Shown piece by piece: positions 1 to 64,000 of a stretch of DNA of 64,000 nucleotides. A model generated the notes under the pieces. It saw only the letters and a program-made list of their open reading frames with translations, did no database searches and had not been told where the DNA came from. Source of the DNA: Pseudobdellovibrionaceae bacterium. GTDB lineage: Bacteria; Bdellovibrionota; Bdellovibrionia; Bdellovibrionales; UBA1609. A program made the position numbers and the translations under genes. Numbering within the stretch: position 1 is the stretch's first letter; each line of letters starts with the position of its first letter. Location: assembly GCA_023954155.1 (NCBI GenBank), contig JAMLIO010000001.1, positions 124,001-188,000 of the forward strand. The letters run 5' to 3'.

Positions 1-555
1 CCTGATTCAGGCAGCATCCATATTGGAAACGCAGACATCACGGCAATTCCTTTACATGAACTACGAAGACATATCTCTTTAGTTTCCCAAGATGTCTTTT
101 TATTTAGAGACACCTTAGAAGAAAACATCCGAGCCTCTATAGTCAACGCCACTCACGCTGATATCGAGGCCGCTGCCAAAGCCGCTAATGTTCATAGCTT
201 TATTCAATCTTTACCCGATGGATACCAGACCTTAGCGGGAGACCGAGGACAAAGGCTCAGCGGTGGCGAAAAACAGCGCATCTCCATCGCTCGCGCTTTT
301 TTAAAGAACGCCCCCATCCTTCTATTAGACGAAGCCACAAGCGCCTTAGACACCGACAATGAAGTCGAGGTCCAGAAGGGTCTACAGACCCTTATGCAAG
401 ATAAAACGTGCTTTGTCGTCGCTCATAGGCTGTCCACCATCAGAAACGCTGATCGCATCATCGTCCTTAAAAACGGCGAAGTGGTTCAAACTGGAACACA
501 CCAAGAACTCGCCGACCAACAAGGCGAATACCACCGCCTCCTTAATCTTCATTAA
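1..555 (+). CDS. ABC exporter, C-terminal ATPase part (cut by window edge)
   Basis: Frame 1 is open from the first base to TAA at 553-555, giving the last 184 residues of an ABC-type ATPase. A Q-loop (SLVSQDVFLF), the ABC signature (RLSGGEKQRISIARA), Walker B (ILLLDEATSALD) and the H-loop (VVAHRLSTIRNAD) are visible. The order and the D-loop are typical of fused exporters with a membrane half followed by an ATPase, such as MsbA-like lipid flippases; the membrane half lies outside the window, so the substrate is unknown. Oddity: its last eight codons and the stop lie inside the left arm of a long inverted repeat (530-767), so the gene end has been copied in inverted form downstream. Confidence 0.93.
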   Translation, partial: PDSGSIHIGNADITAIPLHELRRHISLVSQDVFLFRDTLEENIRASIVNATHADIEAAAKAANVHSFIQSLPDGYQTLAGDRGQRLSGGEKQRISIARAFLKNAPILLLDEATSALDTDNEVEVQKGLQTLMQDKTCFVVAHRLSTIRNADRIIVLKNGEVVQTGTHQELADQQGEYHRLLNLH

Positions 556-767
556 CTTCTATCTAGGTTTTGAATGTAAATACCTCATCAAAACAGCCCT
601 CCGAGGCGAGCAATGCGTATCCGACATGCGTTGGCCTGTGGGACTTTAGTCCCAGAGGTTAATGCATGCCGAAGACGCTTTGCACCCGAAGTCGGCTGGG
701 CTGTTTTGATGAGGTATTTACATTCAAAACCTAGATAGAAGTTAACGAAAATTAAGGAGGCGGTGGT
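530..767. repeat. Fold-back element A: 70-bp inverted arms around a 98-bp core
   Basis: Left arm 530-599 and right arm 698-767 are reverse complements over 70 bp with two mismatches (547/750 and 551/746). The core is 600-697. Positions 626-667 in the core form a hairpin: 12 pairs including three G-U wobbles, one G-G mismatch, 7 perfect pairs (TGGGACT/AGTCCCA) and a TT loop. The wobbles all fit an RNA read in the direction of the upstream gene. The left arm includes the last 26 bases of the ABC transporter coding sequence, so it is probably original host sequence and the right arm an inverted copy. The architecture matches elements B and C, but the core sequence is only weakly similar. Confidence 0.9.
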
Positions 768-860
768 CGAGTAAAACTAAACTTTGGTCGATTAAAGATG
801 TCTACAAATTAGTCGATAAGTTGTTATGTCAAAAAGTTTGTCGACAAAGGAGACAAGATT
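768..860 (+). promoter_or_regulatory. Leader of the sigma-54 activator gene with a 12-bp palindrome
   Basis: Between element A and the activator start there is no gene. Positions 837-848 read TTTGTCGACAAA, a perfect 12-bp palindrome that touches the Shine-Dalgarno AAGGAG. The pentamer GTCGA occurs at 766, 787, 812 and 840. This could be an operator for autoregulation, but that is inference. No clear -35/-10 pair was seen. Confidence 0.35.
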
Positions 861-2411
861 ATGATCAATTGGGATGAATTCGAGCATATACATGTGATTC
901 GTAAACTTAAACACATCGTAGGCTCTTGGTGGAATGCCGACATTTTGTTCACTGATGACCGAGGAAAGCTGAAACTTTCTGGCATTGACAAACAAAAATA
1001 CTTTAACCCATCTACCGTTCATTTGTTGTCTAAAGATTCTGCAGCAGATAGCTTGTCAGAAACTGTTGTCAAAGCCATAGACGATTTAAAACTAACAGAT
1101 AATAGATTTGCTCTTCGTAAATGGGATGCCATCGGATATGACGTTGCCGTCTTCCCTATCATTATTGAAAATGATTTTATGGGTACTGTCGTCGCATTAG
1201 GTTTCATTAAAGACAGCTCTGACAGTGCACGTTTATCAGACATTAAAGAGCGACTGGCTGTATTTGGTTTAAGCCCAAGTGAAATCGAAGAGGCTGTTTC
1301 AAAAATTCAAGTGATTGATGAAGGTGACCGCGAACACTTTGTGGACTTAATTGAGCTTGTGAGCCAAGAGGTCATCACTCTTCACCTTGAAATCACTAAT
1401 AGAGAAAATCGAATTAAAGAACTGAACAAAGAACTTGGAAGCCGATACAAATATGACAACATGATTGGTAAGTCTAAGGCCATGCAAAATCTGTACAGTT
1501 TATTAGATAAAATCAAAAACTCTGAAACTACAGTTCTTGTTCAAGGTGAAAACGGGACAGGTAAAGAACTGATCGCCAAATCCATTCACTACAACTCACC
1601 CAGAAAAGATAAAGCTTTTATCATTCAAAACTGTTCGGCCTTCAACGATAACTTGCTTGAAAGTGAACTCTTTGGACACGTCAAAGGGTCATTTACTGGT
1701 GCTATCAAAGATAAAAAAGGTCTTTTTGAAATGGCCCACAAAGGGACATTCTTTTTGGATGAGATTGGGGACACTTCTCCACAAATGCAAGTGAAGCTTC
1801 TTCGTGTTTTACAAGAAGGTACATTTATCCCTGTGGGATCTACTGAGCCTAGACGCGTAGATGTGAGAATTATTGCTGCGACCAACAGAAATCTTAAAGA
1901 GATGGTTGAAAAAGGCGAATTCCGAGAAGACTTGTATTACCGCTTAAACGTGATCAACTTGCGTGTACCTTCTTTAAGAGATCGCAAAGAGGACATTCCT
2001 CTTTTAGCCGAAGCCTTTTTAAACAAGAATACCAATGACAGTAACAAAAAGATCATTAATAAAAGAGCCTTAGAAAAACTGTATGATTATGCATGGCCAG
2101 GTAACGTTCGTGAGTTACAAAACGAGATGGAACGCATTTTGGTTTTAAGCAGTAATGAAACTAAAATCACAGCTGATATGCTTTCTGGAAAAATCAATGA
2201 AGTGACTGAGCAAAGCAAAGTTCAAGGCACAAGAGTTCATGGTAAACTTAAAGATGCTTTAGAGGATTTAGAACGCACAATGATCCGTGAAGGCTTAAGA
2301 AGAACAGGATGGAATAAATCCCGCTTGGCCAAAGAACTTGGGATCAGCAGGGCTGGCCTCATTATGAAAGTTGAAAAATACGAACTTGAAAAACGCAAAA
2401 TCGCTAAATAA
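861..2411 (+). CDS. Sigma-54-dependent transcriptional activator (AAA+ / Fis-type HTH)
   Basis: A 516-residue bacterial enhancer-binding protein. Residues 1-190 form a sensor-like domain I do not recognise, followed by a short coiled linker. The AAA+ domain starts near residue 200: Walker A GENGTGKE near 230, the sigma-54 contact loop GSFTGA near 277 (canonical GAFTGA), Walker B GTFFLDEIGD near 294, and an arginine-finger region REDLYYRLNV. The C-terminus (about 475-510) is a Fis-type helix-turn-helix, SRLAKELGISRAGLIMKVEK. There is no receiver domain with a phospho-acceptor Asp in an obvious place, so the input signal is unknown. The start has Shine-Dalgarno AAGGAG nine bases upstream. It is a candidate regulator of the sigma-54-like promoters at 41711 and 42000, which is only inference. 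Confidence 0.93.
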   Translation: MINWDEFEHIHVIRKLKHIVGSWWNADILFTDDRGKLKLSGIDKQKYFNPSTVHLLSKDSAADSLSETVVKAIDDLKLTDNRFALRKWDAIGYDVAVFPIIIENDFMGTVVALGFIKDSSDSARLSDIKERLAVFGLSPSEIEEAVSKIQVIDEGDREHFVDLIELVSQEVITLHLEITNRENRIKELNKELGSRYKYDNMIGKSKAMQNLYSLLDKIKNSETTVLVQGENGTGKELIAKSIHYNSPRKDKAFIIQNCSAFNDNLLESELFGHVKGSFTGAIKDKKGLFEMAHKGTFFLDEIGDTSPQMQVKLLRVLQEGTFIPVGSTEPRRVDVRIIAATNRNLKEMVEKGEFREDLYYRLNVINLRVPSLRDRKEDIPLLAEAFLNKNTNDSNKKIINKRALEKLYDYAWPGNVRELQNEMERILVLSSNETKITADMLSGKINEVTEQSKVQGTRVHGKLKDALEDLERTMIREGLRRTGWNKSRLAKELGISRAGLIMKVEKYELEKRKIAK

Positions 2412-2444
2412 TTATTTTTTGCAAAGAACAATTAAATTAAAAGG

Positions 2445-2467
2445 AGCCGCCGCAAGGTGGCTTTTTT
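2445..2467 (+). terminator. Intrinsic terminator of the activator gene
   Basis: AGCCGCC (2445-2451), loop GCAA, GGTGGCT (2456-2462), one G-U pair, followed by T residues 2462-2467. It lies 34 bases after the stop of the activator gene and directly at the end of the convergent gene that ends at 2466. Confidence 0.85.
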
Positions 2468-3335
2468 AGTATAGATGGCCGTAGGATGTAGTGTTTAACA
2501 AAGTGTGGCTGAGTTTTTTTACAAAATCCTCTTTAGAAGTTTCTTGGAAGGACTGCTGGATATCAAATCTGTATCTCTTTAAGGTGTCTAAAAATAAGGG
2601 GTCATCGTGCAGGATCTTTTTCACTTCAGAAAACCCATACGAACTGGAGATCACAAGCTGTGCGCCACGCAGTTCATCAGGCAGGTTCATGTACAGAGAG
2701 ATCAATTTTCTTTGTTCAGGGGTTAAAGACAACACTTCTTTGATAAAAATCAGTGTATCAGGAATATCATACAACTCACTCACACGACTGGGCATAGGAG
2801 TTAAGGCCTCCCAATAGAGCATGCACGACTTTGTCGTTTGGTCCAAAATTTCTAAAGCAAACTTGATGCGATCATCTGGAACTTTACAGCTTAAAAAGAC
2901 ATTTAGACCTTCACAAGACTTGGGCTTAAATTTTCCATCTTGGCAGAGGTGAGGGAGTAACAATTCGTTAATCGCTTTTAGGACCTTTTGGGCGCGATTA
3001 CGATCAATCAGCTCAAAGGACTGTACCTGAATCAGACCCCACAGACTGCCCTGCTTATACACAGGAAACAGCCCCGTCTGTCCTCCTTTGAGGATTCGAT
3101 AGTTGGGACGTTTTTTGTCAAAATATTCAAATACAGGCGAGTTTATAGACGTTAAAAGACATTTTGCACGCATGTTCATAGTGTTCTTTAGAATGCGGAT
3201 CAGGTTCTGCACAGCGACCTGCTCCCCGTTCATGATAGGGGTTTCTAGGGGTTTTTGAGTGGTGTAAAGCGTGAATAAGTTATTCATATCCTGTAAAATA
3301 TTAGCAAACCTCAGGCCATACCCGTTTTGCTCCAA
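2466..3335 (-). CDS. Unknown soluble protein, faintly like a degenerate AAA+ activator
   Basis: I do not recognise this 289-residue protein. It has no signal peptide or membrane segment. The C-terminal half (RGAQLVISSS, then DTLKRYRFDI) vaguely recalls the order of the sigma-54 activator domain (an IIAATN-like strand, then DLYYRLNV), but Walker A, GAFTGA and a helix-turn-helix are absent. The reading frame starts with TTG at 3335 without a good ribosome site; ATG at 3287 (MNNLFTLYTT), behind AGGA, is a reasonable alternative. It is convergent with the sigma-54 activator and shares its terminator region. An adaptor or inactive paralogue of the activator is possible but unproven. Confidence 0.7.
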   Translation of the reverse strand: MEQNGYGLRFANILQDMNNLFTLYTTQKPLETPIMNGEQVAVQNLIRILKNTMNMRAKCLLTSINSPVFEYFDKKRPNYRILKGGQTGLFPVYKQGSLWGLIQVQSFELIDRNRAQKVLKAINELLLPHLCQDGKFKPKSCEGLNVFLSCKVPDDRIKFALEILDQTTKSCMLYWEALTPMPSRVSELYDIPDTLIFIKEVLSLTPEQRKLISLYMNLPDELRGAQLVISSSYGFSEVKKILHDDPLFLDTLKRYRFDIQQSFQETSKEDFVKKLSHTLLNTTSYGHLY

Positions 3336-3629
3336 AACGCATATAGCAGAGTTAAGACCCTGGGCACAATAGGCTCTCGCCTAAGGTCCTGTCGTTTACG
3401 AGAAATTTACATTTTTTGTAAGAAAAAAATAGCGAGTCCCTATCCTTTAGCCATTGCCTCGATGGCTTCTACTTTCATAGGGTTTTGTGGAGCACAAAGC
3501 CTTTGGAGTTCAGCAAAAGTATCGACTGCAGGGGCATAGTTTTTAAAGTGGGATTGTGGCCCCAAGTTCCTGGCACGAGGTTCTGACAATCATCTTGAGA
3601 ATTCCACTCTCTCAGAGTAGCCTTTAAAT
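3336..3629. other. Unexplained 294-bp gap, perhaps an RNA or gene remnant on the minus strand
   Basis: No confident gene lies here. On the minus strand a 49-codon open frame runs from just after a TGA near 3587 to TAG at 3437-3439, with protein-like composition (it ends KVEAIEAMAKG) but no convincing start; a different frame (3657-3475) covers its front. The minus strand also has a TTGTCT box 16 bases before TATTTA, a GCCAT/ATGGC hairpin, and an imperfect hairpin followed by seven T residues near 3427. A transcript of roughly 180 bases could therefore be made. It could be a small RNA, a frameshifted gene end or neither. A second hairpin, TAGGC/GCCTA, sits near 3371-3384. Confidence 0.3.
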
Positions 3630-4652
3630 ATGTGCCCAGAACTTCGAGACAATCCATCCACCATTGATTTTCTTAACCGCCATATCTCTTTACAGGATTT
3701 GAAATTCCAAGCCCTAGCTGGGGATGCCAGTGCGAGAAGATATGTTCGCATTTATAACTCTAACGCCAGCTATATCCTTATGATCTTTCCTAAAAAAGAA
3801 AAGACCATGGGCGAACACTTTATGCAGATCCGAGACCTGTTTGAACAACAGCAGGTGCATGTTCCCAAGCTGCTGGGCCATGACTTTAGTCTGGGATATA
3901 TCCTTCTTGAGGATCTTGGAGACCTCACCCTAGAACGACGTTTTTGGGAAAGCCAAGACCGACTTAAAGCTCTGCCCTTTTACATCAAATCCATCAATGA
4001 GCTGATCAAAATTCACCGTATTCCGATTGATAAAAATCTATCTTACCCCTGTTTCCACATGGAGTTTGATACAGAAAAACTTCTGTGGGAGATGAACTAC
4101 ATGCGCAAGAACCTGCTGCTGCAGTTCTTTGAGCTGGACTTGAGCGCTGATTTTGAACAGAATCTTGTTTCGGATTTTGAGAGTATTTGCAATCACTTAA
4201 GCTCACTGCCCCAGGTGGTCTGTCACAGGGATTACCACTCCAGAAACATCATGCTTCACAAAAACGAGACCTATGTGATTGATTTTCAAGATGCACGTTT
4301 AGGCCCCAAACAGTATGACTTGGTCTCTTTACTGCGGGACTCTTATGTGACCCTGCCCTCAGAAATTGAACTCGAACTTTTGCAATATTATTTTGATCGC
4401 ACCTCAGACCTTTATCCAGAAAGCTGGGAGGAGTTCTATCAAAATTATCAAATCCAAATTTTGCAAAGAACACTGAAAGCCTGCGGAAGTTTTTCAAGCT
4501 TTTATAATGCCAAAAAAGACACTCGTTATTTGAAGTACATCCAACCCACACTTAAGAATGTTGAGACCTTACTTGCGACACTCGAAGGCTACGAGGCTTT
4601 AAAAGAGCTTTTTACCACACATAAAATAAGTGAACGATCTTGCAAAATATAA
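3630..4652 (+). CDS. amgK: Cell-wall sugar kinase AmgK (MurNAc/GlcNAc 1-kinase)
   Basis: A 340-residue aminoglycoside-phosphotransferase-fold kinase. The catalytic loop VCHRDYHSRNIML and the metal motif VIDFQDARLGPKQYDL are close to those of AmgK, which phosphorylates MurNAc at the anomeric carbon. This is the first step of the recycling route that bypasses de novo UDP-MurNAc synthesis. Near the N-terminus, AGDASARRYVRI corresponds to the usual start of the fold. The next gene is the matching uridylyltransferase MurU and overlaps by 13 bases, so the two enzymes are very likely co-translated. The start ATG at 3630 has no strong ribosome site. Taken with AnmK and NagZ nearby, the assignment is firm. 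Confidence 0.9.
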   Translation: MCPELRDNPSTIDFLNRHISLQDLKFQALAGDASARRYVRIYNSNASYILMIFPKKEKTMGEHFMQIRDLFEQQQVHVPKLLGHDFSLGYILLEDLGDLTLERRFWESQDRLKALPFYIKSINELIKIHRIPIDKNLSYPCFHMEFDTEKLLWEMNYMRKNLLLQFFELDLSADFEQNLVSDFESICNHLSSLPQVVCHRDYHSRNIMLHKNETYVIDFQDARLGPKQYDLVSLLRDSYVTLPSEIELELLQYYFDRTSDLYPESWEEFYQNYQIQILQRTLKACGSFSSFYNAKKDTRYLKYIQPTLKNVETLLATLEGYEALKELFTTHKISERSCKI

Positions 4653-5497
4653 ATAAAGTCTTCTTTTTAGCCGCAGGGCTAGGCACTCGCCTAAAGCCAT
4701 TTACAGATCAGATAGCCAAACCCGCTATTCCGTTTTGGGGATTACCCCAAATTTTATATCCCTATCATTTCACCCAACAGCTTGGGATTAAACATTGGGC
4801 TTATAACACCCATCATCACAGACAGACACTGCAACAGGCCCTAGCACAATTCCAGCTTACTGAAGGGCAAGAGTTTTTTGAAAAAGACCTTTTAGACAGT
4901 GGTGGTGGCATCTTTAATGCCAAGAGTTTTTTAGAAACTGAAGAGCATTTTTTAGTGATCAACGCCGACTCTTTATTTATCTATCAAAACCTTATGCAGT
5001 TTGAGCAAGAGATTCTTAAACATATCCATGAAGATCGTTTAGCTACCTTATTCACCATTGCCAAAGAAGGTGCGGGGGTTACATTTTCAGGATTACATTC
5101 GCACAATGGAACTTTGACGGGCGCGGGCTTACATTCAAAAAATACAGCAATGACAGGGGCGTGCACGCATTACATAGGCATTGGGCTTTTTTCAAAAAAA
5201 ATATTTTCTCATCTCACGGGTGGCCCCCAGAATATCATTCATGATGTTCTTGTTCCTTTGGCTTCACAGGAAAATATTCATGTTTCTATTTTAAACGATT
5301 GGGATTGGTTTGAACTTGGAAAGACCAAGGATTTTGTGGAAAGTTTTGATGCGGTCAAAGCCCATCTGCAATCGGGGCGTTACTCTTTAGACTCTTTCTC
5401 GTCGTTTTATAAAACACAAAAATATTTTACTCCCCACTGGGACCCAGAACAGTTTATCTCTTCTGGGATTGAAAAAGAAATCTTAGGCTCTCACTAA
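4640..5497 (+). CDS. murU: MurNAc-1-phosphate uridylyltransferase MurU
   Basis: A 285-residue sugar nucleotidyltransferase. The N-terminal signature LAAGLGTRLKPFT and the downstream KPAIPFWG fit the nucleotide-binding and substrate segments; NADSLF carries the metal-binding Asp. With AmgK it would turn MurNAc-1-phosphate into UDP-MurNAc. It starts at TTG 4640 inside the end of amgK; no in-frame ATG exists before the conserved motif, so TTG is the only sensible start. Its stop overlaps the stop of the convergent anmK by four bases, so no separate terminator is present between them. Confidence 0.9.
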   Translation: MQNINKVFFLAAGLGTRLKPFTDQIAKPAIPFWGLPQILYPYHFTQQLGIKHWAYNTHHHRQTLQQALAQFQLTEGQEFFEKDLLDSGGGIFNAKSFLETEEHFLVINADSLFIYQNLMQFEQEILKHIHEDRLATLFTIAKEGAGVTFSGLHSHNGTLTGAGLHSKNTAMTGACTHYIGIGLFSKKIFSHLTGGPQNIIHDVLVPLASQENIHVSILNDWDWFELGKTKDFVESFDAVKAHLQSGRYSLDSFSSFYKTQKYFTPHWDPEQFISSGIEKEILGSH

Positions 5498-6618
5498 CAG
5501 ATCACACCCAAAGTGACCGCAGTCTTGGCCCCCGTGACAGTGGGCAAGTCACTGATGGCTTCGTTCCTATATCTTTTTAAAGCCAACCACGCAAAAGCCC
5601 CTCCCTCAATGGCGTCTACTGGCCAACCCAAAAGCTCGTCACTGGTGGTGACACGGCTTTGAGGAAAATGGAAGACCATTCTTTGCATAAGACGCTTGTT
5701 CTTCGCGCCCCCGCCTGATACCACAATCAACTGAGGTGGCGTTTTTATAAATCGGCGGTACTGATCCTTTAGACTAAGTACGGTGAACTCCATAAGTGTC
5801 GCCATTTGATCTTCTGGCGAAAGTTTGCGTAGTCCTTCCAAAGATTTCTCTAACACTTTTAAAGACATATTTTCGCGCCCACATGTCTTGGGAACAGGCT
5901 TAGAAAAATAAGGGATAGCCTTAAGCCAATCCTCAACCAGCTCCACATGCGGCAAACCTTTATGGGCGATAGCGCCATCTTTATCAAAGGTCTTTTGATA
6001 GAGGTGGGTCATGGTCTCATCCATCAAAATGTTTCCAGGGCCCGTATCAAAGGCACATAGTTTTTTTTGATTTACATAGGTGACATTGCCCATGCCACCA
6101 ATATTTTGAAAGGCCCAGTCCTTATAGGGAGTCATTAAAGCCTTATGAAAAAAGGGGGCTAGAGGTGCGCCCTGTCCTTTCTGTGCAATGTCCATATTGC
6201 GAAATTGCGCCACCACAGGCACTTTAAATTCTTGCTTTAAAAAGCTAGGTTCCCCAATCTGTAATGTGCTATGGGGAGGTTGATGAAATACCGTTTGCCC
6301 ATGCAGTCCTATCAAATCAAATTTCCATTTTTTATTTTTAACGATCTTCTTTAAACCCTCGGCATAAAAAGCACCCAGTTCATAGTGCAGACGGGCTGTG
6401 TCCCAGAGGCTAAGTTCATTGGCCGTAGCTTTTAAAAGCGCATCACGTAAGTCTTTTTTAAAAGGGATAAAATGTTGATCTAAATATTTAAGAGGCTGAC
6501 CCAACTTGGATGAAGAGGACTTTGTGTTTTTGGACTTTGCAGAGCGATCTTGGCATAACACATAATCCACACCATCTAGACTTGTTCCACTCATGATTCC
6601 AACGACCTTCACCCACAA
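5494..6618 (-). CDS. anmK: Anhydro-N-acetylmuramic acid kinase AnmK
   Basis: A 374-residue member of the ASKHA kinase superfamily. The N-terminal phosphate loop GIMSGTSLDGVD, the sugar-binding FDTGPGNILMDE, the ATP-site VVSGGGAKNKRLM and the C-terminal GWPVDAIEGGAFAWLA are all AnmK signatures. It phosphorylates and opens 1,6-anhydroMurNAc, made by lytic transglycosylases and freed from muropeptides by NagZ (encoded at 13780). A low-complexity KSKNTKSSSSK stretch near residue 30 is an insertion relative to the usual protein. It faces murU tail to tail. The product, MurNAc-6-phosphate, would need a phosphatase (MupP) before AmgK; none is in the window. Confidence 0.95.
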   Translation of the reverse strand: MWVKVVGIMSGTSLDGVDYVLCQDRSAKSKNTKSSSSKLGQPLKYLDQHFIPFKKDLRDALLKATANELSLWDTARLHYELGAFYAEGLKKIVKNKKWKFDLIGLHGQTVFHQPPHSTLQIGEPSFLKQEFKVPVVAQFRNMDIAQKGQGAPLAPFFHKALMTPYKDWAFQNIGGMGNVTYVNQKKLCAFDTGPGNILMDETMTHLYQKTFDKDGAIAHKGLPHVELVEDWLKAIPYFSKPVPKTCGRENMSLKVLEKSLEGLRKLSPEDQMATLMEFTVLSLKDQYRRFIKTPPQLIVVSGGGAKNKRLMQRMVFHFPQSRVTTSDELLGWPVDAIEGGAFAWLALKRYRNEAISDLPTVTGAKTAVTLGVIC

Positions 6619-6683
6619 ACTCCTTGTAAGAATTTTCTTTTGCGACTTCTATTGTACGTGGGAATTAAAAATCGGGACAAGTT

Positions 6684-6735
6684 AAAAAAAAGACCTAGTC
6701 TGCACCAAGTCTTTTTGTCGTGGGATTGAAATCCC
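6684..6735 (-). terminator. Possible terminator after the Gly/Ser-rich secreted-protein gene
   Basis: Read on the minus strand there is a hairpin GGGATT-TC-AATCCC (6735-6722), then an imperfect hairpin with AGAC/GTCT ends (712-691 side) followed by eight T residues (A run 6684-6691 on the plus strand). It lies after the stop of the gene ending at 6763 and before anmK. Confidence 0.4.
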
Positions 6736-6762
6736 TTTGTATCTTAATTGGGTTTTTAGGTT

Positions 6763-7644
6763 TTATTTTTCTAAAAATTGCTTGTCTTTATCTATGGCTG
6801 TGTATTTAATTTGAATCATTCTAAAGATATTATTCATAGCCACGCCCAAACGGTCACCATCTGCACCTTTAGACATACCTGAAAGCTTTGAGCCATCGAC
6901 TTCACCCTTTTTAAGCTTATTTAAAAAGTCATCGACGCCACCCTTTTTACCAGAGGAGTCATCGTCATCACTGGCTAAGCCACGGCCAAAACTACCACTG
7001 CCAGACCCACTACTGCCCGCGATCATTCCACCACCACCAGAGGTGTCGAGTTCACCAAGTTTATTAGATAAGCCTGCAAGGTATTTATCAGCAGCCCCAT
7101 CACCTAAAAGACTCGAAGGATCAATAGCACCATTCGGTCCTTTCACATTCCCATTTGCATCCACAGAATAACCCATAGCTGCTAACTTATCTAAATAAGG
7201 TTGTGCCTTTTTTTCCATTTGGATTTTGGCATTTTCATAGTCAGATTTTTTTCCTGTCTTCATGGCATCTTTAAGAGGATCTAACCAACCTGGGTCCAAG
7301 TGACCTGGGATAGGATTATCTTCGGGGTTGATCACACCTGGATCCATAGACCAGTCTACGCCAGGAGAAAGAGCGTCTCGCGCATCAAAAGACTGCCCCC
7401 CTTGCATCAAACTCATCGCTAACTGCAAGAAACTCAAAATCATAGTGATACAAGCTTCTGGGTTAGGTGGAGTTTTAAAACATCTAGGAGCATTCGCCGC
7501 ACCAATCGCACCGTTAATACCTGCGTTGGCCATTTCACCAATACCAAGACCATTTGCAGTTCCACCTGCGCTGCTTGCCAAAACTGGATTCGCAAACGAA
7601 AGTGTCAAAACTAAGGTAGGTAAAACAAATAACTTCTTCATCAT
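6763..7644 (-). CDS. Exported Gly/Ser-rich protein, unknown
   Basis: An exported protein of 293 residues. The start chosen is ATG 7644 behind AAGAGG; the open frame extends 18 codons further up, but those overlap the preceding gene and lack a ribosome site. The start MMKKLFVLPTLVLTLSFA with ANPVLASS is a signal peptide. A hydrophobic helix (ITMILSFLQLAMSLMQ) near residue 70 is followed by a low-complexity Gly/Ser stretch and an acidic SDDDDSS. The C-terminus (NIFRMIQIKYTAIDKDKQF) is probably helical. It follows the previous gene by 13 bases and is the last member of a three-gene leftward cluster headed by a TadG-like protein. The function is unknown; a pilus-like surface structure is a guess from context. 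Confidence 0.8.
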   Translation of the reverse strand: MMKKLFVLPTLVLTLSFANPVLASSAGGTANGLGIGEMANAGINGAIGAANAPRCFKTPPNPEACITMILSFLQLAMSLMQGGQSFDARDALSPGVDWSMDPGVINPEDNPIPGHLDPGWLDPLKDAMKTGKKSDYENAKIQMEKKAQPYLDKLAAMGYSVDANGNVKGPNGAIDPSSLLGDGAADKYLAGLSNKLGELDTSGGGGMIAGSSGSGSGSFGRGLASDDDDSSGKKGGVDDFLNKLKKGEVDGSKLSGMSKGADGDRLGVAMNNIFRMIQIKYTAIDKDKQFLEK

Positions 7645-7657
7645 AAACCTCTTAAAT

Positions 7658-8917
7658 TTATTTTCTTCCATAAGGATCTGTTGACTTATTTGCTGCACAT
7701 GAAATCAATTGCTTAGTACATCTGGTATTTGTTCTTAAATACACTCTGGTCCAAATATCATCTGTGCTTAAACCAAACTCACCCGCACCTAATTTATGGC
7801 CTGCTAATTTTCTTTGCGTAGGAACTTTCACCCCTGACTTTTTATTAGCAAGGCGAGAAAGACCCTTACCGCCTTTACCATCGCCAGCCATACTTCCCCA
7901 AGCACCGCCAGCTCCACCGCCTTCACTGCCACCATATAGAGATCCAACACCACTACGGCCTGCAGCTCCACCTGTCTTTTGTGATTCACCACCACCAGAT
8001 CCGCTGCCACTTCCGCCCATAAAGCCCATACCACCAGATCCGCTGCCACTTCCGCCGCCGTCTGATCCGTTACCATTAAAAGCTGAGCTATTTTCATCTA
8101 AAGGCAAATCAAAGTCGCCCTCATCTCTTCCACTCATATTAAAAGGATCACGATTACCTGCAATCATATTTCCAGGATTGTTAGACATACCCGCACAACT
8201 TGGATGACCTTTAAATTTATCTTTAGAACAATCTACTGGTTCTTCAGACTCTTTATCACCATTTAAGGCTTGTTGACATTGGCTCATACCTTGCCCAGGG
8301 CTTTGATTGGCTTGCTGTTGTTGTTGGGCTTTTTGAGCTTGTTTTGTAACTTCGTCTATACATTCCTTTTTATTTTCTTTTGCTTTATCTTCCTTATCTT
8401 TTTCAATTTGAGCTAGACCTGTTTGGGGAGGTTGCATTTTAAGATACTCTTCTCTTTTCTTTTGATGCTCTTTAATTTCTTTATTGCATACTTTCTCACA
8501 AACATTGGCGGCGTTCTGGCAAGTGTCGTTCTGACCACCATTTAATGCACTTGAAAGTTTATTTAGCATTTCAGCTAAGGCACACATTTGCGAAGCTTGA
8601 CCTGATTTGCTTTCATCTGAACTAGAGTCCATTGCCATAAAACCTGCTGCCGCACCTGCTACGCCTGCAAACATCTGAGCCGCCGCCTGCCATCCACCAT
8701 TACTTGGTTGGTTGCACTCTTTAATACTCTTTGGTTTTTGTTCTTCACATGTAGCCTGTTCCATTTCTTCCGCAGTTGTCGCCCTAGGTTGAGCAGCTTC
8801 TAACGATTTTGTTGCTGCAGTCACTTCATTTGCATTAGCATTTACTGATAAGGCTACCACCATTAAAAGTATGGCCACACTCTTTTCAAAAACAGATATA
8901 TAAGCTTTCTTTTTCAT
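7658..8917 (-). CDS. Exported cysteine-, Gln- and Gly-rich protein, unknown
   Basis: 419 residues from ATG 8917, which has AAGGG upstream; a GTG three codons earlier is less likely. The N-terminus is a signal peptide ending VNANANE. The middle is cysteine-rich (CEEQKPKSIKECNQ, DTCQNAANVCEKVCNK) and highly charged with a Gln run, then a long Gly/Ser region containing a 26-bp direct repeat (7992-8017 and 8031-8056) that encodes a repeated GGSGSGSGG. The C-terminal domain (WTRVYLRTNTRC) looks folded. It lies between a TadG-like protein and another Gly/Ser-rich exported protein. About 130 bases separate it from the TadG-like gene; there a TTGTTT, 16-base spacer, TATACC sequence could be its own promoter. 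Confidence 0.82.
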   Translation of the reverse strand: MKKKAYISVFEKSVAILLMVVALSVNANANEVTAATKSLEAAQPRATTAEEMEQATCEEQKPKSIKECNQPSNGGWQAAAQMFAGVAGAAAGFMAMDSSSDESKSGQASQMCALAEMLNKLSSALNGGQNDTCQNAANVCEKVCNKEIKEHQKKREEYLKMQPPQTGLAQIEKDKEDKAKENKKECIDEVTKQAQKAQQQQQANQSPGQGMSQCQQALNGDKESEEPVDCSKDKFKGHPSCAGMSNNPGNMIAGNRDPFNMSGRDEGDFDLPLDENSSAFNGNGSDGGGSGSGSGGMGFMGGSGSGSGGGESQKTGGAAGRSGVGSLYGGSEGGGAGGAWGSMAGDGKGGKGLSRLANKKSGVKVPTQRKLAGHKLGAGEFGLSTDDIWTRVYLRTNTRCTKQLISCAANKSTDPYGRK

Positions 8918-9048
8918 ACTATACACCCTTACTTCTACTGTTTCGGTACTTTAGACTAATGATATAAATTTTTGGGTATAGATGTGTTTCAGTATAAAAC
9001 AAGAACACCGAATCTCTATAACTGTTGCAACAATACCAACATTTGAGG

Positions 9049-11115
9049 CTATTCAGGAGGGTTTAAAATGCGCCCTACGTTTCCTCCAAGTGACAGGTTG
9101 GGCGACCTTAAATAATCCCCTGAAACCATCTTAACGGAATACCCTGTACGACCACCGTCTTCTAAACATTCTCCAGGAACATTCGCTGGATGAGAGGCTT
9201 TAAATTGTTTACATTTTCCAAATCTATTTTTTACAGTTCCAGATGCAGGCGATCTATATTCACCCACATTGATCCCACCCACCCACGAGGTCAAAAGATG
9301 AGCTCGACCTGTAGGATCAGGCGTTTCAAGAGCATAAAAAATTTGAGGAGCATAAGTTCCCCGTGTAGATTCTCTAAGTTGTCTATGCACAGAGAAACTA
9401 TTATTTGCAGGAGTATTGATAAAACCAATATCACGCCAAATAGTTGGGTTAGGTCTTGGGATTTCTTTAAAGTCTGCCTCTTGGACAAGCCAGGTATCTA
9501 ATTTCCTGTGTAGATAATTTTCATGAAAATTAGAATCTACAGAATAGTAGTAGATATCAAAAAGGTCAGGAGCAACAGCTGCTAACTCACGATCACGCAT
9601 TAGATTTTTGGCTACTGCGTTTCCATCACCCCCGTTGTACAAAAGCGATTGAACTAAATGTGCATAATCGTTAGAGTGGAGTTTAGCTCCAGCTCCCGCT
9701 ATCTTACCCGTCGAAGTAATACCCAAATTAGACATCCAACCTAATTGATCTCCTGGGTACTTTGGTGAATTTGGTGAAATTGAATTGTCCTGCGGTGGGG
9801 CCTGCCCTGCCGCTATTTGACGTGGCGACCACAAAGGAACTGTTTTTCCACCACTAGAGATAGGAGATCCAGACGACCAGTTCTTGGAATACCAAGGACC
9901 AATTCGACCTCCAAATGGTTTCGAAAAGGCTCTAGCACTAATAGAAACACCACCAGTAGGACTAAAAAGCGCAAAAGATGTAGTTGTAGCTACAACTTGA
10001 TTGTAAACCATATACCAAGGGTTTTTCTCAAAGCCTAATACATCTTCAAAAGCACTGTCCTCTGGCAACACCAGATATGCACCTTGAGTAAAACTCATTA
10101 GCACACCATCAGGATCTGCTCTACTCACCCAAGCTTTGGCATCAGCAGCATTAGCATGATTCCAAGACCGAGGAAGCTCAAAATTAAATCTTTGATTGAT
10201 GGGCTCAAATACACCGCCTCGTCCACCAGTAGAGCCCAGTTCTCTATCTGCATAAATTAGTGCCATCCATGTTTTAATTTCTGGTAACCATTGTTTTCGA
10301 TCAAGACCCTGTAAGGAATTCCTAATTTGAAAGTTAGTCACTGCGGTCGTTTTGTTGGACTCCGATAGGTTGTACTCAAATGTCTTTCTTGCTCCTTCAA
10401 ATACACTCTTCCCATCAAGGTCTTTCATGCCTCCCGCATTGATAGGCTTTGAAAGGTTTTCTGCAAGAGCTTTAATCAGGGCACGCCTATAACCTGTTTG
10501 AATCCTATATGATGCCATATTGATAGATGCCATCCACCAGTCAAAAGCGTTAGCAGACATTGTATCTCTTTCGATTTTATTCCCTAAGTTGATTGTTGTT
10601 TGACGCAAACTGGAGTTCCCACCCCATCTGTTATTGATCACAGTAAGGTGAGGAATACCTGAAAATCTAATGGCATAGCGTTCTTCGCGACAAAAGTTAT
10701 CATTTGTCACACTAGTAAAAAGTTCTTTCGAAGCATAACAGGCAGGTTTTTGAATCTTATCCGCCAAATCGTACTTTGTCTCACTCGCTCTTACAGCTCC
10801 TGGTGCCGTATCCGAGTTATCTCGAATCCCCACCGTGCCCAACACAATATACCGATACGTCATCAACTTGTGGGCTTGGCGAATCTGGTAGTTCATGTGA
10901 GCGATGGCGTTTAACTGTTCTGCTTGTTTTTGAGCCACATACAATGAGGCGAAGTCTACAGCATTTTGCACATTGATCTTGTCGTGGACAATCATGCCCA
11001 CATTGATCGTCATCGCAAAAAGTGTGAAGAGAACTAAAAAAGTCAGACCGACAAAAACGGAGATTTGTCCTTTTTGATTTTTGTATTTATCTGAACATGG
11101 ATTGACTCTGAGCAT
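9049..11115 (-). CDS. TadG-like pilus-assembly / membrane-anchored secreted protein
   Basis: 688 residues. The N-terminus, KNQKGQISVFVGLTFL, followed by a hydrophobic stretch and VQNAVDFASLYVAQ, is the TadE/TadG-type region (cleavage-like GQ..F, one membrane helix, then the D.A.L.AA-type helix). The large rest would lie in the periplasm or outside and has no domain I can name. The start ATG 11115 has AAGG upstream; a GTG two codons earlier is possible. Its start codon touches the start of the divergent frame at 11116, leaving no intergenic DNA. It heads the cluster that continues with two exported Gly-rich proteins. TadG proteins are minor parts of Flp pili, but no TadA, TadB or pilin gene is seen here. 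Confidence 0.75.
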   Translation of the reverse strand: MLRVNPCSDKYKNQKGQISVFVGLTFLVLFTLFAMTINVGMIVHDKINVQNAVDFASLYVAQKQAEQLNAIAHMNYQIRQAHKLMTYRYIVLGTVGIRDNSDTAPGAVRASETKYDLADKIQKPACYASKELFTSVTNDNFCREERYAIRFSGIPHLTVINNRWGGNSSLRQTTINLGNKIERDTMSANAFDWWMASINMASYRIQTGYRRALIKALAENLSKPINAGGMKDLDGKSVFEGARKTFEYNLSESNKTTAVTNFQIRNSLQGLDRKQWLPEIKTWMALIYADRELGSTGGRGGVFEPINQRFNFELPRSWNHANAADAKAWVSRADPDGVLMSFTQGAYLVLPEDSAFEDVLGFEKNPWYMVYNQVVATTTSFALFSPTGGVSISARAFSKPFGGRIGPWYSKNWSSGSPISSGGKTVPLWSPRQIAAGQAPPQDNSISPNSPKYPGDQLGWMSNLGITSTGKIAGAGAKLHSNDYAHLVQSLLYNGGDGNAVAKNLMRDRELAAVAPDLFDIYYYSVDSNFHENYLHRKLDTWLVQEADFKEIPRPNPTIWRDIGFINTPANNSFSVHRQLRESTRGTYAPQIFYALETPDPTGRAHLLTSWVGGINVGEYRSPASGTVKNRFGKCKQFKASHPANVPGECLEDGGRTGYSVKMVSGDYLRSPNLSLGGNVGRILNPPE

Positions 11116-11139
11116 ATGCACCTTAAAATTATAAATCGG

Positions 11140-12006
11140 ATGAGAGCACTTAGTTTATTAGTCTTTAGCACTGTTTATTTGTTCTTTTGCCCCACGGACC
11201 TGACGTGGGCAGCAAAAAGCAAGACTTTAGACTTGGATACCACTCCTAATGCAAACTCCACCACGACCTCTGCCCTAGACCTACACTCTGGCAACAGTCT
11301 GCATAATGGAGGTTTTTGCTATGAGATCCTAGCAGGCAATAACAACGTCGGCTTTATCCTAGAGACCAAGGCCTTCAATGAAAAAAATGGCCACCATGAA
11401 CACAAGCTCTACACTTATTTGCACAACAAAACCTCCTCTTTAGAAGAGCAGCTCAACACCACAAGTGACTCTTACTTCTCACCCATTTCATTTCAGTATA
11501 AATTAAGCGTTGATAACAAGATTTCTAAAGAGCTCACGGGAAAATTTAAAAAGAAAGACCAAAACTTTTCTGTGGATTACACACAAAACACTCCTAAAAA
11601 TAAAGCCAAGAAACACACCTTAAGTGTGCCCAAGGGAACCGTCTTTTTATCACGAGTGACCGATCTGATCTTTTCACAAAAAAAGATTGAGGACCTCAAG
11701 CCCCAGCAGGAATTAGTCGTTCAGGTCTTTGACGCCAAGTCAGGAAAACTTAAATCTTCCAAATCTCGCTTGGATCAAAATTCTGACGGTATTAAACTGA
11801 TTCATAGCGTGGATGGGAAGAACTTTAGCACCGAGCACACCTATCATGGACACTTGTTACGCTCTGTCGATCAACGACAAAATATCACACTGTCAAAATG
11901 CAAATCTGTTGAACCCCATATCAAAACAGCAGAAACTCATTCTATTTATAAAACATTTTTTGCCCAGAAAGAAAAAGAGATTCTTAAATCATGTTGTCAG
12001 CTTTAA
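11140..12006 (+). CDS. Exported protein of unknown function
   Basis: 288 residues from ATG 11140; an in-frame ATG at 11116 exists, but the signal peptide MRALSLLVFSTVYLFF with a cleavage near TWAAK fits the later start. The mature part is rich in Lys, Ser and Thr and predicted beta-rich (for example SFQYKLSVDNK, KHTLSVPKGTVFLSR). The layout is faintly like DUF3108-type periplasmic proteins, but I cannot confirm this. It overlaps the following permease gene by 16 bases, so it belongs to the transporter operon. A role as periplasmic partner of that transporter is possible, though it is not a typical DppA-like binding protein. Confidence 0.75.
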   Translation: MRALSLLVFSTVYLFFCPTDLTWAAKSKTLDLDTTPNANSTTTSALDLHSGNSLHNGGFCYEILAGNNNVGFILETKAFNEKNGHHEHKLYTYLHNKTSSLEEQLNTTSDSYFSPISFQYKLSVDNKISKELTGKFKKKDQNFSVDYTQNTPKNKAKKHTLSVPKGTVFLSRVTDLIFSQKKIEDLKPQQELVVQVFDAKSGKLKSSKSRLDQNSDGIKLIHSVDGKNFSTEHTYHGHLLRSVDQRQNITLSKCKSVEPHIKTAETHSIYKTFFAQKEKEILKSCCQL

Positions 12007-12911
12007 TCCAAAGAATACTGCTTACCATCCCCGTTGTTTTTGGTGTTTTCACTCTGACTTTTTTTCTTATCCATTGGATTCCAGGGGACCCCGTGGACTT
12101 GATTCTGGGAGACCTTGCCAATCCCTTAGACAAACAAGAAATGCGCACGCAACTGGGCTTAGACCAACCCCTACAGACGCAATATGTACGCTTTTTAACT
12201 TCCACCTCACGGGGACAATTGGGGACCTCTTTATTTTCCCAAAAGCCCGTTTTTGAAATGATCGCAAACCGAATCGGGGCCACCATTGAGCTGTCACTGG
12301 CTTCGATGCTTTTCGCCATGCTTTGGGGGATTCCCCTTGGGGTGATTGCTGCTGTAAAACGCTACACCTTTTTTGATCGCGCCCTTGTAAGTCTTGGTCT
12401 GGTGGGTATGTCCTTCCCTGGGTTTTTCTTAGGACCTCTCCTCATCTATCTCTTTGCCATTCTTTTAGGATGGTTACCTGTTGGAGAGCGCGGGGGGATA
12501 GAACACCTCATTTTGCCCGCACTCAGTTTAGCACTTCCACTTGGTGCTATTCTTATGCGCATGACAAGGGCCTCTATGCTTGATGTCTTACATGAAGACT
12601 ATGTGAAAGTGGCACGAGCCAAAGGGTGTTCTACGTTTAAAATCTTTTTTGTCCACGCTTTAAGAAATGCACTTATTCCAATCATCACCATCGTGGGTTT
12701 GCAATTTGGTTCTGTTCTTACGGGCACTGTGATCACCGAGACCATCTTTGATTGGCCAGGACTTGGAACCTTACTTTTTGATGCCATCCAACGCCGCGAT
12801 TATCCTCTGGTACAGGGCTGCGTTCTGATCATTGCTCTGATCTACATTATTGTGAACTTTTTAACCGATATGGCCTATGTCCTTGTGCATCCTAAGATGA
12901 GGATCAGCTGA
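11991..12911 (+). CDS. DppB-type peptide ABC transporter permease
   Basis: 306 residues with the typical DppB/OppB start (IQRILLTIPVVFGVFTLTFF), a periplasmic segment, and five further membrane helices. The coupling motif that contacts the ATPase is present (VKVARAKGCSTFKIFFVHAL), followed by NALIPIITIVG, a family signature. It is translationally coupled to the next permease (stop and start share base 12911). No binding protein (DppA) or ATPases (DppD, DppF) follow; these must be elsewhere. Because nagZ comes next, cell-wall peptides are a plausible cargo, but that rests on context only. Confidence 0.92.
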   Translation: MLSALIQRILLTIPVVFGVFTLTFFLIHWIPGDPVDLILGDLANPLDKQEMRTQLGLDQPLQTQYVRFLTSTSRGQLGTSLFSQKPVFEMIANRIGATIELSLASMLFAMLWGIPLGVIAAVKRYTFFDRALVSLGLVGMSFPGFFLGPLLIYLFAILLGWLPVGERGGIEHLILPALSLALPLGAILMRMTRASMLDVLHEDYVKVARAKGCSTFKIFFVHALRNALIPIITIVGLQFGSVLTGTVITETIFDWPGLGTLLFDAIQRRDYPLVQGCVLIIALIYIIVNFLTDMAYVLVHPKMRIS

Positions 12912-13729
12912 TGAAGTTAAGCAAACGAAGTGTATTTATATTTATTGGAAGCTTTATTGTTCTGGCAAATATTTTTATCGCTGTTGCCGTCCCATTTTTG
13001 CCCTTACCTGACCCTCAACACTATATGTTAGACCAACGCTATGATGCCCCCAATATGAGCGCGCCTTTTGGCCGCGATGAAAATGGGGTGGATGTGATGA
13101 CTCTCATATTTTGGGGCGCACGCTTAAGTCTTACTGTTGCTGTTAGCGTAGTTTTTATCACAACACTTGTTGGTCTTATCGTAGGTTCTGTCGCTGGTTA
13201 TAAAGGTGGTTACACTGATTTTGTTATTATGCGTTTTATTGATATGATTCACGCTTTCCCTGGCTTTCTTCTTGCCCTCGCACTTGTTGCTTCACTAGGA
13301 CCATCTGTAAAAAATTTGATTTTAGCAATGTCACTTACTGGTTGGGCAGGCGTTGCCCGTTTAGTTCGCGGTGAAATCTTACATCTTAAAGAAAAAGAAT
13401 ACGTACAATCCTCCAGAGCCTTAGGTGCATCATCTATACGAACGGTTTGCTTACACATTTGGCCTAACCTTATTGGAATTATGACCGTGCAAGCCACCTT
13501 TGCTATGGCAGGAACCTTGATCGTAGAGTCAGGACTTAGCTTCTTAGGTTTGGGCGCTCCTCCCACTACACCCACATGGGGAATGCTGCTTAACTCTGGT
13601 CGTTACTACCTGACCGAAGCCCCTCATATCAGTATTTTTCCTGGGATTGCGATTTTACTTTTGGTCTTAGGTTTTAATCTTCTGGGTGATGGCTTAAGAG
13701 AAATACTAGACCCTAAAAATAACCTTTAA
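12911..13729 (+). CDS. DppC-type peptide ABC transporter permease
   Basis: 272 residues, partner of the preceding DppB-type protein. An N-terminal membrane helix is followed by the conserved segment APFGRDENGVDVM (the F.GTD.lGRDv-like motif) and the transport domain with the coupling motif VQSSRALGASSIRTVCLHIWPN and the end motif FNLLGDGLREILDPK. The start codon directly overlaps the previous stop. Fifty bases separate it from nagZ. Substrate unknown; peptide or muropeptide import is likely from family and context. Confidence 0.92.
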   Translation: MKLSKRSVFIFIGSFIVLANIFIAVAVPFLPLPDPQHYMLDQRYDAPNMSAPFGRDENGVDVMTLIFWGARLSLTVAVSVVFITTLVGLIVGSVAGYKGGYTDFVIMRFIDMIHAFPGFLLALALVASLGPSVKNLILAMSLTGWAGVARLVRGEILHLKEKEYVQSSRALGASSIRTVCLHIWPNLIGIMTVQATFAMAGTLIVESGLSFLGLGAPPTTPTWGMLLNSGRYYLTEAPHISIFPGIAILLLVLGFNLLGDGLREILDPKNNL

Positions 13730-13779
13730 ACTCAATATGACAACGGATAAACTGAACTCACACAGATAAAGGATCGACT

Positions 13780-14847
13780 ATGAAGACAACATCTATGCTA
13801 GGCCAAATGTTCATGATTGGTATTTCTGGTCACACACTCACCTCTGAAGAAAAAGACTTCATCATTCAAAATGATATTGGTGGAGTGATCCTTTTTTCCA
13901 GAAACGTCAGCACACCAGAACAGATCCTTAAACTGACCACAGAGATTCAAGAACTTTCCCAACACACCGAATCCCAACTGCCACTGTTGATCTCCATTGA
14001 TATGGAGGGGGGACGAGTCGCGCGTCTCAAAGAGCCCTTCACCATCTGGCCTCCTATGCGCTATTTGGGCGATCAATCTTCTCCGCAGCTGGCCTTTGAA
14101 GTAGGACAAGCTTTAGGAGCAGAGCTTTTAGCTGTGGGAATCAATATGGATTTTGCTCCTTGTATTGATGTGTTTTTAAATCCTAAAAATGAGGTCATTG
14201 GTGACAGAGCCTTTAGCGATGATCCCGAAGAGGTGGCAAAGATCGCCTCAGGTATCATTCGTGGTTTTAAAAAAGTAGGCATGGTGTCTTGTGTGAAGCA
14301 CTTCCCTGGGCACGGCTACACTTCTGTAGACAGTCACTTTGATCTGCCTGTAGATCCCAGAACTTGGAACGAGTTGCTTGAATCAGAAATCATCCCTTAC
14401 AAAAAATGTTTCCGATCTAAAGCTGAATTTTTAATGACCGCTCATATCTTGTTTGAAAATATCGACGCCCAATACCCTGTGACACTTTCAGAAAAGTTTT
14501 TAAAACAACATCTACGAGAAGAATTAAACTATCCAGGACTTGTGATCACTGATGATCTTGATATGAAAGCCTTAAGCAAAAACGCTTCTGCAGAAGACTT
14601 AACATTTAAGGCTCTGCAAGCAGGTGCGAATATGTTTTTATTCTGCAATAACCCCGAGTCTCACACCTTGGCCGTAGAAGCCATGATGGACAGAGTGGGC
14701 CAATTTGATGAAGCCCACTTAAATCATATAAAAGAATCTTTTGATTTGATCTTGGAGGTCAAAGACAACCTCCCTACAGAAACACCCTCTCTAGAAATTA
14801 TTGGGTGTGAAAAGCACAAAGAGCTTGTGCAGAAGATAAAAGTCTAA
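13780..14847 (+). CDS. nagZ: Beta-N-acetylhexosaminidase NagZ (GH3)
   Basis: A 355-residue glycoside hydrolase family 3 enzyme. LISIDMEGGRVARLK, FAPCIDVF, VIGDRAFSDDP, CVKHFPGHG with the following DSH, and VITDDLDMKAL mark the barrel; the Asp in TDDLDM is the nucleophile and the DSH histidine the general acid/base in this family. NagZ removes GlcNAc from anhydro-muropeptides in the cytoplasm, supplying substrate for AnmK. No signal peptide is seen, as expected. It is longer than some NagZ proteins by a short C-terminal tail. It lies behind two peptide permeases and two bases before a convergent small gene. Confidence 0.95.
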   Translation: MKTTSMLGQMFMIGISGHTLTSEEKDFIIQNDIGGVILFSRNVSTPEQILKLTTEIQELSQHTESQLPLLISIDMEGGRVARLKEPFTIWPPMRYLGDQSSPQLAFEVGQALGAELLAVGINMDFAPCIDVFLNPKNEVIGDRAFSDDPEEVAKIASGIIRGFKKVGMVSCVKHFPGHGYTSVDSHFDLPVDPRTWNELLESEIIPYKKCFRSKAEFLMTAHILFENIDAQYPVTLSEKFLKQHLREELNYPGLVITDDLDMKALSKNASAEDLTFKALQAGANMFLFCNNPESHTLAVEAMMDRVGQFDEAHLNHIKESFDLILEVKDNLPTETPSLEIIGCEKHKELVQKIKV

Positions 14848-14849
14848 AA

Positions 14850-14981
14850 CTATTTGTCTCCGAATAGAGCCGCTTTAGTAGGAGTTGTTCCTTTATTGCG
14901 GTTTTGGGCTTTACGCTTTTTACCAGCATTCGCTTTTTTGTTGCTACGGATTGTTTCTGTTCTTTTTGATGCTGAAGCCAT
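14850..14981 (-). CDS. Small basic protein, 43 residues
   Basis: Minus-strand ATG at 14981 with GAGGAGAGA just upstream, ending TAG at 14850. The product is very basic (begins MASASKRTETIRSNKKANAG, then KKRKAQNRNKG) and ends TPTKAALFGDK. The strong ribosome site, position between two genes and high Lys/Arg content argue it is real. It could bind RNA, DNA or the ribosome; I do not recognise the family. It faces nagZ with only two bases between the stops. Confidence 0.75.
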   Translation of the reverse strand: MASASKRTETIRSNKKANAGKKRKAQNRNKGTTPTKAALFGDK

Positions 14982-15063
14982 ATTCTCTCCTCATTTCAGC
15001 GGCTTAGGTCTTTTAAGAACCCTATGCCTCTGCCAAGTTCCTTTTTAAATTAAGCTCTATCTG

Positions 15064-15987
15064 TTACCAAAGCGGCAAATGGAAGTCAACGCTGTGCAAG
15101 AGGTTGTCCTTAGAAGTTTCACGCTGCACCCCATAACTCATAGAAAGCCTTGGGCCCACAATAGAAAAACCAGCACCCACTGTATTGGTTTTAAGCACAT
15201 TATCCCGTCCCAAGCCTATATTAAAATGGAAATGGTCTGTGAACTGGTTTTCAAGCCCCACACGATAGATCCATTGGTTCTTATCACTAGCGTCTTTTGT
15301 ATTCCAAGCATCCAGCCGCAAATGAGCGAACTCCACTAGGCGCAGCTGCAAACCCGCCCCGATAGCCCTTCGCAAATACGTAGAAGAAAAGTCCTTACGA
15401 TCATCTAAAATGTTCTGGGCCGTGACCCCTAAACTGAACCGACTTCCCCACCTGTACGCAAACCCCACACCCACATCAAAGTGAGTCTTTTTACCACTGA
15501 CAGAACGCAATTCTGCTCGTGAATAATTAGCGATAAGTCCGATGGCCAAACTCTGAGACATGGCTTGCGCCACACCTAAGGTGAATAATTGGTCTCGGTA
15601 ATCGTCATTTTTGATATTTGTATAGGTCAGAGCAGAGGCAATGGGAAAGACCTTAAACTCACGAATACTCAGATCAGCAATAGGATCCCAAGTCCCCATG
15701 GTGCTATCAAGCATCCCCGCACTGAACTGGCGCTGATCACCACCTAAGGAGTCATCCCCAGTCACATAAGATCCAAAAGCACTGAGTTGCGCCTTGGTGG
15801 CTAAAAGCGCAGGGTTGAGCACAAACACGTCTTCAATATTCCGAGCCGTCGCCGCAACCCCCGCACGCCCCACAGACAACATACGAGCCGTATTATAAGG
15901 CGTATCCCCCACACTCGCCGAAGCATAGGATGCACTCAAAAAACTCAAAGCAACTACTAAAAAAAGAAAGGGCTTTCGTAACTTCAC
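15064..15987 (-). CDS. Outer-membrane beta-barrel protein, FadL/PorV-like
   Basis: 307 residues with a clear signal peptide (FLFLVVALSFLSASYASA). The mature N-terminus (NTARMLSVGRAGVAATARN, then FVLNPALLA) resembles the hatch region of FadL/PorV-type barrels, where N-P-A-L is frequent. Alternating strands follow (GVGFAYRWGSRFSLGVTAQN, FHFNIGLGRD) and the chain ends FHLPLW with a terminal aromatic residue, typical for barrels inserted by BamA. It would sit in the outer membrane; cargo or role unknown. Upstream lies fold-back element B, so its promoter would be between 15988 and 16034 or read through from the upstream lipoprotein gene. Confidence 0.8.
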   Translation of the reverse strand: MKLRKPFLFLVVALSFLSASYASASVGDTPYNTARMLSVGRAGVAATARNIEDVFVLNPALLATKAQLSAFGSYVTGDDSLGGDQRQFSAGMLDSTMGTWDPIADLSIREFKVFPIASALTYTNIKNDDYRDQLFTLGVAQAMSQSLAIGLIANYSRAELRSVSGKKTHFDVGVGFAYRWGSRFSLGVTAQNILDDRKDFSSTYLRRAIGAGLQLRLVEFAHLRLDAWNTKDASDKNQWIYRVGLENQFTDHFHFNIGLGRDNVLKTNTVGAGFSIVGPRLSMSYGVQRETSKDNLLHSVDFHLPLW

Positions 15988-16034
15988 CCCTAAATACTAA
16001 AACCGAAATCCCATTTCCGCACGAGCTGACGCAA

Positions 16035-16223
16035 AACTAATTGTCTTTTGTCTTTACTTAAAGCTTGAAGTCTCTTTTTAATTGTACATACTCAAAATGC
16101 TCAGACAGTGACGTTTGGCACAGTTTTGCGTTCGCAAAACAGCGCCAAGCCGAACTCGCATTTCGACCATATACAATTAAAAAGAGACTTCAAGCTTTAA
16201 GTAAAGACAAAAGACAATTAGTT
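16035..16223. repeat. Fold-back element B: 52-bp perfect inverted arms around an 85-bp core
   Basis: Left arm 16035-16086 and right arm 16172-16223 are perfect reverse complements over 52 bp. The core 16087-16171 contains a nearly perfect apical hairpin (GTTTTGCG, TT, CGCAAAAC; flanked by TTGGC/GCCAA). Outside the hairpin the core reads ACTCAAAATGCTCAGACAGT on the left and ends CATTTCGACCATA on the right. Element C has the same core in opposite orientation, but its arms are unrelated. The right arm contains the stop codon (16218-16220) and part of the last sense codon of the lipoprotein gene, so the element abuts a gene end. No transposase frame is present. Confidence 0.95.
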
Positions 16224-17597
16224 CTTGTGGCAGATCGTGACATAGTGGGGGCAGACGAAGAGCGTTCCTAACCCACAACGTCCGTCATAAGTAATTCCAG
16301 TTACAGTATGCCCCCAACGTGGGCTACTGCGGTCTTCTTCATAGTAGTACGCGATTCTAAAGTTAGGGTTTTGCACGTTGCCCGTTTCTTGTTGCATGTC
16401 ATAGCAGAAATCGGGGCCCTTCGGAACCACACATCCTGGTTTAATATAGGTGACACCACCCACCACAATGGGTCGGGGTAAAGTCACAAACCATGCGTCA
16501 GCAGGTAAAATATTACGAATTCTATCAAGTCTCATCCTCTCTTCATTATTTGAAGGGACAGGGTCTGGCCCCACTTCACAGACTTCATAGTTTTCCGCTT
16601 GTTCTGCCGCCGTAAGGTCATCATCAGGTGTAGGGTCAAAGGTTAAACGTTTTGCATCTTCAGGTCTAACAATCACAAAACGTTCATTACAGTTCCAAGA
16701 TTCACCCACGATGCTTTGATTTTCTAAATTCACAACGTTACTGACTGTCATCACTCTCGCAGGAGAACTGAGCATTCTTCCATCATACTGTTGGAAGCGC
16801 ACATCAAAGCCTCGTCCAAATACTGAAGTCAAAGCATTCGAGTCACCAGATGCTGTATTATAGGGCGAACGCACCCAACCATGGGGCTTACCCCCAGCCT
16901 GCTCTCCCACAGGAAGCGGGAAGGTGATTGTAATATAGTGAGAGTTTGCCAATAGACTTCTAATACCCGCTGCCGTACTTTCATTGGTGGCAAACTTTAC
17001 CGACCCATCAAAATTTTTGTACACAAGCCCTGGAAGACCAGAGATATAATTCATGTAATTACCACTTCCCATGGCTAACATTCTTCTTACATAGTGCTCA
17101 TTGCTAAAATAATTTTTGCCTTCAAAAAACATCAGTCTCGCATAAGCGTCTGTGATCCTCTCGCTTTGCTGAGGCGCTTGGTAATCCTGCAAATAATTTC
17201 TTTCACGTATTGACAATACAGCACCCGTCTCGGTGTTTCGCTCACTGATATGCAAAGCCCTCGCCTGTATATCTGTGTTGTACGCACTCAATTGCGATAA
17301 AACACTAGGTTTAATACGCACACCAGAGCCAGGAAAGAACGCTCCCGCTTTAATGGTAAACGCTCGCCCATCTGCATCGGCAAACCTTCCTGAACACGAC
17401 ATATAACCCATTTGGTCAATGGTCGTTTCAAAGGCAAAGGGCATATTCTGAAGTTCACCCTGAATCAGAGCATCAATAGACGGCATCTGCCTATTATTCA
17501 AATCACTACAATTCTGAAAAAGCAAAATCGTAGAGAAACCAAATAATAATGTCCAAAAGGTTTTTCTAATACTTCTTTTTGGAGAGACTCTTACCAT
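16218..17597 (-). CDS. Large lipoprotein of unknown function
   Basis: 459 residues. A basic start, hydrophobic stretch and lipobox-like LLFQNCSD near residue 29 suggest a type II signal peptide and membrane anchoring. The mature part has an N-terminal segment with MGYMSCSGRFADADGRAF and several Cys residues toward the C-terminus (CYDMQQETGN, RCGLGTLFVCPHY, ICHKN), so disulfides are likely. I recognise no domain. Ribosome site AAGGTG precedes ATG 17597. It is divergent from priA. The stop codon lies in the right arm of fold-back element B, which forms its 3' untranslated region. Confidence 0.8.
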   Translation of the reverse strand: MVRVSPKRSIRKTFWTLLFGFSTILLFQNCSDLNNRQMPSIDALIQGELQNMPFAFETTIDQMGYMSCSGRFADADGRAFTIKAGAFFPGSGVRIKPSVLSQLSAYNTDIQARALHISERNTETGAVLSIRERNYLQDYQAPQQSERITDAYARLMFFEGKNYFSNEHYVRRMLAMGSGNYMNYISGLPGLVYKNFDGSVKFATNESTAAGIRSLLANSHYITITFPLPVGEQAGGKPHGWVRSPYNTASGDSNALTSVFGRGFDVRFQQYDGRMLSSPARVMTVSNVVNLENQSIVGESWNCNERFVIVRPEDAKRLTFDPTPDDDLTAAEQAENYEVCEVGPDPVPSNNEERMRLDRIRNILPADAWFVTLPRPIVVGGVTYIKPGCVVPKGPDFCYDMQQETGNVQNPNFRIAYYYEEDRSSPRWGHTVTGITYDGRCGLGTLFVCPHYVTICHKN

Positions 17598-17666
17598 TTA
17601 TCACCTTTTTCACCTTATTATTTTATCGGCAAAATGGCGCAAACAGTATAGCAGAGCTGGACTTAG

Positions 17667-19730
17667 ATGAAGTTTAAGTTAAAAATAACCCAAACCCTCG
17701 CCAAAATGTTGGAGTGTTTCAAATTGAACCAAATTCAGCCCCGTCGAAGGTACTATGAATTGGCCGTCAATGCGCCAATTTCAAAAACCTTCACTTATCA
17801 TTACGACTCCGAACAGGTCTTATCACCTGGCCTTATGGTTAAGGCTCCGTTTGGATCACGTAAAGTGAACGCAGTGATTTTAAAAGAAGTTCCATCACAA
17901 GACATTGATTTTACCACAAAATCTATTGATGTAGACCTAGAGGCCCCAGTCATGCTTTCCACTCCCATGCTTCAATGGGGAAAGTGGCTGAGCGAATACT
18001 ATGTGTATCCTTTAGGACAAGTGCTAAATCACTTTTTCCCCACGGTTAAAAGAAAAGAACGAGCACCCTCTGCTAAACCCTCCTCCACCGAGACACCTCT
18101 GAATCTTACAGATGAACAACAAACCGTATTTGATTCTATATACAAACAAATAAATTCATTTAATGTACATTTGGTTCACGGCATCACGGGCTCTGGAAAA
18201 ACCGAGATTTACTTGCAGTTGATCGATAAGGTGATGGCTGAAGGCAAACAAGCGCTGGTGCTTGTACCAGAAATTTCTTTAACTCCTCAGCTTGAAGATC
18301 GTTTCAAAAGACGCTTTGGTGAATCGCAAGTGGCCGTCGTACATTCACAGATCACCCCACGCAAAAAAACAGACGCATGGTATGACATCTCTGAACATAA
18401 TAAATCTATTTTAATTGGGGCGCGATCTGCACTTTTTTCTAATTTCAAAAATTTAGGCATCATCATTGTTGATGAAGAGCATGACTCCAGTTTCAAGCAG
18501 GACGAAAAACTAAAGTATAATGGAAAAGATGCCGCGATTATGCTCGCCAAATTGCTGAACCTTCCTATCATTTTAGGGTCTGCCACACCTTCACTAGAAA
18601 GCTGGAACCAAGCACTTGAAAAAAAGTTCCAACTTCATACCCTTAAGGATCGTGTCTTTAAACAGGCCATGCCCAAAGTGGAAATCCTTGATCTTAGACA
18701 GTCCGAAGCCTACCCTGGGCAAGAGTTTTGGTACACAAAAGCCTTACACGAGAAGATTACAAAACATCTTAATAACGATCATCAAGTCGCATTATTTTTA
18801 AATCGTCGCGGACTCGCTCAAACCATTCAGTGTCTAGATTGTGGCCAAAAATTAGACTGTCCCAATTGTGACATCAGTTTGACTCTACACCATAAACACG
18901 ATCTGCTGTGCCACTACTGCGGTTATCATGAAAAAAAACCTCTTCGCTGTCCTCACTGTCAGTCTGAAAAACTTTTAGATTTAGGGTTGGGCACAGAAAA
19001 AGTACAAAACGTACTGCAAGAACTTTTTCCCGAAAAAAAGATTGTCCGCGCCGATAGAGACTCCATTGAAAATCGTGCTGACATGGAAGAATTTATCAAA
19101 ACCGCCGAAGCCCACGAAGCCCACATTCTGATCGGAACACAAATGATTGCTAAGGGTTTGGACTTTCCCAAGCTGGCTTTTGTGGGAGTGATTCTTGCCG
19201 ACGTGGGACTAAATATTCCTGACTTTCGCGCTAGCGAAAGAGTCTTTCAACTGATCACTCAAGTCAGTGGCCGTGCAGGACGACGCAAAGAGCTGGATGG
19301 AGAAGTCTTAGTTCAAAGCTTTTCTCCAGAGCACTCGGTCTTTAAGTGGGCGCAAGAAAGTTCCTTTGAAGGATTTTCCCAAGAAGAACTGACGGAAAGA
19401 AATTTGTTTTTATACCCTCCTTTTTCTAGACTCTCATGCTTACGAGTACAGACGGCAGAAAAAGAAACAGGGCTTCTTGCGTGTCAATGGGTTTCACAAA
19501 AAATCGAAGCCCTTAAACAAAAGCATCCTGAATATACAACCTTAGAAATTTTAGGCCCCACACCCGCACCCATTCAAAAAATTAAAAACCAATATCGCCA
19601 CCTGTTCTTATTAAAATCCTCAAAACCGCTGTTGGCACAAAAACTTTTTGCTCAGTTGACACACACCTCTGATGGCTTACCCGCTAAAACAAAGTTATCT
19701 TTGGACGTTGACCCCTTAAACATGCTTTAA
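17667..19730 (+). CDS. priA: Primosomal replication-restart helicase PriA
   Basis: 687 residues. The N-terminal DNA-binding domain (YYELAVNAPISKTFTYHYD) begins near residue 29, so the true start may be ATG 17706 or nearby rather than 17667. The helicase core has Walker A GITGSGKT near 172, the DEEH box near 268, GSATPSLESW, and motif VI-like QVSGRAGRR. A zinc region with eight cysteines (CLDCGQKLDCPNC ... CHYCGYHEKKPLRCPHC) lies between the helicase lobes, as usual. PriA reloads DnaB at stalled forks. It is transcribed alone, divergent from the lipoprotein. Confidence 0.96.
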   Translation: MKFKLKITQTLAKMLECFKLNQIQPRRRYYELAVNAPISKTFTYHYDSEQVLSPGLMVKAPFGSRKVNAVILKEVPSQDIDFTTKSIDVDLEAPVMLSTPMLQWGKWLSEYYVYPLGQVLNHFFPTVKRKERAPSAKPSSTETPLNLTDEQQTVFDSIYKQINSFNVHLVHGITGSGKTEIYLQLIDKVMAEGKQALVLVPEISLTPQLEDRFKRRFGESQVAVVHSQITPRKKTDAWYDISEHNKSILIGARSALFSNFKNLGIIIVDEEHDSSFKQDEKLKYNGKDAAIMLAKLLNLPIILGSATPSLESWNQALEKKFQLHTLKDRVFKQAMPKVEILDLRQSEAYPGQEFWYTKALHEKITKHLNNDHQVALFLNRRGLAQTIQCLDCGQKLDCPNCDISLTLHHKHDLLCHYCGYHEKKPLRCPHCQSEKLLDLGLGTEKVQNVLQELFPEKKIVRADRDSIENRADMEEFIKTAEAHEAHILIGTQMIAKGLDFPKLAFVGVILADVGLNIPDFRASERVFQLITQVSGRAGRRKELDGEVLVQSFSPEHSVFKWAQESSFEGFSQEELTERNLFLYPPFSRLSCLRVQTAEKETGLLACQWVSQKIEALKQKHPEYTTLEILGPTPAPIQKIKNQYRHLFLLKSSKPLLAQKLFAQLTHTSDGLPAKTKLSLDVDPLNML

Positions 19731-19809
19731 TACGGCATAGTACAAGAGTTGAAACGTTGGCGCAGAATGCCCACAAACACGACTTTTATTTGAAGGGAGA
19801 TCAGTTAAG

Positions 19810-20949
19810 ATGGCAAAAATTAAGAAGAAGTATGATGCTGTTGTTTTTGGAGGTGGCTTTTCTGGATTGCTTGCCGCCCAAATTTTAAGAGCAAAAAATA
19901 AATCCTTCTTACTTGTTGAGCCCTCTGACAAATTGGGTGGACGTTTAACAGCGTGGACAGCTCAAGAAAACAAACTCCCCTCTAACCCTAATATCTTTGC
20001 CCTATCTAGTGAATTCGACCACCAACTCTTTGGTTGGTTAGAAAGCACCTTAGACACTCGCATTGTAGACGGCCAATTCAGTGCCCCTGCGTCCCATCTT
20101 AAAGATGGACAACTTAAACCCCTTACGGGTTTTGGTGACAAAAACTACGAGGCCCTTGAAGAGTACAATTCTTTTTGTCTTCAACCTGAAAAGGCCAATT
20201 TGACTCAACTTCCCCATATTTGGGTGGAACGCCTGATCTCTCAACTGCAAGAAGACGAATATGTTTTGCACTCTGAAATCACCTCTGTGCACGTCGAAGG
20301 CAAAAAAGCCCAAAGCCTGACCCTCAACGGAAAAACCAATATTGAATTTGAAGCTTTGATCTGGGCACAGCCTCCACAAAATATGCTTAATGTCGTGGGT
20401 GCTCAAAATCTAAGCCCTTCTGATGCCAAAAAGCTCAAACGGCCAACAAAGGTCTTTGATGCGATCATGCTCAATCTCAGCCATAAAGGTTACACCCATG
20501 ACCGCCTCAAGCCTTCCGATAATCAAAGCAGTGCAACACATTCCCCTTTACTTGAAAACTGGCCCCTTAAGGCTCACCCCGAGGTTCTCTGCCTGTACGG
20601 CTCACAAGATGAATTTGAACCTGTGATTGGAACTATCTCTTCTGATTCGTCTTGCTGGATGACCCTAGTCCCCTCTGAACTTTCCCTAGATAACGAGTTT
20701 GTGGCCAAAGTGATTAAAAATATGAAAAAACAAATCAAAAGGCCTTTCCCTGATCTGTTTGAACAGGTCAGCACCGAAGAGAAGATCATTTTGAGCGAAA
20801 ATGCCTACGGATATCTACCACTTAAAGAGAATGACCACGGCTACCTTAAGGACATCTCGAACTTGTTTTGTGTCTCCAGTCTCTGCTCTCCCGCTCAAGG
20901 ACTGATGGGGGCCTTAGACAGAGCCATGAAGCTGGAAAATAATCTGTAA
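19810..20949 (+). CDS. FAD-dependent oxidoreductase of the amine-oxidase/PPO fold
   Basis: 379 residues. The N-terminal Rossmann motif VVFGGGFSGLLAAQILRAKN, an acidic ribose-binding residue (LLVEPSDKLGGR) and the GGR that follows are typical of the flavin amine oxidase and protoporphyrinogen-oxidase-like superfamily. The C-terminus (FCVSSLCSPAQGLMGALDRA) corresponds to the second FAD motif of the family. No signal peptide. GGGAG-type ribosome site lies ahead of ATG 19810. The substrate cannot be told from sequence. It stands between priA and the rpsB operon with its own short leader. Confidence 0.85.
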   Translation: MAKIKKKYDAVVFGGGFSGLLAAQILRAKNKSFLLVEPSDKLGGRLTAWTAQENKLPSNPNIFALSSEFDHQLFGWLESTLDTRIVDGQFSAPASHLKDGQLKPLTGFGDKNYEALEEYNSFCLQPEKANLTQLPHIWVERLISQLQEDEYVLHSEITSVHVEGKKAQSLTLNGKTNIEFEALIWAQPPQNMLNVVGAQNLSPSDAKKLKRPTKVFDAIMLNLSHKGYTHDRLKPSDNQSSATHSPLLENWPLKAHPEVLCLYGSQDEFEPVIGTISSDSSCWMTLVPSELSLDNEFVAKVIKNMKKQIKRPFPDLFEQVSTEEKIILSENAYGYLPLKENDHGYLKDISNLFCVSSLCSPAQGLMGALDRAMKLENNL

Positions 20950-21088
20950 ATCTTCTTGCCATCACCAGTCTAATTTGTTACCAAAATTTAAGCATTTTAA
21001 ATGCAAAAACGCACCTTTAGAAGGCCTGGTGAACTTGCATAGGGCAGGTTTCATTTGTTTCTAAAGGGAGGATTAACCAGGAGGAAAT

Positions 21089-22030
21089 ATGGAAACTCAA
21101 ACTAGCGCGCCAAGCGTGACTCTTAAAAGTATGCTCGATGCAGGCGTACACTTCGGACACCAAACTCAAAGATGGAACCCTAAAATGAAACCTTACGTGT
21201 TTACTGCACGTGGTGGGATTCACATCATTGATCTACAAAAATCTTTAGAGCTAGCAAAGGCTGCCGCTCAAGCTGTAGAAAAGATTGCGGCTCAAGGCGG
21301 AAAGATGATCTTTGTAGGCACAAAAAAACAAGCTATGGAACCCATCAAAGAAGCCGCTGCCCGTTCGGGTCAATATTATGTGACTAAACGTTGGTTGGGT
21401 GGAATGCTCACAAACTTTTCTACAATCAAAAACAGTATTGATCGCATGAGAAAGATCGAAAAAATGAAAGAGACTGGCGAGATCTCTTACTTCTCGAAAA
21501 AAGAACAAGCTAAAATCGAAAAAGAATATGTACGCCTTGTGGATTTTTTAGATGGTATTCGTGACATGAAAGAATCTCCATCTTGCATGTTCGTTGTAGA
21601 CATCACTAAAGAACACATCGCTGTTGCTGAAGCTAAGAAACTGGGAATCCCCATTGTTGCTATTGCCGATACAAACTCTGATCCTGAAGCCATCGACTAT
21701 CCTATCCCAGGAAACGACGACGCCATCAGATCTATTAAACTTTTCTGTGACCTTATGAGTGATTCTTTCATGAAAGGCGCAAAAGAATGGGAAAAAACAG
21801 CTAGCTTAAGAAAAGATAAAGAAGAAGCTGTGGCTCAAGCTGTAGAAGTAAAAGTAGAAACTAAAGAAGAACCTAAGGCTGCTGCTGCGGGTGGACCTTC
21901 TGTGGTTAAAGTTTCTAAACGTAAGCTAGTGGCTGCGGGTACAGCTGATGAAGTTGAAATCGAAGAAGAAGTTTCACGCGGTGAAACTAACGAATTCGTA
22001 AACAACAATAATGATGACAATGCTGAGTAA
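21089..22030 (+). CDS. rpsB: Ribosomal protein S2 with a long C-terminal tail
   Basis: 313 residues. The S2 body is clear: [64 protein letters not shown]. The family is usually about 230-260 residues; here some 70 extra residues rich in Glu, Lys, Val and Ala follow, ending in an Asn/Asp run (NNNNDDNAE). AGGAGG precedes the ATG. A 139-base leader separates it from the gene before and holds an AT-rich possible promoter (TTGTTA, 17 bases, TAAATG), weakly supported. It heads the rpsB-tsf operon. Confidence 0.97.
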
Positions 22031-22087
22031 CTCTCGGCATTGAGTTAAATTCAATTTCGTAAACTTAAATTTTGAGAGGATATTAAA

Positions 22088-22741
22088 ATGTCTATTACCG
22101 CATCTGATGTAAAAAACTTAAGAGAAATGACTGGCGCAGGAATGCTTGATTGCAAAAAAGCACTAGAAGAAAACGGCGGAAATCAAGAAGCTGCCATCGA
22201 GTGGTTAAGAAAAAAAGGGCTTTCTAAAGCCGCAAAAAAAGCAGACCGTTCTGCAACAGAAGGTTTAGTGCAATCCTACATTCACGGCGAAGGACGCATT
22301 GGTGTTCTTATCGAAGTGAACTCTGAAACGGACTTTGTTGCCCGTAACGAAGACTTCAAAGCCTTTGTGAGCGACATTTGTATGCACATTGCCGCTATTG
22401 GACCTCAATATGTAAAACAAGATGAGATCGAGGCCTCTGTCATTCAAAAAGAAAAAGACATCCTAAAAGCCAAGGCACTTGAAGAAGGCAAAAAACCTGA
22501 ATTCATCGAAAAGATTCTTGAAGGACAAATCAAAAAATGGGCTGCTGAAATTTGCTTGATGGATCAGAAATTTGTAAAAAACCAAGACATCACAGTAGAG
22601 CAACACCTTACCAATACAATTGCTCGTATCGGTGAAAACTTAGTTATCCGTCGTTTTGTGCGCTATGAATTGGGTGAAGGTTTAGAGAAAAAAGTCTCTA
22701 ACTTTGCGGAGGAAGTGGCCGCAGCTCAACTGAATTCATAG
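22088..22741 (+). CDS. tsf: Translation elongation factor Ts
   Basis: 217 residues. LREMTGAGMLDCKKALEEN is the conserved EF-Ts N-terminal signature and VNSETDFVARNEDF the core motif that displaces nucleotide from EF-Tu. The length matches the short EF-Ts form with one main core and a C-terminal module. It follows rpsB by 57 bases in the usual order, with GAGAGG upstream of the start, and is followed by a strong intrinsic terminator at 22761. Confidence 0.97.
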   Translation: MSITASDVKNLREMTGAGMLDCKKALEENGGNQEAAIEWLRKKGLSKAAKKADRSATEGLVQSYIHGEGRIGVLIEVNSETDFVARNEDFKAFVSDICMHIAAIGPQYVKQDEIEASVIQKEKDILKAKALEEGKKPEFIEKILEGQIKKWAAEICLMDQKFVKNQDITVEQHLTNTIARIGENLVIRRFVRYELGEGLEKKVSNFAEEVAAAQLNS

Positions 22742-22760
22742 TTTCAAGCTATGGACACCA

Positions 22761-22788
22761 AAAGCCAAACACAAGTTTGGCTTTTTTT
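22761..22788 (+). terminator. Strong intrinsic terminator after tsf
   Basis: AAAGCCAAAC (22761-22770), loop ACAA, GTTTGGCTTT (22775-22784) and a run of seven T residues (22782-22788). It separates rpsB-tsf from pyrH. Confidence 0.95.
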
Positions 22789-22899
22789 CTGTCTTTTCAC
22801 TTTGTGACCTTCTGGTGTTTGCAAACAAAGGCAGGCGACTCAAACAAAAACTCGAACAAGAGAACAGTTTAAGTACAACTCAAAATTAAAACTTCTTAG

Positions 22900-23634
<735 letters not shown>

Positions 23635-23657
23635 AGAGAGCTAGGAGAGGAAACACA

Positions 23658-24218
23658 ATGGAACACAGTACAGTAAAGGCTAATGCCGAAAAATCAATGC
23701 AACAAGCCCTTCATGCACTTACCGATGAACTGCAAAAAGTTCGCACGGGCCGAGCCAATGTGAGTATGTTAGATGGCGTACGCGTGATCTACTACGGAAA
23801 CCCCAGTCCATTAAATCAAGTGGCAAGTGTCTCTTGCCCTGATGCAAAGTCATTTCTTATTGCTCCTTGGGAAGTGAGCATTCTAAAAGATATCGAAGGT
23901 GCACTGATCAAAGCTAATTTGGGTATGGCTCCTCAAAATGACGGCAAAGTCATTCGTCTTAAAGTGCCCGAACTTACAGAAGAGCGCAGAAAAGACCTTG
24001 TAAAAAGTGTCAAAAAGATCGCTGAAGATGCTCGAGTAGCCATTCGTATGGGCCGTCGTGACGCCAATGAGGCTTATAAAAAAGCTTTAAAAGACAAAGC
24101 CATCAGTGAAGATGAACAAAAAAAATACTCCGATGAAATTCAGACTCTTACCGATAACTTTATTAAAAAAGTGGATGAAGTTGCTGCCCAAAAAGAAGCC
24201 GATCTTCTGAAAGTTTAA
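23658..24218 (+). CDS. frr: Ribosome recycling factor
   Basis: 186 residues, the standard size. LQKVRTGRANVSMLDGVRV, the NQVASVSCPDAKS segment and LTEERRKDLVKSVKKIAED are diagnostic of the three-helix RRF. It splits post-termination ribosomes with EF-G. AGGAGAGG lies ahead of the ATG. It ends one base before the uppS start, so the two are coupled. Confidence 0.97.
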   Translation: MEHSTVKANAEKSMQQALHALTDELQKVRTGRANVSMLDGVRVIYYGNPSPLNQVASVSCPDAKSFLIAPWEVSILKDIEGALIKANLGMAPQNDGKVIRLKVPELTEERRKDLVKSVKKIAEDARVAIRMGRRDANEAYKKALKDKAISEDEQKKYSDEIQTLTDNFIKKVDEVAAQKEADLLKV

Positions 24219-24219
24219 T

Positions 24220-24990
24220 ATGAACGGTGACTCTCCCTCATTTCATTTAACCCCTAACCTTAAGCACGTTGCGATCATTATGGATGGCAACGGCAGATGG
24301 GCTACGGAACGAGGTCTAAATAGATTTAAGGGACACGTTAAGGGAACTGAAATCGCTGAATTGATCATTGAAGAATGTGTACGCTGCCAAGTCCCCTACC
24401 TTACCATGTTTGCTTTTAGTACAGAGAATTGGTCTCGCCCAAAACGTGAAGTAGATTTTTTATTTGCTTTGCTAGAAAAGCACCTCAACGAAAAAGGTAA
24501 CAAGCTGGTAGAAAAAAATATTCGAGTGGAGACTATCGGTGATATCTCTAGGCTTCCTGCATCCTTACAAAGAAGCATTCAAAAACTTAAAGAGAAAAGT
24601 CAGCCTAACACGGGTTTAACTTTGATCTTTGGCCTTAACTATGGTGGTCGTAACGAAATCGTGCGAAGCATCTTAAAGGTTTTAAATTCTCCTGTTTTAG
24701 CTGAAGAACTCAAAACCACTCTCGATGAAAAACGTTTTAGTGAACTGCTCGATACAGCCTCGTGGCCTGATCCTGATTTGATTATCCGAACAAGCGGAGA
24801 AGAAAGAATTTCTAACTTTATGATCTGGCAGATGGCCTACAGCGAATTTTACTTCTCAAAACTCTTATGGCCTGATTTTACAATTGAAGAACTGCATCGT
24901 GCATTTCAGGTTTATACCCAGAGACAACGTCGATTTGGACAGGTGCAAGACGTTGCTACAACCGCTACAGACATGGATGCTCCTTTATGA
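24220..24990 (+). CDS. uppS: Isoprenyl (undecaprenyl) diphosphate synthase
   Basis: 256 residues. HVAIIMDGNGRWATERG is the substrate and magnesium site, FAFSTENWSRPKREV the second motif, and IRTSGEERISNFMIWQMAYS the third, all typical of cis-prenyltransferases. It makes the lipid carrier for peptidoglycan and O-antigen synthesis. Four bases overlap with cdsA (ATGA type). Confidence 0.96.
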   Translation: MNGDSPSFHLTPNLKHVAIIMDGNGRWATERGLNRFKGHVKGTEIAELIIEECVRCQVPYLTMFAFSTENWSRPKREVDFLFALLEKHLNEKGNKLVEKNIRVETIGDISRLPASLQRSIQKLKEKSQPNTGLTLIFGLNYGGRNEIVRSILKVLNSPVLAEELKTTLDEKRFSELLDTASWPDPDLIIRTSGEERISNFMIWQMAYSEFYFSKLLWPDFTIEELHRAFQVYTQRQRRFGQVQDVATTATDMDAPL

Positions 24991-25799
24991 CCAACTTCCT
25001 TTTACGGGCCTTTTCCGCACTGATCGCGCTGATCGTACTTGTAACCACATTATCTCTATTTGGTCTTAATGGAGCCATTGTTTTAATCACACTGGTTGCC
25101 CCTATCATCGCCTCAGAAATCTCTGGTTTATTTTCGACCAGCAAAGTTCAAGCAGCCAGCTTTGCACTGCTTTCTGCTACAAGTTTACTGCTCCATTTTT
25201 TTTACTCAGAGTTTTTTAATAGTTATCTTATTTTCTTTTTAGCCTTTGCTTTAGTACCATGGATTAACCGAAATAAATCCATTACAGAAAGCTATCAAAC
25301 ACTGACGGCCTTATTCTATGCCTGTTTTTATAGTTTCATTGCTCCTGTTTATATTTTCTCGATCATGAGTTTTGGCGAAGAGACCTATTTCAAAGAATTT
25401 TATTTTTTGATCCTTTTAGTTTTTGGCGCAGACACGGTGGCTTATCTATGCGGTAAGACCTTGGGAAGACGCTTTTTTCAAGCCAAGTTCCAACCCTTGA
25501 TCAGCCCCTCTAAAACCCTTGAAGGCCTTGTAGGTGCACTGATTTGGCCTTTCTTACTGTGTGGTGTACTGCAATACTTTGATCTTGCCCAATTCCCGCT
25601 TATTGTATGGGGAATTTTAGCCCTCACTAACTTTGTCGCCATCAGTGGTGACCTTGTCGTCTCTTTGATGAAACGTAACTTCAATAAAAAAGACACCAGC
25701 CAGCTGATGCCTGGACATGGTGGTCTGTTAGACCGCACGGACAGCCTTTTACTGAGTGCCCCATTTTTTTATTGGAGCCTATCTTACTGGTCCTTTTAG
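24987..25799 (+). CDS. cdsA: Phosphatidate cytidylyltransferase
   Basis: 270 residues with about seven membrane helices. The C-terminal signature (SGDLVVSLMKRNFNKKD ... PGHGGLLDRTDSLL) is that of CdsA, and ISPSKTLEGLVGAL is the other conserved loop. It makes CDP-diacylglycerol for phospholipid synthesis in the inner membrane. In many Gram-negatives dxr sits between cdsA and rseP; here only 74 non-coding bases lie between them. Confidence 0.95.
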   Translation: MTNFLLRAFSALIALIVLVTTLSLFGLNGAIVLITLVAPIIASEISGLFSTSKVQAASFALLSATSLLLHFFYSEFFNSYLIFFLAFALVPWINRNKSITESYQTLTALFYACFYSFIAPVYIFSIMSFGEETYFKEFYFLILLVFGADTVAYLCGKTLGRRFFQAKFQPLISPSKTLEGLVGALIWPFLLCGVLQYFDLAQFPLIVWGILALTNFVAISGDLVVSLMKRNFNKKDTSQLMPGHGGLLDRTDSLLLSAPFFYWSLSYWSF

Positions 25800-25873
25800 T
25801 CTTAAGTCTCATCTTGTACCCTTTGCGAGCCAAAGAGCTACATCTTTTTGCCAGAAACTGTTAAATTAAAGAT

Positions 25874-27583
25874 ATGGAATACATCTTATACTTGTTAAAT
25901 ACTTTTGGTCCCTTTTGTTTATTGTTAGGCTTTTTGATTTTTTTTCATGAGCTGGGTCACTTCGCGGTAGCTCGCTACTTTGGCGTTCGTGTTGAAGTCT
26001 TCTCGATTGGCTTTGGAAAGACTCTTTTAAAGTTCAAACGTGGAGATACAGAATATCGTCTTGCTCTCTTCCCCCTTGGTGGATTTGTGAAGATGTATGG
26101 GGATAATCCTACTGCTGAAGTTCCTGAAACGGAAAAAAAATACTCTTTTATCCATCAACCTGTTTGGCCGCGCATTGCGATTGTCCTTGCTGGACCCATT
26201 GCTAATCTTATTTTAGCTTTTGTGATTTTCTTTGTGATCGGTTTATCTGGTGAGACTCAAGTGGCTTCTACACTTGGAGACATCAAACCTGATTCTGTAG
26301 CTTACAATTCAGGACTGCGCTCTGGCGACCAGGTGCTTAAGGTCAATCAACAAGAGGTCAAATCTTTTGAGCAACTTGAAAATGAAATTGCCAAGTACCC
26401 AAATCAAGATGTCACTCTGACAGTGCTGCGTGACTCTGTGGAAATGACAGCCACGGCCCCCACCTCCATGCAAGAGAACCCCAATATTTTAAGCACCAAA
26501 AGCCAGATTCCTCAGATCGAAGGTCTGACTATGTATTCTGCCGCTTCCAATATCAGCTTTGATAAAAATTCGTTGTGGGCACAAGCAGGACTTAGGCCTT
26601 TGGATAAAGTGGAGTCCATCAACGGAATAGAAACTCCCACTCTACGTGACCTACACAAAGTCTTGGGCCAATTGAATGAAGGCGAAGCCATGACCATTGT
26701 GGCCTCACGTATCAGTAATAATTTTGAAGCCCCTCACGAAACACAAGACCCTGCACCGAAAGTGACTGAGGCACCAGCAAGTAAAAATGCGGCCAACACA
26801 CCTGTAAAGGTCACTGCCCAAGCCACTTACAATAAAGAGCTGAGTAAACTGGACGACACAGAACTTTACTTAGGACATATTCAACCTAACTCGCCTGCAG
26901 AAAAAGCTGGACTGAGAGTGGGTGATAAAATTCTACAAATCAATGACACTCCTATAGCAAAGTGGGACTCGCTTTTAAACTTAGTGAAAAACTATGATGA
27001 ATCCCAAGGTGAGCTTAAAGTGACATTTCTACGGAACTTTGAAGAGCAAGAAATCAAAGTGGTTCCTCTTATGAAGTCTATGATGAATGCCAAAGCTCAA
27101 GAAGAACGACGCCCTATCATTGGTATTGTGCCAGGACTTTTCCTACAACTTCCCGCACAAGTCAGTGTTCCTGCTGGTGGGGTTTTGGCCTCTCTACGTT
27201 ACTCTGGGGCCCAAACCAACAAATGGACTGTCTGGACCATTAACAGTATCAAAAAAGTGATTTTTGGAGAGGTCTCGCATAAAAATTTAGGTGGCCTTTT
27301 CACCATTGGACAAGTGGCAAGTCAAAGCTTTAAAGTGGGCTGGACTTATTTCCTACAGATGATGGGCATTATTTCTATTAACTTATTTTTGCTTAACCTT
27401 ATTCCCATCCCTGTACTTGATGGTGGACACCTGCTTTTCTTCTCTATTGAAGCCTTGCGCGGAAAACCTGTTAGTCCACAAAAAATGGAAATTGCGTTCT
27501 TATTTGGTTTTGTAGTTTTAGCCTCACTGATGGGATTTACTTTATTTAACGACATCCAACGCATCTTCTTCTCGGGGTGGTAA
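25874..27583 (+). CDS. rseP: Site-2 intramembrane protease RseP with three PDZ-like domains
   Basis: 569 residues; E. coli RseP has about 450. The zinc motif HELGH is at residues 25-29 in the first membrane helix; the third ligand motif PVLDGGHL is near residue 513. Between the membrane helices I count three PDZ-like segments: about 130-185 (SGLRSGDQVLKV), 210-270 (AGLRPLDKVESINGIETP) and 330-395 (AGLRVGDKILQINDTPIAKW). The second and third resemble the normal tandem; the first appears extra. An Ala/Pro/Thr-rich linker precedes the last one. It cuts anti-sigma factors and remnant signal peptides in the inner membrane. tsaB starts two bases after its stop. Confidence 0.95.
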   Translation: MEYILYLLNTFGPFCLLLGFLIFFHELGHFAVARYFGVRVEVFSIGFGKTLLKFKRGDTEYRLALFPLGGFVKMYGDNPTAEVPETEKKYSFIHQPVWPRIAIVLAGPIANLILAFVIFFVIGLSGETQVASTLGDIKPDSVAYNSGLRSGDQVLKVNQQEVKSFEQLENEIAKYPNQDVTLTVLRDSVEMTATAPTSMQENPNILSTKSQIPQIEGLTMYSAASNISFDKNSLWAQAGLRPLDKVESINGIETPTLRDLHKVLGQLNEGEAMTIVASRISNNFEAPHETQDPAPKVTEAPASKNAANTPVKVTAQATYNKELSKLDDTELYLGHIQPNSPAEKAGLRVGDKILQINDTPIAKWDSLLNLVKNYDESQGELKVTFLRNFEEQEIKVVPLMKSMMNAKAQEERRPIIGIVPGLFLQLPAQVSVPAGGVLASLRYSGAQTNKWTVWTINSIKKVIFGEVSHKNLGGLFTIGQVASQSFKVGWTYFLQMMGIISINLFLLNLIPIPVLDGGHLLFFSIEALRGKPVSPQKMEIAFLFGFVVLASLMGFTLFNDIQRIFFSGW

Positions 27584-27584
27584 T

Positions 27585-28319
27585 GTGCACCTACTCTGCA
27601 TTGAAACCAGTACCACTCAAGGGGAAATCGCCCTTTTTCATAACCAAAACCTTATCGCCCTAAGTACTTGGGATAAGGAATACACACACAGCGAAATCCT
27701 CACCGTAAAATATCAAGAGCTGCTAGCACAAAATCATTTTGAGCCCCAACTCTTAACAGATATTTTGGTGTCTTATGGGCCAGGAAGCTTTACTGGTCTA
27801 CGTGTAGGTTTAAACTTTGCTAAAAGTCTAGGATACAGTTATCAACTCCCCATTTACTTAAGCCCTAGTTTTAGAGGCGTGCTGGCTCCTAAAACCTTAC
27901 ACCTACTTCAACAGGTTCTAATACTTCGTCCTGCTCTACAAAATAGATTTTATGTAGCCCAATACTTTTTAGACACATCCCATACTATTGTTGAGAAAGT
28001 GTTGCCAGAGACTCTCACCCTCGCTCAGATCGAGGAGAGGTTTAAAGATGTTGAAAGATTAAACGTACAAGGTCCTAGACAGCTTGTCACAGCAACTGCG
28101 TGGTCAGAAGGGTTTGCCCAAAAGGTGAATTTTGTATCTGAGCCCGAAAGATTTAATTATTGTCTAAATCATTTACACTACTTTACTCATGAAAAGGATC
28201 TCATCAAATTAGAAAAAAGTGACTGGAAGAATGCTTATCCACTTTATATTCGAGCCTCAGAAGCCGAAGAGAAGATGAAATTAGGCGACTTAAAAGTACA
28301 TAAAAAAAGGACACTATGA
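27585..28319 (+). CDS. tsaB: tRNA threonylcarbamoyladenosine protein TsaB
   Basis: 244 residues starting with GTG at 27585. LLCIETSTTQGEIAL and YGPGSFTGLRVGLNFAKSLG are the TsaB hallmarks. TsaB is the scaffold partner of TsaD for t6A modification of ANN-decoding tRNAs. The C-terminal half is weakly conserved, as usual. It overlaps the next gene by four bases. Confidence 0.93.
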   Translation: MHLLCIETSTTQGEIALFHNQNLIALSTWDKEYTHSEILTVKYQELLAQNHFEPQLLTDILVSYGPGSFTGLRVGLNFAKSLGYSYQLPIYLSPSFRGVLAPKTLHLLQQVLILRPALQNRFYVAQYFLDTSHTIVEKVLPETLTLAQIEERFKDVERLNVQGPRQLVTATAWSEGFAQKVNFVSEPERFNYCLNHLHYFTHEKDLIKLEKSDWKNAYPLYIRASEAEEKMKLGDLKVHKKRTL

Positions 28320-29290
28320 GTATTCTTCTACCCTTTAAAAAAATGAGAGATCGAGCAAAAGACAGTGATACAGAGTTTTATGCCTTCGGTGGCGGTAAAG
28401 GAGGGATTGGAAAAACCTTCTTAAGTTCAAATTTTTCTATTTATTTAGCAAAAAAAGGGCGAAAAACTTTACTCGTGGACTTAGACTTGGGTGGTGCGAA
28501 TGCTCATACCTATTTAGGCGTTCAACCTCATGGACACAATCTGAAGGATTTCCTTCGTGGTAGAGTAAATACAATTCAAGACGTCATCGCTCCTACTAAT
28601 ACTCCTAATCTGTATTTGATCAAAGGCTTGGATGATTGGACTTCTGAATTTAAAATCAGTGAAGAAGAAATACAAAACTTAATTACTGCTTTAAAATCTT
28701 GTGATTTTGATGACATTATTTTTGACCTTGCAGCAGGAACTCATAATGAAACTATTGAGTTCTTTTTAGCCAGCGACAAAAAAGTTGTTGTCACAACGCC
28801 TGAACCCACAAGTATAGAAAACTCTTATCAGTTTTTAAAACGAGCTTTTCATAAGCAACTAATGAAAGCCAGCCAAGAGTTAAATTGCCATGATGAAATC
28901 GCCAAACTTCTTTTACATAAAGAAAGATTTAACTTAAAAACTCCTGCTCAACTTCTTTATTTTCTAGAAGAAAGAGAACCCAATATTGGTCGTGCATTAA
29001 AAAAGAAAATCAGAGAGATCAGTCCACAAATTTTAGTTAATCAAGCAAGATCACATCAAGATCAAATGCTTCCTGAATCTATACAAAAAATCTGTGCACA
29101 ATACTTTGATATGAAATGTGTGGCTCTAGGTTCTGTGAATTATGAGAGTGCGATCTGGCAGTCCTTACGCGCCCTCAAGCCGTTCCAAATCGAACAATTT
29201 AAGTCTAACACTTCAAATGAATTAGTACGAGTTTACGATAACCTTTTTGACGACAAACTATTGCGCAACCTCACTAGAATAGCTATATAA
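28316..29290 (+). CDS. ParA/MinD-type ATPase (FlhG-like)
   Basis: 324 residues. FGGGKGGIGKTFLSSNF is a deviant Walker A with the signature lysine; LLVDLDLGGANAHTYLG and IIFDLAAGTHNETIEFF follow as the A' and B motifs. The C-terminal third has helices and ends RNLTRIAI, which may be a membrane-binding tip. The family positions structures such as flagella, pili or chromosome loci. It is directly followed by a J-like/HTH protein, suggesting the pair works together, perhaps at a cell pole. The partner and site are unknown. Confidence 0.88.
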   Translation: MSILLPFKKMRDRAKDSDTEFYAFGGGKGGIGKTFLSSNFSIYLAKKGRKTLLVDLDLGGANAHTYLGVQPHGHNLKDFLRGRVNTIQDVIAPTNTPNLYLIKGLDDWTSEFKISEEEIQNLITALKSCDFDDIIFDLAAGTHNETIEFFLASDKKVVVTTPEPTSIENSYQFLKRAFHKQLMKASQELNCHDEIAKLLLHKERFNLKTPAQLLYFLEEREPNIGRALKKKIREISPQILVNQARSHQDQMLPESIQKICAQYFDMKCVALGSVNYESAIWQSLRALKPFQIEQFKSNTSNELVRVYDNLFDDKLLRNLTRIAI

Positions 29291-29296
29291 TAGTTT

Positions 29297-29932
29297 ATGA
29301 ATTCTCTATTTGAGGGCAAAACTCTTTACGACATCCTAGAGGTATCTCTCGACGCGTCCCCGCACGAGATCAGAGTGGCCTATGAAAAAGCCAAAATGGC
29401 CTATAGCCCTTCCAGCCCAGCCCTCTATACCATCTTTTCAGAAGAAGAAACACAAGAGCTCAATCGGCTTTTAGAGATGGCCTACAATGTTCTCAGTCAT
29501 CCTGGGCGACGTTTAGAATATGACAAGACCATAGAAAAAAAACGCCCCAAAACAACAGACGTATCTACCACTGCTGATGAATCTTCAACACCAGAAACGT
29601 CTTCTGCATCCAAATCTTCTGACGATTCTACTCGCCATTCTGTTTTTGGCAGTTATGTCTATGACGAAGATTTTGAAGCCAAGATTTTAAATGCCACAGA
29701 AATTGATGGATCATTTCTGCAAAAAATTCGCCACTATAAAAATATCACTCTCGATCAACTGAGCGAAAAATCAAAGATAAGCAAAACCTATATTCTGGCC
29801 ATAGAATCACACGATTTCGATTCCTTACCTGCCAAGGTTTTTGTAAGAGGTTTTGTGGTCCAGCTGGCCAAGCTTTTAGAATTGGACGAGCAAAAAGTTG
29901 CCAATATGTATATGAAACACTATACAGAGTAA
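29297..29932 (+). CDS. J-like domain fused to a RodZ-type HTH
   Basis: 211 residues. Residues 8-70 read like a DnaJ domain (LYDILEVSLDASPHEIRVAY ... LLEMAYNVLSHPGRRLEYD), but the HPD triad needed to stimulate DnaK is missing (AYSPSSPAL in its place). A Ser/Thr/Pro-rich linker (75-115) leads to a Cro/RodZ-type helix-turn-helix (FLQKIRHYKNITLDQLSEKS ... PAKVFVRGFVVQLAKLLEL) typical of HTH_25. No membrane segment follows, unlike RodZ. It probably acts as an adaptor for the ParA-like ATPase encoded six bases upstream. Function is inference. Confidence 0.85.
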   Translation: MNSLFEGKTLYDILEVSLDASPHEIRVAYEKAKMAYSPSSPALYTIFSEEETQELNRLLEMAYNVLSHPGRRLEYDKTIEKKRPKTTDVSTTADESSTPETSSASKSSDDSTRHSVFGSYVYDEDFEAKILNATEIDGSFLQKIRHYKNITLDQLSEKSKISKTYILAIESHDFDSLPAKVFVRGFVVQLAKLLELDEQKVANMYMKHYTE

Positions 29933-29933
29933 A

Positions 29934-30917
29934 ATGAGCCCAAACGTCCCAAACCCTATCATCATCCAAGCTCAAGGCCTTACCAAGCCCCTGCGCTTAG
30001 ACATTTTTCTCAGTCAACATTTAGAAAGTACTTCACGAAGTCTAGCTGGAAAAATCATTACCAATTCTTTTTGTGAACTTAACGGAAAGATTGTCACTCG
30101 AAGCTCCACCCTAGTGAACAATGAAGATACGATTAAAATTTTTATTCCTCAAACGCAAAAAACAACCCTAGAACCACAAAATCTTCCTTTAAATATTGTT
30201 TACGAGGATGAGGATCTAATTGTGATCAACAAAGATTTCGGCATGGTGGTTCATCCCAGTAATGGTCATCCCGATCGCACTTTAGTAAATGCCCTTTTGT
30301 ATCATTGTAAAAGTCTCTCGATGGGTTTTCACGAACACAGACCTGGCATAGTTCATAGATTGGATAAAGAAACTGGGGGTTTGATTGTTGTAGCTAAAAA
30401 TCAACCCACACATATTCATTTGGCTGAGCAATTTAAAAACAAAACTGCTGGTCGAATCTATAAGGCCTTCACTTTTAATAAATTTAAACTAAATTCTGGC
30501 ACGATAGAAACTCACCTTACAAGACATCCTAAAAATCGTATGAAGTTCTCTTCAAGTCACAACCCCAAAGTAGGAAAATTTGCACGAACACATTACGAGG
30601 TGCTGATTAACGGCCCTGTCTCTTTGGTGAAACTTCAGCTTGATACTGGACGGACCCATCAAATCCGTGTGCATCTTTCTGAAATGGGAAATCCCATTAT
30701 TCACGACGACATTTACGCCTCAGAAAATATGATCAATAATATTCAAGACCCTAGATTAAAGTCTAATATTAAAAAAATCAGTAACATGCTTTTATTTGCA
30801 GAAGAACTTCGCTTTGTTCATCCTAAAACTAAAAAAGACTTAAGCTTTAAGGTTCCACTACCCTTAAGCTTTGAAAACTTGATAAACTTTCTGAATGAAC
30901 AGAATCACGCAGTTTGA
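29934..30917 (+). CDS. RluD-family 23S rRNA pseudouridine synthase
   Basis: 327 residues. An S4-like N-terminal domain (RLDIFLSQHL) precedes the catalytic domain with GIVHRLDKETGGLIVVAKN, where the Asp is the nucleophile, and LDTGRTHQIRVHLSEMGNP. The layout is that of RluD/RluC-type enzymes; which uridines it modifies cannot be decided here. It starts one base after the stop of the HTH gene and overlaps pgeF by 23 bases. RluD next to pgeF (yfiH) is a widely conserved pairing, which favours RluD. Confidence 0.9.
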   Translation: MSPNVPNPIIIQAQGLTKPLRLDIFLSQHLESTSRSLAGKIITNSFCELNGKIVTRSSTLVNNEDTIKIFIPQTQKTTLEPQNLPLNIVYEDEDLIVINKDFGMVVHPSNGHPDRTLVNALLYHCKSLSMGFHEHRPGIVHRLDKETGGLIVVAKNQPTHIHLAEQFKNKTAGRIYKAFTFNKFKLNSGTIETHLTRHPKNRMKFSSSHNPKVGKFARTHYEVLINGPVSLVKLQLDTGRTHQIRVHLSEMGNPIIHDDIYASENMINNIQDPRLKSNIKKISNMLLFAEELRFVHPKTKKDLSFKVPLPLSFENLINFLNEQNHAV

Positions 30918-31581
30918 TGCCTTTTATTTTTCAAATGCCGACACTCAAATGGGACATCTTCTAGAAATCAACGGTTATTCTATTATATTTGGAAATAAAC
31001 ACTTTAATTTCGATCAATTGCTGGACTATGTGAGCACCAATCAACTTCATACTTCGTTTATGAATCAACAACATACTGACATTATTTTATCCACACCCTT
31101 AAATGACAGTATTGTTTGCGACGGTCTACAAACAGCTAACATCTCTGAAGCTTTGGTTGTACGTACTGCGGACTGTTTGCCTCTTGTTGCCATTAGCAAC
31201 ACTGACATTGCTATTTTACACTGCGGTCGTAAAGGACTACTTGGCGGTATCCTTGATCAATTATATTCAAAGTCTTTACAGACCCCCTATCATAGCTTTT
31301 ATATCGGACCGCATATTCATGCTCAGAGCTACGAAATTGGTTCCACATTATTTCAAGAGATTCAACAGAGTTATCCCCAATCTCAAGCATTACAAGTTTT
31401 AAATGACCGACATTGCTTTTGTCTAAGCACTTTTGCTCGTGAGCAACTCCAGGCTCACTTTCCTCTAGCCCAGATTTTTGAATTAAAAATCGACACTTTT
31501 ACAGACCAGAACTACAATAGCTATAGAAGGGATCAACAAACACAAGAACGCAACTTAAGTCTGGTTTGGAAAAAGGGATAG
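30895..31581 (+). CDS. pgeF: Peptidoglycan editing factor PgeF (YfiH, laccase-domain)
   Basis: 228 residues. The catalytic triad of the family is present: His in MNQQHTDII, Cys in RTADCLPLVA, and His in AILHCGRKG (canonical HAGWRG, so two neighbours are changed). GPHIHAQSYEIG corresponds to the usual GPCIG..YEV. In E. coli the enzyme removes wrong amino acids (L-Ser) from muropeptide precursors. It overlaps the RluD-type gene, a common order. It adds to the cell-wall theme of this window. Confidence 0.88.
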   Translation: MNRITQFDAFYFSNADTQMGHLLEINGYSIIFGNKHFNFDQLLDYVSTNQLHTSFMNQQHTDIILSTPLNDSIVCDGLQTANISEALVVRTADCLPLVAISNTDIAILHCGRKGLLGGILDQLYSKSLQTPYHSFYIGPHIHAQSYEIGSTLFQEIQQSYPQSQALQVLNDRHCFCLSTFAREQLQAHFPLAQIFELKIDTFTDQNYNSYRRDQQTQERNLSLVWKKG

Positions 31582-31583
31582 GA

Positions 31584-32057
31584 ATGAAACTCAGCTCTAT
31601 TGTGGCATCAACGTTACTCACTGCTCTAGCCATCTTTATGTATCTAAATCCAAAAGCCCGATCGTTCATCAACGAATGGGGAGGAGCATCTCAGAGAACT
31701 ATTTTGGCTTCCATAGAAACAACCACATTAAGAGGACCACACCCTTTTAAAATTTTAAAAATCAAAGAAGGACCCGAACTGTGGTTAGAAGTTTATTTTC
31801 TGATTACTGATGAGGAGGGAGTTCCTCAAAACGAACTGCATAAAAAACTAAATTTGCGTGGGGCTTTTGACGGTCATATTTTAATTCAGGAACGCGCCTC
31901 AAACCTGGCTATTGCCAATATCGATTCTGATCGAGATTTGGAAATTCTGGCTCCCACCTACGACCGCTCTATGAGTCCTATTTTAAATATCTATAAGTAT
32001 GACCCTATTTTAGAAGAGTTCAAATTATTAGACCCGTCACAAAATCCCGTATTCTAA
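31584..32057 (+). CDS. Exported or membrane-anchored protein of unknown function
   Basis: 157 residues from ATG 31584, behind GGATAGGA; an upstream TTG at 31566 is less likely. One N-terminal hydrophobic helix (IVASTLLTALAIFMYL) could anchor it in the inner membrane or be a signal peptide. The rest ends with a segment like an FG-GAP-type repeat (NLAIANIDSDRDLEILAPTY), so a small beta-structure is likely. It starts two bases after pgeF and ends four bases into the convergent lipoprotein gene. Function unknown. Confidence 0.75.
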   Translation: MKLSSIVASTLLTALAIFMYLNPKARSFINEWGGASQRTILASIETTTLRGPHPFKILKIKEGPELWLEVYFLITDEEGVPQNELHKKLNLRGAFDGHILIQERASNLAIANIDSDRDLEILAPTYDRSMSPILNIYKYDPILEEFKLLDPSQNPVF

Positions 32058-32902
32058 TCCTCTGACTTTTCTTCTACTTTTTTGACTTTGCTGATTTGAA
32101 TTCGAGCATAGATTTTTGGATCTGACTGAGCTTCAATTTGTAGAAATATTTTGCGTGGCTTTTCGTTTAACGCCAAAAGCTTTTTGTGTTTTCTTTCTTC
32201 ACGCTTTAAATACTTATCATACTCACGTGTGACATCTACATACCCTACGCCCATAACACGATCCAAAAATCTAGATTTGATATAAAGATCTCTGAACTCT
32301 TCATAGCTTTTAGGTTCAAACACATCGTTGATCTTAGCAGGCTTAGCAGACATGATGACCATCGTCTCAACATAATCACGATCATCACTGGCAGGACTTG
32401 CGCTCTCGTCTAACTCGGCTTTGAAAACCAATCCTTCACTCAGTTTGGGACTATATTCAATAGCATATTTGGCTGCCTGAATGGTCTTCCATGTCTTATC
32501 TGCATTCAATTGAACTTTAATAGGCAATGTGACTTCGTGCTTACCTTCCGACCCAAATTCAAGCCCACGAGCACAGTCTTTAATAAAGGTCTTTTGGGCA
32601 AAAGTATCGTTTAAAAATACGTGACCCTGTACACCTAAAGCCTGAGGACTTTCAAGATCGGATTCTGATTCTCTGTAATAAACCAAAACCTGTTCAGCGG
32701 CGTACTCCCCAGCCTCAATTTCCGCAACCACTTCATACTCTTCAGGATCAATATCATTTGTAATAGGATTTTTATATGGTTGATCTGGGCGTCCACAGAA
32801 CCCTCGAGTACTTGGATTCCCCGTAAAACTAGGCGTACCACTGTCACTAGTGCAAGCCGTCACTAGTCCCATAATCGTCATTATTAGTGCTATTTTTTTC
32901 AT
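32054..32902 (-). CDS. Lipoprotein closing the gliding operon
   Basis: 282 residues from ATG 32902 (AGGAC upstream); MKKIALIMTIMGLVTAC is a textbook lipoprotein signal with Cys at residue 17. The mature part has no domain I can name; it is mixed charged and ends in a Lys/Glu-rich stretch. It lies 80 bases after the TPR gene in the same direction, so it may be the last gene of the gliding operon; Glt complexes contain several small outer-membrane lipoproteins. Its role there is inference. Confidence 0.8.
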   Translation of the reverse strand: MKKIALIMTIMGLVTACTSDSGTPSFTGNPSTRGFCGRPDQPYKNPITNDIDPEEYEVVAEIEAGEYAAEQVLVYYRESESDLESPQALGVQGHVFLNDTFAQKTFIKDCARGLEFGSEGKHEVTLPIKVQLNADKTWKTIQAAKYAIEYSPKLSEGLVFKAELDESASPASDDRDYVETMVIMSAKPAKINDVFEPKSYEEFRDLYIKSRFLDRVMGVGYVDVTREYDKYLKREERKHKKLLALNEKPRKIFLQIEAQSDPKIYARIQISKVKKVEEKSED

Positions 32903-32982
32903 ATTACGTCCTAAAAAAATGGTCATTTTTTTATACCAAAAAATGACCTTACAAACAGCTATTATTTTTGTTTTTGCTATTT

Positions 32983-34611
32983 TTACTCTTTACGCGCAGC
33001 TTTATTGAGGCTATCGCATTGGTCTTTTACAGCAGAATTCAAAGAACCGTATTCGTCTTTCCAAATTTCGCCAATATAATCCCATTTCAGCTCCTTAGAA
33101 CCAAAGGCTTTAAAGGCTGTTTCTTTGCTTTCCTTGTCCTCAATTTTACCGCCAGCTAGTCTAAATCTGATGTTGTTTCCCGATCTCGAATAGATTTCAA
33201 AACGGATCAACTCAGCTTGATCAAGCTTTTCCTTTAAAGATGCTAGAGCATTATCCACTTTCACATTTAAAATTTGAGCAGCATTGACCTCAAGTTTGCT
33301 TTGTAGATTTTGTAGACTTTTAACTTTACTGGCTAATTTTTCAACCTGCCAGTTCACGCCTTTACTCAAAGAAGTGATAGAGCTTTTTAACCCTTCGTAC
33401 TCTTTTTGAGCTTCGGCAAGTTCAGCAGTCTTTTTTGCAAGTTGCTTTTCAGCACGTTTTTTACCTTTAAGGTTTGCAATATCAGACTTTAATTTTGCAA
33501 TCCTATCAATGTTTGAAATTCTGTAGTCTTCATGTTTACTTACTGTTTTAACGATTTGATTTTCAAGATTTTTCTGACTTTCGATTTCATCAATCAAATT
33601 GTTAATAGATTCTTGAACATGGATAAAGTCGATATCAATAGCTGCATATCGCAAGAGCGGAACAGGAACTCCACCCACATAAGTATCAAGTTTAGAACCA
33701 ATGCTTTGGACCAATAGATTATAATAGTTTGGTTTTTTTCTATGAGCTACAATAGATTCTTCGTATAGTTTCTTATAGAAGGTTTCAATAATTTTTAAAG
33801 CATCGTTAGCATCTGAAAAATAACACAGATTCAAAAACGCAATAGATCGAATGATGTAAGTGTCTGGCTTCCATGCTGCTCTATTTGTATTTTGATCCAC
33901 AAAGTACATATTACCCAAAGTCTCAGAATAATTTTTGCTTGCCAACTGGTTCCAACCTAATTCCATAAGGTTTTCATACCAAATAGGACTTTGAGGACTG
34001 ATCTTTTTATATTGTTCCTCGGCCTTTTTATAATCTTTTTTAGTCAAATACATTTTACCAAGAGTCGAAGACACCACGTCTGTCAATAACTGCTCTTTGC
34101 TGTTTTTAACTTTCAGTTTAGATAATCTCTCTTGAGCCTGTAAGAATAATCTTTCTGCCTCTTTATGATTTTTAGCGTTTAGATAGGCTACACCTCTAAA
34201 ATAAAGAATCTCATTATATTTGGCATGTTTTGCTGGAAAGTCTTTCGTGAAGCTTAGAACTTCAGAATACTTTTCTTTTCGGTTTAAACCTAAAGCTCTC
34301 CAATAAATAAAATCACCTTGGGTTTTTGAGGATAAACTTTTAGGTTTGATTCTTGATAGAAAGCTTTCAACCACAGATTCATAACCTGATGGCAAATTCG
34401 CCAATAGATACTCTAGTGCCGCCGAATCGTTTTCAGCCAACTTTGTCAACAAAGGCAAAGATTCTGAATACAACTTGTGTTTATGAAAACACTCTGCTGT
34501 TTTCAGGTCTCCTCTTTGAGTTGCTCTGAAGCTTACAATGCGATCAATACATTCTGCTTTAGAAACATTTGAGGTAAGCAATAAAAGTACAAATACTTTT
34601 AAAAATTTCAC
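32983..34611 (-). CDS. Exported TPR protein with coiled coil (AglT/GltE-like)
   Basis: 542 residues from GTG 34611, with AGGAG upstream. A signal peptide (FLKVFVLLLLTSNVSKAE) is followed by TPR-like helices (EILYFRGVAYLNAKNHKEAE, LGKMYLTKKDYKKAEEQYKK) up to about residue 260. A long charged coiled coil (about 340-430; AEKQLAKKTAELAEAQKEYE) and a C-terminal domain follow. In Myxococcus, AglT/GltE and AgmU/GltD are TPR proteins of the periplasmic gliding complex; the order here with TolQ/TolR proteins supports the match, though one-to-one naming is not possible by eye. Confidence 0.82.
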   Translation of the reverse strand: MKFLKVFVLLLLTSNVSKAECIDRIVSFRATQRGDLKTAECFHKHKLYSESLPLLTKLAENDSAALEYLLANLPSGYESVVESFLSRIKPKSLSSKTQGDFIYWRALGLNRKEKYSEVLSFTKDFPAKHAKYNEILYFRGVAYLNAKNHKEAERLFLQAQERLSKLKVKNSKEQLLTDVVSSTLGKMYLTKKDYKKAEEQYKKISPQSPIWYENLMELGWNQLASKNYSETLGNMYFVDQNTNRAAWKPDTYIIRSIAFLNLCYFSDANDALKIIETFYKKLYEESIVAHRKKPNYYNLLVQSIGSKLDTYVGGVPVPLLRYAAIDIDFIHVQESINNLIDEIESQKNLENQIVKTVSKHEDYRISNIDRIAKLKSDIANLKGKKRAEKQLAKKTAELAEAQKEYEGLKSSITSLSKGVNWQVEKLASKVKSLQNLQSKLEVNAAQILNVKVDNALASLKEKLDQAELIRFEIYSRSGNNIRFRLAGGKIEDKESKETAFKAFGSKELKWDYIGEIWKDEYGSLNSAVKDQCDSLNKAARKE

Positions 34612-34627
34612 GTTCGACTCCTAGAGT

Positions 34628-35347
34628 TTACAACATTACTGTTGCGCCGATTCCCAACATAGTATCGTTAATCCAACGATCCTTAACTTTACTTCCTGTA
34701 TCATATTCCACAACTTCTGAATTGTACCAACGATTTGTAAAATCAAATCTTACAGACCAGTGCTTATTCAAATAAAAGATTTGAGACAAGCCTACACCAA
34801 ACGTCAAAGCTGACTGAGTTGGACTGCCTGTATCTCTGGCTTGTTCATAGGTCGTTTGTCCTAAATGTCCTGATAAAATTAAATCGAAATATAGGATTTT
34901 ATAACCTAATAAACTCATCTTCGCATAGATCGGAGAATAGTTAATTGAAGCACCCATATAAGACTTAGTCTTACCTCTATTAAGAGTGGCTGCTCCGCTT
35001 GAAAGATCTTCTAACTCTTTAATCAAATCATTGTTTTGTAAAGAAGATGTAGAGTAATGTCCTTCAATACCCCATTTCTCAGTAAAGTAATATCCTAGAG
35101 ATAGTGTACCAAAATAACCATCATGTTGAGGGTTATTGACATGAATCCCACCTGTTGCTGAAAGCATAGGTCTGCCTTCTTTAACGAAATATCTTTTTTG
35201 AATTAAAGCATATTTCTTTTCTTGAGGGGTCCAATAGTCTTCTACCAATTGTCGGGTATTTATTCTTTTACTTTGGGCAAAAGCAGTTGTAGTTTGAACA
35301 CTCAAACTTACTGCTCCAAGAATAATTGCCATCCATAGCTTTTTCAT
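34628..35347 (-). CDS. Outer-membrane beta-barrel protein of the gliding complex
   Basis: 239 residues from ATG 35347, seven bases behind AAGGAG; the frame's earlier TTG is less likely. A signal peptide ends TTTAFAQ. The mature protein is an OmpA-like eight-strand type barrel by appearance: TLSLGYYFTEKWGIEGHYST, GVGLSQIFYLNKHWSVRFDF, and an end WINDTMLGIGATVML. GltA and GltB in Myxococcus are small barrels of the outer-membrane gliding platform, and this gene occupies an equivalent place. The exact match is inference. Confidence 0.82.
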   Translation of the reverse strand: MKKLWMAIILGAVSLSVQTTTAFAQSKRINTRQLVEDYWTPQEKKYALIQKRYFVKEGRPMLSATGGIHVNNPQHDGYFGTLSLGYYFTEKWGIEGHYSTSSLQNNDLIKELEDLSSGAATLNRGKTKSYMGASINYSPIYAKMSLLGYKILYFDLILSGHLGQTTYEQARDTGSPTQSALTFGVGLSQIFYLNKHWSVRFDFTNRWYNSEVVEYDTGSKVKDRWINDTMLGIGATVML

Positions 35348-35369
35348 CACTCGCTCCTTCAAATTCTTA

Positions 35370-36968
35370 TCAAGTCGATTTTAAAATAAATGGGTAATTT
35401 ACGTTCACAACCGTTCCACCCACTGGTTTAGGGAACTGCCAATTTTTAATAGAGTTACGAATACATTGATCCAAAATACCATCAGCTAATGAATTTCTTG
35501 CGGCTTTCACATTTTGAACTCTACCGTTCGCACCAATTGAAAATTGAGCTTCAAATACACCAGACAAATTAGGTCTGGCATTCAAACGTCTTTCGTAACA
35601 GTAGTTAATATCACCTAAGTTACGTCTGATGATTCTTTCGATTACTGAACGATCCAAACCGCCAGCAACAATGATCTCTTCACTTAGACCATCTACATAA
35701 CCTTTACTTGTTTTACCTTGTGACAATGAAGCACCTGTACCACCACCACGAGCGGCTCCGCCCAATGACAATGTACCTACTCCACCTACTTTATAAGAAC
35801 CAATACCATGCGTACCTGATCCGCTGCCACCAATACCGCTGCCACCTTCTTTTCCTGTTGGGCTTCCTTTTCTTAAAGAAGCAAAGTCTCCACCAGTACC
35901 TTTTTCATAAAGGTTGTTGGCTTTTTTGGTAGATGAGGCATTGAAACCAATAGAACCACTCAGCCCAGAAAGTTTACTTAACTTAGACTGTGTTGCATCT
36001 GCTTGACCGTAGTGGCCTTTAGCGCCTGTACGACCTTGAGTGATTTTCATTTTATTTGAATTTACACCTTCAACAGCAACTTTAGTACCTTTAGCACCAC
36101 CACCACTGCTCTTGGTCTTTTTCTTTTCTGCAATCGCCTTTTTCGGTTGTCCTTGTTCTACTTTTTTAGATTTTTCAAAAGCTTTTACCGTTTTTGCTAC
36201 AGCTTTCTTTTTAGAAACAGGCGTTTCAGATGGTTTAACAACTTTTGGTTTTTCTTTGAAGATCAACTCACGTTTTTCTTCTAAAAGATTCTCATCAATT
36301 TTAACTACATCAAAGTTTTTATCCTTATTAAAGAAATGCTGGAATAATTTATGAGCATAAAAAATTCCTAAGGTTAAAAGGATCACACCAGCATAAGCCA
36401 TTGCAACTTTTTTAATAAGATCTTTTTCATATAAACTAAAAGCAACTGGTTTCTTTAAATCTGAATCATTTGGAACTTCAACAGTTTTTACAAAAACACT
36501 ATAGCCTTTAGGCGTTGAGTGTATCTTCTCCCAGTCTTTTCCCTCTGGTCTACTGATCTTAAGCTTTGTTTGGGCAAATTTATAAGTTTGCTTTCTTTTA
36601 TTGGGCAAAAGATCAGACTCAATATATCCACCTTTTGCATCCAAAACCTTCACTTGGATCTTTCTGACTGTCCCTTTATCTACTGTCAATGGAGCAACGT
36701 TCAATATTGGTGGCTCAGAAATCATAATGCTTACACTGTCTGAAACCTTGATCTTTTTATCTGTAGACAAAACTCTTTTCTTTGCATTAACCCACAAATC
36801 CCATGTTTGCTTATCTTGATTAAAACTAAAATCTACGCCAAAAAAACCATTGCTAACTTTTGAGTTTTGACCAACAGCAATTGCAGACTCAGTATTGGGA
36901 GTTAAAATTTGAGTCGTGTATAACGCATCTTTTTTAAAATACTTTACGACTAAAATAGGGTTTTTCAT
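35370..36968 (-). CDS. GltG/GltJ-like inner-membrane protein with TonB-type C-terminus
   Basis: 532 residues. The N-terminal 90 residues are beta-rich and could be FHA-like. One membrane helix (MAYAGVILLTLGIFYAHKLF) lies near 210-230. A Lys/Pro-rich then Gly/Ser-rich periplasmic linker follows. The C-terminal 95 residues (IERIIRRNLGDINYCYERRL ... VQNVKAARNSL, WQFPKP) are the AgmX/PglI-type TonB-like domain with its two conserved Cys. This layout (cytoplasmic sensor, one helix, periplasmic TonB end) matches gliding proteins that pass motor force through the periplasm. The start overlaps the small gene upstream by four bases. Confidence 0.88.
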   Translation of the reverse strand: MKNPILVVKYFKKDALYTTQILTPNTESAIAVGQNSKVSNGFFGVDFSFNQDKQTWDLWVNAKKRVLSTDKKIKVSDSVSIMISEPPILNVAPLTVDKGTVRKIQVKVLDAKGGYIESDLLPNKRKQTYKFAQTKLKISRPEGKDWEKIHSTPKGYSVFVKTVEVPNDSDLKKPVAFSLYEKDLIKKVAMAYAGVILLTLGIFYAHKLFQHFFNKDKNFDVVKIDENLLEEKRELIFKEKPKVVKPSETPVSKKKAVAKTVKAFEKSKKVEQGQPKKAIAEKKKTKSSGGGAKGTKVAVEGVNSNKMKITQGRTGAKGHYGQADATQSKLSKLSGLSGSIGFNASSTKKANNLYEKGTGGDFASLRKGSPTGKEGGSGIGGSGSGTHGIGSYKVGGVGTLSLGGAARGGGTGASLSQGKTSKGYVDGLSEEIIVAGGLDRSVIERIIRRNLGDINYCYERRLNARPNLSGVFEAQFSIGANGRVQNVKAARNSLADGILDQCIRNSIKNWQFPKPVGGTVVNVNYPFILKST

Positions 36969-37222
36969 AAGGATCTCCCAACGTACTTAGACAGTTTATT
37001 TACTTTTTTTAATACCTTTACTTCTTTATCAAAAATGTAATCAAAAGTTTGTGGGTGTTCTTCGTTCATGATTGAACCCGATGGGTCAAATCCTTCACCC
37101 ATCAACTCAGATCCTGTAAATTTATGATCTTGAGACTTTCGGTATTTATAGACTTTTTTTGCTGCAAAAGCCTCAGCGCAAAATAGCTGAAGGCTAAGCA
37201 ATATCACTAACGTTCTAATCAT
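36965..37222 (-). CDS. Small exported protein inside the gliding operon
   Basis: 85 residues. A signal peptide (LVILLSLQLFCAEAFAAKK) is followed by a short, charged mature part (VYKYRKSQDHKFTGSELMGE). Both ends overlap neighbours by four bases, so it is certainly translated with them. A small periplasmic accessory of the motor complex is likely from context only; I know no family. Confidence 0.8.
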   Translation of the reverse strand: MIRTLVILLSLQLFCAEAFAAKKVYKYRKSQDHKFTGSELMGEGFDPSGSIMNEEHPQTFDYIFDKEVKVLKKVNKLSKYVGRSL

Positions 37223-40032
37223 TGTCCACCTCTAACTGCGACTCTCTGAGCATCATAGAATTCATCAAATTCTTTTCTGATCTTTTTAAGTTCGCTGTTA
37301 TACTTTCTCTTTAAACTTCTATCTTTTGTTATCAAATTTAATGCCATTTCATAAGATTCATAAAACGACGTCTTTGTTGTCATTTTTATGTTTCTTAGTT
37401 CTCTTTCGATGGCTAATTTTAAATCTGGCTTATCGTTCACATTGACTTGGTTTAAAACCACTCCAAGGTCCAAATATACACGAGCTAGCTTTAAATACGC
37501 TCTGAGAGAGCTTTCTGCGTGATTGAATCCCAAGACGGCTTGTAGTCTTTGATTCACAGGTGTCACTCTAGCCATAACACTTTCAAGATATTTCACGGCT
37601 TGATCAAAATTCAAAGTCCCAGCTGGGGCTGTAATTTTTAGCTGTTTAACATCCATTTCTGCGACAAAAATTGACGCTTTAGCTTTTGATTCCGCAAGAG
37701 CTTGTTTGGAATTTAGCACTTCATTAAATTTTGCACGCGCCGCTTTCACGTTATTGGCACCTAGATATTCTATACCTACACGAATAAAGGCTTCAGATTT
37801 AAATGGCTCTTTTCCTGTCTGCAACACTCTGAGTGAAGCCTGTTTAAAACCAGAACGGCCTTTATCCACATGGTCAAAAAGGTACTGATGAACAGTTTCA
37901 TTCAACTTACCACTGGTCTCTTTAACTAAAGAGTAAAACAGTGTCTCTGGTTCTTTCTCTTTCTTAGATAAAACTTGCACTTTGGCTCTAGCAAACTTCC
38001 ACTCTTGCTTTGCTACGCCCTGAGTATTTTGCTCCAAAAGAAGTGCTGTTTTTTCCATATTTGTTAAATCTTTAGATTTTTCATAAAGCTTAAAGGCTTG
38101 TTCAAGACCTGGGATTGCATTCTTATGGTTTGAATTTGTTCTGTAAAAATCCACGTACGCATTTGCTGCGGCCTTATATTTTTTGCCTTTCTCTAAAGCC
38201 ATTGGGATGTTCCATTTAGCTTCAACAAGATTTTTCTTTAAAACTGATTTCTTTAAGTAATTACTATAGTGCTCAACAGCTTTTGTATGGTTTCTTTTTG
38301 ATTCCTCAATCTGTGCCATAGAAAAAAATGATTTATCATACACATCCGCTAACATATTTCTTCTGTTAGCATTGTTTGTTTTAGGTATTACTTTTTCTAA
38401 ATACGCATTGATAGCTTCAAAATTCTTTTCTTTATTGTAGATATCTACAACAAAATCTTGAGCTTCTTGCCCTTTGATAGATGACGCATACTTTTCACCT
38501 AGCTCTAAAAATACCTCTAGAGCGATTTTTTTACTTCCATGTACATTTTCAACACGTGCATACTTATAAAGGATGTCAATCATGTGTTGTCCTGTTGGAA
38601 ATCTCTTTCTATACTTTCCGACCAACACGCGTTGTCTCTCTACTTGATCAGACTTCCATTTTTGCTTCACAATAGATTGTTCCAACGTATATAAAGAGGA
38701 ATACATTAAATCATGAGCCAAACCTGGTTCTTTCGTCAGGTCACTGGCCATCTCGTAGTAATGACTGGCTTTAGCATAATTTTTAACGTCAACATTCAAA
38801 TCAGCCAAAACGTTGATGAACTTAGATCTTTCAAGTTGATCTTTAATGTGTTCGTGAGCTAAGTCACCCACTTCAATGACTGGAACAATATTAAACTTTT
38901 TGTCCCCTTTGACCCATTCTTTATATCTTTGTTTAACAACATTTCGTCCAAAAACCAAAAACTCATCTTTTGTACCTTGATCTATTTTCTTATCTAACAA
39001 TTTATCAGATAGTTTGTAGTATCTAGACATTTGGACTAAATTGTCAGTATTTTCGTGAGCTTTTGCTAATCTGTATCCTAAATCAAATTGATCTGAGATG
39101 GCTTTTTTTCTCTTATAGAGCACATCTAAAACCGCAATCTCATCGTGATAAGCTGCTCTTTCAGAAAAGACCACAGCTTGTGCGTTTAATACGTTTTCAA
39201 GACTATTTTTATCTTTAATAAACTTAGAAAACTCTGTTTCAATTTGTTTGCCCTTAAAGATTTCAGCAGCAAACAATGGCATATCATCTAAGCTTTCTTG
39301 CTTAAGATCAAATTTATCCTTGCTTGCCAACGAGACCTGATAGGCTGTTTTCAAATCATTAAAGGCAGGGGTAAATTTATTTAAATAAAAATGTGCCCAT
39401 CCTCTTTTATAAAACCCATAGCTTTGACTTTTGTTATCTTTATCATTTGCTATGTAAGTAAAATACTGAATGGCTGTAGGGTAATTTTTTTGAAAATAAT
39501 AAATCTCAGCAAGCAAAAGTCTTGCGTCTTGTAATAATGTAGACTTTGGGTAACTTTTTGTTAATTTTAAAAATGGTCTTTCCGCCAGATTGGTCTCAGC
39601 CATTTTAAAATAAGACATCCCCATTGTATAGAGTACTACGTCCATATCTGGGTACCTTGGAAATTGCTTTTCAACTGTTTGCAATTCAAGTACAGCTTTT
39701 TTAAGAAGCTCAGTTTTGCTTGGTAAAGTTGAAAATACATCTTTTAAATCTTTACCTTTATGTTTTTTAATTTGATCAACGAAATTTCTTGTTTGTGATT
39801 GTCTTACATAAAGATCTGCCAATCTATGTCTAAGCGTTGCCTCAAGAGGCTTACCCTGGTGTTTTTGGATCAAATCAATAACGCTTTTAATTGCTTCTGT
39901 TTCGTTATGATGAGCAATAAATTCCGATTCTGTGACTTTTTCTTTTTTAATTAAAGTATCTACATAATCAGAAGCTAGCGCATTCTGAAATGTAAAAATA
40001 ATTAAAAAGCCTTTAATAATATAGTTCTTCAT
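37219..40032 (-). CDS. Large exported TPR protein (AgmU/GltD-like)
   Basis: 937 residues. A signal peptide (FLIIFTFQNALASD) is followed by TPR-like helical repeats over nearly the whole length, for example YTMGMSYFKMAETNLAERPF, ARLLLAEIYYFQKNYPTAIQ, YGFYKRGWAHFYLNKFTPAF. Myxococcus AgmU/GltD is a periplasmic TPR protein of similar design and somewhat larger. Its ATG shares one base with the stop of the TolR-like gene (TAATG), so translation is coupled to the motor proteins. Confidence 0.85.
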   Translation of the reverse strand: MKNYIIKGFLIIFTFQNALASDYVDTLIKKEKVTESEFIAHHNETEAIKSVIDLIQKHQGKPLEATLRHRLADLYVRQSQTRNFVDQIKKHKGKDLKDVFSTLPSKTELLKKAVLELQTVEKQFPRYPDMDVVLYTMGMSYFKMAETNLAERPFLKLTKSYPKSTLLQDARLLLAEIYYFQKNYPTAIQYFTYIANDKDNKSQSYGFYKRGWAHFYLNKFTPAFNDLKTAYQVSLASKDKFDLKQESLDDMPLFAAEIFKGKQIETEFSKFIKDKNSLENVLNAQAVVFSERAAYHDEIAVLDVLYKRKKAISDQFDLGYRLAKAHENTDNLVQMSRYYKLSDKLLDKKIDQGTKDEFLVFGRNVVKQRYKEWVKGDKKFNIVPVIEVGDLAHEHIKDQLERSKFINVLADLNVDVKNYAKASHYYEMASDLTKEPGLAHDLMYSSLYTLEQSIVKQKWKSDQVERQRVLVGKYRKRFPTGQHMIDILYKYARVENVHGSKKIALEVFLELGEKYASSIKGQEAQDFVVDIYNKEKNFEAINAYLEKVIPKTNNANRRNMLADVYDKSFFSMAQIEESKRNHTKAVEHYSNYLKKSVLKKNLVEAKWNIPMALEKGKKYKAAANAYVDFYRTNSNHKNAIPGLEQAFKLYEKSKDLTNMEKTALLLEQNTQGVAKQEWKFARAKVQVLSKKEKEPETLFYSLVKETSGKLNETVHQYLFDHVDKGRSGFKQASLRVLQTGKEPFKSEAFIRVGIEYLGANNVKAARAKFNEVLNSKQALAESKAKASIFVAEMDVKQLKITAPAGTLNFDQAVKYLESVMARVTPVNQRLQAVLGFNHAESSLRAYLKLARVYLDLGVVLNQVNVNDKPDLKLAIERELRNIKMTTKTSFYESYEMALNLITKDRSLKRKYNSELKKIRKEFDEFYDAQRVAVRGGQ

Positions 40033-40508
40033 TATTTAAACTCCACTGTGGATGCAAGTTTAATTTTTGTAAAACCAGATACCGCTAAGGTATAGATTGT
40101 CTTTTTAACTGTTTCATACGGAATCTTTTCATCCGCCAAAATGACCCATTGTTGCTCTTTTTCTTCTTGTAAATTTTCATCTTTTTGAATTTTATCAAAT
40201 AGACCTTCAATGAATTCAGAGTCTAGTTTATGTAAGTTATTTGATAAAATCTCTCCAGAATTAAGTCTCAATACTTCTTCGTTGTTAATTTTAATAAACT
40301 TATCGCTTATAATAACATTTACGTTTTTTAATTCTTTTGTTGCATAAGCATTTTCTGCTATTGGCAGATTTACTTTATCTTCAGGTTTAATGTTTTCTGG
40401 ATCAGCCGAAAACTGAAACAAAAAGAACACAATAAGAATTGTAAACGCATCAACAAGTGCTGTTAATTGCACTTTTTGGACTGATTTTCTTTTTCTTCTA
40501 TTTCTCAT
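40032..40508 (-). CDS. TolR/ExbD-type motor protein with the channel Asp
   Basis: 158 residues from ATG 40508, four bases after the upstream stop; the frame's TTG at 40535 lies inside that gene. A basic N-tail (RNRRKRKSVQKVQ) precedes one membrane helix, LTALVDAFTILIVFFLFQF, whose Asp is in the position needed for proton-driven motion in ExbD/TolR/MotB. A periplasmic domain follows. In Myxococcus, AglQ and AglS fill this role. It pairs with the other TolR-like protein and the TolQ-like protein upstream. Confidence 0.9.
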   Translation of the reverse strand: MRNRRKRKSVQKVQLTALVDAFTILIVFFLFQFSADPENIKPEDKVNLPIAENAYATKELKNVNVIISDKFIKINNEEVLRLNSGEILSNNLHKLDSEFIEGLFDKIQKDENLQEEKEQQWVILADEKIPYETVKKTIYTLAVSGFTKIKLASTVEFK

Positions 40509-40512
40509 AACC

Positions 40513-40995
40513 TTAACCCTTAAAAATATCGTCAAGACTTACATCATCAAATAATGACTTCTTATCTTCACCAATAGGTTGCTTTGCTTTATCAAAAACA
40601 AGAATTAAATCTTTATAGCTTACAGATTTATCCGAGCTGATTTTTAATGACTTCATTTCAGGAAACTGAACAATAAGATTCTTAAATGCCGAATCTAGTT
40701 CTTTTATGTTCTTTTCTGTTCTAAAAAGAGTCTTCTCGCCTTTTTTAACTAAAATAATGGCCTTACTACCTGAACCCATTTCAACATAGGTAACTGGAAG
40801 CTCGTCGGCACCATCTTTTTGTTCCACTTTATTTGACGTTGGAAAAACAGAAGAGTCGAAGATACGAATTTTATAAAATACCGCCGATGCCAATAATAGC
40901 GGAATGATGGTCACCATTAACGACAACATCGGAGATAAATCTAAATCCTCATGTTCCGCGTTATTTCTTTTACGTTTTAGTTTTAGAGTTTTCAT
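40513..40995 (-). CDS. TolR/ExbD-like protein lacking the usual membrane Asp
   Basis: 160 residues. A basic start (KTLKLKRKRNNAEHEDLDL) is followed by one helix, SPMLSLMVTIIPLLLASAVF. In ExbD/TolR proteins an Asp sits near the start of this helix; here that place is Ser/Met/Val, with Asp only in the LDLSP just before it. The periplasmic part (TYVEMGSGSKAIILVKKGEK ... LKISSDKSVSYKDLILVFDK) has the normal fold pattern. It may be a structural rather than proton-carrying subunit. It lies 31 bases after the TolQ-like gene. Confidence 0.87.
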   Translation of the reverse strand: MKTLKLKRKRNNAEHEDLDLSPMLSLMVTIIPLLLASAVFYKIRIFDSSVFPTSNKVEQKDGADELPVTYVEMGSGSKAIILVKKGEKTLFRTEKNIKELDSAFKNLIVQFPEMKSLKISSDKSVSYKDLILVFDKAKQPIGEDKKSLFDDVSLDDIFKG

Positions 40996-41026
40996 CGTAT
41001 CCTCTCTCGTTTTTACTTAAGTCAAA

Positions 41027-41665
41027 TTATTTAAACAGACGGCTTTTTAATATATCGACAGTGATCGAACCATATTGTTCAGCTTGGTCCATTAACTTAT
41101 TCATTCTGTTATTTAAATGCGCAAAAGCCATCAATACAGGGATTGCTACAGCAAGACCCATCGCTGTTGTACTCATTGCCATTGAAATACCTGCAGATAG
41201 TGCTTCGTGCTTAGCCGCACCTTCAACGCTACCTAAAGCAGAGAAAGACATAATTAAACCAATGATTGTTCCAAACAATCCAACCAAAGTTGCAACGTTT
41301 GCAATAGCTGGTAAATAATCTAATCTCTTAGAAATTGAAGATTCAACTTGTGCAAGCTTTAAACCTGCTGCATTTAACATTGAAGCCTCATCTCTATTTG
41401 ATCTTTCAAGAATCGCTTTAACCACATAAGATGCGGGCACTGATTTGTGGGCATCACATAAAGTGATAGCTTTTCCTACTTGATCCTTTAATAGATATTC
41501 TTTTACAGAATCCATAAGCTCACCAGAATCTTCTTTTGTGCGCCAATTTAATGTTCTGTATTTATCTATAATAATAAAGGTCGCTACTGCACCTAAGCCT
41601 ACGATTAGTAATCCTGGTGCTCCACTCGTTTTTACAGATTCGATAACTGACATCATTCCTGACAT
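41027..41665 (-). CDS. TolQ/ExbB/MotA-type gliding motor protein (AglR-like)
   Basis: 212 residues with three membrane helices at about 16-37, 117-140 and 157-180. LPAIANVATLVGLFGTIIGL and ISMAMSTTAMGLAVAIPVLM are the MotA/TolQ/ExbB channel signatures. It should form a pentamer around the TolR-like dimer and use the proton gradient. AglR is the Myxococcus equivalent. It is the first gene of the leftward ten-gene cluster, with AAGGAG at nine bases and a consensus sigma-54 promoter about 46 bases upstream. Confidence 0.93.
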   Translation of the reverse strand: MSGMMSVIESVKTSGAPGLLIVGLGAVATFIIIDKYRTLNWRTKEDSGELMDSVKEYLLKDQVGKAITLCDAHKSVPASYVVKAILERSNRDEASMLNAAGLKLAQVESSISKRLDYLPAIANVATLVGLFGTIIGLIMSFSALGSVEGAAKHEALSAGISMAMSTTAMGLAVAIPVLMAFAHLNNRMNKLMDQAEQYGSITVDILKSRLFK

Positions 41666-41710
41666 AATAATAACTCCTTCTTACATTAGGTTTTTGACTT
41701 CATGCTAATG

Positions 41711-41726
41711 AGCAACACCTATGCCA
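41711..41726 (-). promoter_or_regulatory. Sigma-54 (-24/-12) promoter of the gliding operon
   Basis: On the minus strand 41726 to 41711 reads TGGCATAGGTGTTGCT, an exact match to the TGGCAYR-N4-TTGCW consensus with GG and GC ten bases apart. It lies 46 bases before the TolQ-like start, leaving room for a short leader. This implies activation by an enhancer-binding protein. Confidence 0.8.
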
Positions 41727-41841
41727 GATGTATTTATTTAGAAATAAGCTCAAAATGTAGTGATTCCAGGCACTTACAAAATCAAGGGTTTGACAAAAAT
41801 TCTACTTAAACCTCAAATCCACGGCCCCCAAACCCTCTCTT

Positions 41842-41950
41842 GTGACAAATTATGTCTGTTTTAAGGCACCTAACTCTTACTCTTTTGATTCCAGCCCTTT
41901 TCAAGCTCTAAAACGAAATTATTTCTTTTTTAAGAGACACTATTTGTCAC
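41842..41950. promoter_or_regulatory. Inverted 9-bp pair between the divergent promoters
   Basis: GTGACAAAT (41842-41850) and its reverse complement ATTTGTCAC (41942-41950) flank the middle of the 388-base divergent region. They lie 50-130 bases from both -24/-12 sequences, a suitable place for an activator site, but spacing and number are too few to be sure. I see no gene elsewhere in 41666-42053. Confidence 0.35.
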
Positions 41951-41999
41951 TTTCACCAAAGTTTTATCATCTATAACGCCCACACGGCCTTATTTTAAA

Positions 42000-42015
42000 T
42001 GGCATAAACTTTGAT
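42000..42015 (+). promoter_or_regulatory. Sigma-54-like promoter of the vWA lipoprotein gene
   Basis: TGGCATAAACTTTGAT differs from the sigma-54 consensus only in the -12 element (TTGA in place of TTGC) and keeps the ten-base GG-to-GA spacing. It lies 39 bases before GTG 42054 and faces away from the consensus copy at 41711. Less certain than that copy because the conserved C is lost. Confidence 0.55.
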
Positions 42016-42053
42016 AAGTACCCTTCGTAAACGTATGCCTATTGGAGGTTACA

Positions 42054-43364
42054 GTGAAACGTATGTGGATATATATATTAGGAGGGCTTTACGTCAGCTC
42101 ACTATTTGTAGGTTGCGGAGAAAGAGATGCATCTATTGCACTTTTATCAGCATCTATGAATGTTAAGCTTTCAGCCAATGAACCCAAAAGATTACAAATG
42201 GTAATCATTGGTGACCCTACTAAATCAATGGCGGATGCACAAAAAAAGCTAGAACATAGCTTTCCAGCTTTTACACAAAAGTTAGTCCAAACTGGATTTA
42301 ACTTTGATATCTTTTGTGCAACCACAAGTTATAATGGAGGCGAAATCACGTCTCTCCAAGTTCAAAATTATAGAACTGCAACAGGTTTTGATTTTGCTCG
42401 CTTAAGCCAAGATATCGGAAAGTGTATCAATACCACTTTAGTTTCTGGTGATGGCGATGAAAGAGGTCTTGAGGCCGCAAAGAAAACTTGGGAAAAAGTG
42501 ATCGCTTCTAAGGCTTTAGATCCTAGTGCCGTAAAACTAACTATGATCGTAACTAATGAAGATGATTGTTCAAGAGACCTTGATCAACATCCTGCTTATG
42601 AATCTCAATGTAAAGATCAAAGTGCTCGCCCAGGAACAAGCGTACCTGTGACTGATTTTGGTAATACACAGGATGATAGAATTTATGAAACTTCTCGTTA
42701 TTCAGAATTTTTCAATAAATATCTAACTTATGAAGATAAAGAAAATGATGGTGTGATAAGAAAGCGTGGGCATATTTTTGCACCCGTTATTTTACAACCA
42801 CCTTCAGATATCGGAAAGACTAATGCTTATGCTTGTATTCAAGAAAAAGCACGTGGCATTACTCCTGAAGAAGCAAAGTCTATTTCTGCGTATGTTATGT
42901 CATTTGGTGTAAGATACTATGAAGTTGCCGCTGCAACTGAGAATAAGACTTACTCTTTGTGTGGTAATATTGCCGATATTTTAACGGATGTTGGTAATGA
43001 TGTAGAAAAGCAAGTTGCACTTAAAACTTTCTTCTTATCTAGAAAACCTGCTGATCCAAATGATTTAAAGATTGTTATCACAAGAAAAATCACTGACGCC
43101 AACAAAGCAGAACAACTGCTTGTTGAAATGGAAAGAGAAAACAAGTCTCTTCCTGAAGGTTTAGGCTGGACTCAAAAGGGCAACCAAGTCTGGGAAAGAA
43201 CTATGGTCATGAACAACGGTTTTTCTTATAATGGAACAACAAACGAAATCGTATTAGATAGCAGATATACTCCGTTTAACGATATCGTTAAAATTCAACC
43301 CTACAAGCCTGCTGGCTTTGATGGAAAAGTAAATTACGGCACCAACGATCATTTGAAGCAGTAA
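42054..43364 (+). CDS. vWA-domain lipoprotein, CglB-like gliding adhesin candidate
   Basis: 436 residues from GTG 42054, five bases behind GGAGG. MKRMWIYILGGLYVSSLFVGC is a lipoprotein signal with Cys 21. A von Willebrand A-like domain follows: LQMVIIGDPTKSMADAQ has a DxTxS form of the metal-site motif, and LTMIVTNEDDCSRD fits the second metal loop. Several Cys suggest disulfides. In Myxococcus, CglB is an outer-membrane vWA lipoprotein that links the gliding motor to the surface; the position next to a gliding operon, with a matching promoter type, supports the same role. Confidence 0.85.
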   Translation: MKRMWIYILGGLYVSSLFVGCGERDASIALLSASMNVKLSANEPKRLQMVIIGDPTKSMADAQKKLEHSFPAFTQKLVQTGFNFDIFCATTSYNGGEITSLQVQNYRTATGFDFARLSQDIGKCINTTLVSGDGDERGLEAAKKTWEKVIASKALDPSAVKLTMIVTNEDDCSRDLDQHPAYESQCKDQSARPGTSVPVTDFGNTQDDRIYETSRYSEFFNKYLTYEDKENDGVIRKRGHIFAPVILQPPSDIGKTNAYACIQEKARGITPEEAKSISAYVMSFGVRYYEVAAATENKTYSLCGNIADILTDVGNDVEKQVALKTFFLSRKPADPNDLKIVITRKITDANKAEQLLVEMERENKSLPEGLGWTQKGNQVWERTMVMNNGFSYNGTTNEIVLDSRYTPFNDIVKIQPYKPAGFDGKVNYGTNDHLKQ

Positions 43365-43382
43365 TTGAAGCAAATTTTAACT

Positions 43383-43412
43383 TAAGTCGACTTTTAATTA
43401 AAAGTCGGCTTA
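43383..43412. repeat. Near-perfect 15-bp palindrome between two lipoprotein genes
   Basis: The 30 bases 43383-43412 are self-complementary with one G-U pair and a minimal centre (TTAATTAA). There is no T run on either side, so it is not a classic terminator. It could be an attenuator, an RNA-processing hairpin or an operator. Confidence 0.6.
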
Positions 43413-43446
43413 GCTCACCTTCACAAACTTTTATTGAGGTCAGCAA

Positions 43447-44445
43447 ATGAATCTTAAAAACACAACTCTTACTATAAACCTAACAACAAGCCTTATCGTG
43501 GGCTTGTTTGTCTTTTCTGGATGTATAGAAAAAGAAAAGTTCGCATCAAAGCCCCTTGTTCAAGAATATGATGAGTTCCCACTTGATGAAAGAGGCGAGG
43601 ACCATTTTTTGAACCGCCAATATGGCAGCAACTGCTTTGCCAGTCCGAACTGTGTTACTGAACAACCCGTCGAAACAGATATCTCTACTGAATTTGCCTT
43701 TATGAGAGGTCAACTTGTGCTGAAAGGACCTGTTCTATTTCAAACAGAGAACGATCAACAATGGAAGATCAATGAGCATATAAAAGTGTTGGGAGCTGAT
43801 AGTGCGCTGAAACTTCTTGCCTCAAAACCTGAAAGCGCTATCCATATTTTTGATCCACAGCCCAGCCCTTATTTATTTTTTAATTCTAAAGGTTCTACTT
43901 CAACTGAAGGTGCCACTCTTACCCCACCACAAAAACCTAAAATTTTATTTCAAAGCCGTTTAGGTTTACCCGCTCACCAATTTGGTGATGCAGGATTTTG
44001 CAATCTTATTGAAGCAGAGAATTTTATCGCAAAAAGCAATAGCCCCTTTTTACCCAATACTATAGAGTTCACACCCGACAGCGAAGGCCTAGGTTACAAT
44101 GCCGAAACCAGCAGCTATATCGCAGAAACGGTCATTATTTGTGGTGGCCTTAGTCTGTTAAATACTCATCTAACAATTGAAGCCAAGAATGTGATCTTTT
44201 ATAACAGTCATATCACAGTCAGTGCCGATCAAGAGCTTCCCACAGGATTAAAGATTGTAACCGAAAATTTAGGCTACTTTGGTGCTAATATTATCGAAAC
44301 AAATCTTATCAACGAATCTACTGGACAAAAAGGCTCTGCCGTACCCACTGTTGAAATCAGCGTCAGTGGAAAACTAGATCTTGTCGAGTCCACTTCATCA
44401 CCCAATAACAGATTTAACGATCATTTCTTAAATATTGCTCTGTAA
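43447..44445 (+). CDS. Lipoprotein of unknown function
   Basis: 332 residues. The N-terminus (TLTINLTTSLIVGLFVFSGC) is a lipoprotein signal with Cys 26. Two Cys follow near residue 60-70 (SNCFASPNCVTE). The rest appears beta-rich, with Ser/Thr and Asn-containing strands (LSLLNTHLTIEAKNVIFYNS, ITVSADQELPTG) that look like a parallel beta-helix. A ribosome site (TTGAGG) precedes the ATG. It follows the vWA lipoprotein by 82 bases and may share its transcript through the palindrome at 43383. A surface role in gliding is possible, not shown. Confidence 0.78.
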   Translation: MNLKNTTLTINLTTSLIVGLFVFSGCIEKEKFASKPLVQEYDEFPLDERGEDHFLNRQYGSNCFASPNCVTEQPVETDISTEFAFMRGQLVLKGPVLFQTENDQQWKINEHIKVLGADSALKLLASKPESAIHIFDPQPSPYLFFNSKGSTSTEGATLTPPQKPKILFQSRLGLPAHQFGDAGFCNLIEAENFIAKSNSPFLPNTIEFTPDSEGLGYNAETSSYIAETVIICGGLSLLNTHLTIEAKNVIFYNSHITVSADQELPTGLKIVTENLGYFGANIIETNLINESTGQKGSAVPTVEISVSGKLDLVESTSSPNNRFNDHFLNIAL

Positions 44446-44505
44446 TTTAAAACTAGTTCACACAGCCTCATGGCAAAGATTTACCCCACCACTGTGTCTA
44501 CTCTA

Positions 44506-44523
44506 GCCTGCAAGAATGCAGGC
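44506..44523. terminator. Hairpin between convergent genes
   Basis: GCCTGC, loop AAGAAT, GCAGGC. It lies between the stop at 44445 and the stop at 44556, the right place for a two-way terminator, but neither side has a good T run. Confidence 0.4.
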
Positions 44524-44555
44524 AGTTGAGAGTTGAGAGCTGAGAAAATCAAATT

Positions 44556-45611
44556 TTAGTTATTGGCGCTATTATTTTTATTTAAATCACGCCATGATTT
44601 TCCTTGGCGTGCTCTGGGATCAAGCTGAAACTGTCTTACTGCTTCTTGGTGCTCTTTGTAGGTCTTAGAAAATTTATGAGTCCCATCGTTTCGACTTACG
44701 AAAAAATAATTCTGACTTTCTACGGGATTCATTGTTGCGACTAGAGCCGCTTTACCAGGATTTGCAATAGGACCCTTAGGCAATCCATTCACAGTGTATG
44801 TGTTATAAGGTGTTGAGGTTTGCAAATCTTTTCTTGTAATGTTCCGAAGCATTTCCCCTGTCTGAACCCAAACACCATAAATTGTAGTGGGATCACTTTG
44901 TAAACGCATAGATTTTTTTAAACGATTATGAAAGACTGAACTGATCATAGGGCGTTCAAAAGGTGCGCCCGTTTCCTTTTCAACAATGCTGGCTAAGGTG
45001 ACCACCTGATGTCTGATCATTCCTGTTTTATTTTGAATTTCTACCGAAGCCCAAACTTTTTTAAAATGACTCACAAAAGTTCGTATGTACTGCTCAGCCG
45101 TCCAAGATTTAGGGAGTTTGTACGTATCAGGAAATAGATACCCTTCAATAGAATCCGCTCTAAAACCCAATAGTTCCATAATCAAATCAGGGTTTCTGGC
45201 TGCCGCAAGAAATTCTTGTTTGGTCGTCAAACGATTCTGTTCTAAAATCTCAGCAATCTGAAAAATATTAAGCCCCTCTTGAAAGGTGACCACACGCTCA
45301 ATGCTTTGTCCTTTAGTCATAAACTCAATGATCTGGCGTGCACTTTGATCTGCGGGGATTTCATACTCTCCCACCTTGAGTGACTTAGATAAGCCACTGA
45401 GCTTAATATAAATTTTAGCCATTCTCATTGGAAAACCTTTAACGTCTTTAGCTACATCTTGTAATGCACTGTTAAAAGTTTCACCTTTAGATATCTCAAA
45501 TATAAGAGGTGCTTGATAGTTGAGCGTGGAGTTAAGGATTAAATACCCGCTCATCATCCCCGTGAACACTACAGATAAAGCAATTACAACAAGACCAACT
45601 AGGAACTTCAT
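44556..45611 (-). CDS. mltG: Endolytic murein transglycosylase MltG
   Basis: 351 residues from ATG 45611, behind GGGAGGCAGG; the longer frame has no better start. One N-terminal membrane helix (FLVGLVVIALSVVFTGMM) anchors the protein. A LysM-like part (ISKGETFNSALQDVA) precedes the YceG catalytic domain, with the catalytic Glu in VTLASIVEKETG, then SDPTTIYGV and YNTYTVNGLPKGPIANPG. It cuts nascent glycan strands and sets their length. It is last in a leftward set with astD, 48 bases downstream of it. Confidence 0.93.
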   Translation of the reverse strand: MKFLVGLVVIALSVVFTGMMSGYLILNSTLNYQAPLIFEISKGETFNSALQDVAKDVKGFPMRMAKIYIKLSGLSKSLKVGEYEIPADQSARQIIEFMTKGQSIERVVTFQEGLNIFQIAEILEQNRLTTKQEFLAAARNPDLIMELLGFRADSIEGYLFPDTYKLPKSWTAEQYIRTFVSHFKKVWASVEIQNKTGMIRHQVVTLASIVEKETGAPFERPMISSVFHNRLKKSMRLQSDPTTIYGVWVQTGEMLRNITRKDLQTSTPYNTYTVNGLPKGPIANPGKAALVATMNPVESQNYFFVSRNDGTHKFSKTYKEHQEAVRQFQLDPRARQGKSWRDLNKNNSANN

Positions 45612-45659
45612 CCTGCCTCCCGTATTTTTATTGTAGATTCGCAATCTCCGTAAGTAAAT

Positions 45660-47162
45660 CTAAATATTATAATCTATCCCTGGCATTATTTTCGTCTTGT
45701 CAAATGCTGTAGCGTCTTCTAGTGAGGCCAGTGGCGTAGAGCAATAATATACAGCAAACGCCGCCGAGGGTTGTCCATTTCCAGATTTTTTAGTCCCACC
45801 AAAAGGCAGGCGAGAACTTGAACCATTTGTTGTTCTATTCCAGTTAAGCAAACCTACATCCAGCTTAGACACTGCACGCTCATAATTCTTTTTATCTTTT
45901 GTGAAGATCGCCGAAGACAATCCGTAACTAGATTGATTGACCAAACTTAAAGTCTGATCCAAATCTTTGACTTTGTAAACGGCCACGTTAGGGCCAAATA
46001 TTTCTGTCTTTTGGTAAACGCTACTTGCATCCACATTCGACACTTCATAAATCGCTGGTGAAACATAAAAGCCTTCGTATTCACTTTCTACTTTTTCACC
46101 TGCCAAAATTGCTTTGGCGCCTTCTCTTTCTGCGATCTCCTGAAAACGGAAAAATCTTTGATAAGCATCGCCATCAATCAAAGATCCCATGAAATGATCT
46201 TTGGCCCAATGTCCCACCTTAAGCCCTTTAGTCAGTCTCTTGAATTTATCTACATATTCATCATAAATTTTCTCGTGCACATACATACGACTAGTGCATG
46301 AACATCTTTGTCCTGCACTTAAAAAAGACCCCACCACATTCTCATACACCGTCTTTTCTAAGTCGGCATCCTCCCAAATGATGGACGCATTCTTGCCGCC
46401 CATTTCTAGTGCCAAAGATTTCCAGTAGTGGTCCAATGTGTCTCTTTTAATTCTAAGACCCACATCATAAGATCCTGTAAATAAAATAACATTTACATCA
46501 GAATGCTTAACCAGTCGGCTTCCCACTTCGGCTTTACCTTGAATCATATTAAAAACCCCAGGAGGTAACTCAGCTCGTCTAAATAGCTCGGCCATAAACT
46601 GCCCCACTGCTGGAGTTTTATCCGAAGGTTTAAAAACAATTGTATTTCCCATCACTAACGCAGGAATAAAGTGCCCATTGGGTAAATGCGCGGGAAAATT
46701 AAATGGACCCAAGACTACGGCCACCCCTTTGGGTTTATAACGAATGACACCCTCCACGCTTGGAAGCGCATTCGGAACGCGAACGTCTTTAACCAAGTCT
46801 AAGGACTCTTCAATTGTAATTTTGATTTTGGCTGATAAAGCACTCGCCTCTGTTCGGGTCTCCCACAAAGGCTTACCCGTTTCACGACTGATAATAGTAG
46901 CCATCTCTTCCTTGTGGGCATCAAATACAGTGGCTAACCTTTGTAAATGCGAAATACGTTCACCCATAGGAAGCTCGGACCAACTTGTAAAAGCCTTTGC
47001 CGCCGCTTCAACGGCCATGTCCACATCCTGATAAGAAGCTTCGATCGAAATCACTTCATCGCTTTGATCAGCAGGACTGTGAATCGTCCAACTCTCTTCT
47101 GCTTTAGAGATTTTATGAAATGCTCCATCTATAAATGATCCTTTAAATTCAATCGACTGCAT
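45660..47162 (-). CDS. astD: Succinylglutamic semialdehyde dehydrogenase (AstD-like)
   Basis: 500 residues of the aldehyde dehydrogenase superfamily. The catalytic Cys is in SAGQRCSCTSRMYV and the Glu in LALEMGGKNASII; VLGPFNFPAHLPNGHFIPAL is the AstD form of the cofactor loop. AGGAG precedes ATG 47162. AstD makes succinylglutamate in arginine/ornithine breakdown. It lies behind an aminotransferase and an M20-like protein, giving part of an AST-like route; AstA, AstB and AstE are not in the window, so the exact substrate could differ. Confidence 0.85.
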   Translation of the reverse strand: MQSIEFKGSFIDGAFHKISKAEESWTIHSPADQSDEVISIEASYQDVDMAVEAAAKAFTSWSELPMGERISHLQRLATVFDAHKEEMATIISRETGKPLWETRTEASALSAKIKITIEESLDLVKDVRVPNALPSVEGVIRYKPKGVAVVLGPFNFPAHLPNGHFIPALVMGNTIVFKPSDKTPAVGQFMAELFRRAELPPGVFNMIQGKAEVGSRLVKHSDVNVILFTGSYDVGLRIKRDTLDHYWKSLALEMGGKNASIIWEDADLEKTVYENVVGSFLSAGQRCSCTSRMYVHEKIYDEYVDKFKRLTKGLKVGHWAKDHFMGSLIDGDAYQRFFRFQEIAEREGAKAILAGEKVESEYEGFYVSPAIYEVSNVDASSVYQKTEIFGPNVAVYKVKDLDQTLSLVNQSSYGLSSAIFTKDKKNYERAVSKLDVGLLNWNRTTNGSSSRLPFGGTKKSGNGQPSAAFAVYYCSTPLASLEDATAFDKTKIMPGIDYNI

Positions 47163-47171
47163 GACTTACTC

Positions 47172-48515
47172 CTATTTTTTAGATGTCATCAAGCTTAAGT
47201 AAAACTCTTCTGCTCGATCTAGCTCTTCCAATTCAACACTTTCATTAGGTAAAAATAACGACTCAAATCGACCAGGCCCAAACACTAACGGATTGTATCC
47301 CGCCAGTTTAAATAAATCAGCTTCTGTGGTGTAGGCTAAGGATTTGGCCTCCTTAGTGTCACAGATCTCTAAAGCCTTCTGTAAAAAATCAGAGTCTCCC
47401 TCAAACAAATAAGGAAACCTTTGGGATAGAATCTTTGAGTCTCCTCCTAAATTCTGAATGTCCCCGCGCAATTTTCCAATCCACTGATCTGAAACTTCAC
47501 TATTGATTCCAGGAGGAAAAACGCATTCACCATAGATCTCAATTTGATCGTAGTCACATTTGACACGCCCAAAGTTGATCTGTGGACTTGAGGGTTCAAA
47601 GTCCTTGTTTGTGGCTTTCTCAAACTCTTGGTTTAAATCCGCAAGATAAGAATATAACGTGCGCAACTTCACACTCATAGGATCAAGAATGTCGTTGGCC
47701 AGGTCAAATTCAAGCAATGTACTTCTTGGTTCTGAGGAAGTGTCTTTACCACCCTCCAAATCTAAAATCACAATCTGCTCGGGTAAATTATTTAAAAACT
47801 CAAAACTTTGTACAATCGTGTTTCTTTGCCAACTTCCATCACTCAAAGCCTCTCTGGGTTTGGAGTTGAAATACTGACTTTGAGATGAACTGTTTTCTAG
47901 CTCATCATGTTTTTGGCGCATTTCTTTTTCGCTTTCGCTAAATGGAAGACTGATGCGCATTCTTAGACGACCCGCTTGTGTGGACACAATTTGATTTTGT
48001 GTGGGGAACCCCACGACAATATTTTTAACCTTGAGCTGACACTCACGCAAAAATTTGATCACACCATAAGATCGTAAGGTTCTACCGTAGGTACCCAGAA
48101 TTCCTACTTTTTGTTTTTGCGTTTCATCCACGCGCAGTAAGGCTCTTAATTGCAAAAGTGAGCTGAGTTTCCCAGAGTTTGCTCCCAATCCGTATAAGCG
48201 AGATCCCTTCACCATAGAGTCAAACGGATCTTCTGCCATCTCTGACCAAGCCCTGAAGGGTCCAGGGTTTTCTGTATCCAAAGGATTTACAAAAAGATAA
48301 TCTAACTCGGCATCATCTTTGATTCCCACACCATAACCAATAAAAACATTATGGAAATCGACGTCCTTAAGTGTGTAAGACAAAGTAGAGCATGAAAACC
48401 CATTCTCTTCGGCAAGCTTTGTCAAAAACTGTGCATACTCCCCCGTGCCAGAAGATTCTGAACTGTCAATGGAGAGGGCTTTGCGAAGAGAATCAATTTT
48501 TTTATCTAAGCTCAT
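47172..48515 (-). CDS. M20-family peptidase-like protein, probably inactive
   Basis: 447 residues. The order of blocks matches M20 amidohydrolases (ArgE, DapE): YGLGANSGKLSSLLQLRAL in place of GRGA.DMKGGLAA, and YNPLVFGPGRFESLFLPNES in place of GPG...AHTPNE. The metal-binding Asp, the catalytic Glu-Glu pair and the last His are not found where expected (GTYGRTLRSYG and GRFESLFLPN instead). It may therefore be a binding or regulatory relative, or have changed chemistry. It overlaps the upstream aminotransferase by four bases and precedes astD by nine, so it works with them. Confidence 0.7.
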   Translation of the reverse strand: MSLDKKIDSLRKALSIDSSESSGTGEYAQFLTKLAEENGFSCSTLSYTLKDVDFHNVFIGYGVGIKDDAELDYLFVNPLDTENPGPFRAWSEMAEDPFDSMVKGSRLYGLGANSGKLSSLLQLRALLRVDETQKQKVGILGTYGRTLRSYGVIKFLRECQLKVKNIVVGFPTQNQIVSTQAGRLRMRISLPFSESEKEMRQKHDELENSSSQSQYFNSKPREALSDGSWQRNTIVQSFEFLNNLPEQIVILDLEGGKDTSSEPRSTLLEFDLANDILDPMSVKLRTLYSYLADLNQEFEKATNKDFEPSSPQINFGRVKCDYDQIEIYGECVFPPGINSEVSDQWIGKLRGDIQNLGGDSKILSQRFPYLFEGDSDFLQKALEICDTKEAKSLAYTTEADLFKLAGYNPLVFGPGRFESLFLPNESVELEELDRAEEFYLSLMTSKK

Positions 48516-49888
48516 TTACACTCAAGAATTGTCTTTTCAAAAATGGCCTTGGCCTCAGCAATATGTTTGTCTTCTAAAATCGCAGGTAATAAAAAGCGCA
48601 ACTTATATGGACCGCGGCCGCAAGTGAAACCAATAATGCCGTTTGTGTATAGAGTTTTTGCTACTTTGTTCGCTGACTCATTACTGCCATCTAAAGGAAT
48701 CACGCTGACCATGAGACCCATTCCACCTGCATCACGCAAAAGTCCTTTGCATGTGGTCTCGTTAAGTTCGTTAAGCATCTTGATGAATTTCTCATGAATC
48801 TTTTGAATTTTTCCGTTAGCACCCATGTACTGATCTGTATCTAAATAATCCAGAACTCTACGTCCTACGTTCAGCGCTACACTTGAGCCCGCAAAAGTTC
48901 CAGAAATCAATCCTGGCTGTGGGTTCATCTCTTCTGTGTAAAGTGTGGCAGCACCTTGTAAACTTTTGGCCACTGTGATCACATCCACATACTCGCCTAG
49001 GTCCATCTTTTGGAAAGCGAAAAATTCTCCTGTACGACAAAAAGTTTGAACCTCATCAAACCACACGGGTATCTTCTCGTTCTTGCAAATGTCTAACATG
49101 GGGACAAAATAATCTCTTGGGGCCACATTAAATCCACCCTCACCTTGCATAGGTTCAAAGCTAAAACAGCTGATCTGTCCTTTGTTTTTTTGCACGTGCT
49201 CTTTGAACATCTCAAGAGCCTTCTTAGTGCTCTCTTCAGGGGCATAAGGATCAAAAAATGGAATTCGTAAAATTTCATGATAATCAGGTAGACCCTGTTT
49301 GAATGCAGGGTTGTCCGTAATTTCAGCCATCATCATACTGCGACCAGCGAACGCATTTTGCATGGCTATAACTTTTGCGGCTTTAGTTTTTTGTCTTACG
49401 ATTTTTAAAGCATTCTCACCCGCCATCGCACCACACGTTGTGAGCCACCCATATTTGATAGAACTTTTTCTAGAAGCAATCTCGATTAACTTTTCTAGTA
49501 TAAGTCTATACTCTTGGTTGGGTTGGAGGTTTCCTTGCATCGTCACATCTGAAAGCGCAGCCTCAACACTCGCACTTAAAACCTCAGGATGAGAGTGTCC
49601 TAAAATATGAATTCCAATTCCATTGATCAAATCTAATTTGATGCTCCCGTCTTCTAACTCCACATAAGGACCATAGCCCGCGCCACTTCCCACATAGTTG
49701 TAATAAAGGGGACGACCTCGCAAGCTACCAATCTCTTCACATGATTTTTTAAATCCATCGACCTCAGTAGGCAGCGCAGGACGTACACCCTGAATGCCTT
49801 CTGAAAGCTTTAAGGCTTCACTCACTAAATTTTTAATATTCGATTTAATTTCGCTAGACTGTCTAATTCTATCACCAAATTTTTGCAT
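48512..49888 (-). CDS. Class III PLP aminotransferase (ornithine/lysine type)
   Basis: 458 residues from ATG 49888, eight bases behind GAGGA; the open frame goes further up but would run into the divergent gene's promoter and start. NGIGIHILGHSHPEVL, FSFEPMQGEGGFN, IPVWFDEVQTFCRTGEFFAF and VITVAKSLQGAATLY are the class III blocks; the Lys in AKSLQG is expected to bind PLP. Close relatives act on acetyl- or succinyl-ornithine, ornithine or lysine. With AstD next door, succinylornithine (AstC role) is a reasonable guess. Confidence 0.85.
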   Translation of the reverse strand: MQKFGDRIRQSSEIKSNIKNLVSEALKLSEGIQGVRPALPTEVDGFKKSCEEIGSLRGRPLYYNYVGSGAGYGPYVELEDGSIKLDLINGIGIHILGHSHPEVLSASVEAALSDVTMQGNLQPNQEYRLILEKLIEIASRKSSIKYGWLTTCGAMAGENALKIVRQKTKAAKVIAMQNAFAGRSMMMAEITDNPAFKQGLPDYHEILRIPFFDPYAPEESTKKALEMFKEHVQKNKGQISCFSFEPMQGEGGFNVAPRDYFVPMLDICKNEKIPVWFDEVQTFCRTGEFFAFQKMDLGEYVDVITVAKSLQGAATLYTEEMNPQPGLISGTFAGSSVALNVGRRVLDYLDTDQYMGANGKIQKIHEKFIKMLNELNETTCKGLLRDAGGMGLMVSVIPLDGSNESANKVAKTLYTNGIIGFTCGRGPYKLRFLLPAILEDKHIAEAKAIFEKTILECK

Positions 49889-49948
49889 TACTTGTTCCTC
49901 ATTGCTATAATTACACCAATATAATCCTCTAAAGGAGATCTGACAAAA

Positions 49949-50707
49949 GTGTTTAAAATCTGGGTGTGCTGCCTCATAATTTGCCTTTTTCCTCTGGCTT
50001 TTGCTCATGCCGATAATAATCTGGACCTACAGTCTTTGGAAAAACTCATTGCGGAAAAGCAATACTCTGATGCCCTGATTAAGATCCAAGAGCTGCGGCA
50101 AAACCCCAATTATAATAACTCTCCTGAACTGATCTATAATTTAGGTCTGAGCGAATGGTTCTTAGAACAACACGGCCCCGCTTTGGCCCACTTCAGACTG
50201 ACGACCTATCTCAGGCCCTATGCTTTAAAAAACCTAACCACTTTACGCTGGGCTCAAGACGAAATTGAGAACATCCAGCATATTACACTTCGAAAAGACC
50301 CTTTGCTGGCCACCCTTTCACTCTACCTATGGCCTCAATATTTTTTCGTGCTGAGCCTTCTACTTTTGCCCTACATGGCATTTGTTGCATCGCGCAACAA
50401 GTCTCTTCCTTGGGCACCACGACTGCTTAAGGCCCTACCGTGGGCAGGCCTAAGTGTATTGCTGTTTGTTTTCTTTCTCATTGGGCAAGGGCAAACCCAT
50501 CGAGTCTTTGCCACTTTAGTGAGCTTGGATGCAATCACGGCATACGCAGGTCCATCGGATCAATCGGTGGATGTAGGCCAGCTCTTCCCTGGGGATTCTG
50601 TAGAAGTCTTAAGGAGAAATGAAGCTTGGTGGCAAATCCGCACCTCTGATATTCCCTCGGCTTGGGTACAAGCGAATAACCTTAAAGTCCATAGCCGTTT
50701 GGATTGA
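49949..50707 (+). CDS. BatE-like TPR / membrane / SH3 protein
   Basis: 252 residues from GTG 49949, with AGGAG eleven bases upstream. A signal peptide (VCCLIICLFPLAFAHAD), two TPR-like helical units (LEKLIAEKQYSDALIKIQEL, LIYNLGLSEWFLEQHGPALA), two membrane helices (YFFVLSLLLLPYMAFVA and AGLSVLLFVFFLIG) and a C-terminal SH3-like domain (VDVGQLFPGDSVEVLRRNEA, WWQIRTSDIPSAWVQ) are seen. The layout is that of BatE-type proteins, which in spirochetes and Bacteroides lie with BatA/B/D. Those partners are not here. It begins a rightward TPR-rich set. Confidence 0.8.
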   Translation: MFKIWVCCLIICLFPLAFAHADNNLDLQSLEKLIAEKQYSDALIKIQELRQNPNYNNSPELIYNLGLSEWFLEQHGPALAHFRLTTYLRPYALKNLTTLRWAQDEIENIQHITLRKDPLLATLSLYLWPQYFFVLSLLLLPYMAFVASRNKSLPWAPRLLKALPWAGLSVLLFVFFLIGQGQTHRVFATLVSLDAITAYAGPSDQSVDVGQLFPGDSVEVLRRNEAWWQIRTSDIPSAWVQANNLKVHSRLD

Positions 50708-50738
50708 CCCACTACCAGCGAAGCCCTAAAATGCGCAG

Positions 50739-51485
50739 ATGAACTCTATTTTAGCAATTCTACTATTTAGCTTGGGACTTGTCGCCAACCCCTCTTACGC
50801 CGACGAACCTTCTAATACACCCGTCGCCAAAGCTTATGAAGATGCCTTAAAATTAGAAAAAGCTTACCGCTACGAAGAAGCCATTCAGGCCTTAGATAGC
50901 CTTAAAAACAAATATCCTTACAGCCACTATGCAAAGATGGCGCGCTTAAAGATTGCTGACATTCACTTTGAGTCTAAGTCTTTCATTCAAGCGCAATACT
51001 CATACATCACTTATAACGAACTCTATCCCAGAGACGAAAAGGCTGATTACGTGGTTTTCCAAATCGCACACTCTTTGTACAAACAACTGCCTTCCACTCA
51101 TGATAGAGATCTCTCATCAGCACGTGATGCCATTAAGTATTTTGACCAAGTGATCACTCGCTTTCCTAACAGTGTGTATATTAAAGATTCTGAAAAGTAC
51201 AAAAAAGAGATTTACAATAAGCTTGCCGATAAAGAACTCTATATTGCTAAGTTTTACTTTAAGTACAAACAACCTCTGGCAGCACTTCGACGCTTCCAAA
51301 AGTTCATTGCCAACCATCCAGGATACCCACAAATACCTGAAGCTCTTGCTGGTGCCGCTTATTCGGCTTTACGTATCGACGAGGACGAGATGCATAAAAA
51401 ATACTTAGCTGAACTGAAAACAAAATATCCTGATTATACGGTTCCCAAGCTTTACACAAAGAGGTTTGTATGGTCGAGTCTATAG
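50739..51485 (+). CDS. BamD/YfiO-like exported protein without a lipidation Cys
   Basis: 248 residues. The N-terminus (ILAILLFSLGLVANPSYADE) is a type I signal; no Cys is present at the lipoprotein position, unlike standard BamD. The helical TPR pattern is BamD-like: AYEDALKLEKAYRYEEAIQ, LKNKYPYSHYAKMARLKIAD, YITYNELYPRDEKADYVVFQ, and FDQVITRFPNSVYIKD. BamD is an essential part of the barrel-assembly machine. It may be soluble or use a partner for anchoring. It overlaps the following TPR gene by 16 bases. Confidence 0.78.
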   Translation: MNSILAILLFSLGLVANPSYADEPSNTPVAKAYEDALKLEKAYRYEEAIQALDSLKNKYPYSHYAKMARLKIADIHFESKSFIQAQYSYITYNELYPRDEKADYVVFQIAHSLYKQLPSTHDRDLSSARDAIKYFDQVITRFPNSVYIKDSEKYKKEIYNKLADKELYIAKFYFKYKQPLAALRRFQKFIANHPGYPQIPEALAGAAYSALRIDEDEMHKKYLAELKTKYPDYTVPKLYTKRFVWSSL

Positions 51486-52213
51486 ACTTTATTCTTAAAA
51501 ACGCATCTGAGTACTTTGACAATGGCGACTATAAAAAAGCCGAACCTCTATTGCATCAATTAGTTTTAAAGAACGTAAAAAGTGCCAAGCTCTTTTATAT
51601 GTTGGGCGCCATTCAATACCAGAAGAACGATATTAAAAAAGCTCTTCGCAGTTTCAAAAGATCCCTAGAGATTGATCCCAACTTTACCGATTCAGGCATT
51701 GGCCTTAGTGTGATTTACAATGACCTAGGACAATACTCTGAAGGGCAAAAACGTTTTGCAGAAGTTCAAGAGCGAGTCTCAAACCACAGTCCCGAAGAAA
51801 ACGAACACCAAAGACAGATCAAAGCTCAATTTGTGAAAAAGCACATGGAACTTGCTCAGATGTACAACGAGCAAAAAAACTATGCTGAGTCCCTGCAACA
51901 GCTGATCAAAGCCAAGTCTTTTGATTTTAATACTGAAAAAGTCCAAATCTTTATCGCCGAATGTTTACTGCATCTTAAAGAATATCAACGTGCCGTAAAT
52001 GAACTTAAAAATATTCTGCAAAGAAAGCCCAACTACATTCCTGCTCTTATGCGTTTAGCACAGATTTATTATAAGCTTGGTCATAAAGAAGTGGCCGTGC
52101 GCACTTATGAACAAGTGCTTTTACATCAACCCGATCATAAGTTGGCCCATGCTAAATTAACTCAAATCAGAGCCTTAAATCCCAGCCGTTTTCAAGGAGA
52201 AGTTCATGTCTAA
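51470..52213 (+). CDS. TPR protein (cytoplasmic)
   Basis: 247 residues with no signal peptide or membrane helix. At least four TPR units are visible: SEYFDNGDYKKAEPLLHQLV, FYMLGAIQYQKNDIKKALRS with the following IDPN, LAQMYNEQKNYAESLQQLIK, and LMRLAQIYYKLGHKEVAVRT. It is a protein-interaction scaffold. It overlaps the BamD-like gene before and hpt after, so translation is coupled across the set, but no shared function is evident. Confidence 0.82.
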   Translation: MVESIDFILKNASEYFDNGDYKKAEPLLHQLVLKNVKSAKLFYMLGAIQYQKNDIKKALRSFKRSLEIDPNFTDSGIGLSVIYNDLGQYSEGQKRFAEVQERVSNHSPEENEHQRQIKAQFVKKHMELAQMYNEQKNYAESLQQLIKAKSFDFNTEKVQIFIAECLLHLKEYQRAVNELKNILQRKPNYIPALMRLAQIYYKLGHKEVAVRTYEQVLLHQPDHKLAHAKLTQIRALNPSRFQGEVHV

Positions 52214-52721
52214 ACTCAAAGAAGGAATGATTCCTTATATTGAAGCCGATGAAATTGCACAAATGATCACAACGCTTGCCGAGACCCTTGACCGTGATTT
52301 TGGCAGAGAGCCCCTGGTGCTTGTGTGCCCTCTTAAAGGTTCTTTCATGTTTGTCGCAGACCTTTGCAGAAAACTAAAGAACCCTAATGTAGAAATCGAA
52401 TTTGTCCAGGTGAAGTCTCTTGGCAAGTCTATGCGTCTTATCAAAGATATCGCTATTGATATTTATGAAAAGAACGTTGTTATCTGTGAAGAGATCATTG
52501 ATGCTGGTCGCACTCTGTCTTTCTTAAAAAGACATTTGCAACACTCCAACCCTCGCACTGTTCGCATTGCCACTCTCATTGATAAACCTGCACGTCGTGA
52601 AATTCCATTGCGACCTGATTATGTGGGAAAAGTGATCCGTGACCGCTATGTCATCGGATACGGCATGGACTCAGACGAGCTTGGCAGAAACTACGCTGAC
52701 ATCTACAACTTCATGCAGTAG
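52206..52721 (+). CDS. hpt: Hypoxanthine phosphoribosyltransferase
   Basis: 171 residues, usual for the family. LVLVCPLKGSFMFVADLCRK is the N-terminal loop and VVICEEIIDAGRTLSFLK is the PRPP motif (commonly VLIVEDIIDTGRT). The C-terminal GYGMDSDELGRNYADIY is the purine-site segment of Hpt. It salvages hypoxanthine and guanine to IMP and GMP. It overlaps the TPR gene by eight bases and faces lolA. Confidence 0.93.
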   Translation: MSKLKEGMIPYIEADEIAQMITTLAETLDRDFGREPLVLVCPLKGSFMFVADLCRKLKNPNVEIEFVQVKSLGKSMRLIKDIAIDIYEKNVVICEEIIDAGRTLSFLKRHLQHSNPRTVRIATLIDKPARREIPLRPDYVGKVIRDRYVIGYGMDSDELGRNYADIYNFMQ

Positions 52722-52742
52722 AGATACCTGCACACCCCACTC

Positions 52743-53423
52743 TTACATCACTGTAACTGTAGCTTCTTTAGGAGGCTGAAACTTAAATAGGGATTCATCC
52801 ATCTTGTCTTTAAACTTATTAAAGGTGAAGGTAAGGCTAGTTTCATTATCCACATCATCCCAGTAGACTAATTTTTTTACGATGTTCTTTTTCGTATCTA
52901 AGTTAAACCTGACTCTTGAGACATACGAAACCCCAGCATCGCGTTTAGGGACCAGAGTCACGTCAATACGGCTTTCTGTATTTGTATGTATATTGGTGAT
53001 CTGAAATTTATCCCAAACGTTTTTGTCTCCAAAAAGAAGATCTAATAACGGCATGGGTACAGGTTTACTCTTAATGATATTTTGTGGCTTGCCGTCTTCG
53101 TAGCTCACGTTCCAAATTTCATTAGGCGTGATGAGCACCATAGATTTGTCTTTACTGTTTAAATCTAGGCGCAATCTTTTTTTAGAATAATACAACTCGC
53201 CCTTAGCATTTTCGGTCTCACCCAATAAAGATAGAATTTGAGTCCTCTTAAATTTCGCGTAAAGGCCCGTGTCAGAAGAATAAATTTCTGTGGTTTGCTT
53301 GAGTTGATCAAATATTTTCTGTTCGATCTTTTGTTGCTTTGCTTTGTCTTCAAGCTGGGCATAAGAATTGGAAGTGGTCATAAAAACAATGCCCACAAAT
53401 ACATATTGTAAAGCTTTAAGCAT
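52743..53423 (-). CDS. LolA-like outer-membrane lipoprotein carrier
   Basis: 226 residues from ATG 53423, behind GGGAGG; the open frame's TTG four codons earlier is less likely. A signal peptide ends SNSYAQ. The mature protein is LolA-like: GLYAKFKRTQILSLLGETEN, GELYYSKKRLRLDL, MVLITPNEIWNVSYEDGKPQ and the C-terminal LTFTFNKFKDKMDESLFKF. LolA carries lipoproteins across the periplasm, which many genes of this window would need. It faces hpt tail to tail. Confidence 0.85.
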   Translation of the reverse strand: MLKALQYVFVGIVFMTTSNSYAQLEDKAKQQKIEQKIFDQLKQTTEIYSSDTGLYAKFKRTQILSLLGETENAKGELYYSKKRLRLDLNSKDKSMVLITPNEIWNVSYEDGKPQNIIKSKPVPMPLLDLLFGDKNVWDKFQITNIHTNTESRIDVTLVPKRDAGVSYVSRVRFNLDTKKNIVKKLVYWDDVDNETSLTFTFNKFKDKMDESLFKFQPPKEATVTVM

Positions 53424-53480
53424 TTGGCCTCCCAAGCACCTATCAATAGCAACAATTCTATATGAAAATAGTTTCGACTG

Positions 53481-54203
53481 TTACTGTTTTTCTGCCCAAA
53501 CTGCAATATATTGAATATGAACAGGGTCTAACGCCTCAATACAAGCCTTTAAAGATTCCCCCGTGACCATGACATCATCGACCAGCAAACCAGTATGGTC
53601 CAAGTCCAAATCCCTCATTTTGTCTTTACAAATTCCCATACGAATCTCTTGGCGCTCCTGTTTACCTCGATTCTTCTGAGTCCGATTCCCTATCTTAAAT
53701 AAAATATCAAAAAACCGTAGCCCCAATTCTTCAGAAAAACTCTTCCCCATTTGTAAACCATGACTCCTATCCAAACTAGGCACAGCAAAGACATTGTGCC
53801 GTGGGGATACATTGAAATGCCCTAGCTTTATATTCATCCACTTGGCAAACAGACCATAAAGTTTTGGATTGCTCCCATCCTTTAACGCTACAATGACCTT
53901 TTGAATTGCAAACCCATTCTCCTCACCCCAACTCCATAAATAAAAAACAGGAACATTACGGTGACTTATATTTAAAAAGATCATCTGTTCAAGATGCTTA
54001 ACAAACTCAAGATAAAGACACCTTCGACACTCCTTACAAAGCGGCAACTCCAAAAACACAAGCTCCTCACACACCACACAAGCCCGCACCATCCGAATCT
54101 TTGAAAGCCCAAACCCACACAAAAACTCCCGAAATCGCAAAAGCTTCGATACATTCAAAATATTCTTTTTAAAAAAGGTACTTAAAGAAAGACAAATCTC
54201 CAT
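53481..54203 (-). CDS. ComF-family phosphoribosyltransferase
   Basis: 240 residues. A zinc-finger-like region (CVVCEELVFLELPLCKECRR) near residue 42 is followed by the phosphoribosyltransferase fold with the PRPP loop LLVDDVMVTGESLKACIEAL near the C-terminus. In competent bacteria ComF helps natural transformation, but homologues occur in non-competent species too. ATG 54203 is used; ATG 54092 just before the first Cys is an alternative. It lies 95 bases downstream of fold-back element C. Confidence 0.85.
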   Translation of the reverse strand: MEICLSLSTFFKKNILNVSKLLRFREFLCGFGLSKIRMVRACVVCEELVFLELPLCKECRRCLYLEFVKHLEQMIFLNISHRNVPVFYLWSWGEENGFAIQKVIVALKDGSNPKLYGLFAKWMNIKLGHFNVSPRHNVFAVPSLDRSHGLQMGKSFSEELGLRFFDILFKIGNRTQKNRGKQERQEIRMGICKDKMRDLDLDHTGLLVDDVMVTGESLKACIEALDPVHIQYIAVWAEKQ

Positions 54204-54298
54204 GAAAATACAAATACTAAAAATATACCACTAAACTGCTAACCCTACTCACTTTAAAAACCCTGTCGTCCGCTTTCAATCCTTCACGCCATCCTCTA

Positions 54299-54451
54299 GC
54301 CCTCTTGGGCGTGGAGCTGGGATTTTATTATATATGGTCGAAATGCGAGTTCGGCTTGGCATGATTTTGCAAACGCAAAATTATGCCAAACGTCACTGTC
54401 TGAGCATTTTGAGTATATATAATAAAATCCCAGCTCCACACCCAAGAGGGC
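54299..54451. repeat. Fold-back element C: 37-bp inverted arms around a 79-bp core
   Basis: Left arm 54299-54335 and right arm 54415-54451 are reverse complements over 37 bp with one mismatch (54310/54440). The core 54336-54414, read on the minus strand, equals the core of element B from ACTCAAAATGCTCAGACAGT to CGCATTTCGACC except for seven substitutions, all in the apical hairpin (54357-54390 region). The arm sequence is unrelated to B. The right arm ends four bases before the rlmH stop codon, so it forms the 3' untranslated region of rlmH. No protein for its movement is nearby. Confidence 0.95.
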
Positions 54452-54455
54452 GGGC

Positions 54456-54929
54456 CTACTCATTGTGATAGGGAATGTTTTTGGCAATCGTAAAGGCACG
54501 ATAGATCTGTTCGGCTAAAACAATTTTAGCAATATGGTGATTCAGCACAAACGGACTAAGGTTAATGGACCACTGGGCCCTGCTTTTGAGTTCTTCTGTC
54601 ACACCAAATGCGCCACCAATAACAAATGTGACGCACTTATAAGTTTCAAGTTGTGTCATCAATGTGGTTGCAAATTTTTCGGAAGTAAGATTTTGGCCAC
54701 CTTCATCACAAAGGATCACATAATCATCTGGTCGAATTTTCTGTAAGATTTTTTCTGTTTCTTTTTGCTTTTTAATTTCTTTGTTCTTGCGCTCGGCTTC
54801 TTCTGATTTCACCACGACCAGTTCGATATCACAGAATGCCGATATTTTATCCAGATACATCTCATCTACAGCCTCAAAGGGCTTTATCTTTTTAGACTGT
54901 ATAAAGATGATTTGAATATTTATTTTCAA
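54456..54929 (-). CDS. rlmH: 23S rRNA (pseudouridine-1915-N3)-methyltransferase RlmH
   Basis: 157 residues, standard length. YVILCDEGGQNLTSEKFA and FVIGGAFGVTEELKSRAQWS are the SPOUT-fold knot motifs binding S-adenosylmethionine, and the C-terminus LAEQIYRAFTIAKNIPYHNE (ending His) is diagnostic. It starts with TTG 54929, with GAGAT seven bases before; no ATG is near. Together with obgE, nadD and rsfS upstream it follows an order common in bacteria. Confidence 0.94.
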   Translation of the reverse strand: MKINIQIIFIQSKKIKPFEAVDEMYLDKISAFCDIELVVVKSEEAERKNKEIKKQKETEKILQKIRPDDYVILCDEGGQNLTSEKFATTLMTQLETYKCVTFVIGGAFGVTEELKSRAQWSINLSPFVLNHHIAKIVLAEQIYRAFTIAKNIPYHNE

Positions 54930-54990
54930 GTTATATCTCTAAGTTTTAACGTGACCGAAAGACAAATATCTCTCCCCCAAATAATGGAAA

Positions 54991-56034
54991 CTAATTTGAG
55001 GTTTTAGAGGTTTCTTCGGTGACCTTGTAATCTAACTTTTTAGCGCCTTTCCAAAGCTGCTCAAGTAGATACTCTTGTCTGACAAAGTCATAAAAAATAT
55101 GAATGATAAGGCCGCCATAATCCACAACAATCCAACGTCCGTCCTCTTTGCCATCCATACCTATAGGACGAACATTGTATTTTTCTTTCATATTATTTAA
55201 AACATGATCAGCCAGAGCCCCAGATTGGCGTTTGTTGCTCGCAGAGCATACAATGGAGTACTCAACGATATATTCTTTAGTTGCCGTAAAATCAAAAGCC
55301 AGAGTGTTGAGTGCTCCCTTTTGATCTAGTAATTCCGCAACTTCCAGAGCGAATTTTTTAAAGTCTTCAATTTTAGGTGCTGCGATATCATAAAGCCCGT
55401 TATTATGAATGTAATTTTCTACGGCTAAAGCCAGATATTTATCTGTGGATTGACCAATTTTAAGTTTTCTTCTGACTTCAGTAGAAGAAATATCAATATC
55501 ATTCAGCCTTACAAAATGAATCCACTTCCCAGAAGTCAGCAGACATTGATATCCATCAAATTCCGCCACCTGGCTTTGCAGACCTTCAGGAAAATCTTTT
55601 TTACTGAGTGGAAACTGATATCCCATTCTGGAAGTGACAATTAGATTTGCTGAACTCAAAATATCCTTAAAGTCTTTCCACGTATCAAAAGAACCAAACT
55701 GATCCAATCCAATAATGATAAAGTACTCTGAATCCCCTGCCCCTTCTTGCGTCATGAGCGACTTAAGAGTGTCAATCGTGTAGCTCGTACCTTGTCTTTC
55801 AATTTCGCGTGAATCAATTTCTAGAAAATCATATTGATCTTTTAAACCCAGTTCTACCATTTCTAAACGCTGTTCTGGTGTTGGGGATTCTATAAGTTCT
55901 CGGCCAGGACTTTGATAGGCAGGAATGACCTTTACTTCGTCGAGATTTAATTTTTTCTGAACCTCTACCATGCTGTTCACATGACCTGCATGAATGGGGT
56001 TAAACGTTCCCCCAAAAATCCCTATTCGACTCAC
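54991..56034 (-). CDS. NadD-RsfS fusion: nicotinate-mononucleotide adenylyltransferase plus ribosomal silencing factor
   Basis: 347 residues, the sum of two normally separate proteins. Residues 1 to about 215 are NadD: GIFGGTFNPIHAGHVNSMVE (HxGH motif), SPTPEQRLEMVELGL, FIIIGLDQFGSFDTWKDF, and DISSTEVRRKL. Residues about 225-340 are RsfS: LADHVLNNMKEKYNVRPIGM and WIVVDYGGLIIHIFYDFVRQ. NadD makes deamido-NAD; RsfS binds L14 to keep ribosomal subunits apart in starvation. The two genes are often neighbours (nadD-rsfS-rlmH), so fusion by loss of a stop is easy to understand. It overlaps obgE by four bases. Confidence 0.94.
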   Translation of the reverse strand: MSRIGIFGGTFNPIHAGHVNSMVEVQKKLNLDEVKVIPAYQSPGRELIESPTPEQRLEMVELGLKDQYDFLEIDSREIERQGTSYTIDTLKSLMTQEGAGDSEYFIIIGLDQFGSFDTWKDFKDILSSANLIVTSRMGYQFPLSKKDFPEGLQSQVAEFDGYQCLLTSGKWIHFVRLNDIDISSTEVRRKLKIGQSTDKYLALAVENYIHNNGLYDIAAPKIEDFKKFALEVAELLDQKGALNTLAFDFTATKEYIVEYSIVCSASNKRQSGALADHVLNNMKEKYNVRPIGMDGKEDGRWIVVDYGGLIIHIFYDFVRQEYLLEQLWKGAKKLDYKVTEETSKTSN

Positions 56035-57107
56035 TGACTCTCTCCCTCAGGGTTTAAAATATCTTCGTCTTGTGTTCTATCACTAAAAACTACATTTAAT
56101 AGCTTTTGCCTCAGCACTTCAAGTCCATATCCAGTATAGGCAGAAATCGGCAAAACATCTTGTCCTAATTGCCGCTCGAAGGAATCTAAAAAGTACGCCC
56201 TCTTTTCTTCATCTAACAAATCCCATTTGTTGAATACTATGATTTGAGGACGCTGTGACAAAGGCAACAGGCCAAACTTACTCTTATTATCTTTGTCATA
56301 CTGCTCGAGTTCAAAATTGATCTGTTTAAAATCTTCGATGGGATCTCTTCCGTTAAAAGGATCGACATCAATGAGGTGAACAAACACTTTTGTTCTTTCG
56401 ATATGTCGTAAAAATTCAAGACCCAAACCCACGCCCTGATGAGCCCCAGGAATCAAACCTGGAATATCGGCAATGATATAAGAACTTTCAGCAGCTTGAA
56501 CCACACCCAAATTAGGCGTCAGTGTAGTAAACGGGTAATTCGCAATTTCTGGTTTTGCAGCAGAAAGTACAGAAATCAATGTTGATTTTCCCACATTAGG
56601 AAAACCAATTAGGCCCACATCCGCTAACAGTTTTAACTCTAGGCGTACTTCAAGTTCTTCCGCAGGCATTCCTTTTTGGGCAATCTCTGGCGCCTGATGC
56701 ACGCTGGACTTGTAAAAGGAGTTGCCCTTACCACCAAGACCACCTTTAAGAATCATAAACTCTTCGTTTTCTTGCATATCTTTAATCAGCTCTTCGGTTT
56801 GATGATTGATGATCATTGTTCCTGGAGGAATCTCGATAATAAGATCCTCGCCGTTTTTACCCGAGCGATTTTGACCTTCACCATGGGCACCCGATTGAGC
56901 TTCGTAATGTTTCTTAAATTTTTGATCCAGAAGTGATCTTTTATGAGGAGCTGCTTTAAAAAAAATATGGCCGCCACGTCCTCCGTCGCCGCCATCTGGG
57001 CCGCCTCTTGGAACCTTCGCTTCTCTTCTGAAGCTTATGCTACCTGGGCCACCTCTTCCTGATTTAAGATGAATGACCACATGGTCTACAAATTTTCCTT
57101 GAGACAT
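56031..57107 (-). CDS. obgE: Obg/CgtA GTPase
   Basis: 358 residues. The N-terminal Gly-rich Obg fold (HLKSGRGGPGSISFRREA, GPDGGDGGRGGHIFFKA) is followed by the G domain: LIGFPNVGKSTLISVLSAA, FTTLTPNLGVV, IADIPGLIPGAHQGVGLG, NKWD. It acts in 50S assembly and stress signalling. The order rplU-rpmA-obgE is highly conserved and is kept here. Its stop overlaps the start of the nadD-rsfS fusion. Confidence 0.96.
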   Translation of the reverse strand: MSQGKFVDHVVIHLKSGRGGPGSISFRREAKVPRGGPDGGDGGRGGHIFFKAAPHKRSLLDQKFKKHYEAQSGAHGEGQNRSGKNGEDLIIEIPPGTMIINHQTEELIKDMQENEEFMILKGGLGGKGNSFYKSSVHQAPEIAQKGMPAEELEVRLELKLLADVGLIGFPNVGKSTLISVLSAAKPEIANYPFTTLTPNLGVVQAAESSYIIADIPGLIPGAHQGVGLGLEFLRHIERTKVFVHLIDVDPFNGRDPIEDFKQINFELEQYDKDNKSKFGLLPLSQRPQIIVFNKWDLLDEEKRAYFLDSFERQLGQDVLPISAYTGYGLEVLRQKLLNVVFSDRTQDEDILNPEGESQ

Positions 57108-57139
57108 ATTTTACTTTTGGGACTTAGTGTCCGCAGACT

Positions 57140-57409
57140 TTAAGATGCTGCTATTTGAGCTGGATACACACTCACTTTCATGCGTCTTTTATCCAATCTC
57201 TCAAACTTCACCTGACCATCAATCAAAGAAAAAATAGTGTAATCGCGTCCAAGCTTCACATTGTTACCAGCATGGAACTGAGTTCCTCTTTGACGAACGA
57301 TGATCGTACCTGGCTTTACGTTTTGTCCACCAAATCGCTTAACACCTAATCTTTTACTCTGGGAGTCTCTTCCGTTCTTAGTACTACCCGCTGCTTTTTT
57401 CGATGCCAT
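57140..57409 (-). CDS. rpmA: Ribosomal protein L27
   Basis: 89 residues. [40 protein letters not shown] and [20 protein letters not shown] are diagnostic. The N-terminus begins directly with the short mature form, without the Firmicutes extension. It lies ten bases after rplU and 33 before obgE, with AGAGGTG upstream. Confidence 0.97.
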
Positions 57410-57419
57410 GATTCACCTC

Positions 57420-57962
57420 TTATTTGGAAGCCTTTTTAGTCGCCTTCTTTTTAGAAGTCGATTTCTTAGCAGTTGTTTTTTTAGTTGTTGTCTTCTTAGC
57501 TACTTTTTTAGCTGTCTTCTTTGCCGTCTTTTTGCTTGCGGATTTTTTTACGGCTTTCTTCTCAGTTGCGCCTTCAGCTTTCGCTTTCTTTGCCGCAGCT
57601 ACGGCTTCAACTGTGTAAAGCTTTGGCTCTTTGTCCGCTTTGCTTGTTAAACCTGGTGCTGCGATCTCTTTTACAAATAACTCTGTAAATGATTGTCTGT
57701 GACCTTGAAGTTTTCTGTAACCTTGACGACGCTTTTTCTTTAATACGACAATTTTAGGAGCCTTCGCTTGTTTGGAAACAACCACTTTTACAAGAGCGTT
57801 TTCAATATTAGGAACACCTACTAAAACTTTTTCGCCACCAATAAAAAGAACTTCAGTAAGGTCAAACTCTGAACCCACTTCTTTGTCCATCTTCTCAACT
57901 TTAAAAACATCGCCTGCTTTAACTTTATACTGTTTTCCACCAGCGCGTACGATCGCGTACAT
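57420..57962 (-). CDS. rplU: Ribosomal protein L21 with a histone-like Lys/Ala/Thr tail
   Basis: 180 residues; L21 is normally about 103. MYAIVRAGGKQYKVKAGDVF and KKKRRQGYRKLQGHRQSFTE are the L21 blocks. After residue 105 a linker leads to a tail of about 50 residues made of AKK, SKK and TKK repeats (KKTAKKTAKKVAKKTTTKK), resembling histone H1 or bacterial Hc1-like tails. It heads the rplU-rpmA-obgE-nadD/rsfS-rlmH set. AGTGGAGGT precedes the start. Confidence 0.96.
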   Translation of the reverse strand: MYAIVRAGGKQYKVKAGDVFKVEKMDKEVGSEFDLTEVLFIGGEKVLVGVPNIENALVKVVVSKQAKAPKIVVLKKKRRQGYRKLQGHRQSFTELFVKEIAAPGLTSKADKEPKLYTVEAVAAAKKAKAEGATEKKAVKKSASKKTAKKTAKKVAKKTTTKKTTAKKSTSKKKATKKASK

Positions 57963-58097
57963 AGTTCAACCTCCACTAAAGGGCTAGAAGTGCCATGCTT
58001 TAAGGCTTTCTGTCAATCATTATGAAAAAATAAGTGCTTATATTTATTACAGTTTATGTGAGAATTTTAGGCCTAAACATTGAGCTTTTTTGCCTCT

Positions 58098-59009
58098 TTA
58101 AATGGCCATTCTTAGACGGGTTTGAAAGCCCCAAGGCTTAAATTCATAGTACTCACCATCCGCCATATAGGCATCAGGATTTAAACTTTTGCCTTCATAA
58201 TAGACAGAAATATGGAAAGAAATATCGCGCCCTGTTCGACGGTACCTATAACCCCAGCCCACTTGGTATTGATGCAAGTAGGCACAAACCCTGTCGCCAA
58301 GGCCCCAACTGCTCTCGCAGTAGTAGTAGGAAAACTGAAGAACGTGAGGGTCTCTAAGCCCTCTGAATATCTGCGCTTTTGTACGAAACCCGTAACGTCC
58401 CTTCCAAGGGTCAAGCCTTACGCTGAAGCTAGTTTTATACGGTGATTTGTCGGTGATCTCGTCACTATCAATCACATCCTGTCCACGACCGTTACTGTCC
58501 AAACCCGCCATAGACGCCCCGATATCAATCCCTTGCTCGACAGCCCACGCACTCAAGCTTCCCTTGCGCTTTTTCAGTGTGGTGGTGATCTGGTTTCTGA
58601 GTGAGTATAAGAGCGGCTTTCGTACCTCGCGCCAAATTGCCGAATGCGCTGACTTGTCTTCTTCTTGAATGAGGATTCCGATTCTAAATGCAGCCACAGA
58701 ATAGGCGTTATTGTGTCTGTATAAACTGCGACCAAATTTACGCAGCCATTTACGTCTGGAAGTCGACCACGGGATCTGCGCTCTAAAAAGGTCCGCACCT
58801 TCTTGTTCGATGTAAATCCCTCTTTGTTGCACTTGATAATCGGTGTAAAGGTAGGCTTGAATTTCTGGAGAGCCAATGCACGCTCTACCGCAATTCAAAA
58901 ACGCAGGTTCGGAGTCCACATATCCCTGATCCCACATATCAGCATGTGCAATCTGAAAATTGAACGTCATTAAAAAACCTAAAAAGGCAACTAGACCCTT
59001 TATTCCCAT
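58098..59009 (-). CDS. Exported protein of unknown function
   Basis: 303 residues. A signal peptide (LVAFLGFLMTFNFQIAHAD) is present. Four Cys (CGRACIG near residue 40, CESSW and CAYLHQ near 230-240) may form disulfides. The second half is rich in aromatic, alternating strands (LQFSYYYCESSWGLGDRVCA, YQVGWGYRYRRTGRDISFHI), so an outer-membrane barrel or beta-sandwich is likely. I do not recognise the family. It is transcribed leftward by itself between rng and rplU. Confidence 0.72.
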   Translation of the reverse strand: MGIKGLVAFLGFLMTFNFQIAHADMWDQGYVDSEPAFLNCGRACIGSPEIQAYLYTDYQVQQRGIYIEQEGADLFRAQIPWSTSRRKWLRKFGRSLYRHNNAYSVAAFRIGILIQEEDKSAHSAIWREVRKPLLYSLRNQITTTLKKRKGSLSAWAVEQGIDIGASMAGLDSNGRGQDVIDSDEITDKSPYKTSFSVRLDPWKGRYGFRTKAQIFRGLRDPHVLQFSYYYCESSWGLGDRVCAYLHQYQVGWGYRYRRTGRDISFHISVYYEGKSLNPDAYMADGEYYEFKPWGFQTRLRMAI

Positions 59010-59161
59010 CTCTTAGTTTTCGGCGAAAAAGCTAAACTCATTGAGCCAGTCTGCTGCTATCTAGACTCGCTTTGTGACCACCAAAGTCTAACCCCAGACT
59101 AAGGTGTGCTCTCTGAAATTGTAGCACTCATAGGAAGAGCATTATAGTCCTGCGCTGCAGG

Positions 59162-60718
59162 TTATTTGTCTACGATATCAATCGCGTACTCTTCAATATG
59201 GAATTTAGGCTCCACCTTAAAGACAATAGGGGCTGCGATGCGATTTTCCACATCATCCAAACTGTCAGATTCCTCTTCATAAACCCAATCCGCCACATCA
59301 GAGTGGCACTTCACGATGGCCATTTTATTTTGGTCAAATCCTTCACGTTGACGCTCTAGGGACCGAAAAATTTCGCTAGCCACTGTCATTGGGCGTTTGA
59401 TGTATCCTGTTCCTTCACAGTATCCACAGGGTTCACACAGTGTGGAGGTGAGACTGGGTCGGATTCTTTTTCTTGTCATTTCCACTAGGCCTAAACCAGA
59501 AATCGCCGTCACTGTGGTCTTAGCACGATCTAGTTTTAACTCTTCAATCAACAAGTTGAGCACCTGTTCACGGTGAGCTTCTTTAGACATATCAATCAAA
59601 TCAATAATGATAATCCCACCACAATTTCTAATCCTAAGCTGGTGGGCGATCTCTTTGACTGCTTCCATATTGGTTTGCAAGATGGTTTCGTCAATGTCCT
59701 TTTTTCCCACATATTTACCCGTGTTCACGTCCACAACCACTAAAGCTTCGGCCTCATCAAAAACCAAATATCCACCTGACTTGAGCCATATTTTTCTGTC
59801 TAAAGACCTCGTAATTTCCAAGTCGATGTTGTAAAGATCAAACATGGGATGGGTGCCTTCGTATAATTTAATAATATTTTTATATTTAGGCAAAAACTGT
59901 GTTACAAAGTTTAAAACTTTACGGTAAGTTTTTTTGTCATCAATTAAGACGTCGGTAACATCCTGATTTAAAAAATCACGCAAAGCCCGTATTTCCAGAT
60001 CAGGTTCCTTATGGATTTGCCCAGGAGTTTTTCTTTTTTCGTAACTCTTTTGCACTTCTTTCCATACCCGTCCCAAATACTCAAGATCTGAACGCAATGA
60101 CTCTTCAGAAACCCCTTCGCCAGCTGTTCTAATGATCACACCCCCTTTGGGTTTGATCTTTGTGATTAAACTTCGGAGTCTGTTTTTTTCCTCTTCGTCT
60201 TCAATTTTTTTGGATACACCAAAGTGAGGAACTGTCGGCATATACACCAAAGTTCTACCTGGTAAAGAAATATGCGTGGTGATCCTTGCGCCTTTTGTCC
60301 CTAAAGGGTCTTTGGCCACTTGACACAAAACATGCTGCCCCTCTTTGATCAAATCTTGAATAGGGATTCTAGTGGTTTCTGCTTGGATCGCGGTTACGGT
60401 TTCTTCTACAGCGTTTTGAGTTTTATCTGTAGACGCAGCAACAGGATCGCCCTCGTCTTCATCAATCTCAAGCTGGTTGGCGGTCTCTTGGTCCACACGA
60501 ATGTCACCCACATAGAGGAACGCTGCGCGGTCCAGACCAATGTCTACAAATGCCGCTTGCATCCCAGGAAGCACTCGCATGACCTTACCACGAAAGACCG
60601 AACCCACAAGCGTTGGCGATCTGGTCTTTTCAATTTGAAAGTCTATTAGGTTTTCATTTTCTAAATAGGCCACTCTAGTTTGGTTAGGCCTTACGTTGAT
60701 CATAATTTTTGAACTCAA
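59162..60718 (-). CDS. rng: Ribonuclease G/E
   Basis: 518 residues, RNase G size. The S1-like N-domain (GSVFRGKVMRVLPGMQAAFV, DIGLDRAAFLYVGD) has a low-complexity acidic insertion. The catalytic DNase-like domain has the metal Asp residues in VVVDVNTGK and IIIIDLIDM. The zinc link at CEPCGYCEGTG holds a dimer pair. It lacks the long C-terminal scaffold of RNase E. It processes 5' 16S rRNA ends and mRNA. It is divergent from pilT, with two palindromes between. Confidence 0.94.
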   Translation of the reverse strand: MSSKIMINVRPNQTRVAYLENENLIDFQIEKTRSPTLVGSVFRGKVMRVLPGMQAAFVDIGLDRAAFLYVGDIRVDQETANQLEIDEDEGDPVAASTDKTQNAVEETVTAIQAETTRIPIQDLIKEGQHVLCQVAKDPLGTKGARITTHISLPGRTLVYMPTVPHFGVSKKIEDEEEKNRLRSLITKIKPKGGVIIRTAGEGVSEESLRSDLEYLGRVWKEVQKSYEKRKTPGQIHKEPDLEIRALRDFLNQDVTDVLIDDKKTYRKVLNFVTQFLPKYKNIIKLYEGTHPMFDLYNIDLEITRSLDRKIWLKSGGYLVFDEAEALVVVDVNTGKYVGKKDIDETILQTNMEAVKEIAHQLRIRNCGGIIIIDLIDMSKEAHREQVLNLLIEELKLDRAKTTVTAISGLGLVEMTRKRIRPSLTSTLCEPCGYCEGTGYIKRPMTVASEIFRSLERQREGFDQNKMAIVKCHSDVADWVYEEESDSLDDVENRIAAPIVFKVEPKFHIEEYAIDIVDK

Positions 60719-60758
60719 AATGAACCTCCGCCTCTTTATCTAACATAGCCTTAAGTTG

Positions 60759-60807
60759 AGGTCATGACCTATTAAAAAACTTTTAGACCTTATGTTTATT
60801 AAGGTCT
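60759..60807. promoter_or_regulatory. Two palindromes between rng and pilT
   Basis: AGGTCATGACCT (60759-60770) is a perfect 12-bp palindrome. AGACCTTA (60785-60792) and TAAGGTCT (60800-60807) form an 8-bp inverted repeat with a 7-base loop. Both share AGGTC half-sites and lie 38-86 bases before pilT, so an operator read by one factor is possible; alternatively the second is a leader hairpin. Confidence 0.45.
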
Positions 60808-60844
60808 TACAGAGTTTACCGATGAGCTTTCTAGGAGAATTTTT

Positions 60845-61909
60845 ATGGCACAAATAGATGGTTTATTTAAAGTTATGATGGATGAAGGCGCTTCGGATTT
60901 GCACTTATCCGCAGGAAGCCCCCCTTATTTTAGAATTCATGGGGACATGATCCGCTCAAACTCTGCACCACTGACCCATGACGATTTAAAAAATCTAATT
61001 TTTGAAATCATCACCGAAAAACAACGCAAAGAGTTTATCGAAAACTGGGAACTAGATTGTGCTTATGAAATCAAGGGCTTAGGTCGTTTTAGATGTAACA
61101 TCTTTATGCAAAAAAACGGTTTGGCGGCTGTGTTTCGTCAAATTCCTACTAAGATTTTGCCACTAGAAAAACTCAACCTGCCCCCCTCTTTATATGATCT
61201 AGCCGCTGTGGATAAGGGTTTGATCCTTGTTACTGGTCCTACAGGTTCTGGTAAATCAACCACTCTGGCTGCTCTTATTAACTATATTAACCAAAAAGAA
61301 CAAAAACATATTCTTACGGTGGAAGATCCCATCGAATTCGTGCACGCCAACCAAAAGTCTTTGGTGAACCAACGTGAAGTTTCCAGCCATACACAGTCTT
61401 TTGCCAACGCGCTTAAAGCCGCACTTCGTGAAGATCCAGATGTCATTCTGGTTGGGGAGATGAGGGACTTAGAAACCATTCAGCTTGCCATCACAGCCGC
61501 AGAAACAGGACACGTGGTTTTCGGAACACTTCACACAAACAGTGCCGCCAAAACTTTGGATCGTATTGTTGACGTTTTCCCCGCAGGACAGCAAAAACAA
61601 ATCCAATCTATGTTAAGTGAGTCTTTAAGGGGTGTAATTTCGCAGACCCTGCTTAAAAAGGCTGATGGAACTGGTCGTGTGGGAGCCGTAGAAGTTCTGA
61701 TCAATAACAGCGCGGTCGCTAACTTGATCCGTGAAGGCAAAAACTATCAAATTCCATCTGTAATGCAGACCAACTTAAAGCTGGGCATGTTACCCCTTGA
61801 ACAACATTTACTGCAACTTGTTAGAGCTGGCATGATCACCAAAGACCAAGCCACTGAAACTTTAGTGGGTATGGGCCGAAAGCCAACCCTATTCCAAATG
61901 GCCTCTTAG
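60845..61909 (+). CDS. pilT: Type IV pilus retraction ATPase PilT
   Basis: 354 residues. VTGPTGSGKSTTLAALI (Walker A near 130), ILTVEDPIEFVH (Asp box), REDPDVILVGEMRD (Walker B) and HVVFGTLHTNSAAKTLDRI (His box) are PilT hallmarks. The PilT-specific AIRNLIRE motif reads AVANLIRE here: the Arg is Ala. PilT drives pilus disassembly and twitching. No other pil genes are close. AGGAG precedes the ATG and a strong terminator follows at 61935. Confidence 0.95.
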   Translation: MAQIDGLFKVMMDEGASDLHLSAGSPPYFRIHGDMIRSNSAPLTHDDLKNLIFEIITEKQRKEFIENWELDCAYEIKGLGRFRCNIFMQKNGLAAVFRQIPTKILPLEKLNLPPSLYDLAAVDKGLILVTGPTGSGKSTTLAALINYINQKEQKHILTVEDPIEFVHANQKSLVNQREVSSHTQSFANALKAALREDPDVILVGEMRDLETIQLAITAAETGHVVFGTLHTNSAAKTLDRIVDVFPAGQQKQIQSMLSESLRGVISQTLLKKADGTGRVGAVEVLINNSAVANLIREGKNYQIPSVMQTNLKLGMLPLEQHLLQLVRAGMITKDQATETLVGMGRKPTLFQMAS

Positions 61910-61934
61910 AGTTTTTAAGTTTGCATCATGAAGT

Positions 61935-61967
61935 AGAGGATGGATTTGTATATTCATCCTCTTTTTT
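61935..61967 (+). terminator. Intrinsic terminator after pilT
   Basis: AGAGGATG (61935-61942), 12-base loop, CATCCTCT (61955-61962), then T residues to 61967. Perfect 8-bp stem. It covers the first ATG (61940) of the long deoC frame, which is therefore not a likely start. Confidence 0.92.
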
Positions 61968-61981
61968 CTATGATGTCCCCC

Positions 61982-62653
61982 ATGACTATAAATAACTATA
62001 TTGACCATACCTTATTAAAACCTTTTGCCCATGAAGCCCAATACACTCAGCTAGCAGAAGAAGCCAAAGAATATAACTTTTACGCCATCTGTGTTCCCTC
62101 CTCTTGGATCAAGCACTGCAAGGGCGTTCTACAAGGAAGCAACGTTAAGATTGCTACCGTTGTGGGTTTTCCTTGGGGATATACGGAAACTGAAAGCAAA
62201 GCTTCGGAAACGCTTCATGCCGTAAAATCTGGGGCTCATGAAATTGATTTTGTAACCAACCTTTCTTGGGTGAAATCACAAAAGTTTGATCTGATCAAAC
62301 GCGAGTTCAATGTATTAAGAACTTCAGCTCCTGACTCAGTGATCAAAGTGATTCTTGAAACAGGCGCTCTGAATACAGATGAAATTGAGCAACTGTGCCG
62401 CCTTGCTTTGGACGCAGAACTCGACTTTGTAAAAACCTCTACAGGCTTTTATGAGGTGGGAGCACAAATCTCGGCTGTAAAAACTATGCTTTCCGTTGTT
62501 GGAGGAAGGGTAAAGATCAAAGCCAGCGGGGGTATTAAAACTTATGAACAAGCACAAGAGTACATCGGCCTTGGTGTTTCAAGAATTGGTTGCTCTGAAA
62601 GTGTAAATATCTTTTTGCAATCTGAAAATCAGAAGACCAAAACATTATCATGA
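61982..62653 (+). CDS. deoC: Deoxyribose-phosphate aldolase
   Basis: 223 residues from ATG 61982 (MTINNYIDHTLLKP, the normal DeoC beginning). The frame is open from ATG 61940, but that lies inside the pilT terminator; ATG 61970 and 61973 are also possible. None has a clear ribosome site. AELDFVKTSTGFYEVGA holds the Schiff-base Lys and VKIKASGGIKTYEQA the second active-site Lys. It splits deoxyribose-5-phosphate, useful when living on nucleosides from degraded DNA. It overlaps deoA by four bases. Confidence 0.93.
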   Translation: MTINNYIDHTLLKPFAHEAQYTQLAEEAKEYNFYAICVPSSWIKHCKGVLQGSNVKIATVVGFPWGYTETESKASETLHAVKSGAHEIDFVTNLSWVKSQKFDLIKREFNVLRTSAPDSVIKVILETGALNTDEIEQLCRLALDAELDFVKTSTGFYEVGAQISAVKTMLSVVGGRVKIKASGGIKTYEQAQEYIGLGVSRIGCSESVNIFLQSENQKTKTLS

Positions 62654-63987
62654 ATATTTTTGACATTCTCTCCACTTCACAACAACACAAGCCTTTGACT
62701 GCAGAGCAGATTGAATGGCTGATTCATTCTTACGCCGAAGGAAAGCTCCCTGACTATCAACTTTCGGCGTGGCTTGCGACAGTGTTTCTCAACCCACTGA
62801 CTGTGGAAGAGACCTTTCACCTTACCAAAGCCATTCGAGAAACAGGTCATACTATGACTTGGGATTTTAAGGCCGTTGATAAGCACAGCACAGGTGGCGT
62901 GGGTGATAAAACCAGTCTGATCATCGGCCCACTTGTGGCCTCCTTGGGTTACAAAGTGCCCATGATCAGTGGACGTGGATTGGGACACACGGGAGGCACT
63001 CTCGATAAGTTGGAAAGTATCCCAGGATTTAAAACTCAACTCCCCCTTCCTCAATTTCATGAAGAGGTGGTATCTAAAAATATTTGTTTTATTGGACAAA
63101 CTACAGAGATCTGCCCTGCTGATAAAAAACTCTACGCCCTTAGAGACGCCACACACACCGTGGCCAATATTCCTCTGATTTGTTCAAGTATTATGAGTAA
63201 AAAAATTTCTGAAGGTTTAAGCGGGCTTGCGCTTGATGTGAAATTTGGCAGTGGGGCTTTTATGACTTCCCTAGAACAATGCACGGCCCTTGCTACACGT
63301 CTTTTGCAAATTGCTGACAAAAGCCAAATTAAAACTTTTGCTGCTCTTACATCTATGGATCAACCCCTTGGCAGATATGTTGGCAACCGTTTAGAAGTTT
63401 TAGAATGTGTGCAGATCATGCAAGAGCCCTCTCGTTATAAAGACGAGTTTTCTGACAATTATGAACTCAGCATTCTGTTATCTGCTTTAATGATCGTCAG
63501 CGTGGACGAACGTCACAATCTTGATAGTGCCCTTAAGCTTTGCCGCGAAAAGCTTGAAAGCGGTGAGGTGTATTCTTTCTTTGAAAGTATTGTGATCAAC
63601 CAACACGGCTCACTCAAAGATTTTAATATCCAGGCCCAAGAGACTCTGCTTACAGCAGAATCAGAAGGGTTCATGCACTACACGGATGTCAAAGAGATCG
63701 GAATGGCTGCCGTACTTTTAGGCGCAGGCAGACAAACTATGGAAGATGTCATCGACCCCCACGTCGGTTTTTATTGCTATAAAAAAGAAGGCGATGAAAT
63801 CAAAAAAGGCGAACCCTTATTTAAAATTTATTTTAACGACGAAACCAGATTGAACAACTGTCTACAAAACCTCAAAAAGGGGTTTATGGTGAGCCGAACT
63901 GCTCCTCCAAAAATAGAAACTGTTTGCCGTGTACTTACAACTCAAAACTCAGAAATTGTTGAGGTCAAATATGCTAGAAATCATTGA
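62650..63987 (+). CDS. deoA: Thymidine/pyrimidine-nucleoside phosphorylase
   Basis: 445 residues. DKHSTGGVGDKTSLIIGPLV is the phosphate site and SGRGLGHTGGTLDKLESIPG the family signature; MSKKISEGLSGLALDVKFGS and GAFM follow. The length is nearer to thymidine phosphorylase (440) than to the Bacillus Pdp enzyme (433), but the choice is not firm. It frees bases from deoxynucleosides, giving deoxyribose-1-phosphate for the Deo pathway. The next gene starts inside its last codons. Confidence 0.93.
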   Translation: MNIFDILSTSQQHKPLTAEQIEWLIHSYAEGKLPDYQLSAWLATVFLNPLTVEETFHLTKAIRETGHTMTWDFKAVDKHSTGGVGDKTSLIIGPLVASLGYKVPMISGRGLGHTGGTLDKLESIPGFKTQLPLPQFHEEVVSKNICFIGQTTEICPADKKLYALRDATHTVANIPLICSSIMSKKISEGLSGLALDVKFGSGAFMTSLEQCTALATRLLQIADKSQIKTFAALTSMDQPLGRYVGNRLEVLECVQIMQEPSRYKDEFSDNYELSILLSALMIVSVDERHNLDSALKLCREKLESGEVYSFFESIVINQHGSLKDFNIQAQETLLTAESEGFMHYTDVKEIGMAAVLLGAGRQTMEDVIDPHVGFYCYKKEGDEIKKGEPLFKIYFNDETRLNNCLQNLKKGFMVSRTAPPKIETVCRVLTTQNSEIVEVKYARNH

Positions 63988-64000
63988 GAAAATAGACGAA
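63971..64000 (+). CDS. Start of another gene (cut by window edge)
   Basis: ATG at 63971 overlaps the end of deoA and opens a frame of ten codons (MLEIIEKIDE) up to the window edge. A position directly after deoA suggests another nucleoside-salvage enzyme, such as a purine-nucleoside phosphorylase or cytidine deaminase. Too short to identify. Confidence 0.6.
   Translation, partial: MLEIIEKIDE

Follow-up and report, generated by a model that had tools for sequence, protein, structure and literature searches.

REPs, 20-40 nt in size, are headed by GT(A/G)G, and two of them in inverted orientation flank the RAYT gene (PMC2817692). The element described here, three copies of which are located in the window, a stretch of 64,000 nt from a Pseudobdellovibrionaceae bacterium, shares with REPs and BIMEs the many short palindromic intergenic copies per genome, which sometimes occur as inverted pairs, and the complementary mutations that preserve palindromy (PMC2817692). 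It differs from these repeats in having a core of 60-100 nt without the GT(A/G)G head, the conserved motifs being CTCARACATGCG and CCGAACTCG, in its long unique arms, and in that no Y1 transposase was found in its own genome. The attC sites of integrons, folded single-stranded hairpins in which fixed motifs accompany a variable tip, are similar to the present element in this respect; however, they reside in cassette arrays beside an integrase and lack locus-specific perfect arms. In Correia elements the inverted repeats are themselves element sequence, whereas here the repeats differ at every site. A likeness nevertheless exists to the Correia repeat enclosed elements of Neisseria, which are small dispersed repeats with inverted repeats and a conserved core affecting neighbouring genes (PMC2649163).

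Template switching between inverted repeats homogenises and lengthens their arms and inverts spacers, as reported for yeast and for hotspots in E. coli, and for quasipalindromes it predicts Watson-Crick identity of the arms, arm extension and loop inversion (PMC8604942 and work cited therein). However, the known cases are short and isolated, while here the process would act on up to about 64 core-bearing sites with arms of 28-102 nt, and a conserved core is always present. Perfect coding palindromes in the mitochondria of Nematomorpha, for which template switching has been proposed, are likewise long perfect inverted repeats whose arm identity is kept while the sequence changes; in contrast to the present element they are mitochondrial, lie inside genes and are not reported to have a conserved core (PMC6649704). 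We found no earlier description, within the open-licence literature, of dispersed repeats that combine a conserved core with arms made locally, and the element, a small dispersed palindromic repeat in kind, appears to be an unusual and undescribed bacterial repeat.

Results

A dispersed hairpin with a conserved asymmetric core

The three hairpins of the window, copies A, B and C (Table 1), are part of about 64 that are scattered over a genome of 2.44 Mb in 15 contigs. By BLAST, B-type cores occur at about 40 places in this genome (of the 42 matches listed, two are second-strand or split) and A-type cores at 24 distinct places (37 matches were listed, several of them split or on the second strand). 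Copy B folds across about 190 nt (16035-16223) with a z-score of -18.7 as RNA and -17.6 as DNA, and copies A and C fold as long hairpins in the same way. The fixed part across copies is an asymmetric pair of motifs, of which CTCARACATGCG (CTCAGACAGTGACG in B) is the 5' member and CCGAACTCG the 3' member (alignment A3), with a variable stem-loop between the motifs and variable arms outside of them. In genus g33, stem-loop and arms are unique to each copy and only a shorter motif pair, CTCARACA/GAACTCG, is kept. As the core is an imperfect palindrome that has nevertheless not been homogenised, its asymmetry is probably held by selection, and a core conserved by selection within a dispersed hairpin element is the best reading of these data.

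Table 1. Positions, in window coordinates, of the hairpin copies and their parts.
Feature	Position	Strand	Remarks
Core B, 81 nt	16090-16170	+	differs from core C only in the apical segment; about 40 own-genome relatives
Core B, conserved 5' segment	16090-16119	+	
Core B, variable apical stem-loop	16120-16143	+	
Core B, conserved 3' segment	16144-16170	+	
Core B, conserved 5' motif CTCAGACAGTGACG (elsewhere CTCARACATGCG)	16100-16113	+	alignments A1, A3
Core B, conserved 3' motif CCGAACTCG	16150-16158	+	invariant or nearly so in alignment A3 (several families of the order)
Copy B, left arm	16035-16089	+	unique to the locus; unrelated to arms of identical-core copies
Copy B, right arm	16171-16223	+	outer end overlaps the stop codon of gene 16218-17597 (-)
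Copy B, inverted repeat	16035-16100 / 16158-16223		94% complementary
Copy C, overall	54299-54451		
Core C, 81 nt	54334-54414	-	
Copy C, arm on 5' side of core	54415-54451	-	starts 4 nt after the stop codon of gene 54456-54929 (-)
Copy C, arm on 3' side of core	54299-54333	-	
Copy A, overall	530-767		
Core A, second core family	600-697	+	conserved segments 606-630, 668-688; 24 distinct own-genome relatives
Copy A, left arm	530-599	+	holds the final 7 codons and the stop codon of an ABC transporter gene; 97% complementary to 698-767
Copy A, right arm	698-767	+	inverted copy of the gene end

Several variants of this architecture were observed. In A-type cores at L043-L050, L083 and L084 the apical stem is unique, extended to 20-30 bp and capped by GAAGCCCAAAGGGTTTC-like loops, and at L230 and L148 a core is nested within the apical stem of an oppositely oriented core. 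An inverted repeat of 51 nt around a 61-nt centre (CAGCAAGCGGGACGCGC...) at L091:17354-17516 (G000:C2:223353-223515) has no match to either the A or the B core and possibly represents a third core family. Contigs of the same genome start at or near element copies (C2:2-90, C9:238-326, C10:1-48 and C13:116-204), where long palindromes probably broke the assembly; the arms of these copies are therefore unreliable.

Covariation at the apex and in the arms

Cores B and C differ at exactly seven positions (B/C: 16121 C/T, 16123 G/A, 16133 C/T, 16140 C/T, 16141 A/C, 16142 G/A, 16143 C/T), all within 16120-16143, and are identical over the 31 nt before and the 27 nt after the apical differences, as an initial annotation of the locus had stated. 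The two compensatory changes it described were also recovered, G16123-C16140 beside TTTTGCG being A-T in core C and C16121-G16142 being T-A, and the loop-closing C that is replaced by T does leave a G-T pair on the strand it named. A16120 and C16143, which form an A-C mismatch in core B, form an A-T pair in core C. The same annotation took the conserved segments for the base of the hairpin; however, 50-70 nt more of locus-specific perfect stem lies outside them.

The covariation it expected among many core copies was found at the apex of 28 distinct own-genome apical segments, in which 91.4% of cells pair versus 86.1 (sd 0.7) after shuffling, 37 cells carry two-sided changes versus 12.5 (sd 3.7), one-sided (G-U) changes number 0, and the covariation score is 0.168 versus 0.074 (sd 0.010); 0/500 shuffles, which ignore relatedness, reached the observed pairing, two-sided count or score. 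A control in which partners were slid by 1-3 columns gave 0-10 two-sided cells. With the arms included, the count rose to 155 two-sided cells versus 46.9 (sd 5.3) in shuffles, the unique arms being close to independent. Across several families of the order, pairing is kept at the tip while the motif next to it, CTCARACATGCG ... CCGAACTCG, looks unpaired and is fixed; a recognised single-stranded site or hairpin would be expected to look like this. The initial annotation had concluded from structure kept at the tip and sequence kept beside it that a protein recognises the core as single-stranded DNA or RNA. The pattern itself stands, and the core may be recognised in this way, but the step from covariation alone to single-stranded DNA or RNA is not supported.

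Of the 1306 pairs in the B arms, 1294 are Watson-Crick (99.1%), five are G-T and four A-C, and hence there is no wobble excess. RNA stems under selection usually show appreciable wobble; the window contains no tRNA against which this could be gauged. As the arm pairs are nearly all Watson-Crick and G-T pairs number five against four A-C, templated DNA copying fits better than selection on RNA, and the arm covariation is best read as mainly a signature of DNA copying and not as proof of RNA. Both this Watson-Crick identity and the inversion of the apical loop in one B copy (GAAC for GTTC, a single case) agree with what characterises quasipalindromes formed by template switching. The mismatches in the B apical stem comprise 32 A-C (five columns) versus 2 G-T (one column), counts that are inflated by the shared descent of the copies. 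If one strand is read, this excess would fit wobble on the strand opposite to that named in the initial annotation, which we regard as a lead only; the strand asymmetry is clear only in B, and the A and G groups, with unreliable column registers, give no clean answer.

Arms are specific to each locus

Although about 99% Watson-Crick, the arms, 28-102 nt in length, are unrelated between copies, even where cores are identical. The cores of window copy B (L001), L002 and L003 are 100% identical, and yet their perfect arms of 52, 38 and 31 nt are unrelated; similarly, two neighbouring inverted copies in G103 (L304) combine nearly identical cores with 50-nt arms that are wholly different. Outer-arm identity among B copies is 0.34 for four pairs with identical cores and 0.29 at 85-92% core identity, compared to 0.28 for shuffled arms, and over all B pairs it is independent of core identity. 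In B, the inner arm positions, within 10 nt of the core, reach a between-copy similarity of 0.47. Arms are not always new, since in genus g15 (G029) they are partly common to several copies, with about 30 nt recognisably shared and varying by compensatory changes. Across 304 kb (the window and G000:C3:1-240000), every one of the five inverted repeats whose arms reach 24 nt or more and whose spacer is at most 220 nt holds a core inside, so that arms go together with the core and are not seen in its absence; the shuffled 304-kb sequence has no such repeats. The strand that enters the hairpin is G+T-rich in the B arms of G000 (T 0.41, G 0.25, A 0.18, C 0.16), strongly so towards the core. Plain 3'-UTR composition was rejected as an explanation, as the own-genome 3'-UTR background does not match.

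Native genes end within several of the arms. The C-terminus of the ABC transporter at copy A aligns with solved ABC transporters into the arm, as do those of an M23 peptidase (L083) and of RimO (L040) with their solved homologues; a conserved C-terminus inside an arm marks the coding side as the original and the other arm as the copy. Of 45 arms at which a gene points, 13 terminate 1-9 nt past the stop codon and 17 lie no more than 9 nt from it in either direction; in four copies in other species the arm ends within 0-4 nt of a stop. Arm length is not correlated with the distance to the stop for ungapped arms and is moderately correlated for gapped arms (rho 0.52, distances under 100). We infer that selection against overwriting coding sequence, together with copying in both directions, would account for both classes of arms.

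Distribution, associated enzymes and comparison sites

A covariance model identified the element in 19/47 genomes of the family, and a broader one found relatives in 38/141 genomes of the order, in five families; as palindromes match on both strands, the counts of model matches were not taken as copy numbers. All named records matched in a broad search for the core pattern were Bdellovibrionales or Oligoflexia MAGs, while the exact own-genome core pattern had no match in a database of genome contigs, and none was found for the core pattern in viral contigs. In G103, G042 and G117 (L304-L311), elements occur two by two in inverted orientation, 100-350 bp apart, and the members of a pair have different, unrelated arms. 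A gene adjoining an element is oppositely oriented in two related species (L164 versus L176), possibly through recombination between inverted copies.

A search for Y1 transposases (PF01797) gave no match in the own genome, whereas controls matched, and among the loci examined there was no autonomous copy with a gene between core halves. A retron-like reverse transcriptase (RVT_1, 324 aa) is encoded after an HTH protein at L091:7794-8768 (G000:C2), 2 kb away from the B copy that has diverged most. Reverse transcriptases are present in 12/19 family genomes with the element versus 7/28 without it; a required partnership was rejected, as G060, G066, G017, G063 and G007 carry elements and lack the enzyme. 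The product of sbcD cuts long DNA hairpins. The gene was above cut-off in 0/47 genomes of the family versus 8/14 control genomes, and since it is missing throughout the family, its absence may be permissive for long palindromes and does not discriminate which genomes carry the element.

The rpoD-tRNA spacer of genus g33 lacks the element in six relatives. At the rpoD 3' end of G042, the element is located upstream of an intact native terminator, and in G116 (L322) motif pair and arms enclose, as apical stem, the apparent native rpoD terminator hairpin of relatives. In g14, a 14-nt empty spacer corresponds to an insert of about 480 bp bearing the element and other repeats. These rpoD and g14 sites show gain, loss or movement of the element and not the copying step: among them no pair with and without the element reveals the template flank, and the rpoD 3' UTRs are too diverged to read the event.

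Discussion

We give about even credence to a reading in which a hairpin element dispersed in Bdellovibrionales acquires its arms, and keeps them perfect, through copying of the flank by fold-back or template switching. The inherited unit would be the core, the asymmetric motif pair around a short variable stem-loop, which would spread to new intergenic sites. The core hairpin would then bring the two flanks together, one of them would be copied onto the other by fold-back or template-switch DNA synthesis to yield a long inverted repeat, and repeated template switching would keep the arms perfect. Under purifying selection, a gene-side flank would be overwritten only up to the stop codon; alternatively, copying would carry the gene end away from the gene to the opposite flank. 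Unrelated arms around identical cores, Watson-Crick arms, the two-sided changes at the apex, native gene ends, arm ends just after stop codons, the occurrence of arms only with the core, the inverted loop and the family-wide absence of sbcD argue for such copying, whereas the lack of a site that reveals the template flank, the shared arms in G029, the failure to find a mobility enzyme in the own genome, the loose match between reverse transcriptases and the element, and the G/T-richness of the B arms, which simple copying does not predict, argue against it. The data show directly that the core is conserved, that the arms are perfect and unique, that they covary by Watson-Crick pairs only and that some take in native gene ends; that copying makes the arms, that the element moves and that a factor recognises its core is what we infer. 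A more specific and rather doubtful version is that a mobile hairpin inserts by self-primed fold-back synthesis, each insertion making its own inverted arm without target-site duplication. In this version, the core would be joined to one flank, fold and prime the copying of that flank, and the motif pair would be recognised by a factor, yet to be discovered, that acts on single strands in the folded state. Hairpins already present could be enclosed by this factor too, for which the rpoD terminator of G116, a site that simple insertion of the core does not explain, would be an example.

An unlikely alternative to DNA copying is a structured RNA, in which a long 3'-UTR hairpin or a terminator or processing site is selected on the transcript and the motif pair forms a protein-bound internal loop. 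The very stable RNA fold (z about -19), the conserved internal-loop motif, outer arms that often end at stop codons and the one-sided A-C mismatches at the B apex would all be in line with selection on RNA, as would the excess of convergent over divergent flanks in the own genome (18 versus 5, p=0.011). However, flank orientation is unbiased in other genera (28/23/23/18), for which reason a terminator role for all copies was rejected, and the arms have no wobble excess. Moreover, the G+C stem followed by a U-tract that marks intrinsic terminators was not found in the copies read, none of which, by eye, has a U-tract directly after the outer arm end; the G042 element lies upstream of a terminator that is intact; and Rfam returned no family at the gathering threshold, with only generic long-hairpin matches below it.

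It might further be speculated that the element is a palindromic transposon derivative, MITE- or REP-like, whose inherited terminal repeats have drifted by compensatory change. We consider this quite unlikely. The shared, compensatorily varying arms of g15, the similarity of inner arm positions next to the B core and the g14 insert facing an empty site are what such descent would leave, but 100% identical cores bear unrelated arms, native conserved genes end inside arms, and the own genome has no Y1 transposase; the shared terminal repeats typical of MITEs are absent from B, where outer-arm identity equals the shuffled expectation, and in part present in g15. Insertion of the core into the loop of pre-existing long palindromes is very improbable: the nested cores at L230 and L148 would suit it, but the 304 kb contain no core-less long, closely spaced inverted repeats and thus no pool of targets for loop insertion.

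It is common practice to take covariation as proof that an RNA is functional, and the strong, Watson-Crick-only covariation of the arms, best explained by DNA copying, offers a clean natural test of that inference. With many natural long palindromes in bacteria that apparently lack SbcD, the stability and growth of palindromes become directly testable. There is a real chance that the mode of insertion is itself new and, should each insertion indeed create its own inverted arm, small elements would have a novel means of marking their target.
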